Shown here: positions 1 through 64,000 of the stretch, piece by piece
Layout: each line of letters starts with the position of its first letter
Numbering within the stretch: position 1 is the stretch's first letter
NCBI RefSeq assembly: GCF_016595415.1
Contig: NZ_JAENIO010000001.1
Location: forward strand, 1 to 64,000
DNA: 64,000 bases
Direction: 5' to 3'
From: Roseibacillus ishigakijimensis
GTDB lineage: Bacteria > Verrucomicrobiota > Verrucomicrobiia > Verrucomicrobiales > Akkermansiaceae
Notes under the pieces: model-generated
What the model saw: only the letters and a program-made list of their open reading frames with translations
What the model was told of the DNA's origin: nothing
Database searches by the model: none
Translations under genes and position numbers: made by a program

Positions 1-92
1 ACGTCCGACCCCGCTTACACGTCCGACCCCGCTTACACGTCCGACCCCGCTTACACGTCCGACCCCGCTTACACGTCCGACCCCGCTTACAC
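1..92. repeat. 18-bp tandem repeat array, five perfect copies
   Basis: Unit ACGTCCGACCCCGCTTAC occurs five times without interruption from base 1 to 90. It then decays into related CGACCCCG-containing sequence up to about 118. The array starts at the window edge, so more copies may lie outside. There are no unique spacers, so it is not a CRISPR. It lies downstream of the minus-strand RHS/immunity genes. Confidence 0.95.
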
Positions 93-197
93 GTCACGGA
101 CCGACCCCGTCTGCGACCCCATCAAGAATCTCACCAAAAAATTTGGCAATCCAGTACGATGTCAAAGTAGTGCGCTACACGGAGATTCCGCGTCTGA

Positions 198-560
198 CTA
201 AATTTCTTCGTGTAGCACATCCTCAATTAACGAAAGTAATTTGGTCCCTCTTAAATCGTCCCCTCTAGACTTCACTATATATTTGAAGAAATCAATAAAT
301 ACATCATCATAACCATCCACGCACTCCCTTAAATAAAGAACAATTATTTCAGCGTAAAACAAAAACCCTTCTTTTCCTAAGTGCAGGAAATCATTTAAAA
401 AATAATCAGGATTAGATAAAAACATCTCATAGGACTCCGGTATCGACTTGCCAAAAAAATGCTCAGCTGCAATTTTTTCATCTAAATCACGCCCATCAGT
501 AGGAGTTAGCTCTTTAAACGATGGATAATCCTTTTCCATTACTTCACTTCTAATTCTCAC
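198..560 (-). CDS. putative immunity protein downstream of an RHS toxin tip
   Basis: This 120-aa acidic, aromatic-rich soluble protein has no signal peptide or membrane segment. I do not recognise a family. Position is the main clue: it is the last gene of a minus-strand series that reads RHS core remnant, cysteine-rich tip, then this ORF, which is the usual order for polymorphic toxin and immunity genes. Its 5' end overlaps the toxin-tip ORF by 11 bp, suggesting translational coupling. The sequence is markedly AT-rich compared with the rest of the window, as is typical of horizontally exchanged toxin/immunity cassettes. The immunity role is an inference from context. Confidence 0.5.
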   Translation of the reverse strand: MRIRSEVMEKDYPSFKELTPTDGRDLDEKIAAEHFFGKSIPESYEMFLSNPDYFLNDFLHLGKEGFLFYAEIIVLYLRECVDGYDDVFIDFFKYIVKSRGDDLRGTKLLSLIEDVLHEEI

Positions 561-822
561 ATGTTTGAAGAGCTAGCGTGCATTTTGCGACATGTTTTAT
601 GGCCTTGTTCCGCTCCTCTTTATGATCTTTCTCTTGCTTTGCTGATCCCTTTGCTATCGCCCCGGGAAGGATATAGTCACACTTCTTCCCTAAATATTTC
701 TTTCTTCCAGCAGAAACAGAGGACCAACAAGTTATATTCTCTCTCACTTTATTACACCTCATACAAGGTTTACATTTTTCGCACTTATCTTCCATTTGCT
801 TGTAAGCGGCATGAAGAGTCAC
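550..822 (-). CDS. cysteine-rich RHS-associated toxin-like tip
   Basis: This 90-aa ORF starts with GTG and overlaps the stop codon of the preceding RHS fragment by 4 bp. It carries spaced cysteines (K-C-E-K-C-K-P-C-M-R-C near residues 14-23) and a block reading KKCDYILPGAIAKGS, then a His and a late K-C. That arrangement resembles short cysteine-rich C-terminal domains I associate with RHS proteins of PVC bacteria (NTox-like); this is recollection, not a search. A -1 shift at the seven-A run just upstream (834-840 on the plus strand) would fuse it in frame to the RHS remnant. So it may be the tail of one protein rather than a separate gene. Toxic activity is unproven. Confidence 0.5.
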   Translation of the reverse strand: MTLHAAYKQMEDKCEKCKPCMRCNKVRENITCWSSVSAGRKKYLGKKCDYILPGAIAKGSAKQEKDHKEERNKAIKHVAKCTLALQTCEN

Positions 823-1262
823 ACATTCAGATATTTTTTTGCACGTTTTCTCAATTCTTGCTCTGCTCGTTTCCTTGCTGCTTTTTGAGCCGCCTTCTTC
901 GCAGAAGTTTTAATAACTTTCTTGATTACAACTCTCCCAACGACGACAGCGACAGTTATACACACACCTCCGCATAAGGCCTCTCCGAGAATATCAACTT
1001 CATTTACAGACCTATTGCTCACGAAAGAATAAACATTATACTCCCCTGTTTCAAAATTTTCCCCGATCGGGTCCCTACTTGGCCAAAGAGGAATACCCGA
1101 CGCGGTTTTCGTAATGGTAGCACGATTTTTCCAGCGTGGTTGTGGGCTTTGCAGACGATTGCCCGGGCGCGATCTGCTCGGGTCCACAGAAAATCCCCAG
1201 ATGCAGTTTTCTGGCGTGGGGCCGCCCTCTAAGGCGTAGGTTGATGTCACGTAATAGGACAC
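819..1262 (-). pseudogene. orphan RHS repeat-associated core C-terminal fragment
   Basis: The 147-aa reading frame contains the hallmark end of an RHS core: PLWPSRDPIGE around residues 58-68, followed by YNVYSFVSNRSVNEVDILGE. After it come a hydrophobic stretch (CGGVCITVAVVVGRVVI) and a Lys/Ala-rich tail. A full RHS protein has a long YD-repeat shell upstream. Here there is none: an in-frame stop lies two codons above the GTG used as start, and the next upstream gene is unrelated. It therefore looks like a displaced or truncated RHS tip, a form known as a donor for tip exchange. It ends at a stop just after a seven-A run that could fuse it to the downstream cysteine-rich ORF. Confidence 0.6.
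834..840 (-). other. seven-A run, potential -1 slippage site
   Basis: On the minus strand the RHS fragment reads GCA AAA AAA TAT just before its stop. Slipping back one base on the A run continues as ATA TCT GAA TGT GTG, which runs in frame into the cysteine-rich tip. The site is either a recoding or transcriptional slippage site, a mutational indel hot spot, or a homopolymer sequencing error. Confidence 0.5.
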
Positions 1263-1429
1263 TTTTCACCCGTAGTGGGTAGCAGCTTTTAACAGGGAAT
1301 GGAAGAGGCGATTTTCAATCGAATATGGTCGTTCCTTTTCATATTCAGCGCTCAATGCCCGACCGCGCAATCTACCAATCGTTTCCCGAGGAGGCTCGTT
1401 TGACGGCGGAAAACAACAGGAGGGACCGC

Positions 1430-1690
1430 TCATCGCTGTTGGCTGCCACTTGCGTCCTGGGCTCCGACCTCTTCGACTTGCCCTTGCCGATTATTGGCTG
1501 GGAATGGGAATGTCACGACTCCTTTTGTGAGAGAGTCTCCTACGGCTTTGCCGCTTATCAGTTTATTCAGCAAATCCAGGTGCGACGACTCGTTTTCCAG
1601 CTCTGGCCCTTCTCCTTCTCGGCCTCCTCTGGAGCACGATAGCAAACCGCAGATAACAGCCAGAGCGATCATTTGCGGTAAGCTGGGCAT
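1430..1690 (-). CDS. small putative lipoprotein
   Basis: This 86-aa ORF opens with a short hydrophobic segment ending in a lipobox-like GLLSC (Cys19), then a polar, Gly/Glu-rich body without recognisable domains. The lipobox is the only functional clue and predicts lipid anchoring after export. It sits alone between the large protease gene and the RHS remnant, both on the same strand. No strong ribosome-binding site is visible and overlapping plus-strand ORFs exist, so it may be a chance ORF or remnant. The rest of 1263-1741 shows nothing else I can support. Confidence 0.35.
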   Translation of the reverse strand: MPSLPQMIALAVICGLLSCSRGGREGEGPELENESSHLDLLNKLISGKAVGDSLTKGVVTFPFPANNRQGQVEEVGAQDASGSQQR

Positions 1691-1741
1691 ACCAGAGTAG
1701 AACCTGCAGGCTCGACGCCGTCAATTGCAGGGTGACTCCCC

Positions 1742-4700
1742 CTACTGTTGCACGACCCGGAGGCGGGCAAAAATCCGACTTTGCCCCTCAGGGAGAGAGC
1801 AGGAGATTTCTTCATCGGTCTCGATCGAAGCCTCCACCGTGGTCCAAGGATCCTGCAAATCCGGCGAGGTCTCGATGGTGTAGCGCAAATCACCATTGGC
1901 CGCCGCCTCCGCTCCCTTTGCGAAAGAGAGCACGCCATCCCTTAAGGTGCCAGGCGAGGGTTCGGCAGCCTGCGGGTCGAGCCCGAGGGCATATTCGACC
2001 AAGTTGCTCACGCCATCGCCATCGTCATCCCCTTGGGGGCCGGTGGTGACCTCGTGCTCGCTCGACCAGTGGGAGTAGCCCCCGGGCAGGGTGGTGAAGC
2101 TGGCCGTGCTCCCCCAACCGGTGCCGGCGCTATTGCTGGCGGCGACATTGTAGTAATAGGTCTTTCCAGGAGCCAAGCCGCTGAGAGGGACAATGGTAGA
2201 GCCCTCGCCCCGCGAGCCCAGGAAGACACTCGTCGACCAGTCCCCGGCGACGGTGGTGCCATCGCTCTGCCCATAATAAAGGGTGACCGCCGGAGTTTCT
2301 CCCCCATCATCAACCACGTTGACACTGAGATTGACGCTGGTCTGGGTGAGACCGGAGAGGGAGCCGCTGGCGACGGCGGGCGCTTGCGGACCGAGCGATC
2401 CCTTCCATTCGAGGCTCATGCGCGTCACCACCCAGTTCGGGTCGGAGCCGCCACCATCGGAGAATTCGAGATTGAGCTCGCCATCGCTCACCGCGACTTC
2501 GCCGCGCACGTAAGGATAGGCCCCGGCCTCGGAGTCCAGGCCGGGCTCCAGCAGCACGCCCTCGGCTCTCACCACCATGTCATCATGAGGATTGAGCCGA
2601 TCGCCCATATTGAGCGTGATGGCCCAATTGCCATTGGCCAGCTTGTGATTGAGGACGGTGGTGCCACTACCAAAGACGAAGTCACGATTGATGTTGTTCA
2701 CCCCTCCGCCCAAGTCGCGGTCGGCGGACTCGATGGCGTCGCCACTCCAGGAGATTTCACCCGTGGTATCCGGCCAAATCGGCGTCCAGCCACTTTGCAC
2801 CACCGAGTCCTTGGGGCCGATGTCGTAGTCATATCGGGTTTTGCTGAGGTCCACGATTTCGCTTTTTTTGATCAGCGAGAGACGGGTCACCACCCAATTG
2901 AGATCGGCTCCTCCGCCATCGAAAAATTCCAGGTTCAGCTCGCCATCGGTCACCGTGACATCGGCGTTCACGTATGGGAAAGAGCCAGCTGCGGAGTTGA
3001 CTCCCGAGCCGATGAGCTCGCCCTCCGCGCGCACGCCCATCTGGTCGTGGGCCACGGTGCGGTCGCCCATATTCATGGTGATTCCCCACACCCCGGGGGT
3101 CAATTTGTGGTGGAGAGTCGCCGCTCCCGAGCCGGTGATGAGGTCGCGGTTGATCTCATTGGTGCCCTCCTGCCCGCGGTCGAGACCGGTCACAGGGGCC
3201 CCACTCCAGTAGACCGCGCCCGCGCTTTCGGGACTGATGAGGGTCCAGCCGGGACGAATGACGGACCCGGCAGGCCCCAGGTCATGATTGTAGCTGTAGC
3301 GCGTGCCATCGACAATCTCGGCCACTTTTTCCAGGGAAAGCCGGTTGATGACCCAGTTGGCATCACTGCCCCCCTGATCGAAGATCTCCAGGTTCAGTTC
3401 TCCATCCCGCACTTCCACTTGACCATTAACATAGCTGAATTCGGCAGCAGCAGAGTTCACTCCCGAACCTATGGTGATGCCTTCGGCGCGCACGCCCATT
3501 TGGTCATGGGCATGGGTGCGATCTCCCATGTTGATGGTGATCTTCCAGACGCCATTCCCGATTTTATGATTCAAAGTCGCAGAGCCGCTACCGGTGACGA
3601 AGTCGCGATTGGCATCATTGACGCCATCGCCCAGGCCGCGATCGCGGGCTTCGACTGCCGCTCCGGTCCAGTTGATATCTCCCGTGGTTTCCGGACCGAT
3701 GGCCGCCCAGCCCGCCAAAACGGGGGAATCGAGCGGTCCCAGATCGTAGTTGAAGGAAGTGGTGTTGGTATTGACGGTGACCGGGCCCTGATTGATGACG
3801 TAGACCGTCCCCCAATCTGTCAATCCCGTGGCGTCGCAGACCGTGTAGCTAAAAAAGTCCGGCCCATTGTAGCCGGGCGGTGGGGTGTAGATCACCTCGT
3901 TGCGCCCTCCCGGTCCCGTTCCCTGCGAAAGGGAGAGGGCCCCTCCCTTTTGGCTCACGGTATCGAGCAAGCGCAGGTCGAGGACGTCATTGTTGCAGTC
4001 GTAATCGTTTTTGACGGCATCGATGGTCACCGGGTCGCCAAAGGAAACCGCGCGATCGCGAAAGCCGAAGGGAGGAATAGGCCCCGGATTGGCAATCAGA
4101 TCACCATGATTTCGCTTCTGCTGCTTCACATTGTAGACAGCCTGGGCTTCGTCACTGGCCATGCGGCCGATATTGTGGTCTCCCCCGCCGTGCATGATGC
4201 TGACGAAAAGGTGCTTGCCCCCGGCCGAGCTGGCACCCGAACCACTGCGAGGCTTGGACTCATAGAACGAGCCGGGCGGGATGTGCCCCGCATTGTATTG
4301 GTCCTCATCATATTGCGTGATGGGCGCATCTCCCGTGTGACGCAAGCTCCAGGAATGGCCAAACTCGTGCACAAGCGTGCCATCAGCCCAGCTGGTAGCC
4401 CCATTACTGGCGCTCAATGCATAACGGCTCCCGGTGCCTACACTATTCACGTAGGCTAGGCCGGAAGGGGAGGCCCGCACATGGTAGACCGCGAGGTCGT
4501 GGGTCGTCCCCACTTCGGCAGGGTGATTGTTCCAATAATCGCGGAAAGCACTCAAGCCTCCGCTATGGGTGCCATTGTTCACTTGGCCGTCCAGAGGATC
4601 ATTTGCCGCCGAGGTGCGAATGATGACCGTGCCCAGGCGATGCTTGATGCCCGTGGCCCGCAAATAGCGCGAGTCGAGATTTCCCGGGATGCCCTGGGCC

Positions 4701-5437
4701 ACCGATTGCGCATAGCTGAGGTCACCGCCGTAGTTGTTGAGGAATGCCCGCGAGCTGATCTCCACCCCGACCTCGTATTCGAGGACATCCATCACCCGCT
4801 CGGGAGCGAGAGTCGCGGTGGAAGCCTCTTCTGCCCCGCTGCTTTTGGCCGCAAATACAGTGAAAGCGGTCGTGATGGGCAGAGGCGTGGCACCCAGCTC
4901 TTCGCCCTCCGCCGTGATGATGGGTCCCGGCAAGGTCTCTTCCGTCCCGCAGGCCTGCTGCTGATCGTGGTCGAGGGAGAGCTCGTGGATACCCTCCTCC
5001 CCGGTCGGACTCACAGTGATTGTGACCTCCCCGGGCCGAATGATATTGGCTATCAGCCCTTCTTCAGTCAGCACGGCACTCACCGCGTAGTCAGCATTCT
5101 CTCCCACCTGACCCAAGTAAGAGCGGTCTGGCCCCGGATCAACCGGAGTGAGAGCGCCCGCCCCATCACTGACAAGAAAACGGGTGTTCGCTCCAAAAAC
5201 CCGATTCTTTTGCAAATGCAGGTGGTAAATTTCCCCTCCCAGGGCAAGCGGGAGAGTAAAGGACTCTGGCAGACCATCGGGGAGGTCGAGAGACACCCGG
5301 GCCTTGACCGCGTCTGGACCGGAAACAAGAGGGGGATGAGACGAGCATCCGCAGGGTAAACTCGCTTCCGCTCCAACTCCGCCGGCCATCGCCAGTGCCG
5401 CCCCCAAGGTGAGAGTAAATTGCTGAATGACAGTCAT
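1742..5437 (-). CDS. secreted metzincin-like zinc protease with three tandem beta-sandwich repeats
   Basis: The 1231-aa protein has an N-terminal signal peptide. The zinc site HEFGHSWSLRH at residues 357-367 fits the metzincin pattern HExxHxxxxxH, with Ser replacing the usual Gly, and SIMHGG near 413-418 is a plausible Met-turn. A cadherin/Ig-like domain follows (about 460-548). Three homologous modules of about 145 residues lie at roughly 561-704, 713-857 and 868-1010, each with a Y-x-Y-D-L/I-G-P start, an N-R-D-F/L-x-x-G-S-G motif and an N-M-G-D-R motif; these look like carbohydrate-binding beta sandwiches. A fibronectin III domain (about 1017-1117) and a TSP3-like calcium loop DDDGDGVSNLVEYALGLDP come next. 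It is probably an extracellular reprolysin-like endopeptidase; the substrate is unknown. A long antisense ORF across 2033-4459 is a GC shadow. Confidence 0.85.
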   Translation of the reverse strand: MTVIQQFTLTLGAALAMAGGVGAEASLPCGCSSHPPLVSGPDAVKARVSLDLPDGLPESFTLPLALGGEIYHLHLQKNRVFGANTRFLVSDGAGALTPVDPGPDRSYLGQVGENADYAVSAVLTEEGLIANIIRPGEVTITVSPTGEEGIHELSLDHDQQQACGTEETLPGPIITAEGEELGATPLPITTAFTVFAAKSSGAEEASTATLAPERVMDVLEYEVGVEISSRAFLNNYGGDLSYAQSVAQGIPGNLDSRYLRATGIKHRLGTVIIRTSAANDPLDGQVNNGTHSGGLSAFRDYWNNHPAEVGTTHDLAVYHVRASPSGLAYVNSVGTGSRYALSASNGATSWADGTLVHEFGHSWSLRHTGDAPITQYDEDQYNAGHIPPGSFYESKPRSGSGASSAGGKHLFVSIMHGGGDHNIGRMASDEAQAVYNVKQQKRNHGDLIANPGPIPPFGFRDRAVSFGDPVTIDAVKNDYDCNNDVLDLRLLDTVSQKGGALSLSQGTGPGGRNEVIYTPPPGYNGPDFFSYTVCDATGLTDWGTVYVINQGPVTVNTNTTSFNYDLGPLDSPVLAGWAAIGPETTGDINWTGAAVEARDRGLGDGVNDANRDFVTGSGSATLNHKIGNGVWKITINMGDRTHAHDQMGVRAEGITIGSGVNSAAAEFSYVNGQVEVRDGELNLEIFDQGGSDANWVINRLSLEKVAEIVDGTRYSYNHDLGPAGSVIRPGWTLISPESAGAVYWSGAPVTGLDRGQEGTNEINRDLITGSGAATLHHKLTPGVWGITMNMGDRTVAHDQMGVRAEGELIGSGVNSAAGSFPYVNADVTVTDGELNLEFFDGGGADLNWVVTRLSLIKKSEIVDLSKTRYDYDIGPKDSVVQSGWTPIWPDTTGEISWSGDAIESADRDLGGGVNNINRDFVFGSGTTVLNHKLANGNWAITLNMGDRLNPHDDMVVRAEGVLLEPGLDSEAGAYPYVRGEVAVSDGELNLEFSDGGGSDPNWVVTRMSLEWKGSLGPQAPAVASGSLSGLTQTSVNLSVNVVDDGGETPAVTLYYGQSDGTTVAGDWSTSVFLGSRGEGSTIVPLSGLAPGKTYYYNVAASNSAGTGWGSTASFTTLPGGYSHWSSEHEVTTGPQGDDDGDGVSNLVEYALGLDPQAAEPSPGTLRDGVLSFAKGAEAAANGDLRYTIETSPDLQDPWTTVEASIETDEEISCSLPEGQSRIFARLRVVQQ

Positions 5438-5641
5438 GGATTTTAAGAAAACGACCGCCCCGCACTCATATTGCCCGCCCGAAAAGCGGCTTTTTTAGAA
5501 AACAGACCTACTCCCGGACGATTTTCAGGCGAAAGAAACAAAATAGTAACCTTCGCCGAAAATCCGACTCTCGCCAGCATGAGAAACCGCAGGGGATTTT
5601 CCCATCGCTGCTTCTCGCGGAATGAGCTAGCCTCTCACACC

Positions 5642-6256
5642 ATGGAAATCCTCGAACATCTGGGCCTCGCCCTGGGTTTTGCCACCTTCGCGGGGGTCAA
5701 TCTTTACCTCACCACCTTTGTGGCCGGACTCGCCATCCGCTTCGACTGGTTGGCGCTGGCCAGCAAACACGAGCAACTGGCCATCTTGGGCGACCCCTGG
5801 ATACTGGGCGTCGCCGCCACCCTCTTTATCGTCGAATTCTTTGCCGACAAAATACCCTGGGTCGACTCCACCTGGGATGTTCTCCACACCATCGTGCGCC
5901 CGGCAGGGGGCACCCTCCTCGCGCTGGCCGCCTTGGGCGAGCTCGATCCCGTGGTCTCGGTCATCGCGGGTCTCCTGGCCGGGAGCACTTCTCTGACCAC
6001 CCATCTGGCCAAGACAGGAAGCCGCCTCTTTCTCAACCTTTCCCCGGAGCCAGTTTCCAATATCGCAGCGAGCTCTGCGGAAGATGTCACCGTCCTTGGA
6101 GGCTTGGGGCTGATGGCCATTGCTCCCGTGCCCGCCCTCTTCCTCTGTGTCCTCCTCGTCATCGCCGCCGGTTGGATCGTTTGGAAAACGAGCGGCCTCC
6201 TCCTCCGAGGCTGGCGGAAATTCCGCGGTCGCCCCAGCCTGGAGGCCACCTCTTAA
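5642..6256 (+). CDS. DUF4126 family membrane protein
   Basis: The 204-aa protein has about five hydrophobic segments and the DUF4126 pattern: G-x-N-L-Y-L near the start, VEFFADKIPWVD (about residues 75-86), then W-D-x-x-H-T-x-x-R-P. Members are inner-membrane proteins of unknown function. I chose the internal ATG at 5642 because the family begins at this point and the sequence upstream of it does not look coding. It is divergent from the protease gene, with about 200 bp between them in which I see no clear signal. A strong hairpin terminator follows at once. Confidence 0.85.
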   Translation: MEILEHLGLALGFATFAGVNLYLTTFVAGLAIRFDWLALASKHEQLAILGDPWILGVAATLFIVEFFADKIPWVDSTWDVLHTIVRPAGGTLLALAALGELDPVVSVIAGLLAGSTSLTTHLAKTGSRLFLNLSPEPVSNIAASSAEDVTVLGGLGLMAIAPVPALFLCVLLVIAAGWIVWKTSGLLLRGWRKFRGRPSLEATS

Positions 6257-6258
6257 GC

Positions 6259-6290
6259 AAAAAAACCCGGGCTTTGCAGGCCCGGGCTTC
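6259..6290. terminator. bidirectional intrinsic terminator
   Basis: The perfect stem CCCGGGC (6266-6272) / GCCCGGG (6280-6286) is flanked by seven A on the left. It is a strong U-tract terminator for the minus-strand OmpA gene and a weaker one for the plus-strand DUF4126 gene. It lies between these convergent genes. Confidence 0.85.
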
Positions 6291-6317
6291 TTCATCACAG
6301 ATTCGAGGAGGCGTCCC

Positions 6318-7028
6318 CTATTGCTGGGGCACGATGTGGATTTCCACCCGACGGTTTTGCGCCTTGCCGGCTTGGCTGGAGTTGGAAGCGATGGGCTGGC
6401 TCTCGCCATAGCCGCGCACAATGAGACGCTGGGGATTGACCCGACGACTGCTCAGGTAATTGGCCACGCTCAGCGCCCGCTGCTCGGAGAGATTCTGGTT
6501 ATAGGAAGTGCCCCCATCGGAGTCGGTGTGGCCTTCCACAGTGACGAGGGTGCGGTCAAACTTATTGAGCACCAGCGCTACCGAATCCAGGGTATTGGTC
6601 ACCCGAGGTTGCAGATTGGCGCTTGCCACGCTGAAGGTGACGTCGTTGGGCATATTCAGGATGATGTCGTTGCCCTGGCGGGTGACGCTGACTCCGGTGC
6701 CTTGCAGCTGACGACGGATGAGGGCTTCCTGCTGGTCCATGTATTGCCCGATCCCGCCCCCAGCGAGGGCCCCGATGCCAGCCCCAATCAGGGCGCCACG
6801 TCCGGCATCCCCATCGCCGACATTGTTGCCAATGATGGCTCCCAGGCCAGCGCCCGCGAGAGTGCCGAGACCAGCTCCGGCGGCGGTCTTGGAAACCTGT
6901 TGCTGCCCGGTGTAGGGATTGGTGGTGGTGCAGCTGACGAGGGCGAAGAGGACGCTGAGCGCACTTGCTTGCACGCCACGACGAAGGATTGCGGTCTTAT
7001 TTTTCATAACTGGAACAACAGTATTCAT
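6318..7028 (-). CDS. OmpA-family lipoprotein with glycine-zipper domain
   Basis: The 236-aa protein has an export signal ending in LVSC (Cys33, lipobox). A Gly/Ala-rich glycine-zipper membrane segment covers about residues 47-95. An OmpA-like peptidoglycan-binding domain runs from about 120 to the end, with VEGHTDSDG, the S-x-x-R-A-x-x-V helix, RGYGESQP and NRRVEIHI including the conserved Arg. It resembles the YiaD group, which tethers the outer membrane to peptidoglycan. The first ATG is preferred because AGGGG lies just upstream; an ATG seven codons later is an alternative. It is divergent from the FMN reductase gene. Confidence 0.9.
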   Translation of the reverse strand: MNTVVPVMKNKTAILRRGVQASALSVLFALVSCTTTNPYTGQQQVSKTAAGAGLGTLAGAGLGAIIGNNVGDGDAGRGALIGAGIGALAGGGIGQYMDQQEALIRRQLQGTGVSVTRQGNDIILNMPNDVTFSVASANLQPRVTNTLDSVALVLNKFDRTLVTVEGHTDSDGGTSYNQNLSEQRALSVANYLSSRRVNPQRLIVRGYGESQPIASNSSQAGKAQNRRVEIHIVPQQ

Positions 7029-7118
7029 GGCCCCTGAAACGTCAACGAAGGGACGTGTATTCGATGTTGCCAGCCTCTTTCATTGCCACCCCGTTGCCAG
7101 GAGGCCAGTCTGTCAGGG

Positions 7119-7643
7119 ATGAAGATTCTTTCCTTCGGGGCCTCGACCAGTTCCCAATCCATCAACCGGCAGCTGGCCCGCTATGCCGCCAATCTCGTGC
7201 CAGGTGCAGAGGTGACGGATCTCGATTTGCGCCAATTCGAATTGCCGCTCTTCTCGGTCGATGGGGAAGAACAAAATGGCATCCCGCCTAGCGTGGAGGA
7301 GTTTCTCGCCCTCATCGATGGCCATGAGGCCCTGGTCATTTCCTTGGCCGAGCACAATGGCAGCTACGCCGCGGCCTTCAAAAACCTCTACGACTGGGCC
7401 TCGCGCCAGCGCTACGAGGTGTGGGGCCACAAGCCCCTGCTCCTGATGGCGACCTCACCGGGGGGACGGGGGGGAGCCAGCGTCTTGGCTGCCGCCGAGG
7501 CCACCTTTCCCCGCATGGGAGCAGAGCTCAAGGCCACCTTCAGCCTCCCCAATTTTCACGACAACTTTTCCCCCAAAGAAGGTATCCAGGATGAGACCCT
7601 AAAGGAGAAGCTGAGTTCGGCGGTCGCCAAGCTCACTGCCTGA
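7119..7643 (+). CDS. NADPH-dependent FMN reductase
   Basis: The 174-aa flavodoxin-like protein begins MKILSFGASTSSQSINRQLA, where the S-T-S-S-x-S-x-N loop is the FMN phosphate-binding motif of the NAD(P)H:FMN/quinone reductase family. A second flavin-loop motif, TSPGGRGG, is near residues 113-120. The family transfers hydride from NAD(P)H to FMN or quinones in the cytosol. The start at 7119 follows a GGAGG-like ribosome-binding site and aligns with the family's beginning; an earlier in-frame ATG would add residues that look non-coding. The physiological acceptor is unknown. Confidence 0.9.
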   Translation: MKILSFGASTSSQSINRQLARYAANLVPGAEVTDLDLRQFELPLFSVDGEEQNGIPPSVEEFLALIDGHEALVISLAEHNGSYAAAFKNLYDWASRQRYEVWGHKPLLLMATSPGGRGGASVLAAAEATFPRMGAELKATFSLPNFHDNFSPKEGIQDETLKEKLSSAVAKLTA

Positions 7644-7661
7644 AGCCGCAAAAACGGAGAG

Positions 7662-7699
7662 GCAGCTTGCAAGGTCGGGGTTGCAAGCTGCGGGGTTTT
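7662..7699 (+). terminator. intrinsic terminator after the FMN reductase gene
   Basis: An 11-bp perfect stem GCAGCTTGCAA (7662-7672) / TTGCAAGCTGC (7681-7691) is followed by GGGG and a short TTTT run. The stem is strong and the U tract modest. Confidence 0.7.
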
Positions 7700-7834
7700 C
7701 CCCCTCCTGACCCGGTGCTAACTGGGCAAAACAAACCTAAGTCGCTGATGTCCTGTGGTTGGCACAGAGACAGCGAAGGGAGAGAAGAGAGTCCCTTGAG
7801 AAGAGAGGCTCTCTCAACCCTTCAAAAAAACATC

Positions 7835-8284
7835 ATGACTGAAACCATTCTGAATCGAGATTGTATCCGTGCCTGTAACGAATTGCTGAGAGGTGAAATC
7901 TCAGCAGTGGAAACCTACGGCACAGCCATCGACAAGTTCAAAGACGAGCCCGAGGTCGCGACCCTCATCCAGATCCGCGACGGCCATCGTGCCAGCGTGC
8001 AGACCCTCACCGAGAACGTCCGCTCCATGGGCGGGCAACCGGATCACGATTCCGGAGCTTGGGGCACCTTCGCCAATGCGGTGCAGTCCGCCTCCGCCCT
8101 CTTCGGCGAAAATGCGGCCCTCACTTCCCTCATCAATGGGGAGGAACACGGCATCCACGAATACGAGTCCGCTCTCAATAGCGACGACGTGATGACCGAG
8201 TGCAAAGCGATGATCCGGAGCGAGCTGCTCCCCCGCCTGCTGGAAAACAAGGCCACTCTCGAACAATTGCGAGATCGCGTCTGA
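7835..8284 (+). CDS. DUF2383 ferritin-like four-helix protein
   Basis: The 149-aa, all-helical protein has the DUF2383 / PA2169-type layout: an opening N-x-L-x-x-G-E-x-S-A-x-x-x-Y helix, RDGHRASVQTL near residues 49-59, G-x-x-x-D-x-G-x-W-G-x-F near 67-79, and a later GEEHGIHEYESAL. The Glu and His spacing resembles ferritin-like bundles and PhaP-like stress proteins, but no enzymatic role is established. The start at 7835 is the first ATG giving the family's N terminus; the upstream in-frame extension has no support. Terminators lie on both sides, so it is probably transcribed alone. Confidence 0.8.
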   Translation: MTETILNRDCIRACNELLRGEISAVETYGTAIDKFKDEPEVATLIQIRDGHRASVQTLTENVRSMGGQPDHDSGAWGTFANAVQSASALFGENAALTSLINGEEHGIHEYESALNSDDVMTECKAMIRSELLPRLLENKATLEQLRDRV

Positions 8285-8316
8285 CGCGTTTCCCCCACTC
8301 CCCCCCGAGAAAAGAA

Positions 8317-8344
8317 AAGCGGACCGGCAAGGTCCGCTTTTTTT
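8317..8344 (+). terminator. intrinsic terminator after the DUF2383 gene
   Basis: Nine-bp stem AAGCGGACC (8317-8325) / GGTCCGCTT (8331-8339) with a five-base loop and a seven-T tract. Confidence 0.9.
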
Positions 8345-8421
8345 GCACCCCAGCCTCCCGTCGTCTTCTTACCACTCGCATTGCCCTTGTAGAAAAGACA
8401 GCGGGGCCCCACGTTGACGTG

Positions 8422-8844
8422 ATGAAGATACTCGCTGTGCTTTTCCTTTTTCCCACCCTGATTCACGGCCAAGCTCTCTTCGAAATCGCTCCTTACCAAG
8501 AGGAAGCCGAGCCGCACCCCTCGATTTTAGGGTCCGTCTCAAGTTCTTATTCTGCAAGCATCGTGGAAGCTTGGGCTGCGAGGGAGCCTTCTGCCGCCCG
8601 CGGATGGCTCAATGCAATCTTCGCACAGAACGAGATTAATCGGGTTCCAATCGAATCCACCGAATGGGAACAGCAGATTCGTGACCGGCTGCTTGACCAA
8701 ATCCAGCGCGATCCCGAGAACGCAGCGAGATACGAAAGGATTCTTGCCAACCGCTTTGGCATCACCTCCATTCCCGAGCCTGGCACGACCTTCATCCTGT
8801 CGTTCGCAGGCCTCCAGGGACTTTTGCGGAGAAGACGCCTCTAA
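8422..8844 (+). CDS. small PEP-CTERM protein
   Basis: The 140-aa protein has an N-terminal signal peptide (MKILAVLFLFPTLIHG) and a C-terminal sorting signal: S-I-P-E-P-G-T, a hydrophobic helix, then L-L-R-R-R-R. This PEP-CTERM tripartite tail is recognised by exosortase in other bacteria. The short mature region is charged and probably helical, with no known domain. The start is the ATG that gives the signal peptide. It lies behind the terminator of the DUF2383 gene and converges on the sigma-54 regulator. No exosortase gene is in the window. Confidence 0.8.
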   Translation: MKILAVLFLFPTLIHGQALFEIAPYQEEAEPHPSILGSVSSSYSASIVEAWAAREPSAARGWLNAIFAQNEINRVPIESTEWEQQIRDRLLDQIQRDPENAARYERILANRFGITSIPEPGTTFILSFAGLQGLLRRRRL

Positions 8845-8874
8845 CGGCGCACGAACGGAGCCGTCTCCTCTCCC

Positions 8875-10230
8875 TCACTTCTTCAATTTCTCCCGCAGCG
8901 TCAATCGCGTGATGCCCAGCCAACGGGCGGCCTTGGATTGATTGCCCCCGCTGCGTTCCAAAGCCTGCCGAATGGTCGCCCTTTCCGCCTCGGCCACCAC
9001 TTGGCGCAGAGCATTGCCTTCCCCCGCTTCCTCGGCCTCATCGAGAGCGGCGCGAGCCAGTTCCGCCAAGTGATGATCCACCGCCGGCTCCCTCGCCGGG
9101 GCCAGAAGTTCGGCGATATCCTCACGACTAATGACCAGGTCGCGCCTTTTGAGGAGGGCCCGGCGGAGGACGTTCTGCAGCTGGCGCACATTGCCCGGCC
9201 AAGGCTGACGGGCGATGAGAGAGAGGGCCTCGCGGGAGATTTTCCCCTGCACCCCCAGTTCTTCCCCGAGATGGGCCAGGAAGTGACGGGTGAGCAGCTC
9301 GGCATCGCCCATGCGATCGCGCAGCGGAGGGAGGACCAGGCTGGCCGCCTGCAGGCGATAGAGCAAGTCCTCGCGAAAGGTTCCTTCTTCCACCATTTTT
9401 TCCAATGGCTGATGGGTGGCGGCGATGACCCGCACATCGATGGCAATCTCACCCCGGCCGCCCACGCGTTCGATCCGCTTCTCCTGCAGAACCCGGAGCA
9501 TCTTGGCCTGCAGGGGCAGACTCATGTCCCCGATTTCGTCGAGAAAGAGGGTGCCGCCATTGGCTTGCTCGAACTTCCCCTTGCGCGCCACGGTGGCCCC
9601 GGTGAAGGCCCCCTTCTCGTAGCCGAAGAGCTCGCTCTCCAGCAAATTCTCGGGGATGGCGGCACAGTTGACCACCACCAGGGGCAAGTGGGCGCGGTGG
9701 CCATGGGTCCAGAGAGCGCGGGCGGCCAGCTCCTTGCCCGTACCGGTCTCGCCCCGCACCAGCACCGTCACCGGGGTGGCGGCCAGCTTGGCAATGTCGC
9801 GGTAGACCTTGCCCATCGCCCGGCTGGTGCCCACCAGTTCGCCCGAAGAGCCCTCGATCGCACCCAGCTCGAAGTTGTCCTCATCATGGGCACTGGCCAC
9901 CGCCTCGGCCACCAGCGAGCGCAGCTCCGCCCCATCGAAGGGCAGCGGCAGGAAGTCATAGGCCCCGGCCTGCACGGCCTCAATGGCCCCCGCACTGCCC
10001 TCGGCCTGGTCCACCACCAGAACCGGGATGGTGGGAAAATCGCCCTGAATCCGTTGCAGCGCGGGCAAATCCAGCGGCATCACCACCAGGGCCAGTCCTC
10101 CCTCCTGCAAGGCCGCGAGCGCTTCTGCCAAGCTGGCGCTCTCCCGCACCTTGTAGCCTCCCTCCCGCAGACAAGCGCTCACCGGCTCGCCCGCGGCAGG
10201 GCTGCTTGCCCAATTCAAGACCCACCTCAT
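8875..10230 (-). CDS. NtrC-type sigma-54 activator with degenerate receiver domain
   Basis: The 451-aa protein has a receiver-like domain (about residues 1-110), an AAA+ sigma-54 interaction domain (about 130-360) with Walker A GETGTGKE (160-167), GAFTGA (207-212) and Walker B GTLFLDEIGD (226-235), and a C-terminal Fis-type helix-turn-helix. The GAFTGA loop is intact, so it should contact sigma-54. The receiver lacks the usual acidic pair at its start. The phosphoacceptor position falls on Met/Pro (VVMPLDLP, 49-56) and the usual Lys is Leu (DFLPLPF, 92-98). It therefore probably does not work by standard phosphorylation. I use the ATG at 10230 because the longer form would run into the divergent gmk gene. 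Confidence 0.9.
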   Translation of the reverse strand: MRWVLNWASSPAAGEPVSACLREGGYKVRESASLAEALAALQEGGLALVVMPLDLPALQRIQGDFPTIPVLVVDQAEGSAGAIEAVQAGAYDFLPLPFDGAELRSLVAEAVASAHDEDNFELGAIEGSSGELVGTSRAMGKVYRDIAKLAATPVTVLVRGETGTGKELAARALWTHGHRAHLPLVVVNCAAIPENLLESELFGYEKGAFTGATVARKGKFEQANGGTLFLDEIGDMSLPLQAKMLRVLQEKRIERVGGRGEIAIDVRVIAATHQPLEKMVEEGTFREDLLYRLQAASLVLPPLRDRMGDAELLTRHFLAHLGEELGVQGKISREALSLIARQPWPGNVRQLQNVLRRALLKRRDLVISREDIAELLAPAREPAVDHHLAELARAALDEAEEAGEGNALRQVVAEAERATIRQALERSGGNQSKAARWLGITRLTLREKLKK

Positions 10231-10303
10231 CGCGGAAAAGCCTATCCATTCGCGCCCGAGTGGTCCAAAACAGAATGCGCCCACCGGCATCCTTTTTGTC
10301 CCT

Positions 10304-10900
10304 ATGACTTCCACTGGCATCCTCTACCTCGTCTCCGGACCCTCCGGTTCGGGAAAAACCACTCTCTGCCGCCGTCTCGCCCTCGAGGGCCTGGCTCATT
10401 ACTCCACCTCCTGCACCACCCGCTCCCCACGCGCGGGCGAGGTCAATGGTCGCGACTACCACTTCCTCACCGTCCCCGAGTTCCAGGCCGAGATCGCGAA
10501 CGGAGCTTTCCTCGAGCACGCCGAGGTGCACGGCAACTTCTACGGCACCCTCCTCAGCGAGGTCCTCACTTTTCTCCAACAAGGCAAGGACGTGGTCATG
10601 GACATCGATGTGCAGGGAGCGGAGCAAGTGCGGCTCCATCCCGACCCGGACATCCAGCGCGCCCTCGTCGACCTCTTCGTCATGCCGGCCACCGACGAGG
10701 AGCTGGAGCTGCGCCTGCGCGGCCGCGGCACCGACCCCGAGGAAGTCATTGCCCTGCGCCTGAAAAATGCCCGCGAAGAAGTCCCGCACTGGCCGAAATA
10801 CAGCTACCGCCTCCTTTCGACCGACAAAGAAACGGACTACACTCTCTTCAAGAACCTCCTCCTGACCCAACGCCTGCGCACCACGCGGCAGAAAGACTGA
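10304..10900 (+). CDS. gmk: guanylate kinase
   Basis: The 198-aa protein phosphorylates GMP to GDP with ATP. It has P-loop GPSGSGKTT (residues 12-20), the GMP-binding T-T-R-x-P-R-x-G-E signature (residues 39-47), GRDYHF, and the family's DIDVQGAEQVR segment. Length is normal. It is divergent from the sigma-54 regulator, and coaC follows after 7 bp, so they form an operon. The gmk-to-coa order is common in bacteria, usually with rpoZ between; rpoZ is absent here. Confidence 0.97.
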   Translation: MTSTGILYLVSGPSGSGKTTLCRRLALEGLAHYSTSCTTRSPRAGEVNGRDYHFLTVPEFQAEIANGAFLEHAEVHGNFYGTLLSEVLTFLQQGKDVVMDIDVQGAEQVRLHPDPDIQRALVDLFVMPATDEELELRLRGRGTDPEEVIALRLKNAREEVPHWPKYSYRLLSTDKETDYTLFKNLLLTQRLRTTRQKD

Positions 10901-10907
10901 TTTCCCC

Positions 10908-11438
10908 ATGAACATCGTGCTCGGCATCACCGGATCCATCGCAGCCTACAAGGCCGCCGACCTCACCTCGCAACTGGTCAAGGAAGGTCACGAAGTGCAT
11001 TGCGTGATGACGCAGGCCGCCACCGAGTTCATCACCCCCCTCACCCTGCAAGTCCTTTCCCGGGAGCCGGTCCTCGTCTCCCTCGAGGATGAGAAAAACT
11101 CTTGGAAACCCGGTCACATCGAGCTTGCCGACGAGGCCGACCTCTTCCTCGTGGCCCCCCTCTCGGCCAATACTCTGGCCAATTTCGCGCAAGGTCTTGC
11201 CCCCGATCCCCTCTCCTCCATCTACCTCGCCCTGCCTCGCGAAACCCCCGTCCTCCTCGCCCCGGCCATGAACGGCAAGATGTGGCAACACCCCGCCACC
11301 GTGCGCAATGTGGCACAGCTCAAGGAAGACGGCTGTCAATTCATCGAGCCCGCCAGCGGCGACCTTGCCTGTGGCTATCAGGGAGTCGGCCGCCTCGCCC
11401 CCGTGGAAAAAATCCTCGCCGTGGTGGCAGGGTGTTAG
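10908..11438 (+). CDS. coaC: phosphopantothenoylcysteine decarboxylase (CoaC)
   Basis: The 176-aa flavoprotein decarboxylates phosphopantothenoylcysteine in coenzyme A synthesis. It opens GITGSIAAYKAADL and carries the catalytic-site His (P-G-H-I-E-L-A) and the P-A-M-N motif with substrate-binding Asn (LLAPAMNGKMW). A C-x-x-x-G-x-G-R clamp lies near the end. In most bacteria this is the N-terminal half of a CoaBC fusion. Here it ends independently, and the ligase half begins 239 bp later beyond an inverted-repeat insert. Confidence 0.95.
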   Translation: MNIVLGITGSIAAYKAADLTSQLVKEGHEVHCVMTQAATEFITPLTLQVLSREPVLVSLEDEKNSWKPGHIELADEADLFLVAPLSANTLANFAQGLAPDPLSSIYLALPRETPVLLAPAMNGKMWQHPATVRNVAQLKEDGCQFIEPASGDLACGYQGVGRLAPVEKILAVVAGC

Positions 11439-11451
11439 TTGGAAGAAGCCT

Positions 11452-11672
11452 CAAGATACAAGACGGCAAGATTCAAGATTTCAGTCGTAAAGTTGAGGTG
11501 GGATACTTTGGGTCTTGGTGTTTTTGGGACAACCGCTGAGAAGTGGAGGGCGGGGAGATAGCGCGGAGGGCAAGAAGTGTCTCACTAATTTTGCTTTCAC
11601 CGCAAAGCCGCGGAGTGAGTTGATTTGAGGAGGTTTAAATCTTGTGTCTTGCCTCTTGTCATCTTGTATCTT
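11452..11672. mobile_element. about 220-bp non-coding insert with terminal inverted repeats between coaC and coaB
   Basis: The left end reads GATACAAGACGGCAAGATTC (11455-11474). The reverse complement of the right end reads GATACAAGATGACAAGAGGC, giving imperfect inverted termini of about 26-30 bp rich in CAAGA motifs. The interior has no ORF and contains a CACCGCAAAGCCGCGGAG segment that resembles dispersed intergenic repeats. It lies 14 bp after the coaC stop and ends 6 bp before the coaB ATG. I interpret it as a MITE-like or dispersed repeat; mobility is an inference. Confidence 0.5.
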
Positions 11673-11677
11673 TACCC

Positions 11678-12316
11678 ATGACCATTCTCATCACGGCCGG
11701 ACCGACCCGCGAAGCCATCGATCCGGTGCGCTACCTCACCAATCGCTCTTCGGGCAAGATGGGCTACGCCCTCGCCGAGGCCGCCGCCCGCAAGGGCCAC
11801 CGCGTCATCCTCATCTCCGGCCCCACCACCATTGAGGTGCCCGATGGCATCGACTTCATCCCGGTGGAATCCGCCGCCGATATGCACCAGGCGGTCAAGC
11901 ACTGGATCGGGAAAGCCCAGGTCGCCCTCTTTGCCGCTGCCGTGGCCGACTACCGCCCGGCGCGGGTGGAGGAGCAGAAAATCAAGAAAACCGGCGACAC
12001 CCTCACCCTCGAACTCGTCCGCACCCCCGACATCCTGGGCTCCGCACGAGCGGAATTCGGCTTCACCGGCTACCTGGTCGGCTTCGCCGCCGAGACCGAA
12101 AAGGTGGAAGAAAACGCCCTCGCCAAGCTGGAGCGCAAAGGTTGCGACCTCGTCATTGCCAACGACGTCAGCCGCTCCGACATCGGCTTCGACTCCCGCG
12201 AGAATGAGGTCACCCTCCTTTTCCGCGACCGGGTGATGCCGCTGGAAAAAGCGAGCAAAGAACACCTCGGCCACGAAATCATCGCCATTCTGGAGGAAGA
12301 AAGTCAGCTTTCCTGA
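11678..12316 (+). CDS. coaB: phosphopantothenate-cysteine ligase (CoaB)
   Basis: The 212-aa protein couples phosphopantothenate to cysteine in coenzyme A synthesis. It starts MTILITAGPTREAIDPVRYL, the standard CoaB opening, followed by N-R-S-S-G-K-M-G, A-A-A-V-A-D-Y (catalytic Asn replaced by the family's A-D-Y-R-P segment) and K-I-K-K. The late D-L-V-I-A-N-D-V-S motif completes the fold. It is normally the C-terminal half of CoaBC but is a separate gene here. Its 3' end overlaps the convergent htrA-type gene by 13 bp. Confidence 0.95.
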   Translation: MTILITAGPTREAIDPVRYLTNRSSGKMGYALAEAAARKGHRVILISGPTTIEVPDGIDFIPVESAADMHQAVKHWIGKAQVALFAAAVADYRPARVEEQKIKKTGDTLTLELVRTPDILGSARAEFGFTGYLVGFAAETEKVEENALAKLERKGCDLVIANDVSRSDIGFDSRENEVTLLFRDRVMPLEKASKEHLGHEIIAILEEESQLS

Positions 12317-13809
12317 AGCCGTGGCAAGGTCACCTTCAGCGCTTGCGGCCCCCGCCGGATGACCAGTTCGGTCTCCCGGCTCGGCGCGGAGGAAATGAGG
12401 CGAGCCAGCAGCTGGGTGGCCTCCAGCATCCGCCGGCCATTGATCGCGAGGATCAGATCGCCCTCGAGCACCCCGGCCTCGGCAGCCAGACTGTCGGGTA
12501 AGATATCCACCACCAGCACGCCCTGGCCACCCCGCATGCGCTCCAGCACGGAGAGCTCCCGCACAAGGAGCCCCACCCGCTGAAGCACCTCCCGGCTATC
12601 GGTGGGCGGACGCTCGCTATCCTGCCCCAAGTTCGAGCTCCGCCACTCATCGTAATCCGCAATGGTGGCCACCAGATCCAAATTTTCGCGGAAGCGCCAG
12701 ACCTCCAGCTCCACCTCCTCGCCCACCTGAGTGCGCTGGATGAGGGAAATGAATTGCGCCAGACTCCCCACCACCTGCCCTCCGTAGCGGCGCACAATAT
12801 CGTTGGGCTGGATGCCAGCGAGCTCGGCCGGACTCCCCGGCACCACCTCATCAATGGCGATGCCCGGGCCCTGGGGATAGCCCAGCTCGTAGCGCACCCG
12901 GGAGTTCAGGTCGCTGCCCATAAGACCGAGGAATCCGCGCACCGGACGCCCGCGTTCCAGAATCTGGGTAAAAGTCTCGCGCACATCGTTGGACGGAATG
13001 GAAAAACCCACCCCCGCGAAGGCCTGATTCTCTTCATCCGGCGAGTAGATGGCGACATTGATGCCGATGATTTCGCCGCGATAATTCACCAGCGGCCCGC
13101 CGGAATTACCGGGGTTGATGGCGGCATCGGTTTGGAAAAGATCACGCTGGCGATCGGAGAGAGTGCGCTCCTTGGCCGAGATGATCCCCTGCGTCACCGT
13201 CTCCCCCAGGCCGAAGGGATTGCCCACCGCAAAGACCATCTCCCCCGGCTGGACGACATCGGAATTCCCAAAATTCAATGCCTCAAAAGGACCCTCACCC
13301 TCGATGCGGAGCACCGCGATATCCAGCGCCGAGTCCTTCCCGATCAGCCGGGCCGGGAAGCTGCGCCCGTCATGCAAAGTGATTTTCATCCCCACCGTGC
13401 CATCGATGACGTGCTCGTTGGTCACCACATGCCCTTCCTCCGACACGATCACCCCACTGCCAATGCCCGTCGTTTGTAGGCTCCGCTCGTAGACCTGACC
13501 CAGATAACTGAACTGCTCGCGCTGCTCGCCCACCGTATCGATACTGACCACTGAGGGCACCACGCTCCCCACCAGTCGGGTGTATTCGGAGTTCAGCCGC
13601 GCCAGCAACTCGACGTCCCCATCCCCCAGCCGTGGCATTTCCTTGAGGGTGTAGTCCTCGGGGCGAAATTGACCTCGCCGCAACTCGGACAAGCCCGCCG
13701 CCGCTCCTCCTCCCCGGCTTTCCTGCCATTGGCGAATGAGGAGAACCGTCCCGAAGGCCACCAGAAAGACCAGCAGCAGGGCGGCGAATCGCGCGAAAAC
13801 GGCTTTCAT
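12304..13809 (-). CDS. HtrA/DegP-type periplasmic serine protease
   Basis: The 501-aa protein starts with a membrane-anchor or signal segment (residues 4-25). A trypsin-like domain follows with the triad His133 (TNEHVID), Asp163 (ALDIAV) and Ser236 (NPGNSGGPL). Two PDZ domains come after (about 290-385 and 400-495). Such proteins degrade or refold damaged envelope proteins. I chose the ATG at 13809; the longer reading would overlap the divergent ffh start and has no signal sequence. No regulatory site is evident in the 124-bp gap to ffh. Confidence 0.93.
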   Translation of the reverse strand: MKAVFARFAALLLVFLVAFGTVLLIRQWQESRGGGAAAGLSELRRGQFRPEDYTLKEMPRLGDGDVELLARLNSEYTRLVGSVVPSVVSIDTVGEQREQFSYLGQVYERSLQTTGIGSGVIVSEEGHVVTNEHVIDGTVGMKITLHDGRSFPARLIGKDSALDIAVLRIEGEGPFEALNFGNSDVVQPGEMVFAVGNPFGLGETVTQGIISAKERTLSDRQRDLFQTDAAINPGNSGGPLVNYRGEIIGINVAIYSPDEENQAFAGVGFSIPSNDVRETFTQILERGRPVRGFLGLMGSDLNSRVRYELGYPQGPGIAIDEVVPGSPAELAGIQPNDIVRRYGGQVVGSLAQFISLIQRTQVGEEVELEVWRFRENLDLVATIADYDEWRSSNLGQDSERPPTDSREVLQRVGLLVRELSVLERMRGGQGVLVVDILPDSLAAEAGVLEGDLILAINGRRMLEATQLLARLISSAPSRETELVIRRGPQALKVTLPRLQES

Positions 13810-13933
13810 GAACGCGGCGATCTTGCCTCCGACCGCCCCCGCGAGCCAAGCGAAAAGCGGCCTGGCCTCGCCCCGGGACCATCTCCACTCTTGATCAATT
13901 GGCCCTGACAACCCACTTTGGGGGCCAGAAGCC

Positions 13934-15352
13934 ATGTTTTCCAACCTCTCCGACGCTCTCGACAAGTCCTTCCGCAACCTGACCGGAACGGGCAAAATCA
14001 CCGAAGAGAATATCTACGATGCCCTCCGCGAGATCCGGCTCGCCCTCCTCGAGGCCGACGTGGAATTCTCGGTGGCCAAGAACTTCATCGAGACCGTGCG
14101 CGAAAAAGCACAGGGTGAGGAAGTGCTCAAGTCGGTCAAACCCGGCGAGCAAATCATCAAGATTTTCCACGACGAGCTCGCCGCCCTCCTCGGAGGCGAC
14201 CAGGCGCCCCTCGACCTCAATCCCCCCGCCCACATCCTGCTCTGCGGACTCAATGGAGCCGGTAAGACCACCACCGCCGCCAAGCTGGCCCGCCGCCTGA
14301 AAAAAGAAGGCCGCCAGCCCCTCCTCGTCGCCTGCGACCTCTATCGCCCCGCCGCCATCGAGCAGCTCGCCCTGCTCGGTCAACAGGTCGACGTCCCCGT
14401 CTACACCCCCGAACCCGGCGAAAAGGACCTCGTCAAAGTCGCCAAACAAGCGCTCAAGTCCGACCTCGCCCGCCAAGCCAGCGTCATCATCTTCGATACC
14501 GCCGGCCGTCAGGAGATCGACCACGCCCTCGTCGAGGAACTCAAGAAGCTGCACAAATTCGTCAAGCCCAAGGAAACCCTCCTCGTGGCCGATGCCGCCA
14601 CCGGCCAGCAGGCCGTCTCCGTGGCCCAGCACTTCGACGACGCCGTCGGCATCACCGGCATCATCCTGACCAAGCTGGATGGCGATGCCCGCGGGGGTGC
14701 CGCCCTCTCCATGCGCCAGGTCACTGGCAAGCCCATCAAATACATCGGGGAAGGCGAAAAGATCGAAAACCTCGCCGAATTCCACCCCGACCGTATGGCC
14801 GACCGCATCCTCGGCATGGGCGATGTGGTCAGCATGGTGGAAAATATTTCCGAGAAAATCGACCATGAGAAGGCGGAGAAAGCCGCCAAGCGCATGGCCA
14901 AGGGCAAGTTCGACTTCGAGGACTTCCTCGAGCAAATGAAGATGCTGCAGAATCTCGGCCCCCTCGAAGGCATCCTCGGCATGATGCCCGGCTTCAACAA
15001 AATCAAAAAGCAGCTCCCCAGCGGGGCCCTCGACGACAAGCGCCTGAAGCACATGGAAGCCATCATCCTCTCCATGACTCCCAAGGAGCGCCGCCGCCCG
15101 CAAATCATCAAAGGGACCCGCCGCAAGCGCATCGCCAAAGGCAGCGGCCGCACCCTCATCGAGGTCAACCAGCTCATCAAACAATTCGGTCAGATGCAAA
15201 AAATGATGGGCTCCAAGTCCAAGATGAAGCAGATGATGCAGCAAATGCAGGCCCTCAGCGACGAAGACGGCGGTGGCGGTCTCGGCGGCCTGGGCAATCT
15301 CCTCGGTGGCGGCGGCAAAGGCGGTAAGGGCGGCCCCCGCCTGCCCTTCTAA
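13934..15352 (+). CDS. ffh: signal recognition particle protein Ffh
   Basis: The 472-aa SRP54 GTPase targets nascent membrane and secreted proteins to the Sec translocon with the 4.5S RNA. It has an N domain (1-95), the G domain with P-loop GLNGAGKTT (105-113), DTAGR (188-192) and TKLDG (246-250), and a methionine-rich M domain with K-G-S-G-R at about 397-401. The C terminus is Gly-rich, beyond the core family length. No 4.5S RNA gene was recognised nearby. Confidence 0.97.
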   Translation: MFSNLSDALDKSFRNLTGTGKITEENIYDALREIRLALLEADVEFSVAKNFIETVREKAQGEEVLKSVKPGEQIIKIFHDELAALLGGDQAPLDLNPPAHILLCGLNGAGKTTTAAKLARRLKKEGRQPLLVACDLYRPAAIEQLALLGQQVDVPVYTPEPGEKDLVKVAKQALKSDLARQASVIIFDTAGRQEIDHALVEELKKLHKFVKPKETLLVADAATGQQAVSVAQHFDDAVGITGIILTKLDGDARGGAALSMRQVTGKPIKYIGEGEKIENLAEFHPDRMADRILGMGDVVSMVENISEKIDHEKAEKAAKRMAKGKFDFEDFLEQMKMLQNLGPLEGILGMMPGFNKIKKQLPSGALDDKRLKHMEAIILSMTPKERRRPQIIKGTRRKRIAKGSGRTLIEVNQLIKQFGQMQKMMGSKSKMKQMMQQMQALSDEDGGGGLGGLGNLLGGGGKGGKGGPRLPF

Positions 15353-15471
15353 CGCGCAGGCTCGAATGGAGCGGCGGAGACCCGAAACTAAAATCCCCGT
15401 TTGACAGCTGGTGGGGCGAGAGCAGTTTGCGGGGCGGCGCCCCTGAGCCCGCCTTTCAAATCCAAGTTATC

Positions 15472-15912
15472 ATGCCATCCATCACCGCTCTCGACCTCAA
15501 CAAAGAAGCTCCCCGCAGTCCTCGCGAAACCCTCGGCGGCTACGTCGTCGCCGCCCGCACCCTCGACAAGTGCCGGGCCGAAATCGCAGGCACCGCCGGC
15601 GACTACCACTTCGATTGCCCCCTCGACCAGCTCTTCCTCGAGTTTGTCGGCCTCTCCGGCGACCAGTTCCGTGAATTCGTAGCCACCGGGGCCGACGATG
15701 AAGCCGTCGTCCAATGGATCGCGGAAAACGGCCAATCACACACCAAAGAAGAAATCGTTCTCTGGAATAACGATCTCCGTTACAAGCGCATCAGCGAAAT
15801 GAAGCCCGAGTTGCAGGTCTTCCTCGAAGACTACATCGCGGAATTTATCCCCAAAGACAAAGTGGTCTCTTATTGGTTCGACGTCTACGACTACGAGGAA
15901 GGCCGTCTCTAA
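15472..15912 (+). CDS. DUF5069 domain protein
   Basis: The 146-aa soluble protein carries the DUF5069 pattern: SPRETLGGYVVAARTLDKCRA near the start, G-D-Y-H-F, a G-A-D-D-E-A-V-V-Q-W segment, and a late W-N-N-D-L-R-Y-K-R motif. The function is unknown; the family is common in Verrucomicrobia. The ATG at 15472 gives the family start, while the upstream in-frame extension is low-complexity. It is not clearly in an operon: ffh ends 119 bp before and the next gene is convergent. Confidence 0.8.
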   Translation: MPSITALDLNKEAPRSPRETLGGYVVAARTLDKCRAEIAGTAGDYHFDCPLDQLFLEFVGLSGDQFREFVATGADDEAVVQWIAENGQSHTKEEIVLWNNDLRYKRISEMKPELQVFLEDYIAEFIPKDKVVSYWFDVYDYEEGRL

Positions 15913-16097
15913 AAGCGAGATAAGCGCTCTATTTTTCCTTGTCACCCCTGCACTTTTCCTGTCATTGAATGAGTCGATGATCCGTTGACCCTGGTGTCCG
16001 CGAGTCATTGAAAAATCCATTCCGCAGGCAATCTTCCGGCGTCAACGTTTGGTCGCGGTGGCGCCGGGAGATTCCATTTCTTTCCCTGCGGAAAAAA

Positions 16098-17381
16098 CTA
16101 CACGAGATCTCCGATCGAGCCGAAACCGGGCTCGAAGAGGCGTCGATACATCCGCACCGCCGAGCCATCGGTCATCGCCGCGAGGAGATCACATATCAGG
16201 CGAGCCCGCAAACGCTCATCTTGAGCCGCCGCTAATTCCTCCTCGTCCGCTTCCCGAAGAATTTGAAAATGCTGACCATCGATGGCCTCCCCACGCACAT
16301 AACGCTTCTCCAACAACTCCCACAACCTTCGCAAGACATAACTACCCTTGTGCTCCAATTGCTTTAATTCGGGAGAGAGAAAAACGATGTCAAAGGCCAG
16401 CTTCTTAAAGAGAGCGCTCTCCTCCCGCTGAGCTTCCTCAATCACGAGTTGATAACGATAACGGTTCGACTCCGCGCTCATGAAATTAGTGCGCTCCTCC
16501 AGCCGGGTGGCACGAATGGCACTCCCGATGCGCGCGCCCGCGAAAGAATCGACCCGCCCCCGCCGGATGGCCCGCTTGAGACTACCCAAGGGCGTCTCCT
16601 AGCCAGTGTCGTGACCATTTTTTTCCGCCCAAGCCTCCAGCTTCTCAATAGTCAGGAATCCCGCCCGGGTGGCATCGGCCAGGTCATTGAGGGAGTAGGC
16701 CGTGTCGTCGGCCCAATCCATAATCTCACACTCGATGGAGCGAAAGCCATTGCGCTCCCGCCCCGGGGACAGCTCGATGGGAAAATCCCGCCCACCGAGC
16801 ACGAAGTCGAGATAGCCATGCTGAGCATCGTAGAGAAAATGATGCTCCGGCCGGCTCCCCTCCGCGCTCAACTCGCTCCAAAGGGATTTATACTTGAGCA
16901 CCCCATCAAGGAAGGCCCGGGAAGGGTCCATCCCGGCCCGCTTCTCGGAAAAAATCCGCTCAGTCAGCAGCCGCAAAGTCTGCGCATTGCCCTCAAAGCC
17001 GCCAAAATCGCACATGAAGTGATTGAGCGAGCGCTCACCGGCGTGCCCGAAGGGCGGATGCCCCAAGTCATGGGAAAGGCACACCGCCTCCACCAGATCG
17101 GCATCAATGAAGAACTCATCGTGCAGCAGATCGCTCGTCTTCTGCAACCAATCGCAAAGGCCCCGGCCAATCTGGGCCACTTCCAGGGAATGGGTGAGCC
17201 GGGTGCGGTAAAAATCGTATTCCCCACTCCAGAAAACCTGGGTCTTACTTTGCAGGGAGCGGAAGGCCGGGGTGTGCAACACCCGATCGCGATCGATCTG
17301 GAAGGGACTGCGATAATCCCCGGCCGTCGACTGACCCGAGAGCCGCTCCTGGTCAAAAGCGCGATAGAACTGGTTCTGCAC
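16098..17381 (-). pseudogene. dgt: dGTPase-like HD phosphohydrolase interrupted by an in-frame amber codon
   Basis: The GTG-initiated N-terminal part (260 aa) carries the HD site: RLTHSLEVAQ (His64) and SHDLGHPPFGHAGER (His104-Asp105, His108, His113). This family hydrolyses dNTPs to nucleosides and triphosphate. TAG at 16599-16601 stops it, but the same frame continues to 16098 with the expected C-terminal half, including GRVDSFAGARIG, SAESNRYRY and FLSPELKQLEHKG. Read through, the product would be about 427 aa, a normal length. So either the gene is disrupted by one substitution, the amber codon is read through, or the base is wrong. All HD metal ligands lie before the stop. Confidence 0.85.
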
Positions 17382-17479
17382 CGAGACAAGCTGACTGGTT
17401 TGCCCGCCGGTGAAAACCCTTCATTGTGGCGATTTGATTGCCAGCGCCCGCTCTCTTGTCCATTTTGTCCCTCCAGCTC

Positions 17480-18460
17480 ATGAAACTCGCCCTCACCCTC
17501 GGAGACCCCGCCGGCATCGGCCCCGAACTGGCCCTGCAAGTGCTCGCCCGCCCCCTGCCCGGAACCACGCCCATCCTGGTGGGCAGCGCGGCCCTGCTCC
17601 AGCGCGTAGCCGCCGCCACCGGACTGCCCTGTGAGGCTCCCGTTTTGAGCAAAGAGGACTTCCTCACCCGGTGCCCGGGCCACCCGGCCATTCTCGACCT
17701 TCCCCTGCCCGGTCTGGATCAGCTGGCACCCGGAGCACCCACCGCCCTCTCCGGACAAGCCGCCTACCATTGGCTCACCGAAGCTATCGACTTGACGCAG
17801 GCAGGAAAATTCGACGCCATCGTGACCTGCCCCCTCTCCAAGGAAGCCCTGCACCTCGGCGGGCACTTTTACGACGGCCACACCGAGATTCTCGTCGAGC
17901 GCTCGGGGACTACCCGCCACGCCATGATGCTGAGCGCTCCGGAAGTGACCGCCACCCTGGTGACCACCCACATCGCGGTCTCCGAGATTGCGCCACGCCT
18001 CACCCTGGAGCGCATTTGCGAAGTCACCCGGCTGACCGCCGCCGCCCTGCCGCTTTGGAAGGACCGCGACCGCCCCCCCCGCCTGGCCATCTTGGGTCTC
18101 AATCCCCATGCGGGCGAAAACGGCCTCTTTGGTGATGAGGAAGCCCGCCTCATTCAGCCCGCCATGGACCTCCTCCGTGCGGAAGGACTCGATTTGGTCG
18201 GACCCCTCTCCGCCGACACGGCCTTCATCCCTGCCATCCGCAAAGACATCGACGGCTACATCGCGATGTATCACGACCAAGGGCTCATCCCGCTCAAGAC
18301 CCTCGCCTTTGATGAAGCCGTTAATATCACTCTCGGGCTGCCCTTCATCCGCACCTCCGTCGACCATGGCACCGCTTACAACCTCGCCTGGCAAAAGAAA
18401 GCACAAGTCACCTCCCTCTACGCCGCCTGCGAAGCCGCCCAACGCCTGGCGAGGAACTGA
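17480..18460 (+). CDS. pdxA: 4-hydroxythreonine-4-phosphate dehydrogenase
   Basis: The 326-aa enzyme oxidises 4-phosphohydroxy-L-threonine in pyridoxal phosphate synthesis. It has GDPAGIGPEL at the start, the metal-binding His in YDGHTEILVE, TTHIAVSEI, LNPHAGENGLFG, MYHDQGLIPLK and the final RTSVDHGTAY signature. I use the ATG at 17480, which gives the canonical N terminus, rather than the upstream in-frame start. It is divergent from the broken dGTPase gene. Confidence 0.95.
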   Translation: MKLALTLGDPAGIGPELALQVLARPLPGTTPILVGSAALLQRVAAATGLPCEAPVLSKEDFLTRCPGHPAILDLPLPGLDQLAPGAPTALSGQAAYHWLTEAIDLTQAGKFDAIVTCPLSKEALHLGGHFYDGHTEILVERSGTTRHAMMLSAPEVTATLVTTHIAVSEIAPRLTLERICEVTRLTAAALPLWKDRDRPPRLAILGLNPHAGENGLFGDEEARLIQPAMDLLRAEGLDLVGPLSADTAFIPAIRKDIDGYIAMYHDQGLIPLKTLAFDEAVNITLGLPFIRTSVDHGTAYNLAWQKKAQVTSLYAACEAAQRLARN

Positions 18461-18663
18461 CAAAGGCTCTCAAAACAGAATCCGGTAGGGAGGGTCTCGC
18501 CGAGCCCTCCGCGATGCGCCCCCTTTCGGCTTGCCCAAGCAACGGAAACTCAGCTACTCTACTAGTAGATTCAAAGCTGAGACCTGTCGAAAATGCCTAT
18601 TTCCAAGCCTCTCACACCGGTCGCAGCGCAATCCAAGCGAAACTTTCCTTCTCACGCCACATC

Positions 18664-19221
18664 ATGAAAATTTATGCTTCCCTTATAGCTTCAGCTCTTT
18701 TTTTGACATCTTGCTCGATTTCCAAAGATATCGCTGATAGCGATACACTTGCGATTGGCTTGGTCCTCTCTGAACCGGGAAGATCGGATAAAGCATTTGA
18801 AGTCGTTGAAAAACGAATTGGCGAGAGATTAGAGTTTAAGGACCAACGCGAATTTCTTTTTCCAACCAGCTACACCCCGGCAAATGTAGAATCGTCAACA
18901 CCTCCAATTCCTGATGAATTCGCGTCCACCAAAACTGGGTTAAAGGCTGAATTCACAACTCGAAGACAAGGAGCTGAAATTATTATCCAAGGTGGAGTGA
19001 GCTTGAGAGAATTTCAGGGCTTTTCTAAGATGAATAGAAAATGGACGCAGCCCATTGAAGACGCTGAAGCCAATCAACTACTTGAAAGCCGTATCGAGAT
19101 GCCAAAGTTCGAGACATATTACACCCCAATTTTTCTGACACTGAAAACCGGCGAATCTACAAAAGTGGAAGTTGCTCATCCTACGAAAGGGACGGCGTTA
19201 ACGATTACCCTATCAGAATAG
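18664..19221 (+). CDS. putative lipoprotein of unknown function
   Basis: The 185-aa protein begins with a lipoprotein signal (ASALFLTSC, Cys18) and has a mature region without a recognisable domain, rich in Glu, Thr and Lys. It is the first of four small, AT-rich, co-oriented orphan genes. Codon use is unlike the GC-rich flanks, suggesting acquisition. The ATG at 18664 places the signal peptide at the N terminus; a longer in-frame start lacks support. Confidence 0.65.
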   Translation: MKIYASLIASALFLTSCSISKDIADSDTLAIGLVLSEPGRSDKAFEVVEKRIGERLEFKDQREFLFPTSYTPANVESSTPPIPDEFASTKTGLKAEFTTRRQGAEIIIQGGVSLREFQGFSKMNRKWTQPIEDAEANQLLESRIEMPKFETYYTPIFLTLKTGESTKVEVAHPTKGTALTITLSE

Positions 19222-19267
19222 CTTGCCTAACCGGCAAGACAATGGGCTCCAAACCCATCAACCCAAA

Positions 19268-19287
19268 CCAAAAAAACATTCTGCCCC
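19268..19287 (+). repeat. leader repeat copy 1 upstream of an orphan gene
   Basis: CCAAAAAAACATTCTGCCCC lies 44 bp before the next start codon. A near-copy (18 of 20 identical) is at 19900-19919, 56 bp before the following gene. Confidence 0.6.
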
Positions 19288-19331
19288 AACTGGCGCGGCC
19301 TCTTTTTTACAGAAACTGTTCAACCAGAATT

Positions 19332-19874
19332 ATGAGCGATAAAATGCCATTCCTCTCGCCGTGGCTGCTCAGTTTTTTCCTAGTTCTCACCACTAGCTTA
19401 GCCATCCTCATTTGCAATCGAATTACTGACAATCAAGAGGCAGGCGAAAGACAAAAACCAAATAACAGAAAGGATATTCCTGTCGGTGAAATAGATAAGA
19501 AATTAGTTGGTCGATGGGAGGGTCAATCGAAGAGAATTGGTGATGGGAAACTCCACGAATACATATGGTCAATAAATCTACTCCCATCAGGAAAATTTGA
19601 ACTCTCGATCGCATTTAGAGGCTCGAACAGCGAAGCCAAACTTGTGGGGTATTGGAGTGTTACAGAGAATCTATTCACATTTTTTCCCGAGAATTCTAGC
19701 GCCGAATTATTTCCCGTCTCTTCTTTCGAGAACGAAGCTGAAATTGGCATCCTAGGATATCAGGCCTCCTTAACAAGATTGAATGACAATGAGCTAGAGT
19801 TTCACCTTTCCTGTGTGGACTCTTTGGGCTGTGATCATAAACTTACAGGGAATCGGGCCGAATCGACTCGGTGA
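19332..19874 (+). CDS. membrane-anchored protein of unknown function
   Basis: The 180-aa protein has one N-terminal transmembrane segment (WLLSFFLVLTTSLAILIC, about residues 10-27), a charged linker and a C-terminal domain starting G-R-W-E-G-Q with repeated G-x-W and beta-rich segments, faintly lipocalin-like. No family is assigned. The ATG at 19332 puts the membrane segment near the N terminus. It is AT-rich and lies in the orphan-gene island. Confidence 0.55.
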   Translation: MSDKMPFLSPWLLSFFLVLTTSLAILICNRITDNQEAGERQKPNNRKDIPVGEIDKKLVGRWEGQSKRIGDGKLHEYIWSINLLPSGKFELSIAFRGSNSEAKLVGYWSVTENLFTFFPENSSAELFPVSSFENEAEIGILGYQASLTRLNDNELEFHLSCVDSLGCDHKLTGNRAESTR

Positions 19875-19899
19875 TAGTCTCCACCCCTATCGGCTCAAT

Positions 19900-19919
19900 C
19901 CAAAAAAACGCTCTGCCCC
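19900..19919 (+). repeat. leader repeat copy 2 upstream of an orphan gene
   Basis: CCAAAAAAACGCTCTGCCCC differs from the copy at 19268-19287 at two positions and sits in the same kind of position before a small membrane-protein gene. Confidence 0.6.
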
Positions 19920-19975
19920 TATTGTCGCATCTTCGCATTAATAGCCCTATTCGCTCAAAGTATTCTTGTGACGTA

Positions 19976-20359
19976 ATGACTAAGCCTGAAAATAATTCAG
20001 ATCTCTCAGGAACACCCTGGGAAAAGAATCCTGGCCACTTGCAAAAAACGAGTAATGAGCCAAAGCAAAAACCCGTTTGGTTGAAAAGAGCGGCATTCTC
20101 TTTAATAGCGACTGTATGTGGTGCTTTTGCCAGCTTCCACAGTTATCAAGGCGTTGAAGGTCCCGGAGGTATGGTGGATATTTCAATTCTATTTTTCCCA
20201 GTGATCGTTATCTTCGTTGGCGGCCTCGGAACGTTGATTCTTTCGATTATCTCATTGACGGAGAATGAAAAGCATTCCGGTTTAGCTTGGGCCACATTGG
20301 CAATCTCAGGTATTGCCCTTCTGATTTTGGCTTCTGCAATTTTTCCGGGAGCTTTTTGA
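19976..20359 (+). CDS. small membrane protein of unknown function
   Basis: The 127-aa protein has a polar, Pro/Lys-rich N terminus of about 35 residues and three hydrophobic segments (about 38-52, 65-90 and 100-124). DUF4190-like small membrane proteins have a similar plan, but I cannot assign a family with certainty. The ATG at 19976 is the likely start; the in-frame upstream part is non-coding in character and contains the leader repeat. It belongs to the AT-rich orphan-gene island. Confidence 0.5.
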   Translation: MTKPENNSDLSGTPWEKNPGHLQKTSNEPKQKPVWLKRAAFSLIATVCGAFASFHSYQGVEGPGGMVDISILFFPVIVIFVGGLGTLILSIISLTENEKHSGLAWATLAISGIALLILASAIFPGAF

Positions 20360-20719
20360 TTTCCTTTGTCAATCCGGCCCTCAATCGAATCTGGTTAGGT
20401 TAGTATTGGGCCCTAACCATCCCACACCACTGGACAGGCACCTCCTCCTCCCTTTCGCTCCGGCTCTCCAGATAAAAATGGACCTCCATCGCTCAAGCCC
20501 CTCTTTATCTCAGGAACTAAAACGAGCGGTCACAATGAGCTACCACGCTCCTCTTCACTGCTTTCTTCTTTATCATTTGGCGCCCTATTCGCGACTCACC
20601 ACCACAAACCCGACCGAGAGTAGTCTTTGAGCTTCGACTGGTGAAAGAAACGTGATAAACCTAGCGAGAGTGCACTGAATCGGACGGATTGGGTGTGCTT
20701 AACGTTCGCTAGTAAGTAA
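20360..20719. other. 360-bp intergenic stretch without a convincing gene
   Basis: The only visible structure is an imperfect inverted repeat, GGTTAGG near 20393-20399 against CCCTAACC near 20411-20418. A 74-aa ORF here has no family resemblance. Otherwise I see nothing. Confidence 0.5.
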
Positions 20720-21175
20720 ATGCAGTTCATCTCAGCCAAACCCCTTGTTGATCGTTTTCAATCTGGTGAAATTTCAGAATCGGAGGTTGGTCCGTATTTC
20801 ATGGCTTATATGATTCTCATGGCCTTTACTTCGTCTTTTCTAGTAGGGGACTTGGATTTTTGGGACGTCACGATGGGATTTTCATCCGTTGTCATTACAC
20901 TTTTCGGGGTTTTGTATCTGAAGCAGCAGAATGGAGATACCTTTGGGGACCAATTTCTTCTGAAATATTTCTGTCTAGGATGGGTTGTTTCGGTGAGAAT
21001 CTACCTTCTGACAATTCCAGCAATGGCGATTGTTTTTTCGCTCACAGCACTTTTCAAAGGCGTTCACGCCTTTTGGCCCCTTTTGACTCTCCTCGGAATT
21101 ACTTTAGAGGTTCTGTTTTTCTGGTGGCTAGGAAAATTGTTCAGCGCTTCGAAGCTCCAACCGGCTCAATCATGA
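20720..21175 (+). CDS. polytopic membrane protein of unknown function
   Basis: The 151-aa protein has about four hydrophobic helices (roughly residues 27-43, 51-67, 84-112 and 119-138) and short loops. I do not recognise a family. It is the last gene of the AT-rich island and is followed by a hairpin shared with the convergent PQQ dehydrogenase gene. Confidence 0.5.
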   Translation: MQFISAKPLVDRFQSGEISESEVGPYFMAYMILMAFTSSFLVGDLDFWDVTMGFSSVVITLFGVLYLKQQNGDTFGDQFLLKYFCLGWVVSVRIYLLTIPAMAIVFSLTALFKGVHAFWPLLTLLGITLEVLFFWWLGKLFSASKLQPAQS

Positions 21176-21179
21176 TCGA

Positions 21180-21211
21180 ATCCGGTCGGTAACGGGCTCT
21201 AACCACCGGAT
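21180..21211. terminator. hairpin between convergent genes
   Basis: ATCCGGT (21180-21186) pairs with ACCGGAT (21205-21211), extended by GGT/ACC across a one-base bulge. No U tract follows on either strand, so the terminator role is tentative. Confidence 0.35.
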
Positions 21212-21244
21212 ATCCAGCTCGCCATCCGGCTGCGCAATCACTCT

Positions 21245-22930
21245 TTACTCAGTGTGCTCTTCAGGGGCGAGGGAGAGGATGGCATCGACCATTTGGCTCA
21301 GTTGCTCCTCGTTATACTGCGGATTGGGCGGCATGGGAACTTCGCCCCACACTCCCACTCCGCCTTGGGAAATCTTCTTTGCCAGCAAGTCGACAGCTTG
21401 CTCGTCACCACGATACTTCATGGCCACTTCCGCGTAGCTGGGGCCAATGGATTTTTCCTGCGTCTGGTGGCAGGACAAGCAGATGGCCTCGGCCAAGAGT
21501 CCGTAGCCGGGGTGGTCACTGGAGATGCCGGCGAGGCGGGGATCCGCTTCCTCCGGCTCACTCTGCAGGGGTTCACTGGAATAGGTCACCCGCTTGAGCT
21601 TGCCATCGGTGCCGTCATACCACTTCGAGCCGTATTCGAGAATGTAGAGTGAGCCATCGGCGGCCAGCTCGACGTCGCTGGGATGAACGAATTTTTTGCT
21701 GTGGAGCCAATCCGTTTTCCAAAGCAAGGACTCATCCTCCGCCAGCTTGCTGAGCTGCATGTGGCCATTGTTCCAGTCGTAGGTGATGAGGCAGCGGTCG
21801 AGAGCGGGGGGGAGCTTGCTCTCCGCTTCGCGAAAATCATCGTGGTAGTAGACGGGACCGGCGCAGTAGCTGGAGCGACTGACAAACCAGAAGGGCTCGC
21901 GAGCGGGCGGGAGCTGCTCCAGCCCATCATTGAGGCGGGATTCGTTGAGGGGCTTGGCGGGATCGAATTTTTCACCCACTTTCTCGGCCGCAAAGTCGTA
22001 GCGGGCATAGGCCTCATTGGCTCCCACGAAGTAGGGCCAACCGTAGTAGCCTGCGGTCGCGGCCTGATTGATCTCGCAGTAGCCGTTCGGACCCCGGCTG
22101 GTGGTCTTGCGGGCATCGGGCCCGACATCGCCCCAGTAGAGAGTGTTGGTGCGCTGGTCGACGCCGATGCGCCAAGGGTTGCGACAGCCCATTGCGTAGA
22201 TTTCCGGACGGGTCTTTTCCGTGCCAGGAGGGAACAAGTTGCCCTCCGGAATGGTGTAGCTGCCGTCATCCGTGGGCGTGATTCGCAGGACCTTGCCGCG
22301 CAGGTCGTTGGTATTACCAGCGGTGCGCTGGGAGTTGATGGACTCGTTGCCCTCGCGCTCGTCGAGAGGCGCATATCCATTGGATTTGAAGGGATTGGTA
22401 TTATCCCCAGTAGAGAGAAAAAGATTGCCCGCGCCATCGAAGGCCAGGGAACCACCTTCGTGGCAGACGCCCACTTCGCGGCTTTGCTCCATGGTGAGGA
22501 GAACTTTTTCATCCTCCAGCCGACCATTTTTCAGGGTCCAGCGCGTGAGCCAGTGTTCGGACGGCTCCTGAGGTGAGTAATAGCAATAAATCCAGCCATT
22601 TTGGGAGAAATCCGGATCAGCGGTCACCCCCAAAAGACCGGTCTCGCGGGAGGTGCCGGCCTTCTCGTTGCGCACCGAGACCTCGAAGTGGTGGACGGTG
22701 CGGGCCCCTTGCTCGCCGGGGGTGTAGAGTTTCAGGGCCCCCGTGCGCTCGGCAATCAGGACCCTCCCATCGGGCAGTGGGGCAATCTCCATGGCGTCAA
22801 CGAGACCGGAGACGAGGGTCTCCACCCGGAAATGGTCATCGGAGGGGACTGCAGCCGAATCAGCGGCCGGGCTGGCCGAGGTCCAGAGCATTCCCAGAAG
22901 GGCAGCGGAAGTGACTTTGCGAAACATCAT
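21245..22930 (-). CDS. PQQ-dependent sugar dehydrogenase fused to cytochrome c
   Basis: The 561-aa exported protein has a signal peptide, then a six-bladed soluble-glucose-dehydrogenase-like beta-propeller (about 35-455). It includes L-P-D-G-R-V-L-I-A-E-R-T-G, the ETGLLGVT segment, GGSLAFDGAGNLFLSTGD and GCRNPWRIGVD. A C-terminal class I cytochrome c domain carries the heme site CLSCH at 484-488 and an M-P-P-N-P axial-ligand region near 540. The fusion would pass electrons from aldose oxidation directly to heme. The start at the ATG pair at 22930 is preferred over an upstream ATG. It is divergent from the sulfatase gene. Confidence 0.88.
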   Translation of the reverse strand: MMFRKVTSAALLGMLWTSASPAADSAAVPSDDHFRVETLVSGLVDAMEIAPLPDGRVLIAERTGALKLYTPGEQGARTVHHFEVSVRNEKAGTSRETGLLGVTADPDFSQNGWIYCYYSPQEPSEHWLTRWTLKNGRLEDEKVLLTMEQSREVGVCHEGGSLAFDGAGNLFLSTGDNTNPFKSNGYAPLDEREGNESINSQRTAGNTNDLRGKVLRITPTDDGSYTIPEGNLFPPGTEKTRPEIYAMGCRNPWRIGVDQRTNTLYWGDVGPDARKTTSRGPNGYCEINQAATAGYYGWPYFVGANEAYARYDFAAEKVGEKFDPAKPLNESRLNDGLEQLPPAREPFWFVSRSSYCAGPVYYHDDFREAESKLPPALDRCLITYDWNNGHMQLSKLAEDESLLWKTDWLHSKKFVHPSDVELAADGSLYILEYGSKWYDGTDGKLKRVTYSSEPLQSEPEEADPRLAGISSDHPGYGLLAEAICLSCHQTQEKSIGPSYAEVAMKYRGDEQAVDLLAKKISQGGVGVWGEVPMPPNPQYNEEQLSQMVDAILSLAPEEHTE

Positions 22931-23061
22931 GGGGCAAGATGGCAAGAGAGGGAAAGGCAGGCAAACAGAATCAACAGGGCAAGCAAGCCGGACGATCTTC
23001 CCCGTTCCGAGCTGATACTTTTCTTCAAAGACTCCCGTATGGCAGACATTCCCCGATTCTC

Positions 23062-24909
23062 ATGAAATTTTTTGTCTTCCTCTGTCTCGCCCTGACTGCC
23101 TTTTCGACGGAAAAGCCCAACATCCTCTGGATCACCTCGGAGGACAATGGTGCCGACTGGCTGGGTTGTTACGGCAATGAGCAAGCGCGGACTCCCCACC
23201 TGGATGCTTTGGCGGCCCGGTCCGTGCGCTTTGCCAATTTCTACTCCAATGCCCCGGTCTGCGCAGTGGCCCGCTCCACCATCCTCACGGGCGTCTACGC
23301 TCCCAGCCAGGGGACCCAGCACATGCGCAGCCGCCACCCCATCCCGGCCAGCCATCTCCCCTACGTTAGCTACCTGCGCGAAGCGGGCTACTATTGCACC
23401 AATGCCTCCAAGACCGACTTCAATCGCGAAGGGGACGATAAAACGGTGTGGGATGCCTGCCATGGAAAAGCCCACTATAAGAACCGGGCCGAGGGTCAGC
23501 CCTTCTTCGCCATCTTCAATCTCACCGAGAGCCACGAGAGCTCCCTCTTCCCCGCGCGCATCGCCCAACGTCGCAAGAGCGGTCAGCTTCCTCCCGAGCC
23601 CCGACTGGCCTTGGCCGAGGTCGAGGTGCCTCCCTATCTCCCCGATTTGCCGGAAATCCGTTCCGACATCGCCGACTACCACGACACCCTTACCTTGATG
23701 GACCGCAAGGTGGGAGAAATCCTCGCTGAATTGGAAGAACGGGGACTGGCCGAGGACACCATCGTTTTCTACTACTCCGACCACGGAGGAGCCCTTCCCC
23801 GGGGCAAACGTTACCTCAAGGATACCGGGGTCAAGGTCCCGCTGCTCATCCACGTGCCCGCCAAGTGGCAGCAGCTTGCGCCCCATGCCAATGGTGAGGT
23901 GGTGAGCGAAACCGCCGCCTTCATTGACCTCGCTCCCACCCTGTTGTCGCTGGCCGGGCTGCCCAAACCCGCGCCCATGCTGGGTCGCGCCTTTCTGGGT
24001 CAACACCGTGAGGAGGGGGACCCCTACGTCTTTCTCTTTGCCGACCGCTTTGACGATATTTACGGCATGCGCCGGGGCCTCACCGATGGCCGCTTCAAGT
24101 ATATCCGCCGCTTCAGCCCTCATCTCCCGGCGGCTCCCTACAGCTTCTATCAATTTGGTCAGAAGGGGTGGCAAGCCTGGCGCCAGGCTTGGCAAGCGGG
24201 CGAGCTCAGTGGTCGCCACGCCGCCATCTGGGAGTCGGACCAACCGGTGGAAGAGCTCTTCGACACTACTGCCGATCCTTGGGAAGTCACCAACCTGGCC
24301 GACGATCCCAGCTATCAGGTGCGGCTGCAGGCCATGCGTGAGGCGCTCGCCGCCCGCATGGTGCGCTACCGCGATACCGGCCTCATTCCCGAGCCCATGT
24401 TCCCCCAGCTGGCCCCCGGCAAGCCCATCGCGGACTTCGCCCGCAGTCACCAAGAAGAATGGCCCGAGCTGGTAGAGCTGGCCTTCCTCGCCAGCGCCCG
24501 GGAGGTGGATCAAGTGCCTCTCCTGCGGCAAAAGCTGGCCGCCAAATCGCCGCTGAAACGCTTCTGGGCCGCGCAGGGCTGCCTCATCTTGGGGAAACAA
24601 GCGGCCCCTGCCGAACCTGAGCTGAAGGCCTTGCTGAGCGATCCTTTCTCCGCCAACCGCATCGTTGCGGCACAAGCGCTCGCTGGTCTCGGCCAACGCG
24701 AGGCGGCCGTGAAGCAGTTGCTCGCAGAACTCGCCGACTTCGATCATCCCTACACCCAGCAATTCACCTCCAATGTCTTGCAGTCAATAGCAGCGCTGGA
24801 AGAAATCCCGCAGCAGTGGGTTGAGAAAGCCCTCCGGCTCAAGGAAAACGCCCAGAATGAATACATCATCCGCTTGGCCAATCGTCTGGTGGAAGAGCGC
24901 GCGGAATGA
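23062..24909 (+). CDS. sulfatase with non-canonical active-site motif and HEAT-like C terminus
   Basis: The 615-aa exported protein has a short signal peptide and a type I sulfatase fold: NILWITSEDNGADWLGCYGN holds the metal-binding Asp residues, and YYSDHGG completes the site. The active-site motif is C-A-V-A-R at residues 67-71. The cysteine that becomes formylglycine is present, but Val replaces the usual Pro/Ala of C-x-P-x-R. A helical, HEAT-like extension covers about 470-615. It probably desulfates polysaccharides in the periplasm or outside. The substrate is unknown and no anaerobic maturase gene is in the window. Confidence 0.88.
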   Translation: MKFFVFLCLALTAFSTEKPNILWITSEDNGADWLGCYGNEQARTPHLDALAARSVRFANFYSNAPVCAVARSTILTGVYAPSQGTQHMRSRHPIPASHLPYVSYLREAGYYCTNASKTDFNREGDDKTVWDACHGKAHYKNRAEGQPFFAIFNLTESHESSLFPARIAQRRKSGQLPPEPRLALAEVEVPPYLPDLPEIRSDIADYHDTLTLMDRKVGEILAELEERGLAEDTIVFYYSDHGGALPRGKRYLKDTGVKVPLLIHVPAKWQQLAPHANGEVVSETAAFIDLAPTLLSLAGLPKPAPMLGRAFLGQHREEGDPYVFLFADRFDDIYGMRRGLTDGRFKYIRRFSPHLPAAPYSFYQFGQKGWQAWRQAWQAGELSGRHAAIWESDQPVEELFDTTADPWEVTNLADDPSYQVRLQAMREALAARMVRYRDTGLIPEPMFPQLAPGKPIADFARSHQEEWPELVELAFLASAREVDQVPLLRQKLAAKSPLKRFWAAQGCLILGKQAAPAEPELKALLSDPFSANRIVAAQALAGLGQREAAVKQLLAELADFDHPYTQQFTSNVLQSIAALEEIPQQWVEKALRLKENAQNEYIIRLANRLVEERAE

Positions 24910-24966
24910 ACACTCCGCAAGCACCCGCCCTTGCGCGAGTGCCGAATCAGACGAATGATGCCCGGT

Positions 24967-25419
24967 ATGACCGAGCCCACCCGAGACCAGTCCGCCGTGC
25001 CCGGCATAGGGAGCGATGAGAAGCCCTCCAAGGCCTTTCTTCCCTACCCCGCCTCCACCCTCTCTCCGACCATCATTCCCACCGACCTCAGCAGCTTCAA
25101 GTCCCGGGGCATCGCCCGCGTCGAGCGGGATTTGCAGCAAAAGCTGACCGAAATGCGGGAAGAATACATCGCTACCATCACCCACTTCAATTGGAACAAG
25201 CTGGCCTACGAAGCGGACATCAGCTTCGAGCCCGTGGTGGGGGAGATCTATCACCTCTACGAGGCCAATGGCCGGCACCTCCTCTCCCTGATCGAACCGG
25301 AGAAATGGCACCAGAAGCACCTCGCCAGCCTCCGCCTGAACGTCGACCGCCAATTCGAACTCATCCGCCGGGGAGAGGGCATCGACGAGCGCCAGCTCTT
25401 CGGTGAAGCTTCGCCGTGA
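24967..25419 (+). CDS. DUF2452 domain protein
   Basis: The 150-aa soluble protein has a P-Y-P-A-S-T-L-S-P-T-I-I-P-x-D-L block, then F-x-S-R-G-I-A-x-V-E-R-D and a W-N-K-L-A-Y-E-A-D-I-S-F-E-P segment followed by GEIYHLYE, matching my memory of DUF2452. The function is unknown. Four possible ATG codons (24931, 24955, 24958, 24967) lie close together; I chose the last because no upstream one has a clear ribosome-binding site. It follows the sulfatase by 57 bp and converges on the next gene. Confidence 0.65.
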   Translation: MTEPTRDQSAVPGIGSDEKPSKAFLPYPASTLSPTIIPTDLSSFKSRGIARVERDLQQKLTEMREEYIATITHFNWNKLAYEADISFEPVVGEIYHLYEANGRHLLSLIEPEKWHQKHLASLRLNVDRQFELIRRGEGIDERQLFGEASP

Positions 25420-25437
25420 GACAGCCTCCGGCCCAGC

Positions 25438-26259
25438 TCAGCAAAGGCGGACCATGTCTTTGGCAAATTGCCACCAGAGAAAGAAGAGGCCCTTCCAGGA
25501 ATAGCGGAATTCGCCTTCGCCCACGGGCTCAAGATAATTCCGCGCGAGATTGTACTCGATCTGGTGGCGCATCTCTTCCTCGATTTCGCTCACCATCTCA
25601 TCAGGATCGGGCATCACGAGCTGCGCCCGGGGCACCTTCATCCGCTCCAGAAAGCGCTGATGGTCAGCGAGCATGTAATGAAAGCAACAGCGCTCGCAAG
25701 GAACGTGGTTCCAATGGAATTCCGGCGGCTCCTTCAGAGTAGTGGAAAAGGGAAAATTGGTGGTGCGATAGATCTGGCCATCCTCACCCCGGGAGGTGAT
25801 GGAGACGAAGGCGAAGGTGATGCGCTCCTGCTCGCAGAGGCACACCGCCGCCGTAGCCCGCTCTTCCGGATTCCAATGGAGGCGGAAGAACTGCTTCATG
25901 CCCGCCCAATTCCACGCAGCATCACCCACATGCTCAAAGTGGGCATCGCACATCTCGTCAAGAGCCCGGCTCGCATTGGGAAAGAGCTCGTCGGAAGGAG
26001 CGGAGAGACTTTGCAAGCGGTTCTCGCGGGGTAGACGCATCTTGCGAATGCGCGTGAGCAGCTCGATCCAAGGAAGGAGAAACAACCCCGCGACCCCCAG
26101 CAGCCCCACCCACCAACGGTTGCTGAGGAAGTAGAAGGCACAGAATGTGGCGGCGAGAAAAAAGAAGGATCCCAGCTTGCGTGACCAGTTCCGACGACAC
26201 GCCCGAAAGGCGATCGCGAAAAGAATCAGGGCCACAACAATGAGGAGTTCTCTTACCAT
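25438..26259 (-). CDS. membrane protein of unknown function
   Basis: The 273-aa protein has two N-terminal transmembrane regions (about residues 4-17 and 30-63) and a cytosolic or periplasmic domain with many Cys, Trp and His residues, including a C-x-C-x-x-E and an H-V-P-C-E-R-C-C-F-H-Y cluster. Late residues form W-K-G-L-F-F-L-W-W-Q-F. I do not recognise a family. The Cys/His cluster could bind metal, but that is speculation. The ATG at 26259 places the first hydrophobic segment at the N terminus. Confidence 0.6.
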   Translation of the reverse strand: MVRELLIVVALILFAIAFRACRRNWSRKLGSFFFLAATFCAFYFLSNRWWVGLLGVAGLFLLPWIELLTRIRKMRLPRENRLQSLSAPSDELFPNASRALDEMCDAHFEHVGDAAWNWAGMKQFFRLHWNPEERATAAVCLCEQERITFAFVSITSRGEDGQIYRTTNFPFSTTLKEPPEFHWNHVPCERCCFHYMLADHQRFLERMKVPRAQLVMPDPDEMVSEIEEEMRHQIEYNLARNYLEPVGEGEFRYSWKGLFFLWWQFAKDMVRLC

Positions 26260-26452
26260 ATCACTTTCTTTCCTCCAAGGCGCTCCGGCCCGGATCTCCC
26301 AGTAGAGGTGCAGCCAAATCGGCCTTCCGTCCAGTCGCGGATGCAAATTTTTCTCTTTTCCCTCCTCTTGCGAAGGCCATGACTACAAGTTCACTGCCAT
26401 TCTGCAGCCATTTTCAAATCGAGCTTTTCCCGCCGCAGGGTTAGGCTTGGCC

Positions 26453-26977
26453 ATGGCCATCGAACAATACGAAGGAAGCTCTCCCCAGCTGGGCGAGGGT
26501 GTTTTTATCGCTGCCAGTGCCGACGTCATCGGCCGCGTCACCCTCGGCCCCCGGGCCAGTATCTGGTATCAGGCCACCCTTCGTGGCGACATCAACGACA
26601 TCGTCATTGGCGAGGATTCCAATGTGCAGGACAACGCCGTGCTCCACCTCTCCGATGACCTACCCTGCATCATCGGCCGCGAGGTGACGGTGGGGCACTC
26701 CGCCATTGTGCACGCGGCCACCGTCGAGGATGGAGCCCTCATCGGGATGGGCGCGATCGTGCTCGATGGCTCCGTCATCGGGGCCGAATCCATCGTCGGC
26801 GCGGGAGCCCTGGTGACAGGAAGGACCATCGTCCCCCCCCGTTCCCTGGTGCTCGGCTCCCCCGCCCGCGTGGTGCGCACCCTCAGCGAGGAAGAGGCCC
26901 GCATGGGACGCAATCTGGCAGCGAAATACGTGGCCCAGAGCCGAAAGTTTCTCGCCCGCGGAGGAGAACCGCGCTAA
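26453..26977 (+). CDS. gamma-class carbonic anhydrase family protein
   Basis: The 174-aa left-handed beta-helix protein has repeated hexapeptide turns and the family's Arg (ATLRGDIN), Gln/Asp (VQDNAVLH) and His ligands (VGHSAIVHAA). Trimers of this fold bind Zn or Fe at subunit interfaces. Members hydrate CO2 or act as YrdA/PaaY-like proteins of uncertain activity. ATG at 26453 is preferred over a TTG two codons upstream. The nuclease gene follows after 21 bp. Confidence 0.92.
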   Translation: MAIEQYEGSSPQLGEGVFIAASADVIGRVTLGPRASIWYQATLRGDINDIVIGEDSNVQDNAVLHLSDDLPCIIGREVTVGHSAIVHAATVEDGALIGMGAIVLDGSVIGAESIVGAGALVTGRTIVPPRSLVLGSPARVVRTLSEEEARMGRNLAAKYVAQSRKFLARGGEPR

Positions 26978-26998
26978 GGCTGGAGTCCCGCCCATCTT

Positions 26999-27472
26999 AT
27001 GAAAGTCGAGCTCATCCAAGTCGAACCCATCGCCCTCTTGCCCACCCAAGCCGGATGCGCGGTCTTCCTCGGCGACGGCAAAAAAGTCATCGTCTTCTAC
27101 ATCGAACCCGGCATCGGAGCCTCCATCAATGCCGTCCTGGCCGGCCAAAAGCCCCCCCGCCCCCTCACCCACGACCTCTTCGCCCAAGTGCTGGAAGCCT
27201 TTGGAGCCACCGTAACCCACGTCGTGATCTCGAAAGTGGAAGACGAAATCTTCTACGCCCATCTCCATCTCAGCGCCCAGAACGAAATTATGGAAAAAAA
27301 AATCATCGAGGCCGATGCGCGCCCCTCCGACTGCATCGCCCTCGCCGTGCGCCAGGACGCCCCCATCATGTTCGTCAAGTCGGTCTGGGAAGCGCAGCCC
27401 GATATGTCTCACGTTCTGGAAGAACTGCGCAAGCAGGGGATGTCCGACGAAGGCGAAGACATCCCTTTCTGA
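26999..27472 (+). CDS. bifunctional nuclease (BFN, DUF151) family protein
   Basis: The 157-aa protein shows the BFN pattern: V-F-L-G-D-G-K-K-V-I-V-F-Y-I-E-P, G-A-S-I-N, R-P-L-T-H-D-L, then E-A-D-A-R-P-S-D-C-I-A-L-A-V-R. In plants and some bacteria the family has DNase and RNase activity, and in Thermotoga a structure is known; the bacterial role is unclear. It is likely co-transcribed with the carbonic anhydrase-like gene. A long AT-rich hairpin begins 6 bp after the stop. Confidence 0.88.
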   Translation: MKVELIQVEPIALLPTQAGCAVFLGDGKKVIVFYIEPGIGASINAVLAGQKPPRPLTHDLFAQVLEAFGATVTHVVISKVEDEIFYAHLHLSAQNEIMEKKIIEADARPSDCIALAVRQDAPIMFVKSVWEAQPDMSHVLEELRKQGMSDEGEDIPF

Positions 27473-27477
27473 CATCA

Positions 27478-27529
27478 ATTGAGACTGATTATTTCATCCT
27501 TTTTTACTAAAAAATCATCTTATCTCAAT
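27478..27529. terminator. AT-rich hairpin after the nuclease gene
   Basis: ATTGAGA (27478-27484) pairs with TCTCAAT (27523-27529), and an inner TTTTTT/AAAAAA pair surrounds ACT. The position right after a stop codon fits a terminator, although the layout is unusual and no GC-rich stem exists. Confidence 0.4.
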
Positions 27530-27611
27530 AAGCTATTATTCGAGACTAGCTCATCGGAGGAGAGAAAAGTTCCCTTGCGCGTGGGGCAATTCCTCCTAAT
27601 TTCAGGGCATC

Positions 27612-28820
27612 ATGCCCCATCCCACGAGTTCTGTCGTTCCGGAATACCTTAGCGAAGAAATCCTTCTCAACCCCGAGAAGAGAGAGTTCCCCCCCTTCAG
27701 CCTGAGTCGACTGCTTGGCACCGTGTTCAAGCCCACCCAAGGATGCAAGGTCTGTATTCTGACGGACTTTGAAGAGCCGGAAAACCTCATCAAGGACTTC
27801 CATTTCCTTTCGGAGGAGGGCTTCGAGGTGCAGAAGAACGCCTACCACCATTTTTACCAGGGTCTTAAAAACGGGGTGCTCGATGAACTGGGAATGACTG
27901 GGGGCGAAATGTTTGCCTATCGCTACACCTACGGCTCCAATCTCGATCTGAAAGACGAAGTCTGGGACACCACTGGCAAGCAGCTCTCTCTCGACCGCGA
28001 TATTTATCCCGAATACGACCTCATCCTCTGTATTTCCACTTGGTCGGCCACCGCTCCTCTCACCGCCAAGTGCAAGGAATTCAATTTCCGCGGTGCCACC
28101 ATGCACGGGATGAATGACGTCATTCTCAACTCCGGCTTGGCCGTTGATTACGAGGAAGTCTCTGCCGATGCGGAGAAGATCCGCCTGGCGATGAACCATG
28201 CCGATTCCATCGAGATCGACTTTGCTCTGGAAGACGGCACCGTGCTGACCGCCACATTGGAGTTGGAGGGGCAGGAAGCGCAGAAATCCCACGGGCTCTG
28301 TCAGGGGACCGCTCCTGATATCGCCAACCTTCCGGCAGGTGAAATTTACTACGTCCCCCGTGATGCCAACGGCAAATTCCCGATGAAATACGAGGATGGC
28401 ACCTTGGGCGTGCTCGACGTGGTCAATCGCAATGTCATCAAATCCACCCTCATTGCAGGAGATCAGGCCACCATTGATGAGCACAACGCCCGCTTGGCCG
28501 ACGATCCGATGACCGGCACCCTGGGCGAACTCGGATTTGGCACCCAGGTCCTACCTGTTTCCTATCAGGATATTCAGGATGAGAAAGTGCTCGGCACCTG
28601 CCATCTGGCGACGGGCCGCGACGACCATCTCGGAGGTGACATTGTGCCCGAGATGTTCAAGAAGCACGAAAACTCGACCCACGACGACATCCTCTTTGCC
28701 CCGCACAAAACTCCCAACTTCAACGTCAAGGAAGTGCGCATGAATCGAGGCGGGCAGCAGGAAGTGATCATCGAGAACTTCCGCCCAAGTCAGTTCATTA
28801 TCCATGCGATTTCCGGATGA
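27612..28820 (+). CDS. M29-like aminopeptidase family protein
   Basis: The 402-aa protein lacks a signal peptide. Its C-terminal half holds the spaced acidic and His residues of the M29 (aminopeptidase T/PepS) family: LPAGEIYYVP, GTLGELGFGT, G-T-C-H-L-A-T-G-R-D-D-H-L-G-G, and S-T-H-D-D-I-L-F. These match the Glu, Glu, His, His-x-Asp metal ligands by position. The N-terminal half is divergent. A cytosolic metallo-aminopeptidase is the best guess, with moderate confidence; a related non-peptidase role is possible. A ribosome-binding-like CAGGG precedes the ATG. Confidence 0.7.
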   Translation: MPHPTSSVVPEYLSEEILLNPEKREFPPFSLSRLLGTVFKPTQGCKVCILTDFEEPENLIKDFHFLSEEGFEVQKNAYHHFYQGLKNGVLDELGMTGGEMFAYRYTYGSNLDLKDEVWDTTGKQLSLDRDIYPEYDLILCISTWSATAPLTAKCKEFNFRGATMHGMNDVILNSGLAVDYEEVSADAEKIRLAMNHADSIEIDFALEDGTVLTATLELEGQEAQKSHGLCQGTAPDIANLPAGEIYYVPRDANGKFPMKYEDGTLGVLDVVNRNVIKSTLIAGDQATIDEHNARLADDPMTGTLGELGFGTQVLPVSYQDIQDEKVLGTCHLATGRDDHLGGDIVPEMFKKHENSTHDDILFAPHKTPNFNVKEVRMNRGGQQEVIIENFRPSQFIIHAISG

Positions 28821-28936
28821 TTGAACCCAAGCAGCTGCACCGCAGGCCTGTCCCCAGGGGCGGGCCCCGGTCGAGCGTTTTCCCTCCGGCGCGGCCTTTT
28901 GGAAAGAATGGCGGGGGCCAGCCCGTTTTTGAAAGC

Positions 28937-29320
28937 ATGCCCGAAACCCGTTTCCACAAAGTCCAGCTCGACGAATTGCCTGAAATCGAATGCTGCTGCG
29001 GCACCACCCGCCGTGGCTTCGCCCACCTCCCGGATGCCCCGGCCTCCATCCACCTCCTCGACGTCAAGGACGAGCCCACTTGCCACTACCACCAGAAGAC
29101 CGCCGAAATCTATCTCGTGCTCGAAGGCGAAGGCCATCTGGAACTCGATGGTGAGCTTATCCCCGTCAAACCCCTTTCTTCCGTCCTAATTCAGCCCGGC
29201 TGCCGCCACCGCGCCGTCGGACAGCTCAAAATCATCAACATTCCCGTTCCCAAGCACGACGAGAACGACTTTTTCTACGAGGAGAACGCCGTGGCCCCGG
29301 GAGAAAGGCCCGTGCACTGA
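28937..29320 (+). CDS. single-domain cupin protein
   Basis: The 127-aa protein is a one-domain cupin: the first motif reads CHYHQKTAEIYLVLEGEG (His, His, Glu metal ligands) and the second PLSSVLIQPGCRHRAVG (His). A Cys triplet lies near residue 20. Such proteins bind a metal ion and act as dioxygenases or sugar/thiol-binding enzymes; the specific substrate is not shown. A longer in-frame start at 28817 overlaps the previous stop codon, but its translation is Gly/Arg/Pro-rich and looks non-coding. It lies 9 bp before the ovothiol-type methyltransferase gene. Confidence 0.75.
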   Translation: MPETRFHKVQLDELPEIECCCGTTRRGFAHLPDAPASIHLLDVKDEPTCHYHQKTAEIYLVLEGEGHLELDGELIPVKPLSSVLIQPGCRHRAVGQLKIINIPVPKHDENDFFYEENAVAPGERPVH

Positions 29321-29329
29321 AATCACCCC

Positions 29330-30052
29330 ATGAACATTTACGAAAGCGACAAACTCCTCGCCGAATACCTCCTCTTTCACTTCGCCCGCCCGGAGGAAAT
29401 CCTTCCCTGGGAGTTCGGTCCGCGGGAAGCCCTCGACTACCCGGTGCGGGTCACGCAGCATTTTTCCCCCGGCCAAGGGGGACGCGCACTCGACCTCGGC
29501 TGTGCGGTGGGACGCTCGACTTACGAGCTTTCTCGTAGCAGCCAGGAGGTGATCGGCATCGACTACTCCCATGCTTTCATCACGGCGGCCGAAGAAATCA
29601 AGGCAGGTCCCCGCCGCATTGCCCGCCTGGAAGAAGCCCATCGGGCCACCGAACTGTTGGTGAGCTTGCCTGCGGGAGTGGACCCCTCGCGCTGCCAGTT
29701 CGAACAAGGTGACGCCATGAACTTGCGCGCGGATCTGGGTCGTTTCGACCGGGTGCTGGCCGCCAACCTCATTTGCCGCCTGCCCGAGCCGGAAAAATTC
29801 CTCGCCCGCCTCCCCGACCTTGTGCATCCCGGCGGAGAAGTGGTCTTGGCCACTCCCTGCACCTGGTTGGAGGAATTCACTCCTCCCGGGAATTGGCCCC
29901 CGGGCCACACTCTCGATTGGCTGAAGGAAACCCTGTCCCGCGACTTCGAGCTACGGGCGGAGGCTGACGAGCCCTTTCTCATCCGCGAAACCGCCCGCAA
30001 GTTCCAATGGACCGTCGCTCTGGTGACCAAGTGGCAACGGCGCGAGGGGTAG
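29330..30052 (+). CDS. putative 4-mercaptohistidine N1-methyltransferase (OvoA C-terminal type)
   Basis: The 240-aa SAM-dependent methyltransferase has motif I ALDLGCAVGRSTYELS (about residues 53-68), the following GIDYS acidic end, and NLICRLPEP. The opening NIYESDKLLAEYLLFHF and L-P-W-E-F-G-P-R-E-A-L-D-Y-P-V-R are typical of the domain that follows the sulfoxide synthase in OvoA and methylates 5-thiohistidine to ovothiol A. Here it stands alone, without the sulfoxide synthase. The adjacent cupin gene suggests a linked thiol pathway, which is an inference. Confidence 0.8.
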   Translation: MNIYESDKLLAEYLLFHFARPEEILPWEFGPREALDYPVRVTQHFSPGQGGRALDLGCAVGRSTYELSRSSQEVIGIDYSHAFITAAEEIKAGPRRIARLEEAHRATELLVSLPAGVDPSRCQFEQGDAMNLRADLGRFDRVLAANLICRLPEPEKFLARLPDLVHPGGEVVLATPCTWLEEFTPPGNWPPGHTLDWLKETLSRDFELRAEADEPFLIRETARKFQWTVALVTKWQRREG

Positions 30053-30098
30053 CACCCGCCCGGGTTCGATTCCGCCCGGAGTCCGCCCGGGGGAGAGC

Positions 30099-30680
30099 TC
30101 ACTCCCCTTGCCAATCGACCGCCACTTCCAAGGGTTCGGCAGAGCCATCGTCGATTTTGACGTGGCCATGGGCGACGCCGTATTCGTAGACGCATTTGGT
30201 CACTTTCACATCCACCGCACAATATTCGGCGATGTCGATGAGGGCTTGGTCGTTGCCGGTCTTGAGGTAGTCCTGCCACCATTTGAGGGCGTCCACTCCC
30301 GAGGCGCTTTTGCCAATGCCCAGCGATCCGGAGGCCACCGCGTCGAGCTTCCAGCGACGGCCGGTGATGACTTGCAGGTCGAGCATGGTATCCAGATTGA
30401 GGGTTTGTTCGGCGAGCTCGAGGACAGTGTATTTTTGCAAAACCGGGTAATCGAACTCGACATGATTGTGCCCCACGACGAGATCGGCCCGGAGGAGTTG
30501 CTGCACCAGCGCATCCATCTCATCTTCCCCGTAGATGAAGTATTTCCCCGCCTTGGTGGAATAAGTCACCGCCACGGAGACCCCCATTTTGCTCTTGTCG
30601 CCCTTCACATCATTGAAGCTGCGTTGGGTCTCGAGGTCGAAATAGACGATATCGCGCACGGCCTCACCCTGCGCGGTCAT
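30099..30680 (-). CDS. RNase H-like 3'-5' exonuclease family protein
   Basis: The 193-aa protein has the DEDD exonuclease layout: YFDLETQ (Asp-x-Glu, about residues 13-19), GHNHVEFDYPVL (Asp near 77), and the late Y-C-A-V-D-V-K-V-T (Asp). This matches the RNase_H_2/YprB-like group. No partner helicase domain is attached. It is the last gene of a minus-strand trio after the GYF/RDD and permease genes, with 15-bp spacings. The region from its stop back to the methyltransferase gene is short and GC-rich. Confidence 0.75.
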   Translation of the reverse strand: MTAQGEAVRDIVYFDLETQRSFNDVKGDKSKMGVSVAVTYSTKAGKYFIYGEDEMDALVQQLLRADLVVGHNHVEFDYPVLQKYTVLELAEQTLNLDTMLDLQVITGRRWKLDAVASGSLGIGKSASGVDALKWWQDYLKTGNDQALIDIAEYCAVDVKVTKCVYEYGVAHGHVKIDDGSAEPLEVAVDWQGE

Positions 30681-30695
30681 CCGGGTGCTGACAAG

Positions 30696-31607
30696 TCAGC
30701 TTTCTGGCTTGGCCTCGCCGGTCCCGGTTTCCTTTTCGGGTAAGGGGCCGAGGATGCGTTCCAGTCGTTCCTGCACCTCGCGCTCCATGCGGACGCGCTC
30801 TTCCAGGGGCATCTCGGCAAGGGCCAGTTGGCTGCTGAGGACGAGCACCACGGTAAGGAAGGCCGTCAGCCCGCCGCCGAAGAGGACCCACTTGGCGGGT
30901 GACGATTCCACCCTCTCCAGCCGGTTCCCGGTCGCGGTATCCCAAAGAACGATTTTCTTTTTGCGAGCCATCCAAAAGGCGACGAGGTGGCAAAGCTCGC
31001 GCAGGATGGGTTGGCCGAAGCCCATGCCCAGGATCATGACGCGGCAAGTGCGCATAAACGCCGGGCCGGGGCTCAGCTTGTCCCCACTTGGCCCGACCAC
31101 CTTGAGGCCGACCAGCCACTTCCCGGGCGTGGTCCCCCAGTAATGAAGTAGGAGCGCCTCGAAGAAGATCCACGGCAGCACGAAGACGAAAGCAAAGAGG
31201 GCATTGGCAGTCAGGTCGGTGAGGCGATTACCGGAGAGGACCACCCAGATGAGAAAGAGCATGCTGTAGGCGAGGTAGTCGAACCAGCGCCCTCCGAAGC
31301 GCCGCCAGAGATGCAGCTGGGCTGGGACGGGAGGGGGCGTGGGCGGGAGCGGCCGGGCCTCTTGTTCTTCCTCCTCAACCTTTTGCAAATACTCTTCGAC
31401 GTTCTCGGCTGTCACCACCTCTTGCCCGGCAGCGGAGGAGAATTCGTCCGCAAAGAGCTCGACCTCGCCCAGCGGGGTCCACTGGTCCAGCGTGCTGAAC
31501 CACACTTTGCGCTCGGGTGCCAATTCGCCGGAACGGATGCGGGAGCGGAGCTCGAAGTCCAATAGAGGACCTTCTTTTTCGCCATCAGTAATGAGCCAGA
31601 ATTCCAT
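30696..31607 (-). CDS. GYF-RDD membrane protein
   Basis: The 303-aa protein has an N-terminal GYF_2 domain (EFWLITDGEKEGPLLDFEL, then a W-F-S-T-L-D-Q-W segment), a Glu/Pro-rich linker, and a C-terminal RDD family membrane domain. The RDD part has the family Arg-x-x-D (G-R-W-F-D), the G-T-T-P-G-K-W-L-V-G-L-K-V motif and about four hydrophobic helices. Bacterial GYF_2 domains are thought to bind proline-rich sequences. The ATG at 31607 lies 14 bp after the permease stop. Function is unknown. Confidence 0.75.
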   Translation of the reverse strand: MEFWLITDGEKEGPLLDFELRSRIRSGELAPERKVWFSTLDQWTPLGEVELFADEFSSAAGQEVVTAENVEEYLQKVEEEEQEARPLPPTPPPVPAQLHLWRRFGGRWFDYLAYSMLFLIWVVLSGNRLTDLTANALFAFVFVLPWIFFEALLLHYWGTTPGKWLVGLKVVGPSGDKLSPGPAFMRTCRVMILGMGFGQPILRELCHLVAFWMARKKKIVLWDTATGNRLERVESSPAKWVLFGGGLTAFLTVVLVLSSQLALAEMPLEERVRMEREVQERLERILGPLPEKETGTGEAKPES

Positions 31608-31621
31608 GGAAAAGTGAGAGA

Positions 31622-33205
31622 TTAGAGATTGCGCAAAGATTTGGCGGCATCGTTGCGGGCGGCCTTCAGGGCGGGCAAAAGAGCGGCCAGTCCACACAGA
31701 AGCCAGGCCGCAATCGCCACAAAAATCATGAACCCGGGCATGATGCGGGCCGGCAGCTCGGAAAAGCCCTGGAAGTCGGCAGGAAACGGATCGAAGCCCA
31801 CGCTGGCCAATCCCCGCTGGATGGGAGCGCGCTGCCAGATGATGAGAAGGGCGAGCGCAACGCCGCCGAGGGCGCCAAAGAAACCGACCACCAGGCCCTG
31901 CCAGAGGAAAACCCAGGAGATTTGCGGGCCGGTCGCACCAAGGGCCTTCATGACCCCGATTTCCTGCTTTTTCTGAATGGTGACGGTATACATCACCGCC
32001 ATGATGGAGAAGGCGGAGATGATGCCAATGAAAGAAAGGGCAAAGGTCATCATCAGGCGCTCGGTCCGGATGAGAGCAAACTGGGCGACATGCCGATCCA
32101 TCCAGGTCGCCGTTACGAACTCCTCTCCCAGCGCGGCCTCGATTTTTTCCGCGCCCTGGATGGCATGGAAGGGATCCTCCAGGCGCACGGCCACGGCTTG
32201 CACACCGTTGGTGAGGCCGGTGAGCTCTTGCCCAATGGGCAGGGGGATGAACATTTGGGGCCCGGGAGTGCGCTGGGAGTCGCCGTATACCCCCCACACG
32301 GTCAATTTCTTTGGCAGCACGATCTCCTTGATATTTTTCAAGGTGGCCAAATCGGCGGCATCGACATCGAGTTCGCTCACCGCTTGGAGGGCATCCGCCA
32401 CCTCCTGCCAAGTCTCCCCGGGGACGAGGTAGGCATCCTCGGCAGCATTGCGGTCGACCGCACTGAGCGCGATGAGCGCCTGGTTAAGGGACTCCAGCTC
32501 GGCCTCCCGCGCCTCTTGGGTGCGCAGTTCCTCAATGGTGCCGTAGAAGCCCTGCAACTCCGCGAGGGCAACCTCCGGGGCTTCCCGGTGGCGGGTGATG
32601 AACTCCTGCAAAGAAGCCAGCTCCCCTCCGAAACGCTCGCGGAGGGGTTCCACATTGATGCGCTCAAAGGCCTCCTTGACCACATCGAAATTGCGCGAGG
32701 CATAGACCTCCACCTCGTCACCCACCGAGAGCATGAGGTCCTGAGCCAATTGGCGGGAGATGACGGTGTATTCGTCGATGCCAATATCCGCGCGGCTGCC
32801 GGGGTAGCCTTCTTGATCAAGCAATTCCTCCAGAGCCTCGATCTGGGCTTGGTCATCAGTATCGATGGCGCGAAAGGCCACCGGTTTGCGATAACCCGGA
32901 GCATCGACCAAAACGAAATCTTGAATGAGCGCGTAGCTGCCCGTCACTCCTTCGACCGCATTGAGCTGGTCCTCGAGCTGGTCCCAATCGCTCACAAAGC
33001 CGGTCACTTCCTGCACCTCCACATGGGGGGCGAAGCCGAGGAGCAGCTTCTTCACCTCACGCTCGAAGCCGGCATGGATGGAGAGGACCACAATGAGCAC
33101 GGCCACCCCCAACATCACACCCACGAGGGAAATGAGGGTAATGGCCGAGACGTGGGAACGCACCGGGTTGAGATAACGGCCTGCCAGAAGTCGACTGAAG
33201 TTCAT
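31622..33205 (-). CDS. FtsX-like ABC transporter permease (LolC/LolE type)
   Basis: The 527-aa protein has an N-terminal membrane helix after NFSRLLAGRYLNP, a large periplasmic domain (about 55-395) and three C-terminal helices including the FtsX fold's T-I-Q-K-K-Q-E-I-G-V-M-K-A-L-G motif. This is the LolC/E plan, for lipoprotein release from the inner membrane. The periplasmic domain is longer than in E. coli LolC (399 aa in all) and has a helical insertion. No LolD-like ATPase gene is adjacent; it may be elsewhere. I use the ATG at 33205, which gives the family N terminus. Confidence 0.8.
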   Translation of the reverse strand: MNFSRLLAGRYLNPVRSHVSAITLISLVGVMLGVAVLIVVLSIHAGFEREVKKLLLGFAPHVEVQEVTGFVSDWDQLEDQLNAVEGVTGSYALIQDFVLVDAPGYRKPVAFRAIDTDDQAQIEALEELLDQEGYPGSRADIGIDEYTVISRQLAQDLMLSVGDEVEVYASRNFDVVKEAFERINVEPLRERFGGELASLQEFITRHREAPEVALAELQGFYGTIEELRTQEAREAELESLNQALIALSAVDRNAAEDAYLVPGETWQEVADALQAVSELDVDAADLATLKNIKEIVLPKKLTVWGVYGDSQRTPGPQMFIPLPIGQELTGLTNGVQAVAVRLEDPFHAIQGAEKIEAALGEEFVTATWMDRHVAQFALIRTERLMMTFALSFIGIISAFSIMAVMYTVTIQKKQEIGVMKALGATGPQISWVFLWQGLVVGFFGALGGVALALLIIWQRAPIQRGLASVGFDPFPADFQGFSELPARIMPGFMIFVAIAAWLLCGLAALLPALKAARNDAAKSLRNL

Positions 33206-33358
33206 GTTGCGGGAAAGAGCGAAACCGTCCCTGCCTTTTGCCCAAAGCGCAACCCTTAAGCAACCGCCAGGGATGGCGAGGAACAAATTCCCGCTTTTTT
33301 TTGCACGGGCGAAAGCAGCCCCGACATCCCCTCTCCGGTCAATCAACCCGGAAAATCC

Positions 33359-34174
33359 ATGAAAAAATCACTCCTTTCTCTTCTCGCAATCGCCCCCCTG
33401 AGCCACGCGGCCACCTACACCACCAGCTTCGACGCCCCGACCTATTCGGCAGGGCCCTTGTCCTTTCAAGACAACTGGCTGTCCCAAGACCAGTGGCAAG
33501 CGGACGGAGCGGGCAATGTGACCACCTCGTCCGGGGGCTTCATCCGAATGCAAAACTCGACCGTCGGCCACGACAACTCGGTAGGCAGTACCGCCTCCAT
33601 CTCCTCCACCTTCACTCTCCTCGGCGAATACGACGCCACTGCCGACGCGCCCCAGATCGCCAACATTACCATGGACTGGCAGGAAGGGATTTTCGTTCAC
33701 GGCCTCAGCGATCAGACAGACCAAGCTGCTCCGGACTTGCGAGGCTCGACCGTTGGCCTCTACTTCGAGCCATCCGGCACTGCCGATCCCGACACTCTTG
33801 AACTGCGTGGGGCTGGCCTGACTACAGTAAGCCTCGGCAGTGCGAGTCTCTACAACGGCCACACCTGGACCCTGGCGGTGGACTACACCCACACTGGCGC
33901 GGGCAGCTACACTGTGACCGCCAGCCTCGACAGTCTGAACGATGCGGCACCCGCCTTCACCGCGACTGGCACCGCCACTCTCGGGGATCTGGCCGGAGCC
34001 TCCCTCTTGCACGGAGTCTCACAGTCCCTCCCCGTAGGGGGCACCACTGGCGGCAACCGCAATGTCTATGATGGCATTTCGGTGAGTGAATACAGTTTCA
34101 CCGGCGTTCCCGAGCCCTCTTCCCTCTTGCTCTGCGGCTTGGGGGCTCTCGGCCTGCTGCGCCGCAAGCGCTAG
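33359..34174 (+). CDS. PEP-CTERM surface protein
   Basis: The 271-aa protein has a signal peptide (KKSLLSLLAIAPLSHA) and a Thr/Ser/Gly-rich beta-sandwich-like body. The C-terminal signal is V-P-E-P-S-S, a hydrophobic stretch with Leu/Cys/Gly, then L-R-R-K-R. It is predicted to be exported, cleaved by exosortase and anchored or released at the surface. The body resembles LamG/jelly-roll PEP-CTERM proteins in general composition only. A clear terminator follows. Confidence 0.85.
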   Translation: MKKSLLSLLAIAPLSHAATYTTSFDAPTYSAGPLSFQDNWLSQDQWQADGAGNVTTSSGGFIRMQNSTVGHDNSVGSTASISSTFTLLGEYDATADAPQIANITMDWQEGIFVHGLSDQTDQAAPDLRGSTVGLYFEPSGTADPDTLELRGAGLTTVSLGSASLYNGHTWTLAVDYTHTGAGSYTVTASLDSLNDAAPAFTATGTATLGDLAGASLLHGVSQSLPVGGTTGGNRNVYDGISVSEYSFTGVPEPSSLLLCGLGALGLLRRKR

Positions 34175-34204
34175 GGAGGCCCTTTCCCCCATCTCTCGCA
34201 ATCC

Positions 34205-34239
34205 AAAAAGCCCCGTCCCTCGCTGGCGGGGCTTTTTTT
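34205..34239. terminator. strong intrinsic terminator after the PEP-CTERM gene
   Basis: AAAAAGCCCCG (34205-34215) pairs with CGGGGCTTTTT (34227-34237), and the T run extends further. It would work on both strands. Confidence 0.92.
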
Positions 34240-34294
34240 GGGCAAAAAATTTTACCGATAGGAATCGGGCGGAGAATCGCTAGATTAACGAACG

Positions 34295-37180
34295 ATGCGC
34301 GGACTGCTCTCCCTGGCCTTCCTCCCCCTCTGCTCCCTGGCAGAAGAGCTGCCCCTGCCCTCCGATCCAGCGGAAGCGCGGGACCCGGCCCCCACCTCCC
34401 TCGCCCCTAGTGGGCTTTTTCCCCAACTGCGCATACCAGTCGGCACCACCCTGGCTCCACAAGAACGCGCTTCCCCTGGCGCGGCCGCCTCCCCCACCCT
34501 GCTGGATTACCAGGGGGTGAGCTACTTCGCACGGGGCCGCTCGCTCGTTGCCGCTTCCGATTTGAATGGCGATGGCACTCTAGGCAGCGAGGAAGAAGTG
34601 GTGCTGGGAGAGGGATTCCACCCCGTGGCCCTCACCTTGGGGCCTGATGGCCGACTCTACGGAGTCACCGATGGAGAAGGCCTCACCTTTAGCAGCCAGG
34701 AGGGGGTGAGCTACCGCTTTCCCGATCAGGGAGTGGCCTTCCGCTGCGAGCCCGAGGGCAGCGGCTTCGAGGTCTACCATAGCGGACTGCAAAATCCCGG
34801 CAAAATCGCCTTCAATGAGCAGGGCGATCCCTTCACCGTCGTTCGCCAACCCGCAACCGGGGAACTCCAGCTCATCCCCCTTTTCGCTGGTGGGGACTCC
34901 AGCCGCCTCTCTCCCCCGGAGGCAGAACCCCGGCCCGCACCGGCCGTGGATTTGCTTTTCCAGCCCGGCACGGCCTTGGGTGGCCTCGCCCGGGGCCGCT
35001 TCCTCCTGACCCAAGACACCGGCAGCGATGAACAATCGGGCCTGTGGACCTTTGCCATGGAGCGCTACCGCTGCAGCTACCGCATGATGGATGCCCGCCA
35101 GTTTCTCTGGGGCCGGCGCATCACCGCCCTCGCCTTTTCTCCCGCTGGCGAGTTACTTTTGACCGAGGCCGCCACCCGCAACCACCGCCTGCTGGTGATG
35201 AGCGCGCCGGAGATTGGCGAAGGCGAGGAGGCCGCAGAAGTGGCCACCCTCCTCGCCGCCGGTTTTCACCACCGCGAGGCCGCCGAGCTGGCCGGGCTGC
35301 TGGGCCACCGCGACCAACGGGTGCGCCTGCACGCCCAGATCGCCCTCGCCGACCATCCCCAGGCCCTGGCGACCTTCTACCAACAGCTCCACCTGCGCGA
35401 TCGCTTGCTAGATCTGCCGCCGGAGAATCTCCTGCTCCCGGCTCTGGAAAATAACGACCCTCTGCGCGCGGACAACACCCCGCTGGCCCGCCTGCACGCC
35501 ACCTGGGGCCTAGCGATGCTGGCCCGCAGAAATGACGACCCCTACGCCACCGCCGCCCTGCTCGGCCTCCTCAGCAGCCCCGACCCGGAGCTACGGGCGC
35601 AGGCCGCCCGGGCCCTCGGAGAAGCCCCTCCCAGCGATCCCGCCCGCCTCATCGCAGCCCTCTCCGATCCCTCGGACCGAGTGAGCTTCCAGGCAGCCCT
35701 CTCCTTGGGGCGACTGCGCGTAGCGGAGGCCCTGCAACCCCTCCTCACCCTGGCCCTGCATGCCGCCGACCAACAAGATGGCGAGCTCTTGCAAGCAGCC
35801 GTCATCGGCTTGGCCGGTTGCGCCCAAGAACTCGACCTGCTCGGCCTCTCCGGCCATGCCCTGCCCGAAATGCGACTGGCCGTCCTCCTCGCCCTCCATC
35901 GCCTCCGCCACGTCGGGGTCAACCGCTTCCTCTTCGACCATGTGCCCACCATCCGTCTGGAAGCCATCCGCCTCATTCACGATACCCCCATCGAATCCGC
36001 CCGCCCGGCCCTGATGGCCGTGCTCGACGAACTCCTTGCCAAGAAAGACGCCAACCCCGCGCCCGCCATCTGGCACCGCCTGCTCCACTCCGCCTACCAT
36101 CTCGGCACGGCGGAGAATGCCCGCCGTCTGGGAGAGCTCGCCCTCACCGAACACGTGCCTTTGGACCAACGACGGGAGGCTCTGCGCCTTTTGCAAAACT
36201 GGACCCAACCTCCGTCTCCCCAGCCCGCCCGGCCTCGCGCGGAGGTCCTCCCCCTCTTGTCACACTCCTTCCTCCCCCTGCTCCAGGCAGAGAGCCCCCT
36301 CGTCGAAGAAGCTCTCGCCCTCCTGGCCCACTATGAGGTCAACCCCGAAGGCCTGGGCACGGCCCGCTGGCGGACTCTCCTTGCGCAGGAAAGCTGCCCT
36401 CCTCTCCTCCGCACCTTCGCCTTCGAAAATCTCGCCGCAAGACTGAGCGAGAAAGAGCTACGCCCCCTCATCGACGAACTCCTGACGGCAGAACGCCCTC
36501 TCCCCGTCGCCCTCCATCTCGCGATCGTGCAAAAACTCACCGAGCTCTCTCCCGAGCAGTCTTTTTCCGTCCTCACCGCCGCCCTGGCCGCTGACGACAC
36601 CAGGCTCCGGCAAGGGGCCGCCATTCAGCTGGCCACCCACCCCCACCCCGGGGTCGCCCCCCTCGTCCGAGACTACTTCCAGCAACTGGCGCAGGGTAAA
36701 AGCGTGGACCGGACCATCGAATTGGAGATGACCAAGGCCGCCCAGGTCAGCCCCCATCACGAACCCCACCAGGCCCTCGCCGACTACCGCCGCGCAGTGG
36801 CCCACGACCCCCTGGCCTCCCACCTGGGATCGCTCTACGGGGGGGATCTCCAGCAGGGCCGGGAAATTTTCCACACTCACCCAGCGGTCCGATGTGCCAG
36901 CTGCCACCCCCATCGCCCCGAGCAGCCGGGAGGGGAGTTCCCGGGACCTCATTTGTCCAAAGTCGGCAAACAGCCCGTCACCAGCCTCCTACAAAAGCTC
37001 CTCGCCCATGGCTCCTCCCCAGCCGACCCGGCCTCCCCCCCCGCTCTCCCCGCCCTCCTCACCGGAGAAGAAATGCGCGATTTGTTGGCCTATCTCGCCA
37101 CCTTGCAAGAAGCCCCTTTCCCCAAAAATCAACTTGCCCCCGAGGCCAAAGAAGCGCATCCCTCTTTCACACCCTATTGA
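34295..37180 (+). CDS. PVC-type HEAT-repeat protein with C-terminal cytochrome c domain
   Basis: The 961-aa exported protein has a signal peptide, a beta-propeller-like N-terminal part (about 60-320) with a DLNGDGTLGSEEE calcium loop, a long HEAT-like helical region (about 325-820), and a C-terminal single-heme domain with CASCH at 867-871. This layout is common in Planctomycetes and Verrucomicrobia, where such proteins accompany sugar or alcohol oxidation, but no substrate is shown. A six-bp gap to the next cytochrome gene points to one operon and possible electron transfer between the two. Confidence 0.8.
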   Translation: MRGLLSLAFLPLCSLAEELPLPSDPAEARDPAPTSLAPSGLFPQLRIPVGTTLAPQERASPGAAASPTLLDYQGVSYFARGRSLVAASDLNGDGTLGSEEEVVLGEGFHPVALTLGPDGRLYGVTDGEGLTFSSQEGVSYRFPDQGVAFRCEPEGSGFEVYHSGLQNPGKIAFNEQGDPFTVVRQPATGELQLIPLFAGGDSSRLSPPEAEPRPAPAVDLLFQPGTALGGLARGRFLLTQDTGSDEQSGLWTFAMERYRCSYRMMDARQFLWGRRITALAFSPAGELLLTEAATRNHRLLVMSAPEIGEGEEAAEVATLLAAGFHHREAAELAGLLGHRDQRVRLHAQIALADHPQALATFYQQLHLRDRLLDLPPENLLLPALENNDPLRADNTPLARLHATWGLAMLARRNDDPYATAALLGLLSSPDPELRAQAARALGEAPPSDPARLIAALSDPSDRVSFQAALSLGRLRVAEALQPLLTLALHAADQQDGELLQAAVIGLAGCAQELDLLGLSGHALPEMRLAVLLALHRLRHVGVNRFLFDHVPTIRLEAIRLIHDTPIESARPALMAVLDELLAKKDANPAPAIWHRLLHSAYHLGTAENARRLGELALTEHVPLDQRREALRLLQNWTQPPSPQPARPRAEVLPLLSHSFLPLLQAESPLVEEALALLAHYEVNPEGLGTARWRTLLAQESCPPLLRTFAFENLAARLSEKELRPLIDELLTAERPLPVALHLAIVQKLTELSPEQSFSVLTAALAADDTRLRQGAAIQLATHPHPGVAPLVRDYFQQLAQGKSVDRTIELEMTKAAQVSPHHEPHQALADYRRAVAHDPLASHLGSLYGGDLQQGREIFHTHPAVRCASCHPHRPEQPGGEFPGPHLSKVGKQPVTSLLQKLLAHGSSPADPASPPALPALLTGEEMRDLLAYLATLQEAPFPKNQLAPEAKEAHPSFTPY

Positions 37181-37186
37181 ACCGCC

Positions 37187-37813
37187 ATGGCCGAAGAAAC
37201 CACACCTGCTCCTGCTGACAATGCCGCCGCCGCCGGTGGCGCACCCGAAGGCATCGATCCCGCCGTTTGGGAAATGGGCAAACAAGTCTACGAAACCCCC
37301 GGGGGCTGCATCACCTGCCACCAGGCCGATGGCAACGGCCTCCCCGCCGCCTTCCCCCCCCTCGCGGGCTCGGAGTGGGTCACAGGCCCGGCGGAGAACC
37401 TGATTCGCATCCAGTTGCGCGGCCTCACTGGTGCCATCGAGGTCAAGGGAGAAACTTTCAACAGCGTCATGCCTCCCAGCGTGACCCTCAATGACGAGCA
37501 AATCGCCGCCGTGTTGACCTACGTGCGCAACAACTTCGGCAACGAAGGCTCCCCGGTCACCCCGGACATGGTGGCAGAATTTGCCGGAGAAAAAGGCCAG
37601 CCCATGCTCACCGTGGCCGACCTCAAGGATCCGTCGGAAGCCGTCGAGGAGGAGAAGCCCACTACCGTCAGCCCCGAGGAACTCAAGGGCGCGGTCCAAG
37701 GCAGCATCCCCAAAGCCGACAGCTACCTGAGCTTCCCCGGCGGAATCGCAGCCATCGTCTTTCTCGTAGTGATCGCCGGTGCCGCGGGCAAACTCCTTTT
37801 GGGCAAAAGCTAA
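37187..37813 (+). CDS. cytochrome c with C-terminal membrane anchor
   Basis: The 208-aa protein carries one heme-binding CITCH (residues 41-45), then G-L-P-A-A-F-P-P-L and an M-P-P region (about 92-94) that supplies the axial Met. A linker follows, then a C-terminal hydrophobic helix (GGIAAIVFLVVIAGAAGKLLL). The N terminus is acidic and Ala-rich with no signal peptide, and the upstream gene's in-frame stop is 6 bp away, so no longer start exists. Heme c attachment needs export, so either the tail segment or an unusual route must localise it. It is co-transcribed with the large heme protein. Confidence 0.85.
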   Translation: MAEETTPAPADNAAAAGGAPEGIDPAVWEMGKQVYETPGGCITCHQADGNGLPAAFPPLAGSEWVTGPAENLIRIQLRGLTGAIEVKGETFNSVMPPSVTLNDEQIAAVLTYVRNNFGNEGSPVTPDMVAEFAGEKGQPMLTVADLKDPSEAVEEEKPTTVSPEELKGAVQGSIPKADSYLSFPGGIAAIVFLVVIAGAAGKLLLGKS

Positions 37814-37839
37814 CGCCCCTTCTTACCAATCGCCCAAGC

Positions 37840-37862
37840 CATCCAGCCAAGAGAGCTGGATG
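37840..37862. terminator. hairpin between convergent genes
   Basis: CATCCAGC (37840-37847) pairs perfectly with GCTGGATG (37855-37862). No U tract follows, so terminator function is tentative. Confidence 0.4.
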
Positions 37863-37894
37863 ACCCCGGGGAGGCGCCCCCCGGACCAGTCAGC

Positions 37895-38779
37895 TCACTT
37901 GACTGCAATGCGGTAGAGGCCAGCAGTCTGCTGCATGGAGACCCGGCCTTGGGTCTCCTCGCCAGTGGCAGTCACCTCGGCGACCTCACTCCAGTCCCCG
38001 CTGATCGCATCCCTTTTCATGATGGCGTAGGTCGTGCCCGCCTGAGAGCGCCAGCTGATCACGAACTCCTCTTCCTCCACTTCCGCCGCCAGGATTTCCA
38101 GCAGCGCGACCTCACCGGCCACTTGCAGCACCCCAACCCCATCCAAATCGAATCCGGCGGATCCGGTGGTCGGATAGGGATCGTAGATAGGATCTTCCGA
38201 GCTATCGAGGCTCAGCCCATCGCCCACCACATCGACGAGGCGGACAAAGGAGACCTGCGCCAAGCCCAGCTCCGCCAAGTCAAAAGGCGTGCCGTAGCCT
38301 GCGCGGTATTTCCCTGCCAAGCCCGTGATGTTGGTCGCATCCACGGAGCCAAAGGCCGGCACCGGAGCGGCAGTGAGCGAATCGCTGGCAAAACGCATGA
38401 AATGAACGCCATCAACCGAAACCTCAACATAAGCCAGCTCGAGGAAGGTGTCCGAAAAACTATTCTCAAAAACCGCGAAATCCGGGCCCTCACCATCGCC
38501 AATAGGCTGCGCAAAACCCAGCACGATAGAACCACCCCGCCCCAAGGTCACGATGGAACTGTAGCCCCCCACCGGGCCGAGGGCATTCTCCGGCGTCTGG
38601 AAGCTCGCACTGACCTCCGCCCCCACCTGATAGGAAACGACCTCGCTGGCCCACGCCACAAAGCGCATGTCGCTGGCGGATAGAGCGGTCGAGCCCTCGC
38701 GAGTAGCGGGCGGCTCGTAGGGCCCCGCCAGAGCCGGGGAAATGGTCAAAGCAATTGATAGCAGTTGTCTTTTCATCAT
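37895..38779 (-). CDS. secreted protein of a cobalamin-regulated operon
   Basis: The 294-aa protein has a signal peptide (MMKRQLLSIALTISPALA). Its body contains DFAVFENSFSDTFLELAYVE, V-S-V-D-G-V-H-F-M-R-F and GLAGKYRAGYGTPFDLAEL. I associate this set with surface proteins encoded beside BtuB-like receptors; this is recollection. The start codon overlaps the receptor's stop (TAATG), so the two are translationally coupled. It is the last gene of a three-gene operon behind a cobalamin riboswitch. A role in capturing or handling corrinoids at the surface is an inference. The C terminus has a beta-sandwich segment of about 75 residues like those in PVC secreted proteins. Confidence 0.75.
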   Translation of the reverse strand: MMKRQLLSIALTISPALAGPYEPPATREGSTALSASDMRFVAWASEVVSYQVGAEVSASFQTPENALGPVGGYSSIVTLGRGGSIVLGFAQPIGDGEGPDFAVFENSFSDTFLELAYVEVSVDGVHFMRFASDSLTAAPVPAFGSVDATNITGLAGKYRAGYGTPFDLAELGLAQVSFVRLVDVVGDGLSLDSSEDPIYDPYPTTGSAGFDLDGVGVLQVAGEVALLEILAAEVEEEEFVISWRSQAGTTYAIMKRDAISGDWSEVAEVTATGEETQGRVSMQQTAGLYRIAVK

Positions 38780-40761
38780 TAAAATCGAAGGCGCAGTCCG
38801 CACTGCCACTGGCGGCCGGGCGCGGGGTAAAATTGCGTCGCCGCCGCATAGCTCGCGTAGTGGCGATCCAGCAGGTTGGTGACTTTTCCATAGAGCAGGC
38901 AATCCTCGCTGAGCTGCCAATCCACCCCGAGATGAAAGACCGCCCGGGCCGGAAGCCGCTGCCCCTCGTTGCCAAAGTCATCCCCCTGCCAGCTGGAACT
39001 GAGAAACTGCCCCCCCAAAGAGACCTCCCAATCAGCGGCAGGCGCAAAGGCCAGATTGCCAAAGAGAGAATGCCGGGGAACTAGGGGCAACTCCCGATCC
39101 GCGAACTCCCCCTCGCGCAGTCGGGCCTCCGTCCAATGATAGCGCAAGTCCGCCCGCCAGCGCTCGCCCTCCCACTGAGCAAAGAGCTCGCCACCAATCC
39201 TCGCGGTCGCCGCCAGATTGCGATTCAAGTTGTCTTGAAAAGCGATTTCATCCTCCAGCCAAGTGCCAAAAAGGGCCATCCCTCCTTGCAGAAGCCCCCA
39301 TTGAGCGGAAAACCCCGCCTCCACACTGTGCCCCCACTCCGGCTCCAGTGCGGCATTGAAAGGAACGTCCAGCAGAAAGCCCTGATAGCCCGCGATCTCA
39401 TCCAAAAGCGGGAAGCGATAAACCCGTTCGTAGCGCAACCAGGCCGACGACTCGGGCGCAAACTCATACTCCAATGCCGCCTCGGCAGCCCACTGCAACT
39501 CCCGGCCTTTTTCCGAAAAAGTTTCCTCCGGACTGGGGAAAGCCCCCAGGCCCCGGGAGTCTGCCCGCAATTGATAGCCCTCTCCACTCGCCCCCGCGCG
39601 CAGCGACCAGCCCCCCCCCAACTCGTAGCGGCCCAGCAAAAAGAGCGCGGCCGACTCCCGCGCCAGCTCCGCCCGCTGCCGGGGCAGTTGCCGCTCCTGG
39701 TCCGAATATCCCCGGAACTGCAGGCGCTCCGCCCGCCACCGCACCCCTCCCTCTAGCTCCAGGCGAGCCCCCTTCCACTCCCCCACCATTTCTCCCTGCC
39801 CCTGGCCCACCTCGTTGTCGGCGAAGAATCCGCCCTCGTTGATGAGGCGCTCCTCCCACGAACCGCTGGCCCGGGCACTCCCCTGCCAGGCCCCCGCCCC
39901 TTGCCAGCGCAACAGCCCGTCGAGCTGGCTCGTCCTCCGCTCCGTCACATACAAGTCCTCAAAGCCAGTCACATAGACCGCACTCTGTCGCGGATCGGAC
40001 TGGAAGCGGTCGAAACCCAATCCACCTGGATTCTCAAAGCGCACCTCGCTCGCGCTGAAAGCCAAGCGGCTTTCGACCGCCGGTCCGGAGGAATGCTGCA
40101 GAGACAGCGAAAAGCTCCCCTCCTCCCGTCCCGAGTGGTCCCGATAGCCCGCACTCCGGTAGTCCTCCCCGCGGAAGGTCCAGGCACCCTCCGCGAGAGG
40201 CGCTTGCAGGGACAACGCGCCCGAGCGAGTGCTCTCGCTACCCAGATAGGCCGAAAGCTCGCCTCCCCGCTCGACGGGCCCGGCCTCGGTTTGCAGGGCA
40301 ATCACCCCCGCGAGGGCCGCGCTGCCATAACGCACCGTGCGGCTTCCGCGCAAGACACTCACCGACTCGAGACTTTCCAATGGCACACGCCCCCACTCCG
40401 GGGAAGACAAGTCCGGCCGATTGAGCGGCAAGCCATCGAGCAAAATCAGAGTCTTGCGCAAAGAGCCATCCCCAAAGCCCCGCATAACGGGAGACCCACT
40501 ACGGGAATTCCCGTAGACAGAAAGAAAGGGAACACCCGCCTGCGCAGAGAGGAAGGAGAGCACCGAATCCGAACGGGAGTCTTGCAACTCTTCCCGCCCG
40601 AAGCTCTCCCCACTCCCTGGAAAGGCAAGGGAATCCGTAAGCCCTTCTTCCTCTGCCACTGCGGCCACAGTAGACGGCGGCAGCGACACTTGGCCCGGGA
40701 GTAGAGCTCCCGAACCCACCCAGCAAAGGAGAGAAAGGCTGAATCCAGTCAGCCGAATCAT
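38779..40761 (-). CDS. TonB-dependent outer-membrane receptor, BtuB-like
   Basis: The 660-aa protein has a signal peptide, a plug domain (about 50-165) with VPFLSVYGNSRSGSPVMRGF, LLDGLPLNRPD and V-S-V-L-R-G-S-x-x-V-R-Y-G-S-A-A-L-A-G-V-I, and a beta-barrel ending in an aromatic C terminus (L-R-L-R-F). The TonB-dependent plug signature is clear. Substrate is assigned from the upstream cobalamin riboswitch and the neighbours, making BtuB-like B12 import the most likely role. The ATG at 40761 gives the signal peptide. It is preceded by a PEP-CTERM gene with a 19-bp gap. Confidence 0.88.
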   Translation of the reverse strand: MIRLTGFSLSLLCWVGSGALLPGQVSLPPSTVAAVAEEEGLTDSLAFPGSGESFGREELQDSRSDSVLSFLSAQAGVPFLSVYGNSRSGSPVMRGFGDGSLRKTLILLDGLPLNRPDLSSPEWGRVPLESLESVSVLRGSRTVRYGSAALAGVIALQTEAGPVERGGELSAYLGSESTRSGALSLQAPLAEGAWTFRGEDYRSAGYRDHSGREEGSFSLSLQHSSGPAVESRLAFSASEVRFENPGGLGFDRFQSDPRQSAVYVTGFEDLYVTERRTSQLDGLLRWQGAGAWQGSARASGSWEERLINEGGFFADNEVGQGQGEMVGEWKGARLELEGGVRWRAERLQFRGYSDQERQLPRQRAELARESAALFLLGRYELGGGWSLRAGASGEGYQLRADSRGLGAFPSPEETFSEKGRELQWAAEAALEYEFAPESSAWLRYERVYRFPLLDEIAGYQGFLLDVPFNAALEPEWGHSVEAGFSAQWGLLQGGMALFGTWLEDEIAFQDNLNRNLAATARIGGELFAQWEGERWRADLRYHWTEARLREGEFADRELPLVPRHSLFGNLAFAPAADWEVSLGGQFLSSSWQGDDFGNEGQRLPARAVFHLGVDWQLSEDCLLYGKVTNLLDRHYASYAAATQFYPAPGRQWQCGLRLRF

Positions 40762-40780
40762 GGCGCGATCTTGATGAGGG

Positions 40781-41422
40781 CTAGCGGCGGCGACGGAGCA
40801 AACCTGCCGTCGCAGCCCAGAGAAGAAGAGCCCCACTGGCGGGCTCGGGCACGGCCGCAGCCGCAGCGTCCAAGGTCAAATCGGGCCGGTAGGCACCGAA
40901 GCTCCAGACATCCCAAGCCCCATCACTCAGGAGCCGGCCGGAATCGCCGAAAGCAACAGCCTCCGCCCCACTGGGGGAGAAGACCCAGTCCGTGGGCAAG
41001 CTCTCTCCCCCCCCGGCGATGGCCACCGGAGTGTCCACCAGGCCATTGTTCGGGTCGTCATCACCCGCAAAGCCACCAGAAAGATAGTAGCCCCAGAAAT
41101 CGCTCCCACTACTAGCCGCCGTGTAGGTGCTCCCATCCTGGGAATAGCTGACCGAAGAAAGGAAGCCGGAGAAGGAGACGGAGAGAAAAGGCACGGCCTC
41201 AGCCACCGCCAGAAGCATCTCCGCCCCGGAAGCCTCGCCATCCCAGCGGTAGCCCCAAGCGAAAGTATCAGGCGCGAGGGCATCGCCAAAATCGAGGATC
41301 AAGGTCGCTTGCTTGGCGCCCGTTCCCACAATGGTCAGGAGGTCATCGGTCGTTGCTACTGTCGCTGCCGAAGCCAAGGAAGAAGCGGCGGCCCAAGCCG
41401 TCAAAGTCAGGGTCAATTTCAT
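40781..41422 (-). CDS. PEP-CTERM protein, first gene of the cobalamin operon
   Basis: The 213-aa protein has a signal peptide (KLTLTLTAWAAASSLASA), a body with ATLILDFGDALAPDTFAWGY and R-W-D-G-E-A-S-G-A-E-M-L-L-A-V-A-E-A, and a C-terminal V-P-E-P-A-S, hydrophobic helix, L-L-R-R-R-R tail. It should be exported and processed by exosortase. Being the first gene after the cobalamin aptamer, it is probably produced when corrinoids are scarce and may help bind or present them at the surface, by analogy with accessory B12-capture lipoproteins in Bacteroidetes. That role is an inference. Confidence 0.8.
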   Translation of the reverse strand: MKLTLTLTAWAAASSLASAATVATTDDLLTIVGTGAKQATLILDFGDALAPDTFAWGYRWDGEASGAEMLLAVAEAVPFLSVSFSGFLSSVSYSQDGSTYTAASSGSDFWGYYLSGGFAGDDDPNNGLVDTPVAIAGGGESLPTDWVFSPSGAEAVAFGDSGRLLSDGAWDVWSFGAYRPDLTLDAAAAAVPEPASGALLLWAATAGLLRRRR

Positions 41423-41558
41423 CAGTTGTTCTCGTTGTTAGAATGGTCCGAGCGAGAACGGGAGCCCGCAAAAGCTCCTTTCCCGTTTGCTCTCTGAAGT
41501 CGCGAGAGAGCCTCTCGTCCCGCGCCTCGGGGTTCGCGGAACTCAACGGAGATCGAAA

Positions 41559-41702
41559 GGATGAAGTATTCGGACTCCTGGCTCAAACCGCCGTCCCGCC
41601 TTCACCTCCAATCATTTGGAAATTGGCTGATGGGACTTTGTCACCAGTTACCGCAGCGCGTCTGTTCCGGATTCGCACCGGATTCCATGCACCCCTGCAT
41701 CA
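41559..41702 (-). promoter_or_regulatory. cobalamin riboswitch aptamer
   Basis: On the minus strand the region contains GAGCCAGGAGTCCG (plus 41571-41584), the B12 box, and GGAATCCGGTGCGAATCCGG (41667-41686) followed by A-A-C-A-G-A-C-G-C-G-C-T-G-C-G-G-T-A-A. Both are diagnostic of the adenosylcobalamin aptamer. GATG (41701-41698) and CATC (41563-41560) can close the P1 stem. It lies about 135 nt upstream of the first operon gene. The leader between holds an alternative hairpin around AACGGGA/TCCCGTT and an AAAGGAG sequence that may serve as the expression platform. Other parts of 41423-41825 hold nothing recognised. Confidence 0.9.
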
Positions 41703-41825
41703 ACGTTGCGGCTGTGCTAGCGGAGCTTCTCCCCCCGGGCAAGGGAAAAAAGACCTTTCCACTTTCAGGGTCATCAACAGGGATTTGGAATTTGAAGCCG
41801 CGCCGCAATCTGCTACCCCTTTGCC

Positions 41826-42476
41826 ATGGCGGAACGGTCCAAACGGCTTCAATCGGCAGTGCTCCTCTTCGCATTGGCCCTTCTCATCTTCCTTTTCACC
41901 GCAATCACCCTGTCCTTTCTCCCCCAGGATTTGTCGGATTTGGCGGGGCGCGATGAGGATGGTCCCACCGCGACCCCGGCTCGCAATCTCAAGCGCGTGC
42001 TGGAAAATGCCGCCGACCAAAGCATCAAGGTGACCCTCACCGAAGAGGAGATCAACCAATGGCTCGCCCACGAAATCAAGGGCCAACAAGAAGGCCTCCT
42101 CGCCAGCGGCGTCAGCTACGACGGCACTTGGGTGCGACTGAAAGAGGGCTCGGTGGACCTCATTTTCGAGCGGGAAGCCTTCAATCGCAAGCACACGGTA
42201 GCGATGAATGTGGAAATCGAGCAGCTCGTCGAGGACAATAACCAGATGAGCAGCAACATCCACTGGCGAGGCGGACGCCTGGGCCAAATGCCTGTGATGC
42301 AGGGCTATCTGACGCTGGTGATGAGCAGCTACAAGGAGCTCGCCGAGGTCATGGAACCCGAGGTCGCCGCCCTGCGCAGCCTTTTGGAAGGAAAAGCCCT
42401 CGTGAAAATTGAGGAGGGCAAAGTGACCTTCGAGCCCCGGGCCCAACAAGACAATCTGGGCCTGGACGGCTTTTAA
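41826..42476 (+). CDS. membrane-anchored protein of unknown function
   Basis: The 216-aa protein has one N-terminal transmembrane helix (SAVLLFALALLIFLFTAITL, about residues 10-29), then a predicted periplasmic domain of alternating helix and beta segments. T-L-T-E-E-E-I-N-Q-W-L and a repeated G-x-x-L/V-K-I-E-E-G-x-V motif stand out. I cannot assign a family. A 15-bp gap to the next exported protein gene suggests they act together in the envelope. Confidence 0.6.
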   Translation: MAERSKRLQSAVLLFALALLIFLFTAITLSFLPQDLSDLAGRDEDGPTATPARNLKRVLENAADQSIKVTLTEEEINQWLAHEIKGQQEGLLASGVSYDGTWVRLKEGSVDLIFEREAFNRKHTVAMNVEIEQLVEDNNQMSSNIHWRGGRLGQMPVMQGYLTLVMSSYKELAEVMEPEVAALRSLLEGKALVKIEEGKVTFEPRAQQDNLGLDGF

Positions 42477-42491
42477 GAAAGACCGCTCACC

Positions 42492-43832
42492 ATGCTCTCC
42501 CGCTTGCTCGCCTTCGCCCTTCTGCTGACTCCCCTGAGCTGGGGACAGGAGGAACCCGCACCCGTGCCGGGTCGCAACCGGGTGATCTCAGCCGACCAGC
42601 GGATTCTCGTTTTTGGAGAAGACACCGCCGCCATCACCGCAGTGCTCAGTCTCGCCACCGAACTGCGGGAGGAGCTCTACTACGTCATCCGCGATCCCGA
42701 AGCCCGCAATGCCGAAAGCTACTTCGAGCTACAAAACGACCTGGTCCTCACCCTCTTTGGCCAGCCGGGAGACCAGGCTCCCCCGCGCCGCTATGTGCTG
42801 CAGCCCCGCCGAGTGGAGGGCTCGCAACGCTTCCGCATCGAGCTCAACATCCACTTGGCGCGAGGGCTCAATCGCGGGGAATTGCGGGAAAAGCTCATCG
42901 AATGCTTTCTCATGGATCGGGCCCTGGGCCCCCAGGTGCGGGACGAACAACCCGTGCGCGTCGCCCCCTGGCTGATCATCGGCTTGCTGGAAAGATTGGC
43001 CTGGCGCAATGATGAAGCCGACCGCTCGCTCTACAAATCCCTCTTTGAACGCGGGCTGATGATGGAGATCGAACAGCTCGTGATGCTGGATGATCCGGAC
43101 CAATTGGACGCCGCCGAACGAACCACTTTCCGCGTCTCCTCCGGGGCCATTCTCATGGCCATGCTCAACCAGAAAGATGGAGCCCGCACCTTTCTCAGCT
43201 ATTTGGAAAAAGCTGCCACCCACGAGGGCGACCGCTTTTTACTTTTTCGAAACACCTTCTTCACCACTGGCTTGACAGAAGAAGGCCTCGCCAAGTGGTG
43301 GGCCCTGCAATTGGCCAATCTGACGCAGGACTTTGTCACCGAGACCCTCTCGGTGCTAGCAACCGACCAAGCGCTGGGCGAGGTTCTGCAAGGCACTCTG
43401 GAAGAGGAGGACGGCAGCGAACGCATCTATCGCTTGGTCGCCTACCACGATATTCTCGCCCTTCCCGAGGAAAAACGCCGTCTTCTTCTCTCGCCCATGC
43501 TCGAGCGCATCAACCTCCTCGCCTTTCGCTGCTTCCCCTCCTACCGGGAGATGCTGGTCGGCTATGCCCGGGTGGTGAAGCAGCTGGCCGAGGGCGATGA
43601 GAAGGAAGTGGGAGAAATCCTCGCCTTTCTGGAAGAAAAGCGTCTTGCCCTGCGCGCCGTCGGAGAGCGGACCCGGGACTACCTGGACTGGTATCAGATC
43701 AACTCCGCCAGCGAGCTCACCGGCGAATTCTCTGACTATCAACGCCTGAAACGCGAGTTGGAAAGCGAAGAGCCCAGCCAGATGGGACCCGTGGAGCGGT
43801 ATCTCCAAGCGGTGCAGAACCTCTACGACTGA
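42492..43832 (+). CDS. secreted helical protein of unknown function
   Basis: The 446-aa protein has a signal peptide (LSRLLAFALLLTPLSWGQ) and a mature region of mostly alpha-helical, Leu/Glu/Arg-rich sequence. The order resembles gluzincin-like peptidase-MA proteins in length and helical layout, but no HExxH motif is present, so a peptidase role is not supported. It is in an operon with the preceding anchored protein. I do not recognise a domain. Confidence 0.6.
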   Translation: MLSRLLAFALLLTPLSWGQEEPAPVPGRNRVISADQRILVFGEDTAAITAVLSLATELREELYYVIRDPEARNAESYFELQNDLVLTLFGQPGDQAPPRRYVLQPRRVEGSQRFRIELNIHLARGLNRGELREKLIECFLMDRALGPQVRDEQPVRVAPWLIIGLLERLAWRNDEADRSLYKSLFERGLMMEIEQLVMLDDPDQLDAAERTTFRVSSGAILMAMLNQKDGARTFLSYLEKAATHEGDRFLLFRNTFFTTGLTEEGLAKWWALQLANLTQDFVTETLSVLATDQALGEVLQGTLEEEDGSERIYRLVAYHDILALPEEKRRLLLSPMLERINLLAFRCFPSYREMLVGYARVVKQLAEGDEKEVGEILAFLEEKRLALRAVGERTRDYLDWYQINSASELTGEFSDYQRLKRELESEEPSQMGPVERYLQAVQNLYD

Positions 43833-43856
43833 ACCGCGCCGCCCCTGGCCCCGCTC

Positions 43857-44723
43857 TCATCGAGGCTTCTCTTCCTCGCCGCCTTCGGGCTGGGGCACCT
43901 CCCAAGCCGTCAGCCAGCGGTGGCTGCGGCGGGTAAAGCCGTCGGCAAGAAGACGGCGCTCCATGTCGGGCAAGTGAGCCGCTCCGTAAAAAATGGCCAC
44001 CTTCTCCTCCCCGGCTTTGCGCTGCTCAGCCAGCACTTGGAAACACTTGTCATTGCGATCGCCGATAATGAGATTCTGGCCCGTGATGGCAGCTGCGGAC
44101 TCATCACCCTGCTCCATGAGCTTCATGTATTCCAGCTTCAGGCCGGTGCCATCGCCCGAGAGCATGGCCCGCATGACGAGGCTCATGTTGAGCCCTCCGA
44201 AAGGTTTGCCCGTCAGCTCGGTAGCCTTGACGTTGCTTTCCAGGGCAAAGGCGAGCAGATCGTCATCCCGACCGGCGGTCACTTTCTCATACTCCTGGCG
44301 GGTTAAGTCGGCGTGGACAAAATGGCTCTTACTATAATCTACGTGGTGAATTTGTTCCACCAGCTGCATCGTGGAGGCAAAGGAACCGTAGAGACCGCGC
44401 AGACCTGCGACAGGTCGGCCATCAACCCGAGCCTCCTGGCCACCACCCTTCCCGGTCAGGAAGCGGGCCGCGTCCTCCCCGCCAATGAGCTCGAAGAGCA
44501 CCACCGGATGACGATCGAGCTCCTCATTGATTTCCGCGAAATAAGCTTCGTCGGCAATATGGATGGCCCCCACGAGAGTGACCCGAGCCTCCCCTTTTCC
44601 GTAAGTCGTCACCGCCGTCTGCAGCAGAGCCCGCCCCTCCTCTTCCGCAAGGCGGATGAAGTTGGTCGGTTCGGCGGCAAACAAGGAAGAGCAAGCGACC
44701 CAGAAGAAGAGAAACCATTTCAT
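43857..44723 (-). CDS. TraB/GumN-family protein
   Basis: The 288-aa exported protein has an N-terminal signal (WFLFFWVACSSLFA). Two Gly-x-x-His motifs typical of the TraB/PrgY/GumN/Tiki fold are visible: VTLVGAIHIADEAYF near residues 48-62 and IFYGAAHLPDMERRL near residues 251-265, together with V-L-F-E-L-I. Members are proposed metal-dependent peptidases that inhibit signals or process polysaccharide-related proteins. A lipobox-like V-A-C is an alternative to signal-peptidase I cleavage. I use the ATG at 44723. It is convergent with the preceding pair and divergent from ispG. Confidence 0.75.
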   Translation of the reverse strand: MKWFLFFWVACSSLFAAEPTNFIRLAEEEGRALLQTAVTTYGKGEARVTLVGAIHIADEAYFAEINEELDRHPVVLFELIGGEDAARFLTGKGGGQEARVDGRPVAGLRGLYGSFASTMQLVEQIHHVDYSKSHFVHADLTRQEYEKVTAGRDDDLLAFALESNVKATELTGKPFGGLNMSLVMRAMLSGDGTGLKLEYMKLMEQGDESAAAITGQNLIIGDRNDKCFQVLAEQRKAGEEKVAIFYGAAHLPDMERRLLADGFTRRSHRWLTAWEVPQPEGGEEEKPR

Positions 44724-44838
44724 TTGCCCGACAATGAAGCAGCAAAGGGGAGATTTGGCGAGGCAGAGAACGATTTTTCCCACTCTCGACCAGCGGCAGT
44801 CTTGTCTGCCCGCGCGATTCGTTTAGAGTCCGGCCCTC

Positions 44839-46616
<1,778 letters not shown>

Positions 46617-46620
<4 letters not shown>

Positions 46621-46913
46621 ACAACGTCACCGTCGACAAACCCCGCACCCGCTCCCAGACCCGCTCCCGGCAGCAGTTGGACCTCCCCTGGAAGGTGGTT
46701 GTTTACGACGATCCGGTCAACCTCATGGACTACGTCACCAAGGTCTTCCAGAAGGTCTTCGGCTACTCCCGGGAAAAGGCCGAAAAGCTGATGCGCGAGG
46801 TCCACGAGGCCAAGCGCTCGGTGGTCTGGACGGGTAATCGAGAAAAAGCGGAACTCTATGTGCAGCAGCTGCACGGATTTCAACTGCACGCCGGATTGGA
46901 AAAAGAGGAATGA
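46617..46913 (+). CDS. clpS: ATP-dependent Clp protease adaptor ClpS
   Basis: The 98-aa protein delivers N-degron substrates to ClpA/ClpC. It shows the ClpS core: W-K-V-V-V-Y-D-D-P-V-N-L-M-D-Y-V, the H-E-A-K-R-S-V-V-W-T-G motif and R-E-K-A-E-L-Y-V-Q-Q-L. The start overlaps the ispG stop by 4 bp and its own stop overlaps the next start by 4 bp, giving strict translational coupling. The N-terminal 25 residues are Arg/Thr/Gln-rich and longer than the minimal fold. Confidence 0.93.
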
Positions 46914-47449
46914 CTATTTTGTCCGACAAGGAAGGAAGCCTGGTCATGCAGATCAGTGCGGAAGAGGATTGGCGGCTCTTCACCCATCTCCTCGCCGATG
47001 CCCGGGGGCAAAAGCCCGATTGGCTGGCCAAGCGCTTCGGGGTCCTGATGGACGACGAGGACTGGGACGAACTCATCGCGCCCGAGCTATCGGCCCGCTT
47101 TCAAAAAGAAATCGAAGAAGTGGAAGAGATGGTGAAGGCGGCTTACGAAGACTACCAGAAGCAGCTCGCCGCCGAGGAAAAGGGTCTTTTGAAAGAAGAA
47201 GTCGAGTCCGCAGAGGAAGAGCTTCCTTTTGGAGAAATTTCCTTCAATCGCGAAACGAGCAGCGCCTGGTATAGCGTCCTCAATCAGGCCCGCCTCTTTC
47301 TCGAAGGCCGTTGGAAGCTCGCGGCGTTGGAAGAAGCGGAAGAGATCACGGCTGAGGACGTGGATCCCGACCGGATGGGGGCCTACATTCGCAGCCGGTT
47401 TTACACCCGCTTGCAGGCTCTGCTACTAGACTTCACGCTGGAACTCTAG
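46910..47449 (+). CDS. DUF2017-like protein coupled to ClpS
   Basis: The 179-aa protein is acidic and helical, with the order F-T-H-L-L-A-D-A-R, an E-x-x-L-I-A-P-E-L segment, a charged coiled-coil-like middle, and a late Y-S-V-L-N-Q-A-R-L-F-L-E-G-R-W. I recall DUF2017 being encoded downstream of clpS in Actinobacteria, and this protein matches that size and context. The assignment is moderate. It overlaps clpS by 4 bp (ATGA). It may take part in ClpS-dependent proteolysis, by context only. Confidence 0.6.
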   Translation: MTILSDKEGSLVMQISAEEDWRLFTHLLADARGQKPDWLAKRFGVLMDDEDWDELIAPELSARFQKEIEEVEEMVKAAYEDYQKQLAAEEKGLLKEEVESAEEELPFGEISFNRETSSAWYSVLNQARLFLEGRWKLAALEEAEEITAEDVDPDRMGAYIRSRFYTRLQALLLDFTLEL

Positions 47450-47469
47450 CAGCAGGCCCGGAGGGCGGC

Positions 47470-49932
47470 TTACTTCTTGAGCAAATAGCCCAGGAAGTCG
47501 CGCATCTCTTTCTCATTGAACTGATTGACCAAAGACCCGGGCATGGGCGAGGTCGGAGAGGGCTCGATGGATTTGATGTCCGCGCGGGAAATTTCGATCG
47601 TTTCCTCAAAATTGAAGGGATTGACCGCGATGACAAGGATCTCGTCTCTCTCGTCGAGCATCTTGCCCACCACCGAGCTACCATCATGGCGGGTGATGAG
47701 GGAGAACTCGTATTGATCGGACACCTCGCGGCTGGGCTCGAGGATGGCGACGGCAAGCTCTTCAGCCGAGAAGCGGCCAGCGACATTGGTAAGATCGGGT
47801 CCGGCGGCTCCCCCCTGGGTGCCGTAGCGGTGGCAGGCCGCACAGAGCGCGGCGCGGAACATGCGCTCGCCATTCTCCCGGTTGGCCCCGGAGAGGTCTT
47901 TGGCCAGTTCCGCAATCTCCTCCACTGTCCAGTTGCGCCCGGGGCCTTCCGCCCGGGGCAGGTTCTCGAAGGGGTCGCGCTTCACTTCCAGCCCCCAGCT
48001 CTCGATCATTTGCCGCTCTTCTTCGGTGGCATTGGCCAGGGTGTCTTGCTTCAAGCGAGCAAGCCCGAGACGGGCGCTTTCCACCGCCTTACCCTGCTCT
48101 TCGCGAGCATACCAATCCATCAGCTGGCGGCGCTGACCCTCGGTCCAAGGCCCCTTCACCACCCGTAGACAGTAGGCAAAGTGAACATAGCGGGGGGAAC
48201 CCAGTTCGCGGATGACCTGCGCGGCCGTCACGCCGTAGTCTCCCTGACTGCGGCTAATCAAGCGCGCCCACTCGGGCACTTCCTTCTCCACCGGCTGAGC
48301 CATCAAGGCCAGGGTGCGAGGCACGATATCGGGCGCTTGCAAGTAACAAAGGAGACGCAAGAGCTCATCCTCCACTTCGTCATCGGCATTGGGAAAGTCA
48401 TCATTCACCAAGGCCAAGAATTGCTCGCGCTCGGACTCCCCGGGCTCACCCAAGCGGATAAAGAACAGAGAAGCCGCCCGCAACCAGGCCAATTTTTCGT
48501 CTTTGGAAAACTCGCTCCAAGGCAGGCCGAGCAAACCCTCGGCAATGGTCTCCCGATCGGACTCTTCTCCCACGCGGGCCAAGCCAACGAGAGCGATGAT
48601 TTGGTCCATGTGATCCCCTTTGCCAACCAAGTCGCGGACCGCGGCCACCCCCGCCAATTCCGCCTCGGTGCGTTTTTGGAAGCGAGTCCAGCGATCGGCC
48701 TCTGCAGCAGCCGGTTTCTCACCGTCCTGCCAGACATCCTTGGTCGGCTCGGAGCCCTCGTAGCGCACGCGCCAGAGCTTGGAAGACTGGCGACGACCAC
48801 CGGTGGCGAAGTAGAACTCTCCGTCCTCACCAACGATGGCATCCGTCAGCGGAAGGGCTTTGGCCGTGAGAAATTCTTCCCACTCCCCCGTGTAGCCGCC
48901 CCCTTCGGACTTGATATCGACTGCGTAAATAGTGGCAAAGGTCCAGTCGAGGCAGTAGATCGCCCGCTGATACTTGGCCGGGAACTTGGCTCCGCGACCA
49001 CTAACCACCCCCACCGGGCTCCCGGGACCAAAGTCCACTACCGAGGGCAAACTATCCACATAGTATTCCGGCCACTTGCCGGTGCCATTGCGCCAACCGT
49101 ATTCCGAACCCGGCAGGGCCCAGCAAAGACGGGTGGGACGATACCAAGGCATGCCCAAGTCCCATTCCATGTCAGCATCGTAGACAAAAAACTCACCATC
49201 CTCATTGAAGGCGCCATCGAAGGGGTTGCGGTAACCTACGCTGACGTATTCCCAGTTGCTGCCATCGGGATGAAAGCGCATCACCCGCCCAGCCGGAGCC
49301 ATCACATTCGAGGCATGGCCGCGCCCATCGGGATTCCGCGGCAAAAGGTGATCCTCACCCCAGACCTTGGGCACCAGCGACTTTTCGATACCCTCCTCTT
49401 GGGACATGTTGCCCGCGACCATGTAAAGCCACTGGCCGTCAGGTGATGGCACCAGAGAGTGAACCCCGTGCTCGCCCCGGGCTTGGAAACCCTTCAGCAA
49501 CTCCACCGTTTCCAAAGAACCGTCGCCATCGCTATCGGTGGCCCGATAGACTCCCGGATCATTGCCCGCGGGCTCATTGACCACCACGTAGAGGGCGTCC
49601 TGGAACCAGAGCAAGCCGTGGGCACCCCGGATATCCACCGGCAACCGCTCGACGGCTACTTTTTTGCCCGCAATACTGACTTCATAAATGTCTCCGTATT
49701 GGTCGGCGGCAGCCACCCGCACGGTCTCCCCCTCGCTGGGAAGGGCAGTGAGCGCCACCCAGCTGCCCCAGTCCTTGGGGACCGAAAACACTTCTTCAAA
49801 TACAAATCCGTCCGGCACGGTGGCCACTTCATCACGCTGTTCGATCTGGCCTTCCCGCACCTGCCCGTTGGACAGCAGACAAGTCGCGGTCAAGACACCA
49901 AGAACTCCTAGGGTTTTTCGCATCCCTGACAT
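47470..49932 (-). CDS. exported PVC-type beta-propeller protein with C-terminal cytochrome c domain
   Basis: The 820-aa protein has a signal peptide, a dehydrogenase-like six-bladed propeller (about 35-390) with GVHSLVPSPDGQWLYMVAGN, the G-Y-R-N-P-F-D-G-A-F-N-E-D-G-E and Y-D-A-D-M-E-W-D-L-G-M-P-W-Y-R-P-T-R segments, a HEAT-like helical region (about 410-650), and a C-terminal heme domain with CAACH at 697-701. The final 120 residues have the pattern seen in PVC heme-binding domains (R-F-S-A-E-E-L-A-V-A-I-L-E-P-S-R). Likely a periplasmic oxidoreductase; the substrate is unknown. It starts 5 bp after the thioesterase stop. Confidence 0.85.
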   Translation of the reverse strand: MSGMRKTLGVLGVLTATCLLSNGQVREGQIEQRDEVATVPDGFVFEEVFSVPKDWGSWVALTALPSEGETVRVAAADQYGDIYEVSIAGKKVAVERLPVDIRGAHGLLWFQDALYVVVNEPAGNDPGVYRATDSDGDGSLETVELLKGFQARGEHGVHSLVPSPDGQWLYMVAGNMSQEEGIEKSLVPKVWGEDHLLPRNPDGRGHASNVMAPAGRVMRFHPDGSNWEYVSVGYRNPFDGAFNEDGEFFVYDADMEWDLGMPWYRPTRLCWALPGSEYGWRNGTGKWPEYYVDSLPSVVDFGPGSPVGVVSGRGAKFPAKYQRAIYCLDWTFATIYAVDIKSEGGGYTGEWEEFLTAKALPLTDAIVGEDGEFYFATGGRRQSSKLWRVRYEGSEPTKDVWQDGEKPAAAEADRWTRFQKRTEAELAGVAAVRDLVGKGDHMDQIIALVGLARVGEESDRETIAEGLLGLPWSEFSKDEKLAWLRAASLFFIRLGEPGESEREQFLALVNDDFPNADDEVEDELLRLLCYLQAPDIVPRTLALMAQPVEKEVPEWARLISRSQGDYGVTAAQVIRELGSPRYVHFAYCLRVVKGPWTEGQRRQLMDWYAREEQGKAVESARLGLARLKQDTLANATEEERQMIESWGLEVKRDPFENLPRAEGPGRNWTVEEIAELAKDLSGANRENGERMFRAALCAACHRYGTQGGAAGPDLTNVAGRFSAEELAVAILEPSREVSDQYEFSLITRHDGSSVVGKMLDERDEILVIAVNPFNFEETIEISRADIKSIEPSPTSPMPGSLVNQFNEKEMRDFLGYLLKK

Positions 49933-49937
49933 TACGG

Positions 49938-50378
49938 TTAATCGGCGTCGATTTTACAAGATCCTTCAACTCCCCTTTTTGGGTGGGGCGGCAATCGCCG
50001 CACTTTGCCCGCGGGCATTTGCACCAAGGCCAGGGACTGGCGGGCAGTGACAAGCAATTCTTCGCCCCGAAGGACCTCGAATTCACACCAGAAACGGGCC
50101 GCTCCCCACTCGGAGAGCCAGCCCCTGATGGTCAGCTTGTCAGCCAACTTACCAGGGCGCTTGTAGGCCGCCTCCGTGCTCACCACCACGGGAAAAATTC
50201 CCGTCTCACCCATTGCTCGCAGCTCGAAACCGAGCCGGGCGGCAAGGTGGGTCCGGCATTTTTCGATCATGCGCAGATAAGCCAGATTATGCACCACGCC
50301 CCCGCAATCGGTGTCGTAGAACATCACCTCTTCCTCGATCACGTGCTCATATTCCGGCGGCAGGGTCTCCTTGGTCAT
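49938..50378 (-). CDS. YbgC-like acyl-CoA thioesterase
   Basis: The 146-aa hot-dog-fold protein has the 4-hydroxybenzoyl-CoA thioesterase motif Y-D-T-D-C-G-G-V-V-H-N-L-A-Y, where the Asp is catalytic, then M-I-E-K-C-R and Y-K-R-P-G-K-L-A-D-K-L. It hydrolyses acyl-CoA thioesters in the cytosol; the chain is not known. It lies just before the heme protein gene on the same strand, which does not explain its function. Confidence 0.88.
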   Translation of the reverse strand: MTKETLPPEYEHVIEEEVMFYDTDCGGVVHNLAYLRMIEKCRTHLAARLGFELRAMGETGIFPVVVSTEAAYKRPGKLADKLTIRGWLSEWGAARFWCEFEVLRGEELLVTARQSLALVQMPAGKVRRLPPHPKRGVEGSCKIDAD

Positions 50379-50429
50379 GGCCCCAGCCTAGACAGAGGGA
50401 GCCCGGGTTGGCGACCCTGCAACAGGCCA

Positions 50430-51890
50430 TCACTCCCCCAATCCAGGGTAGCGCTCGGTGCTCAGGCGCTGCCCGCGCCAAAAGGCCTGCAGCTCCTGCA
50501 ATTTTTCGGGATGCTCAGCGGAAAGGTCCACCGCCTCCGCCGGGTCCTCAGCCAGATGATACAAGGCCCACGAGCCAGGCTTCTTCCGTTGAAAGCCCTG
50601 CCAGACAGCCTTCCAAGCACCATCAATCACCGCCACTTGTCCCCCGTAGCCGTGGAATTCCCAAAGCAAGGGCTGCTCGCGCGCAAATTCCTTTTCGCGC
50701 AGCAAAGGCAACAAATTCTGCCCATCAAGCCCAGCTGGCGAAGCGACCCCCGCTGCGGCACAAAAGGTCGGAAACCAATCCGGGAAATAACTGGGCGCCG
50801 ACTCCTGGAGGCCTGCCGCCACCTTACCAGGCCACCGCACGATCGCCGGGACCCGCAGCCCGCCTTCGTAGACCGAGCCCTTGAGCCCGCGCAAACCCCG
50901 GGTGGAATTGAAGAAAGCAGAATCCACCCCGCCGATGCCGAACTCCGGATCGCGGCCTCCGTGCGTCGTGCCATTGTCGGAAGTAAAGACCACCAGGGTC
51001 TTCTCCCGCAGCCCCAGCTCTTCCAGCTTTGCCAAAACCGCGCCCACGTGCTCATCGAGGTCCGAAATCATGGCCGCATAGCCCGCCCGGGGCCGGGGAT
51101 GAGGCAAGTAGCCATTCTGCCCGCGGTAAACTCCCTTCTCCTCGTCCCACTCGGCAGGATACTGGTCCACCCACTCCTGCGGAGGATGCATGGCCACATG
51201 GGGCTCCACAAAGGGACAGTAGAGAAAGAAGGGCTCCTCGGCATGCTGGTCCATGAACGCCAGAGCCTCCTCCAGAATACGGTCGGGGGCATAGACCTGG
51301 GCCCGGTAGTCATCGGCAAGGACGTCACCCTCCGGCTTGCGGGCATGACCGGGAATGGCGGGCTCGTTGAGGACTACGATGCCCTCGTCATCATCTAAAA
51401 AGGGCGGATAGAACGAGTGCGCATTGCGCTGACAATTGTAGCCATAAAAGCGATCAAAACCCTGCTTCATGGGCGAGCCCTCCGTATCGGTGGGACCCAG
51501 CCCCCATTTCCCAAATCCGCCCGTGCGGTAACCGACCTCTTGCAGCACCTCGGCCAGAGTCACCGCTCCGGCACTCAGCGGCGTCTGCCCCGGAAAGGGA
51601 CGACCATTGCCCGAGTCGCCATTGTTGCGGATCTCAGCCCGCGCAAGATTTTTCCCCGTGAGCAACACGCAGCGGGAAGGCGCACACACCGGGGCCCCCG
51701 CATAGTGCCTCATCAACATCGCACCCTCGGCAGCGAGTTGATCGAGATGCGGCGTCTTGATCTTCTCCTGCCCGTAACACCCCAGCTCACCCCAGCCCAA
51801 GTCATCGGCCAGAATAAAAACCAGATTGGGACGCTCAGCGGCGCCAAGAAAAGAGACAAAAGTCAGAAAGAATAAACAAATGCGCTTCAC
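50430..51890 (-). CDS. type I sulfatase (formylglycine-dependent)
   Basis: The 486-aa exported protein has a signal peptide (MKRICLFFLTFVSFLGAA, from a GTG start) and a canonical sulfatase core: N-L-V-F-I-L-A-D-D-L-G-W-G-E (metal Asp pair) and the active-site CAPSR at residues 69-73, whose cysteine becomes formylglycine. GKWGLG and TSDNGT complete the site. It likely removes sulfate esters from polysaccharides or glycans. Compared with the other sulfatase in this window, its active-site motif is standard. Confidence 0.93.
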   Translation of the reverse strand: MKRICLFFLTFVSFLGAAERPNLVFILADDLGWGELGCYGQEKIKTPHLDQLAAEGAMLMRHYAGAPVCAPSRCVLLTGKNLARAEIRNNGDSGNGRPFPGQTPLSAGAVTLAEVLQEVGYRTGGFGKWGLGPTDTEGSPMKQGFDRFYGYNCQRNAHSFYPPFLDDDEGIVVLNEPAIPGHARKPEGDVLADDYRAQVYAPDRILEEALAFMDQHAEEPFFLYCPFVEPHVAMHPPQEWVDQYPAEWDEEKGVYRGQNGYLPHPRPRAGYAAMISDLDEHVGAVLAKLEELGLREKTLVVFTSDNGTTHGGRDPEFGIGGVDSAFFNSTRGLRGLKGSVYEGGLRVPAIVRWPGKVAAGLQESAPSYFPDWFPTFCAAAGVASPAGLDGQNLLPLLREKEFAREQPLLWEFHGYGGQVAVIDGAWKAVWQGFQRKKPGSWALYHLAEDPAEAVDLSAEHPEKLQELQAFWRGQRLSTERYPGLGE

Positions 51891-51938
51891 GGATGGGAAT
51901 TAAGCCCCTCCGTCGCCAGAAAGCAATTTCCCTTTGTT

Positions 51939-52205
51939 TTATTCCTCGAAATTGCGGTTCACGAGCTCTTCGAGGGCGGCCAAAGCCTCCTCCTCATCGC
52001 TGCCTTCCGCCGTCACTCGCAATTGCGAACCGTGACCTGCGGCCAACATCATGAGTCCCATAATGCTCTTTCCATCAATTTCTTCCTCATCCTTCTCGAC
52101 TCGGATATCGCAATCGAAGCGGCTGGCAATCTTGACGAATTGCGCCGCCGGACGGGCGTGAATGCCAAGCTTGTTATTAACCGTGAATGTTTTTGTAGAG
52201 GCCAT
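51939..52205 (-). CDS. HPr-family phosphocarrier protein
   Basis: The 88-aa protein has the phosphorylatable His in GIHARPAAQFV (His16), and the regulatory Ser in G-K-S-I-M-G-L-M-M-L (Ser47), so it can be phosphorylated by both EI and an HPr kinase if present. It carries phosphate in the PTS or in regulatory cascades. No other PTS gene is in the window. The ATG at 52205 gives the canonical length; an upstream in-frame start adds unsupported residues. It is divergent from rpmH. Confidence 0.92.
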   Translation of the reverse strand: MASTKTFTVNNKLGIHARPAAQFVKIASRFDCDIRVEKDEEEIDGKSIMGLMMLAAGHGSQLRVTAEGSDEEEALAALEELVNRNFEE

Positions 52206-52276
52206 GAATCGCGCGGAGCCTAATCGCCGAGACGGGCGCGGGGAAGAAATATTTTTTGGCAAGTGTTTCTCCTGTC

Positions 52277-52304
52277 TTGACAGGCATCGCTCGCTGACTA
52301 GTCT
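52277..52304 (+). promoter_or_regulatory. putative sigma-70 promoter of rpmH
   Basis: TTGACA at 52277-52282 is a perfect -35. TAGTCT at 52299-52304, with 16-bp spacing, is a weak -10. It lies about 63 bp upstream of the rpmH start. Confidence 0.5.
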
Positions 52305-52366
52305 TCCGCCCCTTTCGCCCCCTGGGGCGGCGCCAACTGGCAAACAACTTTTAACCACAGACTATC

Positions 52367-52552
52367 ATGAAGCGCACCTTCCAACCCTCCAAACGCGTCC
52401 GCAAACGTCAGCACGGCTTCCGCGCCCGCATGGCAACCAAGGCTGGCCGCGCCATCCTCTCCAAGCGTCGTCGCAAGGGCCGCAAGCGCCTTCTGCCCAA
52501 GGGGGCCGAGATCCACTACAAGCGCCACACCGTCCAGAACAACACCAAGTAA
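52367..52552 (+). CDS. rpmH: 50S ribosomal protein L34 with C-terminal extension
   Basis: The 61-aa protein begins [20 protein letters not shown] and continues [22 protein letters not shown], the L34 signature. Typical L34 is about 44-46 aa; here some 17 further residues follow, ending in Q-N-N-T-K. rnpA follows in the classic order. A strong terminator separates them. Confidence 0.95.
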
Positions 52553-52594
52553 CGGACCCGGCGGTCGCTCCGTCTCCGACAGATCCTTTCTCCG

Positions 52595-52626
52595 AACCGG
52601 GGCGGTCGAGCCGCTCCGGTTTTTTT
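52595..52626 (+). terminator. terminator/attenuator between rpmH and rnpA
   Basis: AACCGGGGCGG (52595-52605) pairs with CCGCTCCGGTT (52611-52621), with one G-U wobble, and is followed by a T run to 52626. The hairpin ends only 4 nt before the rnpA ATG. Confidence 0.8.
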
Positions 52627-52630
52627 CGTG

Positions 52631-52996
52631 ATGAAATTGCCCCGCAAACTGACCCTCACCGACCGCGCCGACTTCCAAGCCGTGCGCACCCGGGGAAAAT
52701 CAGCCTCCAGCAAGCACCTCGTGCTCGCCACCCACCCCTACCCGGAGCTGGACCACTGGCGCTACGCCCTCATCACCTCCAAGAAAGCCGCCGCCCGGGC
52801 CCATGAGCGCAACCACATCCGGCGCCTCATCCGCGCCGTTCTCGTGGCAGAAGGCCACCGCATCCCCCCCGGCCACCACCTCGTCTTCATCGCTCGCTGG
52901 CGAGCCAAGGACGCCAGCTACGAGGAAATTCGCAGAGACATCCTCTATCTGCTCAAGAAACTCGGTCTGCGGCAGGATTTGCCCGTCAACGAGTGA
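52631..52996 (+). CDS. rnpA: ribonuclease P protein component
   Basis: The 121-aa basic protein assists RnpB in 5' maturation of tRNA. It starts K-L-P-R-K-L-T-L-T-D-R-A-D-F and has the RNR-type motif as R-N-H-I-R-R-L-I-R-A and a late K-K-L-G-L. No yidD or yidC follows, unlike many genomes. The ATG at 52631 is used; it sits right after the terminator T run and lacks a visible ribosome-binding site. Confidence 0.93.
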   Translation: MKLPRKLTLTDRADFQAVRTRGKSASSKHLVLATHPYPELDHWRYALITSKKAAARAHERNHIRRLIRAVLVAEGHRIPPGHHLVFIARWRAKDASYEEIRRDILYLLKKLGLRQDLPVNE

Positions 52997-53042
52997 AGCG
53001 CGCTCTTGCTTCTTTTGGCCAAAGAGCCAAGTATTTCCCGAG

Positions 53043-53939
53043 ATGCCCCGCGACGACTTCAAAACCTACCTCCACGAGCGCAAAGAGCTCATCGACCGCC
53101 ATCTCGACCTCCACCTCCCCTCCGAAAAGGAGTTGCCGCCCAAAATCCACGAGGCCATGCGCTACCCGGTCTTCGCCGGGGGCAAGCGCCTGCGCCCCAT
53201 CCTGACCCTCGCCGCCGCCGAGGCCTGTGGCGGGCGCGAAGAAGACGCCCTCTTCCCCGCCTGCGCCACCGAGCTCCTCCACACCTACTCGCTGGTCCAC
53301 GACGACCTGCCCTCGATGGATGACGACGATCTGCGCCGCGGCCGTCCCACCACCCACGTCGTTTTCGGCGAAGCAGTGGCCGTCCTCGCCGGAGACGCCC
53401 TCCAGGCCGAGGCCTTCCATTTTCTCTCCCAAGCCCCTCCATCCCGCACCCACGGGATGGCCGACTACCTCAAGGAATTCGCCCTCTGCGCCGGTTCCAA
53501 ACACCTCATCGGGGGACAAATCCTCGACCTCGAGGGCGAGGGCGCGGACAACTTGCTCAGCCAGGAAGAACTCATCGCCATCCACGAGCGTAAAACCGCC
53601 GCCCTCCTGACCACCTCCATCCGCCTGGGAGCCATGACCGCCGGAGTGAGCGAGCAGGATCTCTTCGCCCTCACCGACTTTGGCTACAATCTCGGCCTCG
53701 CCTTCCAAGTCATCGACGACATCCTCGACGTCACCGCCGACACCGCCACGCTGGGCAAAACCGCCGGCAAGGACGAAGCGGTGAACAAGTCCACCTACCC
53801 CGCCATCCTCGGTCTGGCGGAATCGCGCGCCGAGGCCAAGCGCCTCACCGAGCTCTCCCTCGCTGCCCTCGCCCCTTTTGGCAAGAAAGCGACCCGGCTC
53901 TCCCAGATCGCCCACTACCTCCTCGACCGCGATTATTGA
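53043..53939 (+). CDS. ispA: polyprenyl (farnesyl-type) diphosphate synthase
   Basis: The 298-aa all-helical enzyme condenses IPP with allylic diphosphates. The first aspartate-rich motif is HDDLPSMDDDDLRRG (Asp87, Asp88, Asp93) and the second is FQVIDDILD (Asp225, Asp226, Asp229). FAGGKRLRP near residue 44 is the IPP-binding motif. The DDxxxxD first motif with the bacterial two-residue insertion fits farnesyl diphosphate synthases, though geranylgeranyl synthases are possible. Its 3' end overlaps a convergent gene by 7 bp. Its link to ispG in this window is only pathway-level. Confidence 0.88.
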   Translation: MPRDDFKTYLHERKELIDRHLDLHLPSEKELPPKIHEAMRYPVFAGGKRLRPILTLAAAEACGGREEDALFPACATELLHTYSLVHDDLPSMDDDDLRRGRPTTHVVFGEAVAVLAGDALQAEAFHFLSQAPPSRTHGMADYLKEFALCAGSKHLIGGQILDLEGEGADNLLSQEELIAIHERKTAALLTTSIRLGAMTAGVSEQDLFALTDFGYNLGLAFQVIDDILDVTADTATLGKTAGKDEAVNKSTYPAILGLAESRAEAKRLTELSLAALAPFGKKATRLSQIAHYLLDRDY

Positions 53940-54916
53940 GGGCTACTTCCCCTCCGCAAACGGCTCCCGAGGAAAACAAGCACCGCGCCAAGCAAGAGTG
54001 CCACGGCCGCTTTCAGCCAGGGATTGGCCAGGGAGGGAGGCTCCTTGCCCTCTTCAGAGCGCGCCATCAGCCCGGCCAACTGTTTCTCCTTCTGACGACG
54101 CACGCTGCGGGGCTGCCAATCCGGGCCCACCGGACCCTCGGCATTGTAGCGAACCGGGTCGCCCTCGAATTGAAAGACCCTCTCTCCAGCCAAGACCTCC
54201 TGCCACCATTCCTGCCAGGGAACGATCCAATTGTGTGTATAATAACTGGCCTCATAGTCACTCAGGCCCGACTCAGAAATGGGATTATTCACCACCCCCA
54301 TACGGTTTAAAGCTCGCAGAGCAATGGCAGCCACAGGCTCCCACTCCCCCTCCAACGTCTGCCCGGGATAACTCCCTTGGCGAGAAAGGCGTAGCATTCC
54401 AGGAGAATTCGGTTCCTCCAGAAGATAACTATAATCTTCAGAAACATGAAGCCAGCCTTTCTGATCAGAAAGAAGGTCAACTAAGACCGAAACCGACTCA
54501 GGCGTCCTTAAATTGTCTAACTTTGACACACTTCTTGATATTTCATGATGAGCTATAGACCACGAAAAATTGGAGTTCGGCTCATTTAGGATCAAACCAA
54601 TCGCCTCTTTGAAGTGAAGAGCATGATTATCATCTTCATAAAGACGACTCGTCATTTCCTCATACAGAGAGATATACCTATCCCTAATCAATCCTTCTGA
54701 TTTAGCAAAACCAACCCGCAGACCAGCCAACTCAGAAGCCAACTTTTCGATATCCTCTCCCTTCAAATCGCCACTGGGCAAACTATCTAGGTGAGTTCGA
54801 CATCTCGCAATCCTCGAAAGAGCCGATTCCGTGACTGCCCTAGAAGGAGTAGAAAAAACTAAAAGAAAAACAAAAATCAAGAACCACCCCCTCTCACTCT
54901 CAAAGAACTTTGCCAT
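53933..54916 (-). CDS. membrane-anchored protein, paralog 2 of the protease cluster
   Basis: The 327-aa protein has an N-terminal signal (ERGWFLIFVFLLVFSTPSRA), a helical extracellular part, and a conserved end with W-Q-E-W-W-Q-E-V-L, V-F-Q-F-E-G-D-P and R-Y-N-A-E-G-P-V-G-P-D-W-Q-P-R, then a transmembrane helix (residues about 296-318) and Arg tail. It is clearly paralogous to the gene at 55054-56019. The last third is nearly identical in DNA, while the N-terminal half is divergent. I do not know the function. The N-terminal half is AT-rich; the 3' half is GC-rich. It is likely last in the protease operon. Confidence 0.65.
   Translation of the reverse strand: MAKFFESERGWFLIFVFLLVFSTPSRAVTESALSRIARCRTHLDSLPSGDLKGEDIEKLASELAGLRVGFAKSEGLIRDRYISLYEEMTSRLYEDDNHALHFKEAIGLILNEPNSNFSWSIAHHEISRSVSKLDNLRTPESVSVLVDLLSDQKGWLHVSEDYSYLLEEPNSPGMLRLSRQGSYPGQTLEGEWEPVAAIALRALNRMGVVNNPISESGLSDYEASYYTHNWIVPWQEWWQEVLAGERVFQFEGDPVRYNAEGPVGPDWQPRSVRRQKEKQLAGLMARSEEGKEPPSLANPWLKAAVALLLGAVLVFLGSRLRRGSSPQ
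54015..54217 (-). repeat. 203-bp duplicated 3' module, copy 2
   Basis: This segment matches 55127-55329 without gaps (offset 1112) and with five mismatches. It encodes the shared C-terminal part of two adjacent paralogs, while sequence upstream in each gene is divergent. That pattern points to recent duplication or gene conversion limited to the 3' part. Confidence 0.9.
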
Positions 54917-55053
54917 ACAATATACACAGCATCAAAAGAATATCCGTTCACCACCAGTCGCTGACTCCATTCGGAATCCACGTGACTTACTTTTACCTCT
55001 TTCGCTTAAATATCCTCACTTTTCTTAAGAGCGGCAAGCGCTGAACTTTCTGT

Positions 55054-56019
55054 TCAAGAAGCCCTCCGCAAACGGCTTCCGAGGAAAACGATTATTGCGC
55101 CAATCAACAAGATCACCGCCCCCTTTAGCCAGGGATTGGCCAGGGAGGGAGGCTCCTTGCCCTCTTCAGAGCGCGTCACCAGCCCGGCCAACTGTTTCTC
55201 CTTCTGACGACGCACGCTGCGGGGCTGCCAATCCGGGCCCACCGGACCCTCGGCATTGTAACGAGCCGGGTCGCCCTCGAATTGAAAGACCCTCTCTCCA
55301 TCCAAGACCTCCTGCCACCATTCCTGCCAAGCAGAAACAAAAAAATCTCCCCCATATCCATAGCCGAGTTTGACTTTTTGCCCACCTGGAAGGAGGACTT
55401 CTTCGGCTGCTCCGTCCGCAATCCCCAGCTCATAAAGCGCGGACGCCGCCATCCCGGCTATCGAAGGAAAGCGGTCATTGGGAGCCTGACCGTTATAAAC
55501 AATCTGCTTTCGCCCAAGATATCTATTTCCAAACCAGTTTTTTTGCATACCCAAGAGAGAAGTTAACCCCACCACACATTCATGAGAAGGCATGACCTGA
55601 AGAGCATTAATGTCCCACCGAATGTCGCCTTTTACTACCGACCAGCTGGCTTCACCTCTCTCTAGAGCCTCATAGTGTTCAACAATTTTGTTCACAAAAT
55701 GACTCGCATGCCCTTCATGATTCAGCAGCACTTCACGAGATTTCCAATAAAGTTCGTGAATTTCGTCAGCTCTAGCTCTGTCTGCAGAAAAGACATCAGG
55801 ATTTCGATATTGAAGAGTCACCGATAAGCTTTTTAAATCAGAATCACTTATACTTCCATTAGCTGATATCCTCTCGAGAATCCCACTCATATTATCAATC
55901 GATTCAGCAGAATCATCAATTTCTTTTTGGCTAAATTGTTTAAATTCGGTATGATTTTGAGCAATAAGAAAGGGCATCAAAATAACAATCAACACATTAG
56001 CGGCTGTAGAATCTTTCAT
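55054..56019 (-). CDS. membrane-anchored protein, paralog 1, directly abutting the protease gene
   Basis: The 321-aa protein has an N-terminal hydrophobic signal segment (TAANVLIVILMPFLIAQ), a helical extracellular part, the W-Q-E-W-W-Q-E-V-L and V-F-Q-F-E-G-D-P motifs, and a C-terminal membrane helix (residues about 292-316) with L-R-R-A-S end. Its ATG follows the protease stop codon with no gap (56022-56020 then 56019), which predicts translational coupling and a joint function. A membrane partner, anchor or inhibitor of the protease is conceivable. The same C-terminal module recurs in the next gene. No known family recognised. Confidence 0.65.
   Translation of the reverse strand: MKDSTAANVLIVILMPFLIAQNHTEFKQFSQKEIDDSAESIDNMSGILERISANGSISDSDLKSLSVTLQYRNPDVFSADRARADEIHELYWKSREVLLNHEGHASHFVNKIVEHYEALERGEASWSVVKGDIRWDINALQVMPSHECVVGLTSLLGMQKNWFGNRYLGRKQIVYNGQAPNDRFPSIAGMAASALYELGIADGAAEEVLLPGGQKVKLGYGYGGDFFVSAWQEWWQEVLDGERVFQFEGDPARYNAEGPVGPDWQPRSVRRQKEKQLAGLVTRSEEGKEPPSLANPWLKGAVILLIGAIIVFLGSRLRRAS
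55127..55329 (-). repeat. 203-bp duplicated 3' module, copy 1
   Basis: Ungapped counterpart of 54015-54217, with five differences over 203 bp (about 97.5 percent identity). Confidence 0.9.
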
Positions 56020-58677
56020 TTATTTCGGAACTAGTTTCTCTCCAACAATATCTTGTATCCTACTGTCGAACTTATCCCATTCAGCCTTTACAAGCTGAGT
56101 TCCAGTAGGGTTTCTACGCAACGGGCTTGCTCCATTCAACATCAAGCGATGACTTAAATCAGACCCTTGAAGGGGAGCAACCCCCCGTCCCTCATCAGGG
56201 TGATCGTCTCCCACAAGGTGATGCCCGATTTCGTGAGCCAAGGTCGAAAGCACATCATCTAGACTGGCCTCAGTTTTCTTTTCTCGCTCAGCATCAACCC
56301 AACAAATCGCAGGGATATTGCCGAAATCCGCAAATCCCGCCAGTGGTTTTTCTGCGATCAAAACCATCTCACCCGACGGCTGCTCTGGTGGAAACTCAAT
56401 TCTTCTCATCTCAGAGCTGTCCCCCATCAGGTAAACGTGAATATGCGCAATCTGCTCATTGGTTGCGGCAATGACAACAGCCTGCTCGGGACTACGGCTT
56501 CCACTACGTAGATCGAATTTTCCATCTTCTGGAATCGAGATTGTTACGGGTGCAGGGAGACTTGAATTCGGGTTTGGTGGGTCAGCTTCAACCATTCGCT
56601 GGGGATAATGAGGCGCGAATAGCGGAGACTCTCCCGCGGCCCTCCCATCCGCGATGTCCCAGTTCACCACTTTCGTGGGCTGGAGGGTGACATGGCATTT
56701 CAGATTGAGCTGTTCCTCAAAAACTTGGTCGAGATAGTCCTGAATCTCTTTCTCGCTCGGCAGGATATCCGGGCCGGGCTGGCTGCCCCGGGTCACTTGC
56801 CCCTGGATGGGATGGACCATCACCTCGATTTCCCGGCGGGGCATCACCTTGATGCCGACGGGCAGCGCTATGGCCTCACTACCCGCGAACTTGAAGGACA
56901 AGGTGCGCTCGCTCTCCTCGCTGCCGGTGGCGGTCCACTTCACAGTCTGGATCGCTTGGGTCAGGGTGGCGGGAGTGACCTGGTCCCCAGCCCCCGCGAC
57001 CAGCTCCAGAGGATACTGCGCACTGGCTCCGGTGCTCAGGCGAAGGGTGTTTTCCGCCCCGGCTGGGGCCATGATCCAGAGCTTGTCCTGATAGCCGCCG
57101 GCGGTGGGGTCGGCCAACCAAGAGGTGGCATCGACCCCGCTGGCGACATCCTCCCCTTGGCCGCTCTTTTCATCCAGGCCCTCAGCTCGCAGGAGAGAAA
57201 AGCTCAGCCAACTGGTGCTGGTGGCCGTTTGTGCGGGAAGCGGATAGACCGTGGTGGTGACAAGCTCGCCGAGGGAGTTGCGCTTGCCGGCCGCGATCTC
57301 GAAGTCAAGCATCCGGTGCTGGCCCTCCCCCTGGGGATAAAGGGCCTCCGCCCCGGTCTCCAGCGAGCCGTCCCCCAGCTGAGTCTCGTAGTGACGGATG
57401 CCCACCAGGGGAAGACGCAGCCGCCGCACCCTTTCCGCCGGGTCTTCCAGACTGGCCACAACCTGAAACTGGCTCTCCCGCTCCCGCCGCTGAAAGGGAT
57501 AATTCTGCAGGCCTTCGGCCATCTTCAGCAAAGGCATGGTGCCCCGGTGACCCCACCACCACTGGTCCTCCAGAGAAGCGTCTGGATCCGGTTCATCCCA
57601 AGAAAAATCAGCCACCATCTCTGCAAACGAACGCGAAGCGCTGTTTGATTCAGAAATTTTCTCCTGATAGCTCGCGGACGGGAAGTGAGAATTTTGCACC
57701 TCCCCGGTCAAGGTCCAGAACTCCCCATCCGGCACGGCGGCAGCACCCATCGTGACCAAGCGGCTGGAAGTCTCCACGTAGCCCTCAAGCCGGAAACCCC
57801 GGGCAAAAAATTGAACCTCCGGCTGCAAGCCCGGCAAGACCTCCTCGGCCGCAGCCACCTCCCCACCGGCCGGAGTATCGGCATCCGCGCCATCAGGAAT
57901 GCCATCGCCATCGGAATCTTCATCAAAGGGATCAAGAGCCCCCTCATGCGCATACTCGAAGGCATCGTTCAGGCCATCGCCATCGGAGTCCGGAAAATAC
58001 TGCGCCAAGCGATAAAACCTCTTGGCCTGCGGGCTCGGCGGCGGCGGCACGGGACTATTTTCCCACGCGGCATGATTAGCCACCACCGTCTGCTGCACCT
58101 CCCAAAAGTCATTCTGCAACTGCAGGAAAGCAGCCCGATCAGCAGCGGAGAGTTCCTGATCACTGGTGGGCAAAAAGCTCCCCGCCGCCACCGGATTGCT
58201 CGTCAGGGCGAAGAGAAAAAAGTGAAAATCGCCATGTTGATGGAAATAAAACGGGACCTCGCTCCACTCCGGCACCAAGGCCATCGGCAAAATGCGCCGG
58301 ACATGGCCCGAGAAGGAATCGTCCAACGACGGCCAGGTGACCGCAATATTCCAGTCATCAATTGCTTGCAACTGGAAGGACACACTCACAAACGGTTCTG
58401 GAGGAAGGGCAGGCGCTCCCCCTCCCGGCGGGCTTGAGGGCGCGGCCTCTCTCTCGAAAAGAGCGAGCTCGAGACGCTGCCCCATGGCATAGAAAGACTG
58501 CAAAGGAGACCAATCCCGCAAATCCCCACTGGCCTGCAAAGTATAACTCGCCCCTCTCACTGTATCGAAGGCAGCCGTGGTCCAGACGGATCCATCCGCC
58601 TGCCCCTCCTCCGCCAACTCCCAATGCAAGGTCTGGCAGGAGCAGCAGAAGGCCCTTGCCCGGCGAGGGAGAGACAA
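56020..58677 (-). CDS. secreted metzincin-like zinc protease with TSP3 calcium repeats
   Basis: The 885-aa frame has an N-terminal beta-sandwich segment, a TSP3-like calcium array (SDGDGLNDAF and SDGDGIPDGAD, about residues 229-265), and a C-terminal zinc site HEIGHHLVGDDH at 815-826. HExxH is intact, but the third His is one residue further than in standard metzincins. A possible Met-turn (RLMLNG) follows. The frame begins with TTG and has no signal peptide. The only ATG nearby, at 58718, encodes a good signal peptide in another frame; a one-base shift near 58640 would join them. So the gene is either frameshifted or mis-sequenced. It directly abuts a membrane-protein gene downstream. Confidence 0.75.
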   Translation of the reverse strand: MSLPRRARAFCCSCQTLHWELAEEGQADGSVWTTAAFDTVRGASYTLQASGDLRDWSPLQSFYAMGQRLELALFEREAAPSSPPGGGAPALPPEPFVSVSFQLQAIDDWNIAVTWPSLDDSFSGHVRRILPMALVPEWSEVPFYFHQHGDFHFFLFALTSNPVAAGSFLPTSDQELSAADRAAFLQLQNDFWEVQQTVVANHAAWENSPVPPPPSPQAKRFYRLAQYFPDSDGDGLNDAFEYAHEGALDPFDEDSDGDGIPDGADADTPAGGEVAAAEEVLPGLQPEVQFFARGFRLEGYVETSSRLVTMGAAAVPDGEFWTLTGEVQNSHFPSASYQEKISESNSASRSFAEMVADFSWDEPDPDASLEDQWWWGHRGTMPLLKMAEGLQNYPFQRRERESQFQVVASLEDPAERVRRLRLPLVGIRHYETQLGDGSLETGAEALYPQGEGQHRMLDFEIAAGKRNSLGELVTTTVYPLPAQTATSTSWLSFSLLRAEGLDEKSGQGEDVASGVDATSWLADPTAGGYQDKLWIMAPAGAENTLRLSTGASAQYPLELVAGAGDQVTPATLTQAIQTVKWTATGSEESERTLSFKFAGSEAIALPVGIKVMPRREIEVMVHPIQGQVTRGSQPGPDILPSEKEIQDYLDQVFEEQLNLKCHVTLQPTKVVNWDIADGRAAGESPLFAPHYPQRMVEADPPNPNSSLPAPVTISIPEDGKFDLRSGSRSPEQAVVIAATNEQIAHIHVYLMGDSSEMRRIEFPPEQPSGEMVLIAEKPLAGFADFGNIPAICWVDAEREKKTEASLDDVLSTLAHEIGHHLVGDDHPDEGRGVAPLQGSDLSHRLMLNGASPLRRNPTGTQLVKAEWDKFDSRIQDIVGEKLVPK

Positions 58678-58774
58678 GAAGCGAACAACACAGACAGGGG
58701 GGATTTCACGAGACTCATAACATGCTTAAATTGAGGACAGGAAAGAGTCTCAAATTCGACACTCTCTGTCAAAA

Positions 58775-58788
58775 GAGAATTCGTTCTC
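58775..58788. promoter_or_regulatory. putative operator palindrome upstream of the XRE gene
   Basis: GAGAA-TTCG-TTCTC is a perfect inverted repeat that ends 10 bp before the XRE start codon and lies in the divergent spacer to the protease gene. A second, wider inverted repeat GAGACTC (58710-58716) / GAGTCTC (58745-58751) is nearby. It is suitable for binding by the XRE dimer; this is inferred. Confidence 0.45.
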
Positions 58789-58798
58789 ATACTGGCGG

Positions 58799-59065
58799 AT
58801 GGCCAATCCCAGCCCGTCAGAAACCCTCCTCACGGAACTGGCCCTCGTCTTGCGGCAAACACGAGAAGAGGCCGGGTTGTCCAAGCGAGAACTGGCGCAA
58901 CGAGCGGGCTGCATCACCACCACCATCACCCGCCTGGAGAGCGGCGTGCAGAATCCCGGCCTAGAACTCCTCACCCGCATCTCCTTCGCCCTCCACACCC
59001 AGCCCTCCCACTTGCTGGCAAGGGCTGAGAGCCGGGTGAACCTGAAAAGCGAGGAGGTGACTTAG
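58799..59065 (+). CDS. XRE-family transcriptional regulator
   Basis: The 88-aa protein is almost entirely one Cro/CI helix-turn-helix domain: L-R-Q-T-R-E-E-A-G-L-S-K-R-E-L-A-Q-R-A-G, then T-T-I-T-R-L-E-S-G-V-Q-N-P-G-L-E-L-L. There is no sensor domain. It is divergent from the protease operon and probably represses it and itself through the palindrome at 58775-58788. It overlaps the convergent macroglobulin gene by 4 bp. Confidence 0.9.
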   Translation: MANPSPSETLLTELALVLRQTREEAGLSKRELAQRAGCITTTITRLESGVQNPGLELLTRISFALHTQPSHLLARAESRVNLKSEEVT

Positions 59066-62000
59066 CGCACCTCCACCGCCACGCTGGCGCTGTGGGCCGC
59101 GAACTCGGGGGCATACATGCAGCGAATCTCGGCCAGACCGGTTTGATAGACCCCGCGATGCTGCACCCGCACGCTGGTCTCGAAGACATGGGTGCCCGCA
59201 GGCAAGTGGTCGATGAAGAAGTGGCTCGCGGTGTCCCGGGTCATCTCGTAGTAACCGAATCCGTCCTGCCAGCGGTAGCCGCTCAGGACATTGACCGGCT
59301 CGGTGCCGCTGCCGCGCTGATCCTTGAGGTGGACGAACTCCATGGCGCGGTCGTTGCGAAGAATGAGACGGGTGACGAGCTCATCGCCCACGGCCACCGG
59401 ACCGGTCACCGGCTCCAGCACCTCGCCTTGGTCGGTGTGGCGTTTCACAAAGAGCCTTTTCTCCAGCTGGAGTTCCTCGCCCGCCTCGGAGGTGACCTTC
59501 CCCAAGTCCTCCAGATACTGCCAATGCAAGCTGGCCCAGGCCACGCCCTTGTCCTTTTTGTGCAAAGTGATCTGCCCCAGCGCAGGCTTCACCTCCGCAC
59601 CCATGAGACGCTCCTCATACATCCCGGTGCCGGGCTCGACCTGCTCCGGGACCACCTTCTCCCCCCCGAGCGTGACCTCTAGCAATTCCTTGGAAGAAAG
59701 AAGGTTTCTCCCACCCATGAGCAGAGCGTAGACGGCATCGGCGGTAGCCTTGGTGGTCTCCCAGTCGCCCACTTGCTTCTGCTTGATGAGCCAGACCTGG
59801 CAATCCTCCACCGCTTGCTCGTCCTGATCGACTTCGGCAAAGGCCTCGATCATGAGAGCCTGACTCTCGATGGGAGCCTGCCACCACCACCAGCCGCGCT
59901 CGTCATTCCAGCGCATGCCCTGCTCCTCGTCGACGAGGGCATGCTCCTTCAACGAACGAGTGATGAGCTGGGCCGTTTCGGTCTCGCCGAGGCGGTGCAA
60001 AGCCAGCGCGGTGTGGGCGCGCGACATCCGATCGCTCAGAGAGGTCCAATGCTCCTTGGCCTGCGCAACAAAGTAGTCGAAGGCGACCTGATCGCGGGCG
60101 GTGAGCTTCTTGTCCCGCAGGAAAAAGCTCCGCATGTAAAGGTGATGCGCCACCCCCTGGCTAAGATTGTTCTCGTCGAGATCGCCATTCCTACGGATTC
60201 TCTCGTAACTCTCACTCAAATCCGCATCGAGAGCGGCCAGCGCCTGCAAGGCCGGGCTGAGGTCGCTCTCCACCCCAAGGTGGCGAAGACGCGCAAAACC
60301 GGTGACGAGATAGCGGGAGATGTAGGCATTGCCCCGGCCACCCGGAAACCACGGCCAGAGCCCGTCCTCGCCCTGCATCTCGCTCACTTTCTGCAGCGCC
60401 TGTTCCAACTCGAAAGTGAGCTTGTTTTCTTCAAAGAGCAGCCCCACCCGGCGGCGGGCTTCCGACTCGTTCTTCGCCTCCGCCAGCCAGGGTGTTTCCT
60501 CAAGGAGCAAGCCCTTGAGGTCCTCGTTTTTCAGCAAAGGACTGTCGAGAGCCTCTGTGTTTTTCCACAGGTCAAAGATACGGCGAATCTTCGCATCGGA
60601 GTTCGCGATGTGAGCGGCCAGCGCGTTGGCGTAGTAGCGATTGAAGGTCTGCTCGGCGCATTCGTGGGGAAATTCCATCAGATAGGGCAGCGCCATGACC
60701 GCATACCAGGCCGGTTGCGAGACCACCTGCAAATGCACGAACTGATTCTGCAAAGTCTCCGAGTCCCCGCTCGCGAGCAGTTTGTCGAAAGCGAACTCCT
60801 TCTCCCCGGCATCGCGAATGGGCAGCGCCATCGACTCGGTGACGAGCACGCGGCGCGGCAGCACAGGCAACCAGCCCTCCTCGCCATCGGTCAGGCTCCC
60901 AGTCGTGGCTGTGGCTCGATAACGCAGGAAGCCCGCTCCATCGGGCACGGACAATCGCCAGCTCACCGTGCGGCTTTCTTTGGCCGGAATCTCAAAGGAC
61001 TTTTCCAGCTCCTCCACCCCCAGCGCGGCGTTCCGGCTCTCGTCCGTGGCCGCGTCTGCGAGGTCCAACTTCGCCACCCCGCTCTGGGTTTCTTCGCTCT
61101 GATTAGTGACCTTAACGGTGAACTCCAGCTCATCGCCCTCCCGCAGGAAACGCGGCGGATTGGGCTGCACCATCAGATCCTTGGCGGTGACCACTTCGCT
61201 TTCCAGCAAGCCACTCCGCAACCTGTCGTCATGAGCGAGAGCGAGAAATCGCCAAGTGGTCAAAGCCTCCGGGATGGTGAAACTGATGCGCACCCGCCCC
61301 TCCTCATCGCTGACAAGGTCGGGAAAGAAAAAGGCCGTTTCGTTCAGATTGGTGCGCACGGACACCGGAGCTCCCGCCTCGCCATCCTCACCACTCCCAT
61401 CTGCATCAGAACGAACAGCCACCGACTTCATTATCCCTTCCTCAGCAACAGGTTCCGCCGCAAACGAATCCACCTCGGCCTCTGCCACCCTTCCCCCAAG
61501 CATCATGGGTGCGGAAGGCATAGCCATAGCCCTGGATCGCCGGACTGGCAATCCAGGGTCCGAGCCGAATCCCGTTTCTCCAAAGAAAAACCCACGGTAA
61601 ATGTCCCCCAGGGAATGCCACCGCCCGCTTGCGAAATGACTCTGGGCCTCAAAGTACTCGAAATCCGAGCTGAAATCCGGACTCAGCCAAACTCCGCTTT
61701 CCCGGCGATAAAAAGAGGCCAAGTCCCGGAAGCGATGACTTGCAAAGGCATCCAGCGAAGCATCATACATCGTGGCCACCATCTCCGCCACCGCTGCCTC
61801 TCCGCCAGCCCCTTCCACCACCGCCGTCCAGCTCTCCTTCGCGCCGGGTTCCAGCTTGTTGACCATATGCTCCCAACGCACGGTGAGCTCTTGATTGGTC
61901 CACGGCACGGAGACCTGGCGGGTGGCCTGATGGAAGCGATTCTGGCTCACCTGAAAAATCGTCACCGTGAAGCCACCGCGCTGCTTCTCTGTAACCGGAA

Positions 62001-64000
62001 AGCGAATCATCTCCTGCGTGCGCCCGCCCTGGGTCCAGGTGCGCTGGAGAAGCTGCTGATCCTGATAAATCTCAACCACCGCCCGCGCTTCTTCATGACC
62101 ACTGCCCCAGAGCAAGGAGAACTCTTCTCCCGGCTCGACCATATGCTCCGGTGCAACGGTGTAGAACGGCACCATGGTCGGAAAGTCCTCCCCCGCCGGG
62201 TCGAGCACTTGAATCATGCGGAAGGCCTTCACTTCGCGCCCGTTGGCATCCTTGCTCGTGAGAACGAGCCGATAAGCGCCCGCGTCCAAAGTCGCCGCCA
62301 GCTCCGCCAGTCCCGCTTCCTCACCTTCTGCGGAGGTGGAAAAAGCGAACTCCCGAACCATTTCTCCCAGTTCCCAATCCTCTGGTCTCTCAATATCGCG
62401 GGCTCCATAGACACCCTCCCCAATACCAGCAAAAGGATCAATATTGCTTCCTGATTGAGCACGCGGGCAAGTTTCCGGCTCTTGCAGGCGATGGATTTTC
62501 ACCACCCCCTCAGCCGCGCGCGGCTCCCCATCGTGGGAAAGCGTGCGCACCCTCACCGCGACCGGCTCTTCCGTCGTCAGCCACGCATCCGTCTCCAGCG
62601 AAGCCTGCAGGGTGGTGTAAGCGACCGAAATCGTGCGGCTGGCACTGCGGGTCTCACCCGCTCCATCCGTGATGTCCACTGTGACGAGGTAATCGAAAAC
62701 CGGCTCCTGCTCGACGGGAACCTCCGCATCCGGCTTGGCGGTGAAACTCAGCTCGAACTGCCCCTGCGCGTCGGTCTCCCCCTCACCTTGGGCAATTTCC
62801 TCCGCGCTGGAATGCGGCAGGTCCGAGCGCCACCAGCCGATCCAGTCCGGCCAACGGGTTTGCCGGGTGACTCGCCAGGCCACCTTGGCCCCATCGACCG
62901 CTGCCCCGGTGTAAGCCTCCGCGCGGGCCGTCACCTTCACCTCTTCCCCCAGCGCCGCTTCATTGCTAGCGGCCTCAATTTCCGAGAAAAACTTGGGCCG
63001 CTTGTATTCCTCCACGCGAACAGAGGTGCTGCCGGAGATCTCTTCACAGACAATTTGATAGCGGCCCAAAGCCCGACCCTGCGGCGCGGGGAAGGCTCCC
63101 GCCACCGAACCCCGCGCATTGGAAGTCAACGACAACTGCGCCACTTCCTCCCGGTTCACATCGAGCAAACGCACCGTCACCGCTCGATCCGGAAGGGTCG
63201 CGTAATCTCCCTCAGCCTGATTCCCCTGCGCCAGAATGGCCTTGAAATGAATGGTCTGGCCCGGTCGATAAATGGCCCGGTCGGTGAAGAAGACGCTCCG
63301 CTGAAAACCCTCCTTCTCCGGCCGCGAACCCTGATTGGCCCACGAACGCGCCACCGCCCGATCCTGCTCGCGCTGCGCAATCACCACATAGCGACGCTCC
63401 ATTTTCGGAAAAGCGAAGTATCCGGATTCATCCGTATGTTTCTTAGAATTTGCGAACACCTCGCCATGAACCGGCTGCCACCAAGCCTTCACCTCCACCC
63501 CTGACTGCGGGGCGCCGGTGACCGCATCGACCACGAAACCATCCACCCCACCCTGCGGCGCTCGACGAGTCACCAGCGCCAAGCGCGTGACGTGAATCCC
63601 CTGACTCGCCACGACATTGTCCTCGATCGAAAAATCCTCTTTTGCACTCGCAACCAAGAAATAGTAGCCGGGATCCACATCTTGCGGGGCGGTCACCTGG
63701 CTCGTGCGCCGCGCATAGTCGCCCTCATCGGGAAGCTCCTCGACCCAGCTCCGAGCCGGTTCTTTTTGCAAAAGTCGGCGCAACTCCTCCTCATCAAGCG
63801 TCGCCTCGGACGCCAAAGCCTCCTCTCCTTCCCCAAAGGTCATGGCATAGAGACGAAACCACACGCGACCCACATTCTTGTGCGTGACCTGAATCGCTTC
63901 CCCAGCCGGAGTCCACTGCGTCTCCGTCGCGAGCTGCAATTCTCTCTCCTCCAGCTCCTTGACGACATTCCCACAAAGAAGACCGTAGGGGTGCTCGGGA
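59062..64000 (-). CDS. alpha-2-macroglobulin family protein, 5' end outside the window
   Basis: At least 1645 residues are present and the frame is open to the window edge, so the N terminus is missing. The order is MG-type beta-sandwich domains (with an F-V-V-D-A-V-T-G-A-P-Q-S-G-V-E-V segment and Y-R-P-G-Q-T-I-H-F-K), then A-L-T-T-W-R-F-L-A-L-A-H-D, a thioester motif C-A-E-Q (codons at 60649-60660, in P-H-E-C-A-E-Q-T-F-N-R-Y), an alpha/alpha thioester domain and a C-terminal receptor-like domain. Bacterial homologs trap proteases in the periplasm. The large reverse-strand ORF over 59773-62454 is a shadow. No pbpC-like partner is visible here. Confidence 0.88.
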   Translation of the reverse strand, partial: PEHPYGLLCGNVVKELEERELQLATETQWTPAGEAIQVTHKNVGRVWFRLYAMTFGEGEEALASEATLDEEELRRLLQKEPARSWVEELPDEGDYARRTSQVTAPQDVDPGYYFLVASAKEDFSIEDNVVASQGIHVTRLALVTRRAPQGGVDGFVVDAVTGAPQSGVEVKAWWQPVHGEVFANSKKHTDESGYFAFPKMERRYVVIAQREQDRAVARSWANQGSRPEKEGFQRSVFFTDRAIYRPGQTIHFKAILAQGNQAEGDYATLPDRAVTVRLLDVNREEVAQLSLTSNARGSVAGAFPAPQGRALGRYQIVCEEISGSTSVRVEEYKRPKFFSEIEAASNEAALGEEVKVTARAEAYTGAAVDGAKVAWRVTRQTRWPDWIGWWRSDLPHSSAEEIAQGEGETDAQGQFELSFTAKPDAEVPVEQEPVFDYLVTVDITDGAGETRSASRTISVAYTTLQASLETDAWLTTEEPVAVRVRTLSHDGEPRAAEGVVKIHRLQEPETCPRAQSGSNIDPFAGIGEGVYGARDIERPEDWELGEMVREFAFSTSAEGEEAGLAELAATLDAGAYRLVLTSKDANGREVKAFRMIQVLDPAGEDFPTMVPFYTVAPEHMVEPGEEFSLLWGSGHEEARAVVEIYQDQQLLQRTWTQGGRTQEMIRFPVTEKQRGGFTVTIFQVSQNRFHQATRQVSVPWTNQELTVRWEHMVNKLEPGAKESWTAVVEGAGGEAAVAEMVATMYDASLDAFASHRFRDLASFYRRESGVWLSPDFSSDFEYFEAQSHFASGRWHSLGDIYRGFFFGETGFGSDPGLPVRRSRAMAMPSAPMMLGGRVAEAEVDSFAAEPVAEEGIMKSVAVRSDADGSGEDGEAGAPVSVRTNLNETAFFFPDLVSDEEGRVRISFTIPEALTTWRFLALAHDDRLRSGLLESEVVTAKDLMVQPNPPRFLREGDELEFTVKVTNQSEETQSGVAKLDLADAATDESRNAALGVEELEKSFEIPAKESRTVSWRLSVPDGAGFLRYRATATTGSLTDGEEGWLPVLPRRVLVTESMALPIRDAGEKEFAFDKLLASGDSETLQNQFVHLQVVSQPAWYAVMALPYLMEFPHECAEQTFNRYYANALAAHIANSDAKIRRIFDLWKNTEALDSPLLKNEDLKGLLLEETPWLAEAKNESEARRRVGLLFEENKLTFELEQALQKVSEMQGEDGLWPWFPGGRGNAYISRYLVTGFARLRHLGVESDLSPALQALAALDADLSESYERIRRNGDLDENNLSQGVAHHLYMRSFFLRDKKLTARDQVAFDYFVAQAKEHWTSLSDRMSRAHTALALHRLGETETAQLITRSLKEHALVDEEQGMRWNDERGWWWWQAPIESQALMIEAFAEVDQDEQAVEDCQVWLIKQKQVGDWETTKATADAVYALLMGGRNLLSSKELLEVTLGGEKVVPEQVEPGTGMYEERLMGAEVKPALGQITLHKKDKGVAWASLHWQYLEDLGKVTSEAGEELQLEKRLFVKRHTDQGEVLEPVTGPVAVGDELVTRLILRNDRAMEFVHLKDQRGSGTEPVNVLSGYRWQDGFGYYEMTRDTASHFFIDHLPAGTHVFETSVRVQHRGVYQTGLAEIRCMYAPEFAAHSASVAVEVR

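Follow-up and report, generated by a model that had tools for sequence, protein, structure and literature searches.

A separate OvoM-like methyltransferase and its conserved 402-residue partner in Verrucomicrobiota hint at an undescribed way of making ovothiol-like thiols

Introduction

Thiol and selenium compounds related to ovothiol are made by homologous enzymes that combine DinB and FGE domains. According to one account (PMC12631010), the canonical ovothiol route begins with the OvoA sulfoxide synthase, and a truncated OvoA lacking the methyltransferase domain has been reported next to an acetyltransferase. Among the loci collected here, a gene for a PatB-family C-S lyase, a candidate OvoB, lies directly 3' of ovoA on a plasmid of Sulfurovum mangrovi (L230). 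A literature search, with most subscription journals outside its coverage, returned no report of ovothiol biosynthesis in Verrucomicrobiota.

The window analysed here is a stretch of 64,000 nucleotides from Roseibacillus ishigakijimensis that contains a gene for a methyltransferase (MT) related to the C-terminal domain of OvoA. The locus points to a possible, hitherto undescribed route to ovothiol-like thiols, in which a 402-residue protein encoded upstream of the methyltransferase is the candidate for the part otherwise played by OvoA.

Results

Organization of the locus

The original prediction described a separate ovothiol-type methyltransferase lying 9 bp behind a cupin gene, and both the separation and the 9-bp gap hold (Table 1). 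The gene for the 402-residue protein lies one gene 5' of the cupin and two genes 5' of the methyltransferase. An alternative start of the cupin, an ATG at 28817, overlaps the stop of the 402-residue protein gene. No sulfur-handling gene is kept beside the pair of methyltransferase and 402-residue protein among the loci examined. Elsewhere in the window, a TonB-dependent receptor gene lies downstream of a cobalamin riboswitch on the same strand and is likely a B12-controlled uptake gene, and a separate reading frame of about 1625 residues encodes alpha-2-macroglobulin domains.

Table 1. Features of the window, with coordinates, strand, and the evidence or position noted for each.
Feature	Coordinates	Strand	Evidence or position
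Gamma carbonic anhydrase-like hexapeptide protein	26447-26977	+	5' of the 402-residue protein gene, same strand
Bifunctional-nuclease-domain protein (PF02577)	26999-27472	+	Directly 5' of the 402-residue protein gene, same strand
402-residue putative metalloenzyme of NicX/M29 fold, conserved MT partner	27612-28820	+	Fold model, co-inheritance
Cupin, 127 aa, local accessory	28937-29320	+	Cupin_2, E 1e-9
Separate OvoM-like SAM methyltransferase (MT), 240 aa, Cys149 in NLICRL	29330-30052	+	TIGR04345, E 7e-48
TonB-dependent receptor	38779-40836	-	Downstream of the riboswitch
Cobalamin riboswitch	41566-41686	-	Rfam RF00174, 63 bits
Alpha-2-macroglobulin-type ORF	59062-63939	-	MG2, A2M, bMG10

The separate methyltransferase

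The protein is a class I SAM methyltransferase whose match to TIGR04345 (ovoA_Cterm) extends over the whole profile with a score of 163.3 bits, just below the curated cut-off of 170, which is passed by some separate homologues in other genomes. Its nearest solved structures are OvsM (9bxh, 6e-45), OvoM (9bxl, 1e-34), and OvoA (8khq, 8e-34). The gene is present as a single copy in its own genome, a draft of 4.14 Mb in 192 contigs that is 95.2% complete. A TIGR04345 match at E <=1e-39 occurs in 156 of the 189 genomes of the order set, indicating that the gene is not a chance open reading frame; in a table counted by hand, the sole OvoA-length fused frame among these 156 genomes is that of G002. 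TIGR04345 matches are absent or weak in the 26 order-set genomes of genus g2, which is presumably Akkermansia.

The original prediction set this protein beside the methyltransferase domain of OvoA; by its phylogeny it is not such a domain minus its other half. A quick, midpoint-rooted tree of 86 rows has all 71 separate Verrucomicrobiota methyltransferases on one side and the 15 OvoA, OvoM, and OvsM rows on the opposite side (SH-aLRT 95 each), placing the protein outside the OvoA/OvoM clade, on its sister side. The signature residues of OvoA, OvoM, and OvsM are kept in the methyltransferase apart from position 149, the Asp of the NLIDRL motif, which is Cys. This replacement is found in all 30 separate methyltransferases of the first alignment and in 52 of 58 in the wider one; across 179 rows, references and duplicates counted, position 149 is Cys in 153, Asp in 23, Glu in 2, and a gap in 1. 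A clade-specific insertion near residues 26-34 is missing from the four OvoA, OvoM, and OvsM rows compared. To judge from the alignments, Cys149 may reflect a change of specificity in the separate methyltransferases. As a marker of the 402-residue partner it was rejected, because several partner-linked methyltransferases keep Asp and the partner-less genomes G335 and G390 have Cys.

Searches for OvoA and related synthases

A search of the genome with the TIGR04344 profile yields two weak matches scoring 41 and 39 bits (cut-off 400), both falling on FGE-domain proteins, and thus OvoA was not found, in agreement with the absence originally predicted. The three FGE-domain proteins of this genome show no DinB_2 domain, which OvoA proteins do show in the same scan. 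A DinB+FGE sulfoxide synthase is accordingly neither fused to the methyltransferase nor found in the genome, and there is no FGE protein with DinB_2 that could serve as a SenA-, OvoA-, or EgtB-type companion synthase in the manner of the ovoselenol pathway. The original prediction had left two options, a synthase elsewhere or a different enzyme making the thiol substrate, and had named an intact OvoA elsewhere as the finding that would overturn it. The search with TIGR04344 and for FGE-domain proteins with DinB_2 found no such synthase in the 95%-complete draft, and the second option is favoured by the comparative evidence presented below.

Within the order set, OvoA scores above the TIGR04344 cut-off in a single genome of 189. 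A further 14 genomes have matches of 103-139 bits, which are probably EgtB-like or FGE-only proteins. At 1e-20, TIGR04344 finds nothing in six one-contig genomes that contain both the methyltransferase and its partner (G006, G049, G056, G100, G103, and G123).

The cupin

The cupin scores 38.1 bits with Cupin_2 against a gathering score of 27.2, which places it in this Pfam family. Its sequence shows an HxHx4E...H pattern, which we take to be that of the metal cupins, and the nearest solved chain is the uncharacterised 4h7l (1e-17). The original prediction drew attention to the cupin next to the methyltransferase and proposed that their co-occurrence be checked. Counted by hand, the cupin lies directly before the methyltransferase in 10 of the 189 order-set genomes, all of genera g1 and g3, and it adjoins the methyltransferase in 9 of 80 named loci. 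Cupin homologues are present in 144 of the 189 genomes (1e-3) and are adjacent to the methyltransferase in g1 and g3 only, so the cupin was rejected as the defining partner; the conserved partner is the 402-residue protein. Many genomes with both the methyltransferase and the 402-residue protein have only weak cupin matches, indicating that the cupin is not essential to the pair. In G117 and G146 the cupin remains with the methyltransferase, and the 402-residue protein is encoded on a different contig. We regard the cupin as an accessory added locally in two genera.

Distribution of the 402-residue partner

The 402-residue protein was picked out by clustering the neighbours of the methyltransferase in the 80 named loci. 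In 28 of these loci, counted by hand, its gene lies upstream of the methyltransferase and on the same strand; some loci begin too near the methyltransferase for the gene to be visible. Cultured carriers among the loci include Haloferula rosea (L106) and Luteolibacter marinus (L100). The protein is present in 159 of the 189 order-set genomes, with 61-88% identity to that of the window among the rows listed. When the order-set genomes are classed by hand, 152 have both proteins, five the 402-residue protein only, three the methyltransferase only, and 29 neither. The five protein-only genomes are drafts of 68-86% completeness, and a weak match to the 402-residue protein is present in two of the three genomes with the methyltransferase only.

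The association extends beyond the order. In the phylum set (n = 288), a separate methyltransferase without OvoA occurs in 44 genomes, and precisely these 44 have a partner match above 400 bits; 16 other genomes have matches of at most 81 bits, several of the 44 have a second such match, and these low-scoring matches are taken as paralogues. In the class set (n = 305), hand counts give the 402-residue protein in 128 of the 133 genomes with a separate methyltransferase and no OvoA, and in none of the nine genomes with OvoA. The five genomes with neither OvoA nor partner beside their separate methyltransferase are G509, G535, G540, G557, and G628, and two with the partner and no listed methyltransferase (G466 and G552) contain a broken or split one. 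Among 127 of the 128 class-set genomes with both genes (G592 was left out), the partner is directly upstream of the methyltransferase, on the same strand and within 200 bp, in 67, and lies within 2.5 kb upstream in 82. Neither plasmids nor viral contigs yielded a relative covering 80% of the 402-residue protein; three partial plasmid matches have about 28% identity, and two of them are annotated as aminopeptidase.

Fold and putative metal ligands of the 402-residue protein

The 402-residue protein matches no Pfam or NCBIfam family at E 1e-3. A trace of Peptidase_M29 (PF02073; E 0.048, 12.9 bits) falls below the gathering score of 27, and searches of the PDB by sequence, with the protein or its profile as query, and of PHROGs returned no match. 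An AlphaFold model built with 29 homologues has a pLDDT of 88 and a pTM of 0.85, and its best fold match is NicX (7cn3), with a Z score of 23.9 and an rmsd of 3.9 over 302 aligned residues at 12% identity. The NicX fold is followed by the aminopeptidases AmpT (2ayi, Z 17.5), PepS, and AmpS (Z 16.4-17.5) and then by the crocagin proteins CgnE and CgnB (Z 12-13); a family absent from this list is not thereby excluded.

Residues E244, E306, E324, H331, H357, and D359 are invariant in the 29 homologues and have aligned counterparts in a genuine M29 protein (L221, PF02073 263 bits). The M29 ligand set, which we take to be Glu, Glu, His, His, and Asp, is kept at the corresponding positions. The iron ligands of NicX are given as His265, Ser302, His318, and Asp320 in PMC7910607. 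Positions for a NicX-type His/His/Asp set are plausible in the 402-residue protein, in a region where pLDDT is low in the loops near the site (336-342 and 353-356), which adjoin the putative ligands. The fold matches together with the invariant ligand positions indicate that the modelled protein looks like an active metalloenzyme, be it hydrolase or oxygenase. A second family of about 361 residues from other Verrucomicrobiota (L213-L219) is related to the 402-residue protein, has the same ligand positions, and shares with it an RSEHLGG motif; the one member scanned falls below the PF02073 gathering score.

Exchange between OvoA and the 402-residue protein

A fused OvoA was found in 19 genomes across the order, phylum, and class sets, and none of the 19 contains the 402-residue protein. 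Eleven Verrucomicrobiota OvoA proteins have a C-terminal methyltransferase domain that keeps the signature, position 223 being His in six, and no separate methyltransferase is present in any of these 11 genomes. G002 fits the pattern too, since its OvoA is intact and both the separate methyltransferase and the 402-residue protein are missing. The signature residues are also mostly kept in five OvoA proteins of other phyla. Seven full-length OvoA proteins from families f9 and f16 form a single clade within Verrucomicrobiota OvoA, and all seven genomes keep a separate methyltransferase. The synthase domain of these proteins scores 653-688 bits with TIGR04344 (five scanned), and the methyltransferase domain has Glu at position 149 and altered residues at 176, 178, 220, and 224 in all eight rows, G301 included. 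The separate methyltransferases of three f9/f16 genomes that were aligned keep the signature save at 149, plus Lys for Arg at 219 in two. The altered domains may keep some activity, because their TIGR04345 scores are still 273-327 bits. In G301 (L059), the altered domain occurs with no separate methyltransferase and OvoA is split into two overlapping frames, which may point to a pathway in decay or to an error in the sequence.

The simplest reading of the lost signature in the f9/f16 OvoA proteins and the retention of the separate methyltransferase is that the latter methylates in their stead. On genomic grounds, the simplest reading for the other approximately 130 genomes is that the 402-residue protein stands where OvoA would. 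A Fisher test of the exclusion between OvoA and partner gives 4e-9 for the 140 class-set genomes with a separate methyltransferase, kinship being ignored. Mapped on the methyltransferase tree, the exchange requires two changes, of which one falls on supported branches, and a sign test that accounts for phylogeny lacks power. With one or two evolutionary events behind the swap, the exclusion was not accepted as statistical proof. An OvoA of Streptomyces with an adjacent second methyltransferase was considered as a parallel case and discarded, since the adjacent protein scores 17.6 bits with TIGR04345.

Discussion

The pattern of decay in the OvoA domains and the exclusion between OvoA and partner suggest that the separate methyltransferase probably performs ovothiol-type N-methylation and that the probable source of its substrate is the 402-residue protein, standing in for OvoA. 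A partner fold closest to that of an O2-using Fe(II) enzyme is in keeping with this. We infer that the two act in one pathway, on a 5-thiohistidine-like substrate that the partner makes or releases. The full reading, in which the methyltransferase is the N-methylating step of an OvoA-free ovothiol-type pathway and the 402-residue protein provides the histidine thiol, is put forward tentatively, as one with nearly an even chance of being correct. The 402-residue protein would most likely supply what OvoA makes elsewhere, a histidine thiol, or a closely analogous compound; the methyltransferase would use SAM to methylate an imidazole nitrogen of it, and the cupin would be an accessory found in this and one neighbouring genus. 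A bolder form of the proposal, unlikely but not far-fetched, is that the 402-residue protein is a new metalloenzyme, C-S bond-forming or sulfur-transferring and unrelated to OvoA, EgtB, and SenA, whose product is 5-thiohistidine or a closely analogous compound; together with the methyltransferase it would constitute a convergent, second route of ovothiol type, widespread among Verrucomicrobiota.

A different metabolite is the alternative that carries real weight, doubtful as it appears to us: the methyltransferase and the 402-residue protein would cooperate on a compound that is not a histidine thiol, and the OvoA pattern would be a coincidence in one or two lineages. The separate clade in the tree, the Cys in place of Asp149 in 52 of 58 proteins, the insertion missing from the OvoA, OvoM, and OvsM rows, and the few independent exchange events are consistent with such a change of substrate. 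It is harder to reconcile with the remaining signature residues being kept, with the Asp149 of some partner-linked methyltransferases, and with the retention of the separate methyltransferase in 7/7 genomes where OvoA is unbroken but altered in its methyltransferase domain. The kept M29 positions also make a hydrolase possible, and the 402-residue protein might then free 5-thiohistidine from a peptide or conjugate for salvage and subsequent methylation. We consider this improbable: every M29-type ligand position is invariant and the AmpT, PepS, and AmpS folds are among the matches, but NicX is the clearly closer fold, and a strongly conserved single-copy gene would better suit core biosynthesis.

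The two remaining explanations concern the identity of the methyltransferase and the completeness of the data. That the methyltransferase is OvsM, the 5-selenohistidine N-methyltransferase of the ovoselenol pathway, is suggested by OvsM being the closest solved relative, and is nevertheless very unlikely given that OvsM groups with OvoA in the tree and has Asp149, and that an FGE+DinB synthase is lacking from the genome. An artefact, in which OvoA exists and is merely missing from the 192 contigs of a 95%-complete draft, is hardly credible when the TIGR04344 cut-off is passed in a single genome of the 189 in the order set and the six one-contig genomes with both genes have no match either.

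If the tentative reading of an OvoA-free pathway is correct, a lineage-wide pair of genes has kept the last step of the route and replaced the first, so that a potent antioxidant would be reached convergently. Even with another substrate, a strongly conserved family that no Pfam or NCBIfam model matches, and that is tied to a sister methyltransferase subfamily, is a tractable lead. The label 'putative 4-mercaptohistidine N1-methyltransferase' does not imply OvoA in these bacteria.

Comparison with known systems

The methyltransferase is homologous end to end with OvoM and the C-terminal domain of OvoA (TIGR04345; 8khq, 9bxl), sharing the SAM motif and most signature residues, but it is unfused, belongs to a sister clade, has Cys149 and an insertion of its own, scores below the cut-off, and occurs in a genome without the sulfoxide synthase. 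It resembles OvsM (9bxh), its closest solved relative, in being a separate protein, whereas OvsM falls on the opposite side of the tree and has Asp149, and no FGE+DinB synthase was found here. The 402-residue protein has its best fold match in NicX, a 2,5-dihydroxypyridine dioxygenase (7cn3, 7cup) and mononuclear Fe(II) enzyme that uses O2, from which it differs in its low sequence identity and in that the pyridine-degradation context is not seen here. It has fold and ligand positions in common with the M29 aminopeptidases AmpT, PepS, and AmpS but falls below the Pfam gathering score for that family. Compared with the OvoA-OvoB-OvoC route described in PMC12631010, the likeness would lie in the final N-methylation of 5-thiohistidine by this methyltransferase family, whereas in the pathway proposed here a non-homologous, metalloenzyme-like protein would replace the DinB+FGE first step.
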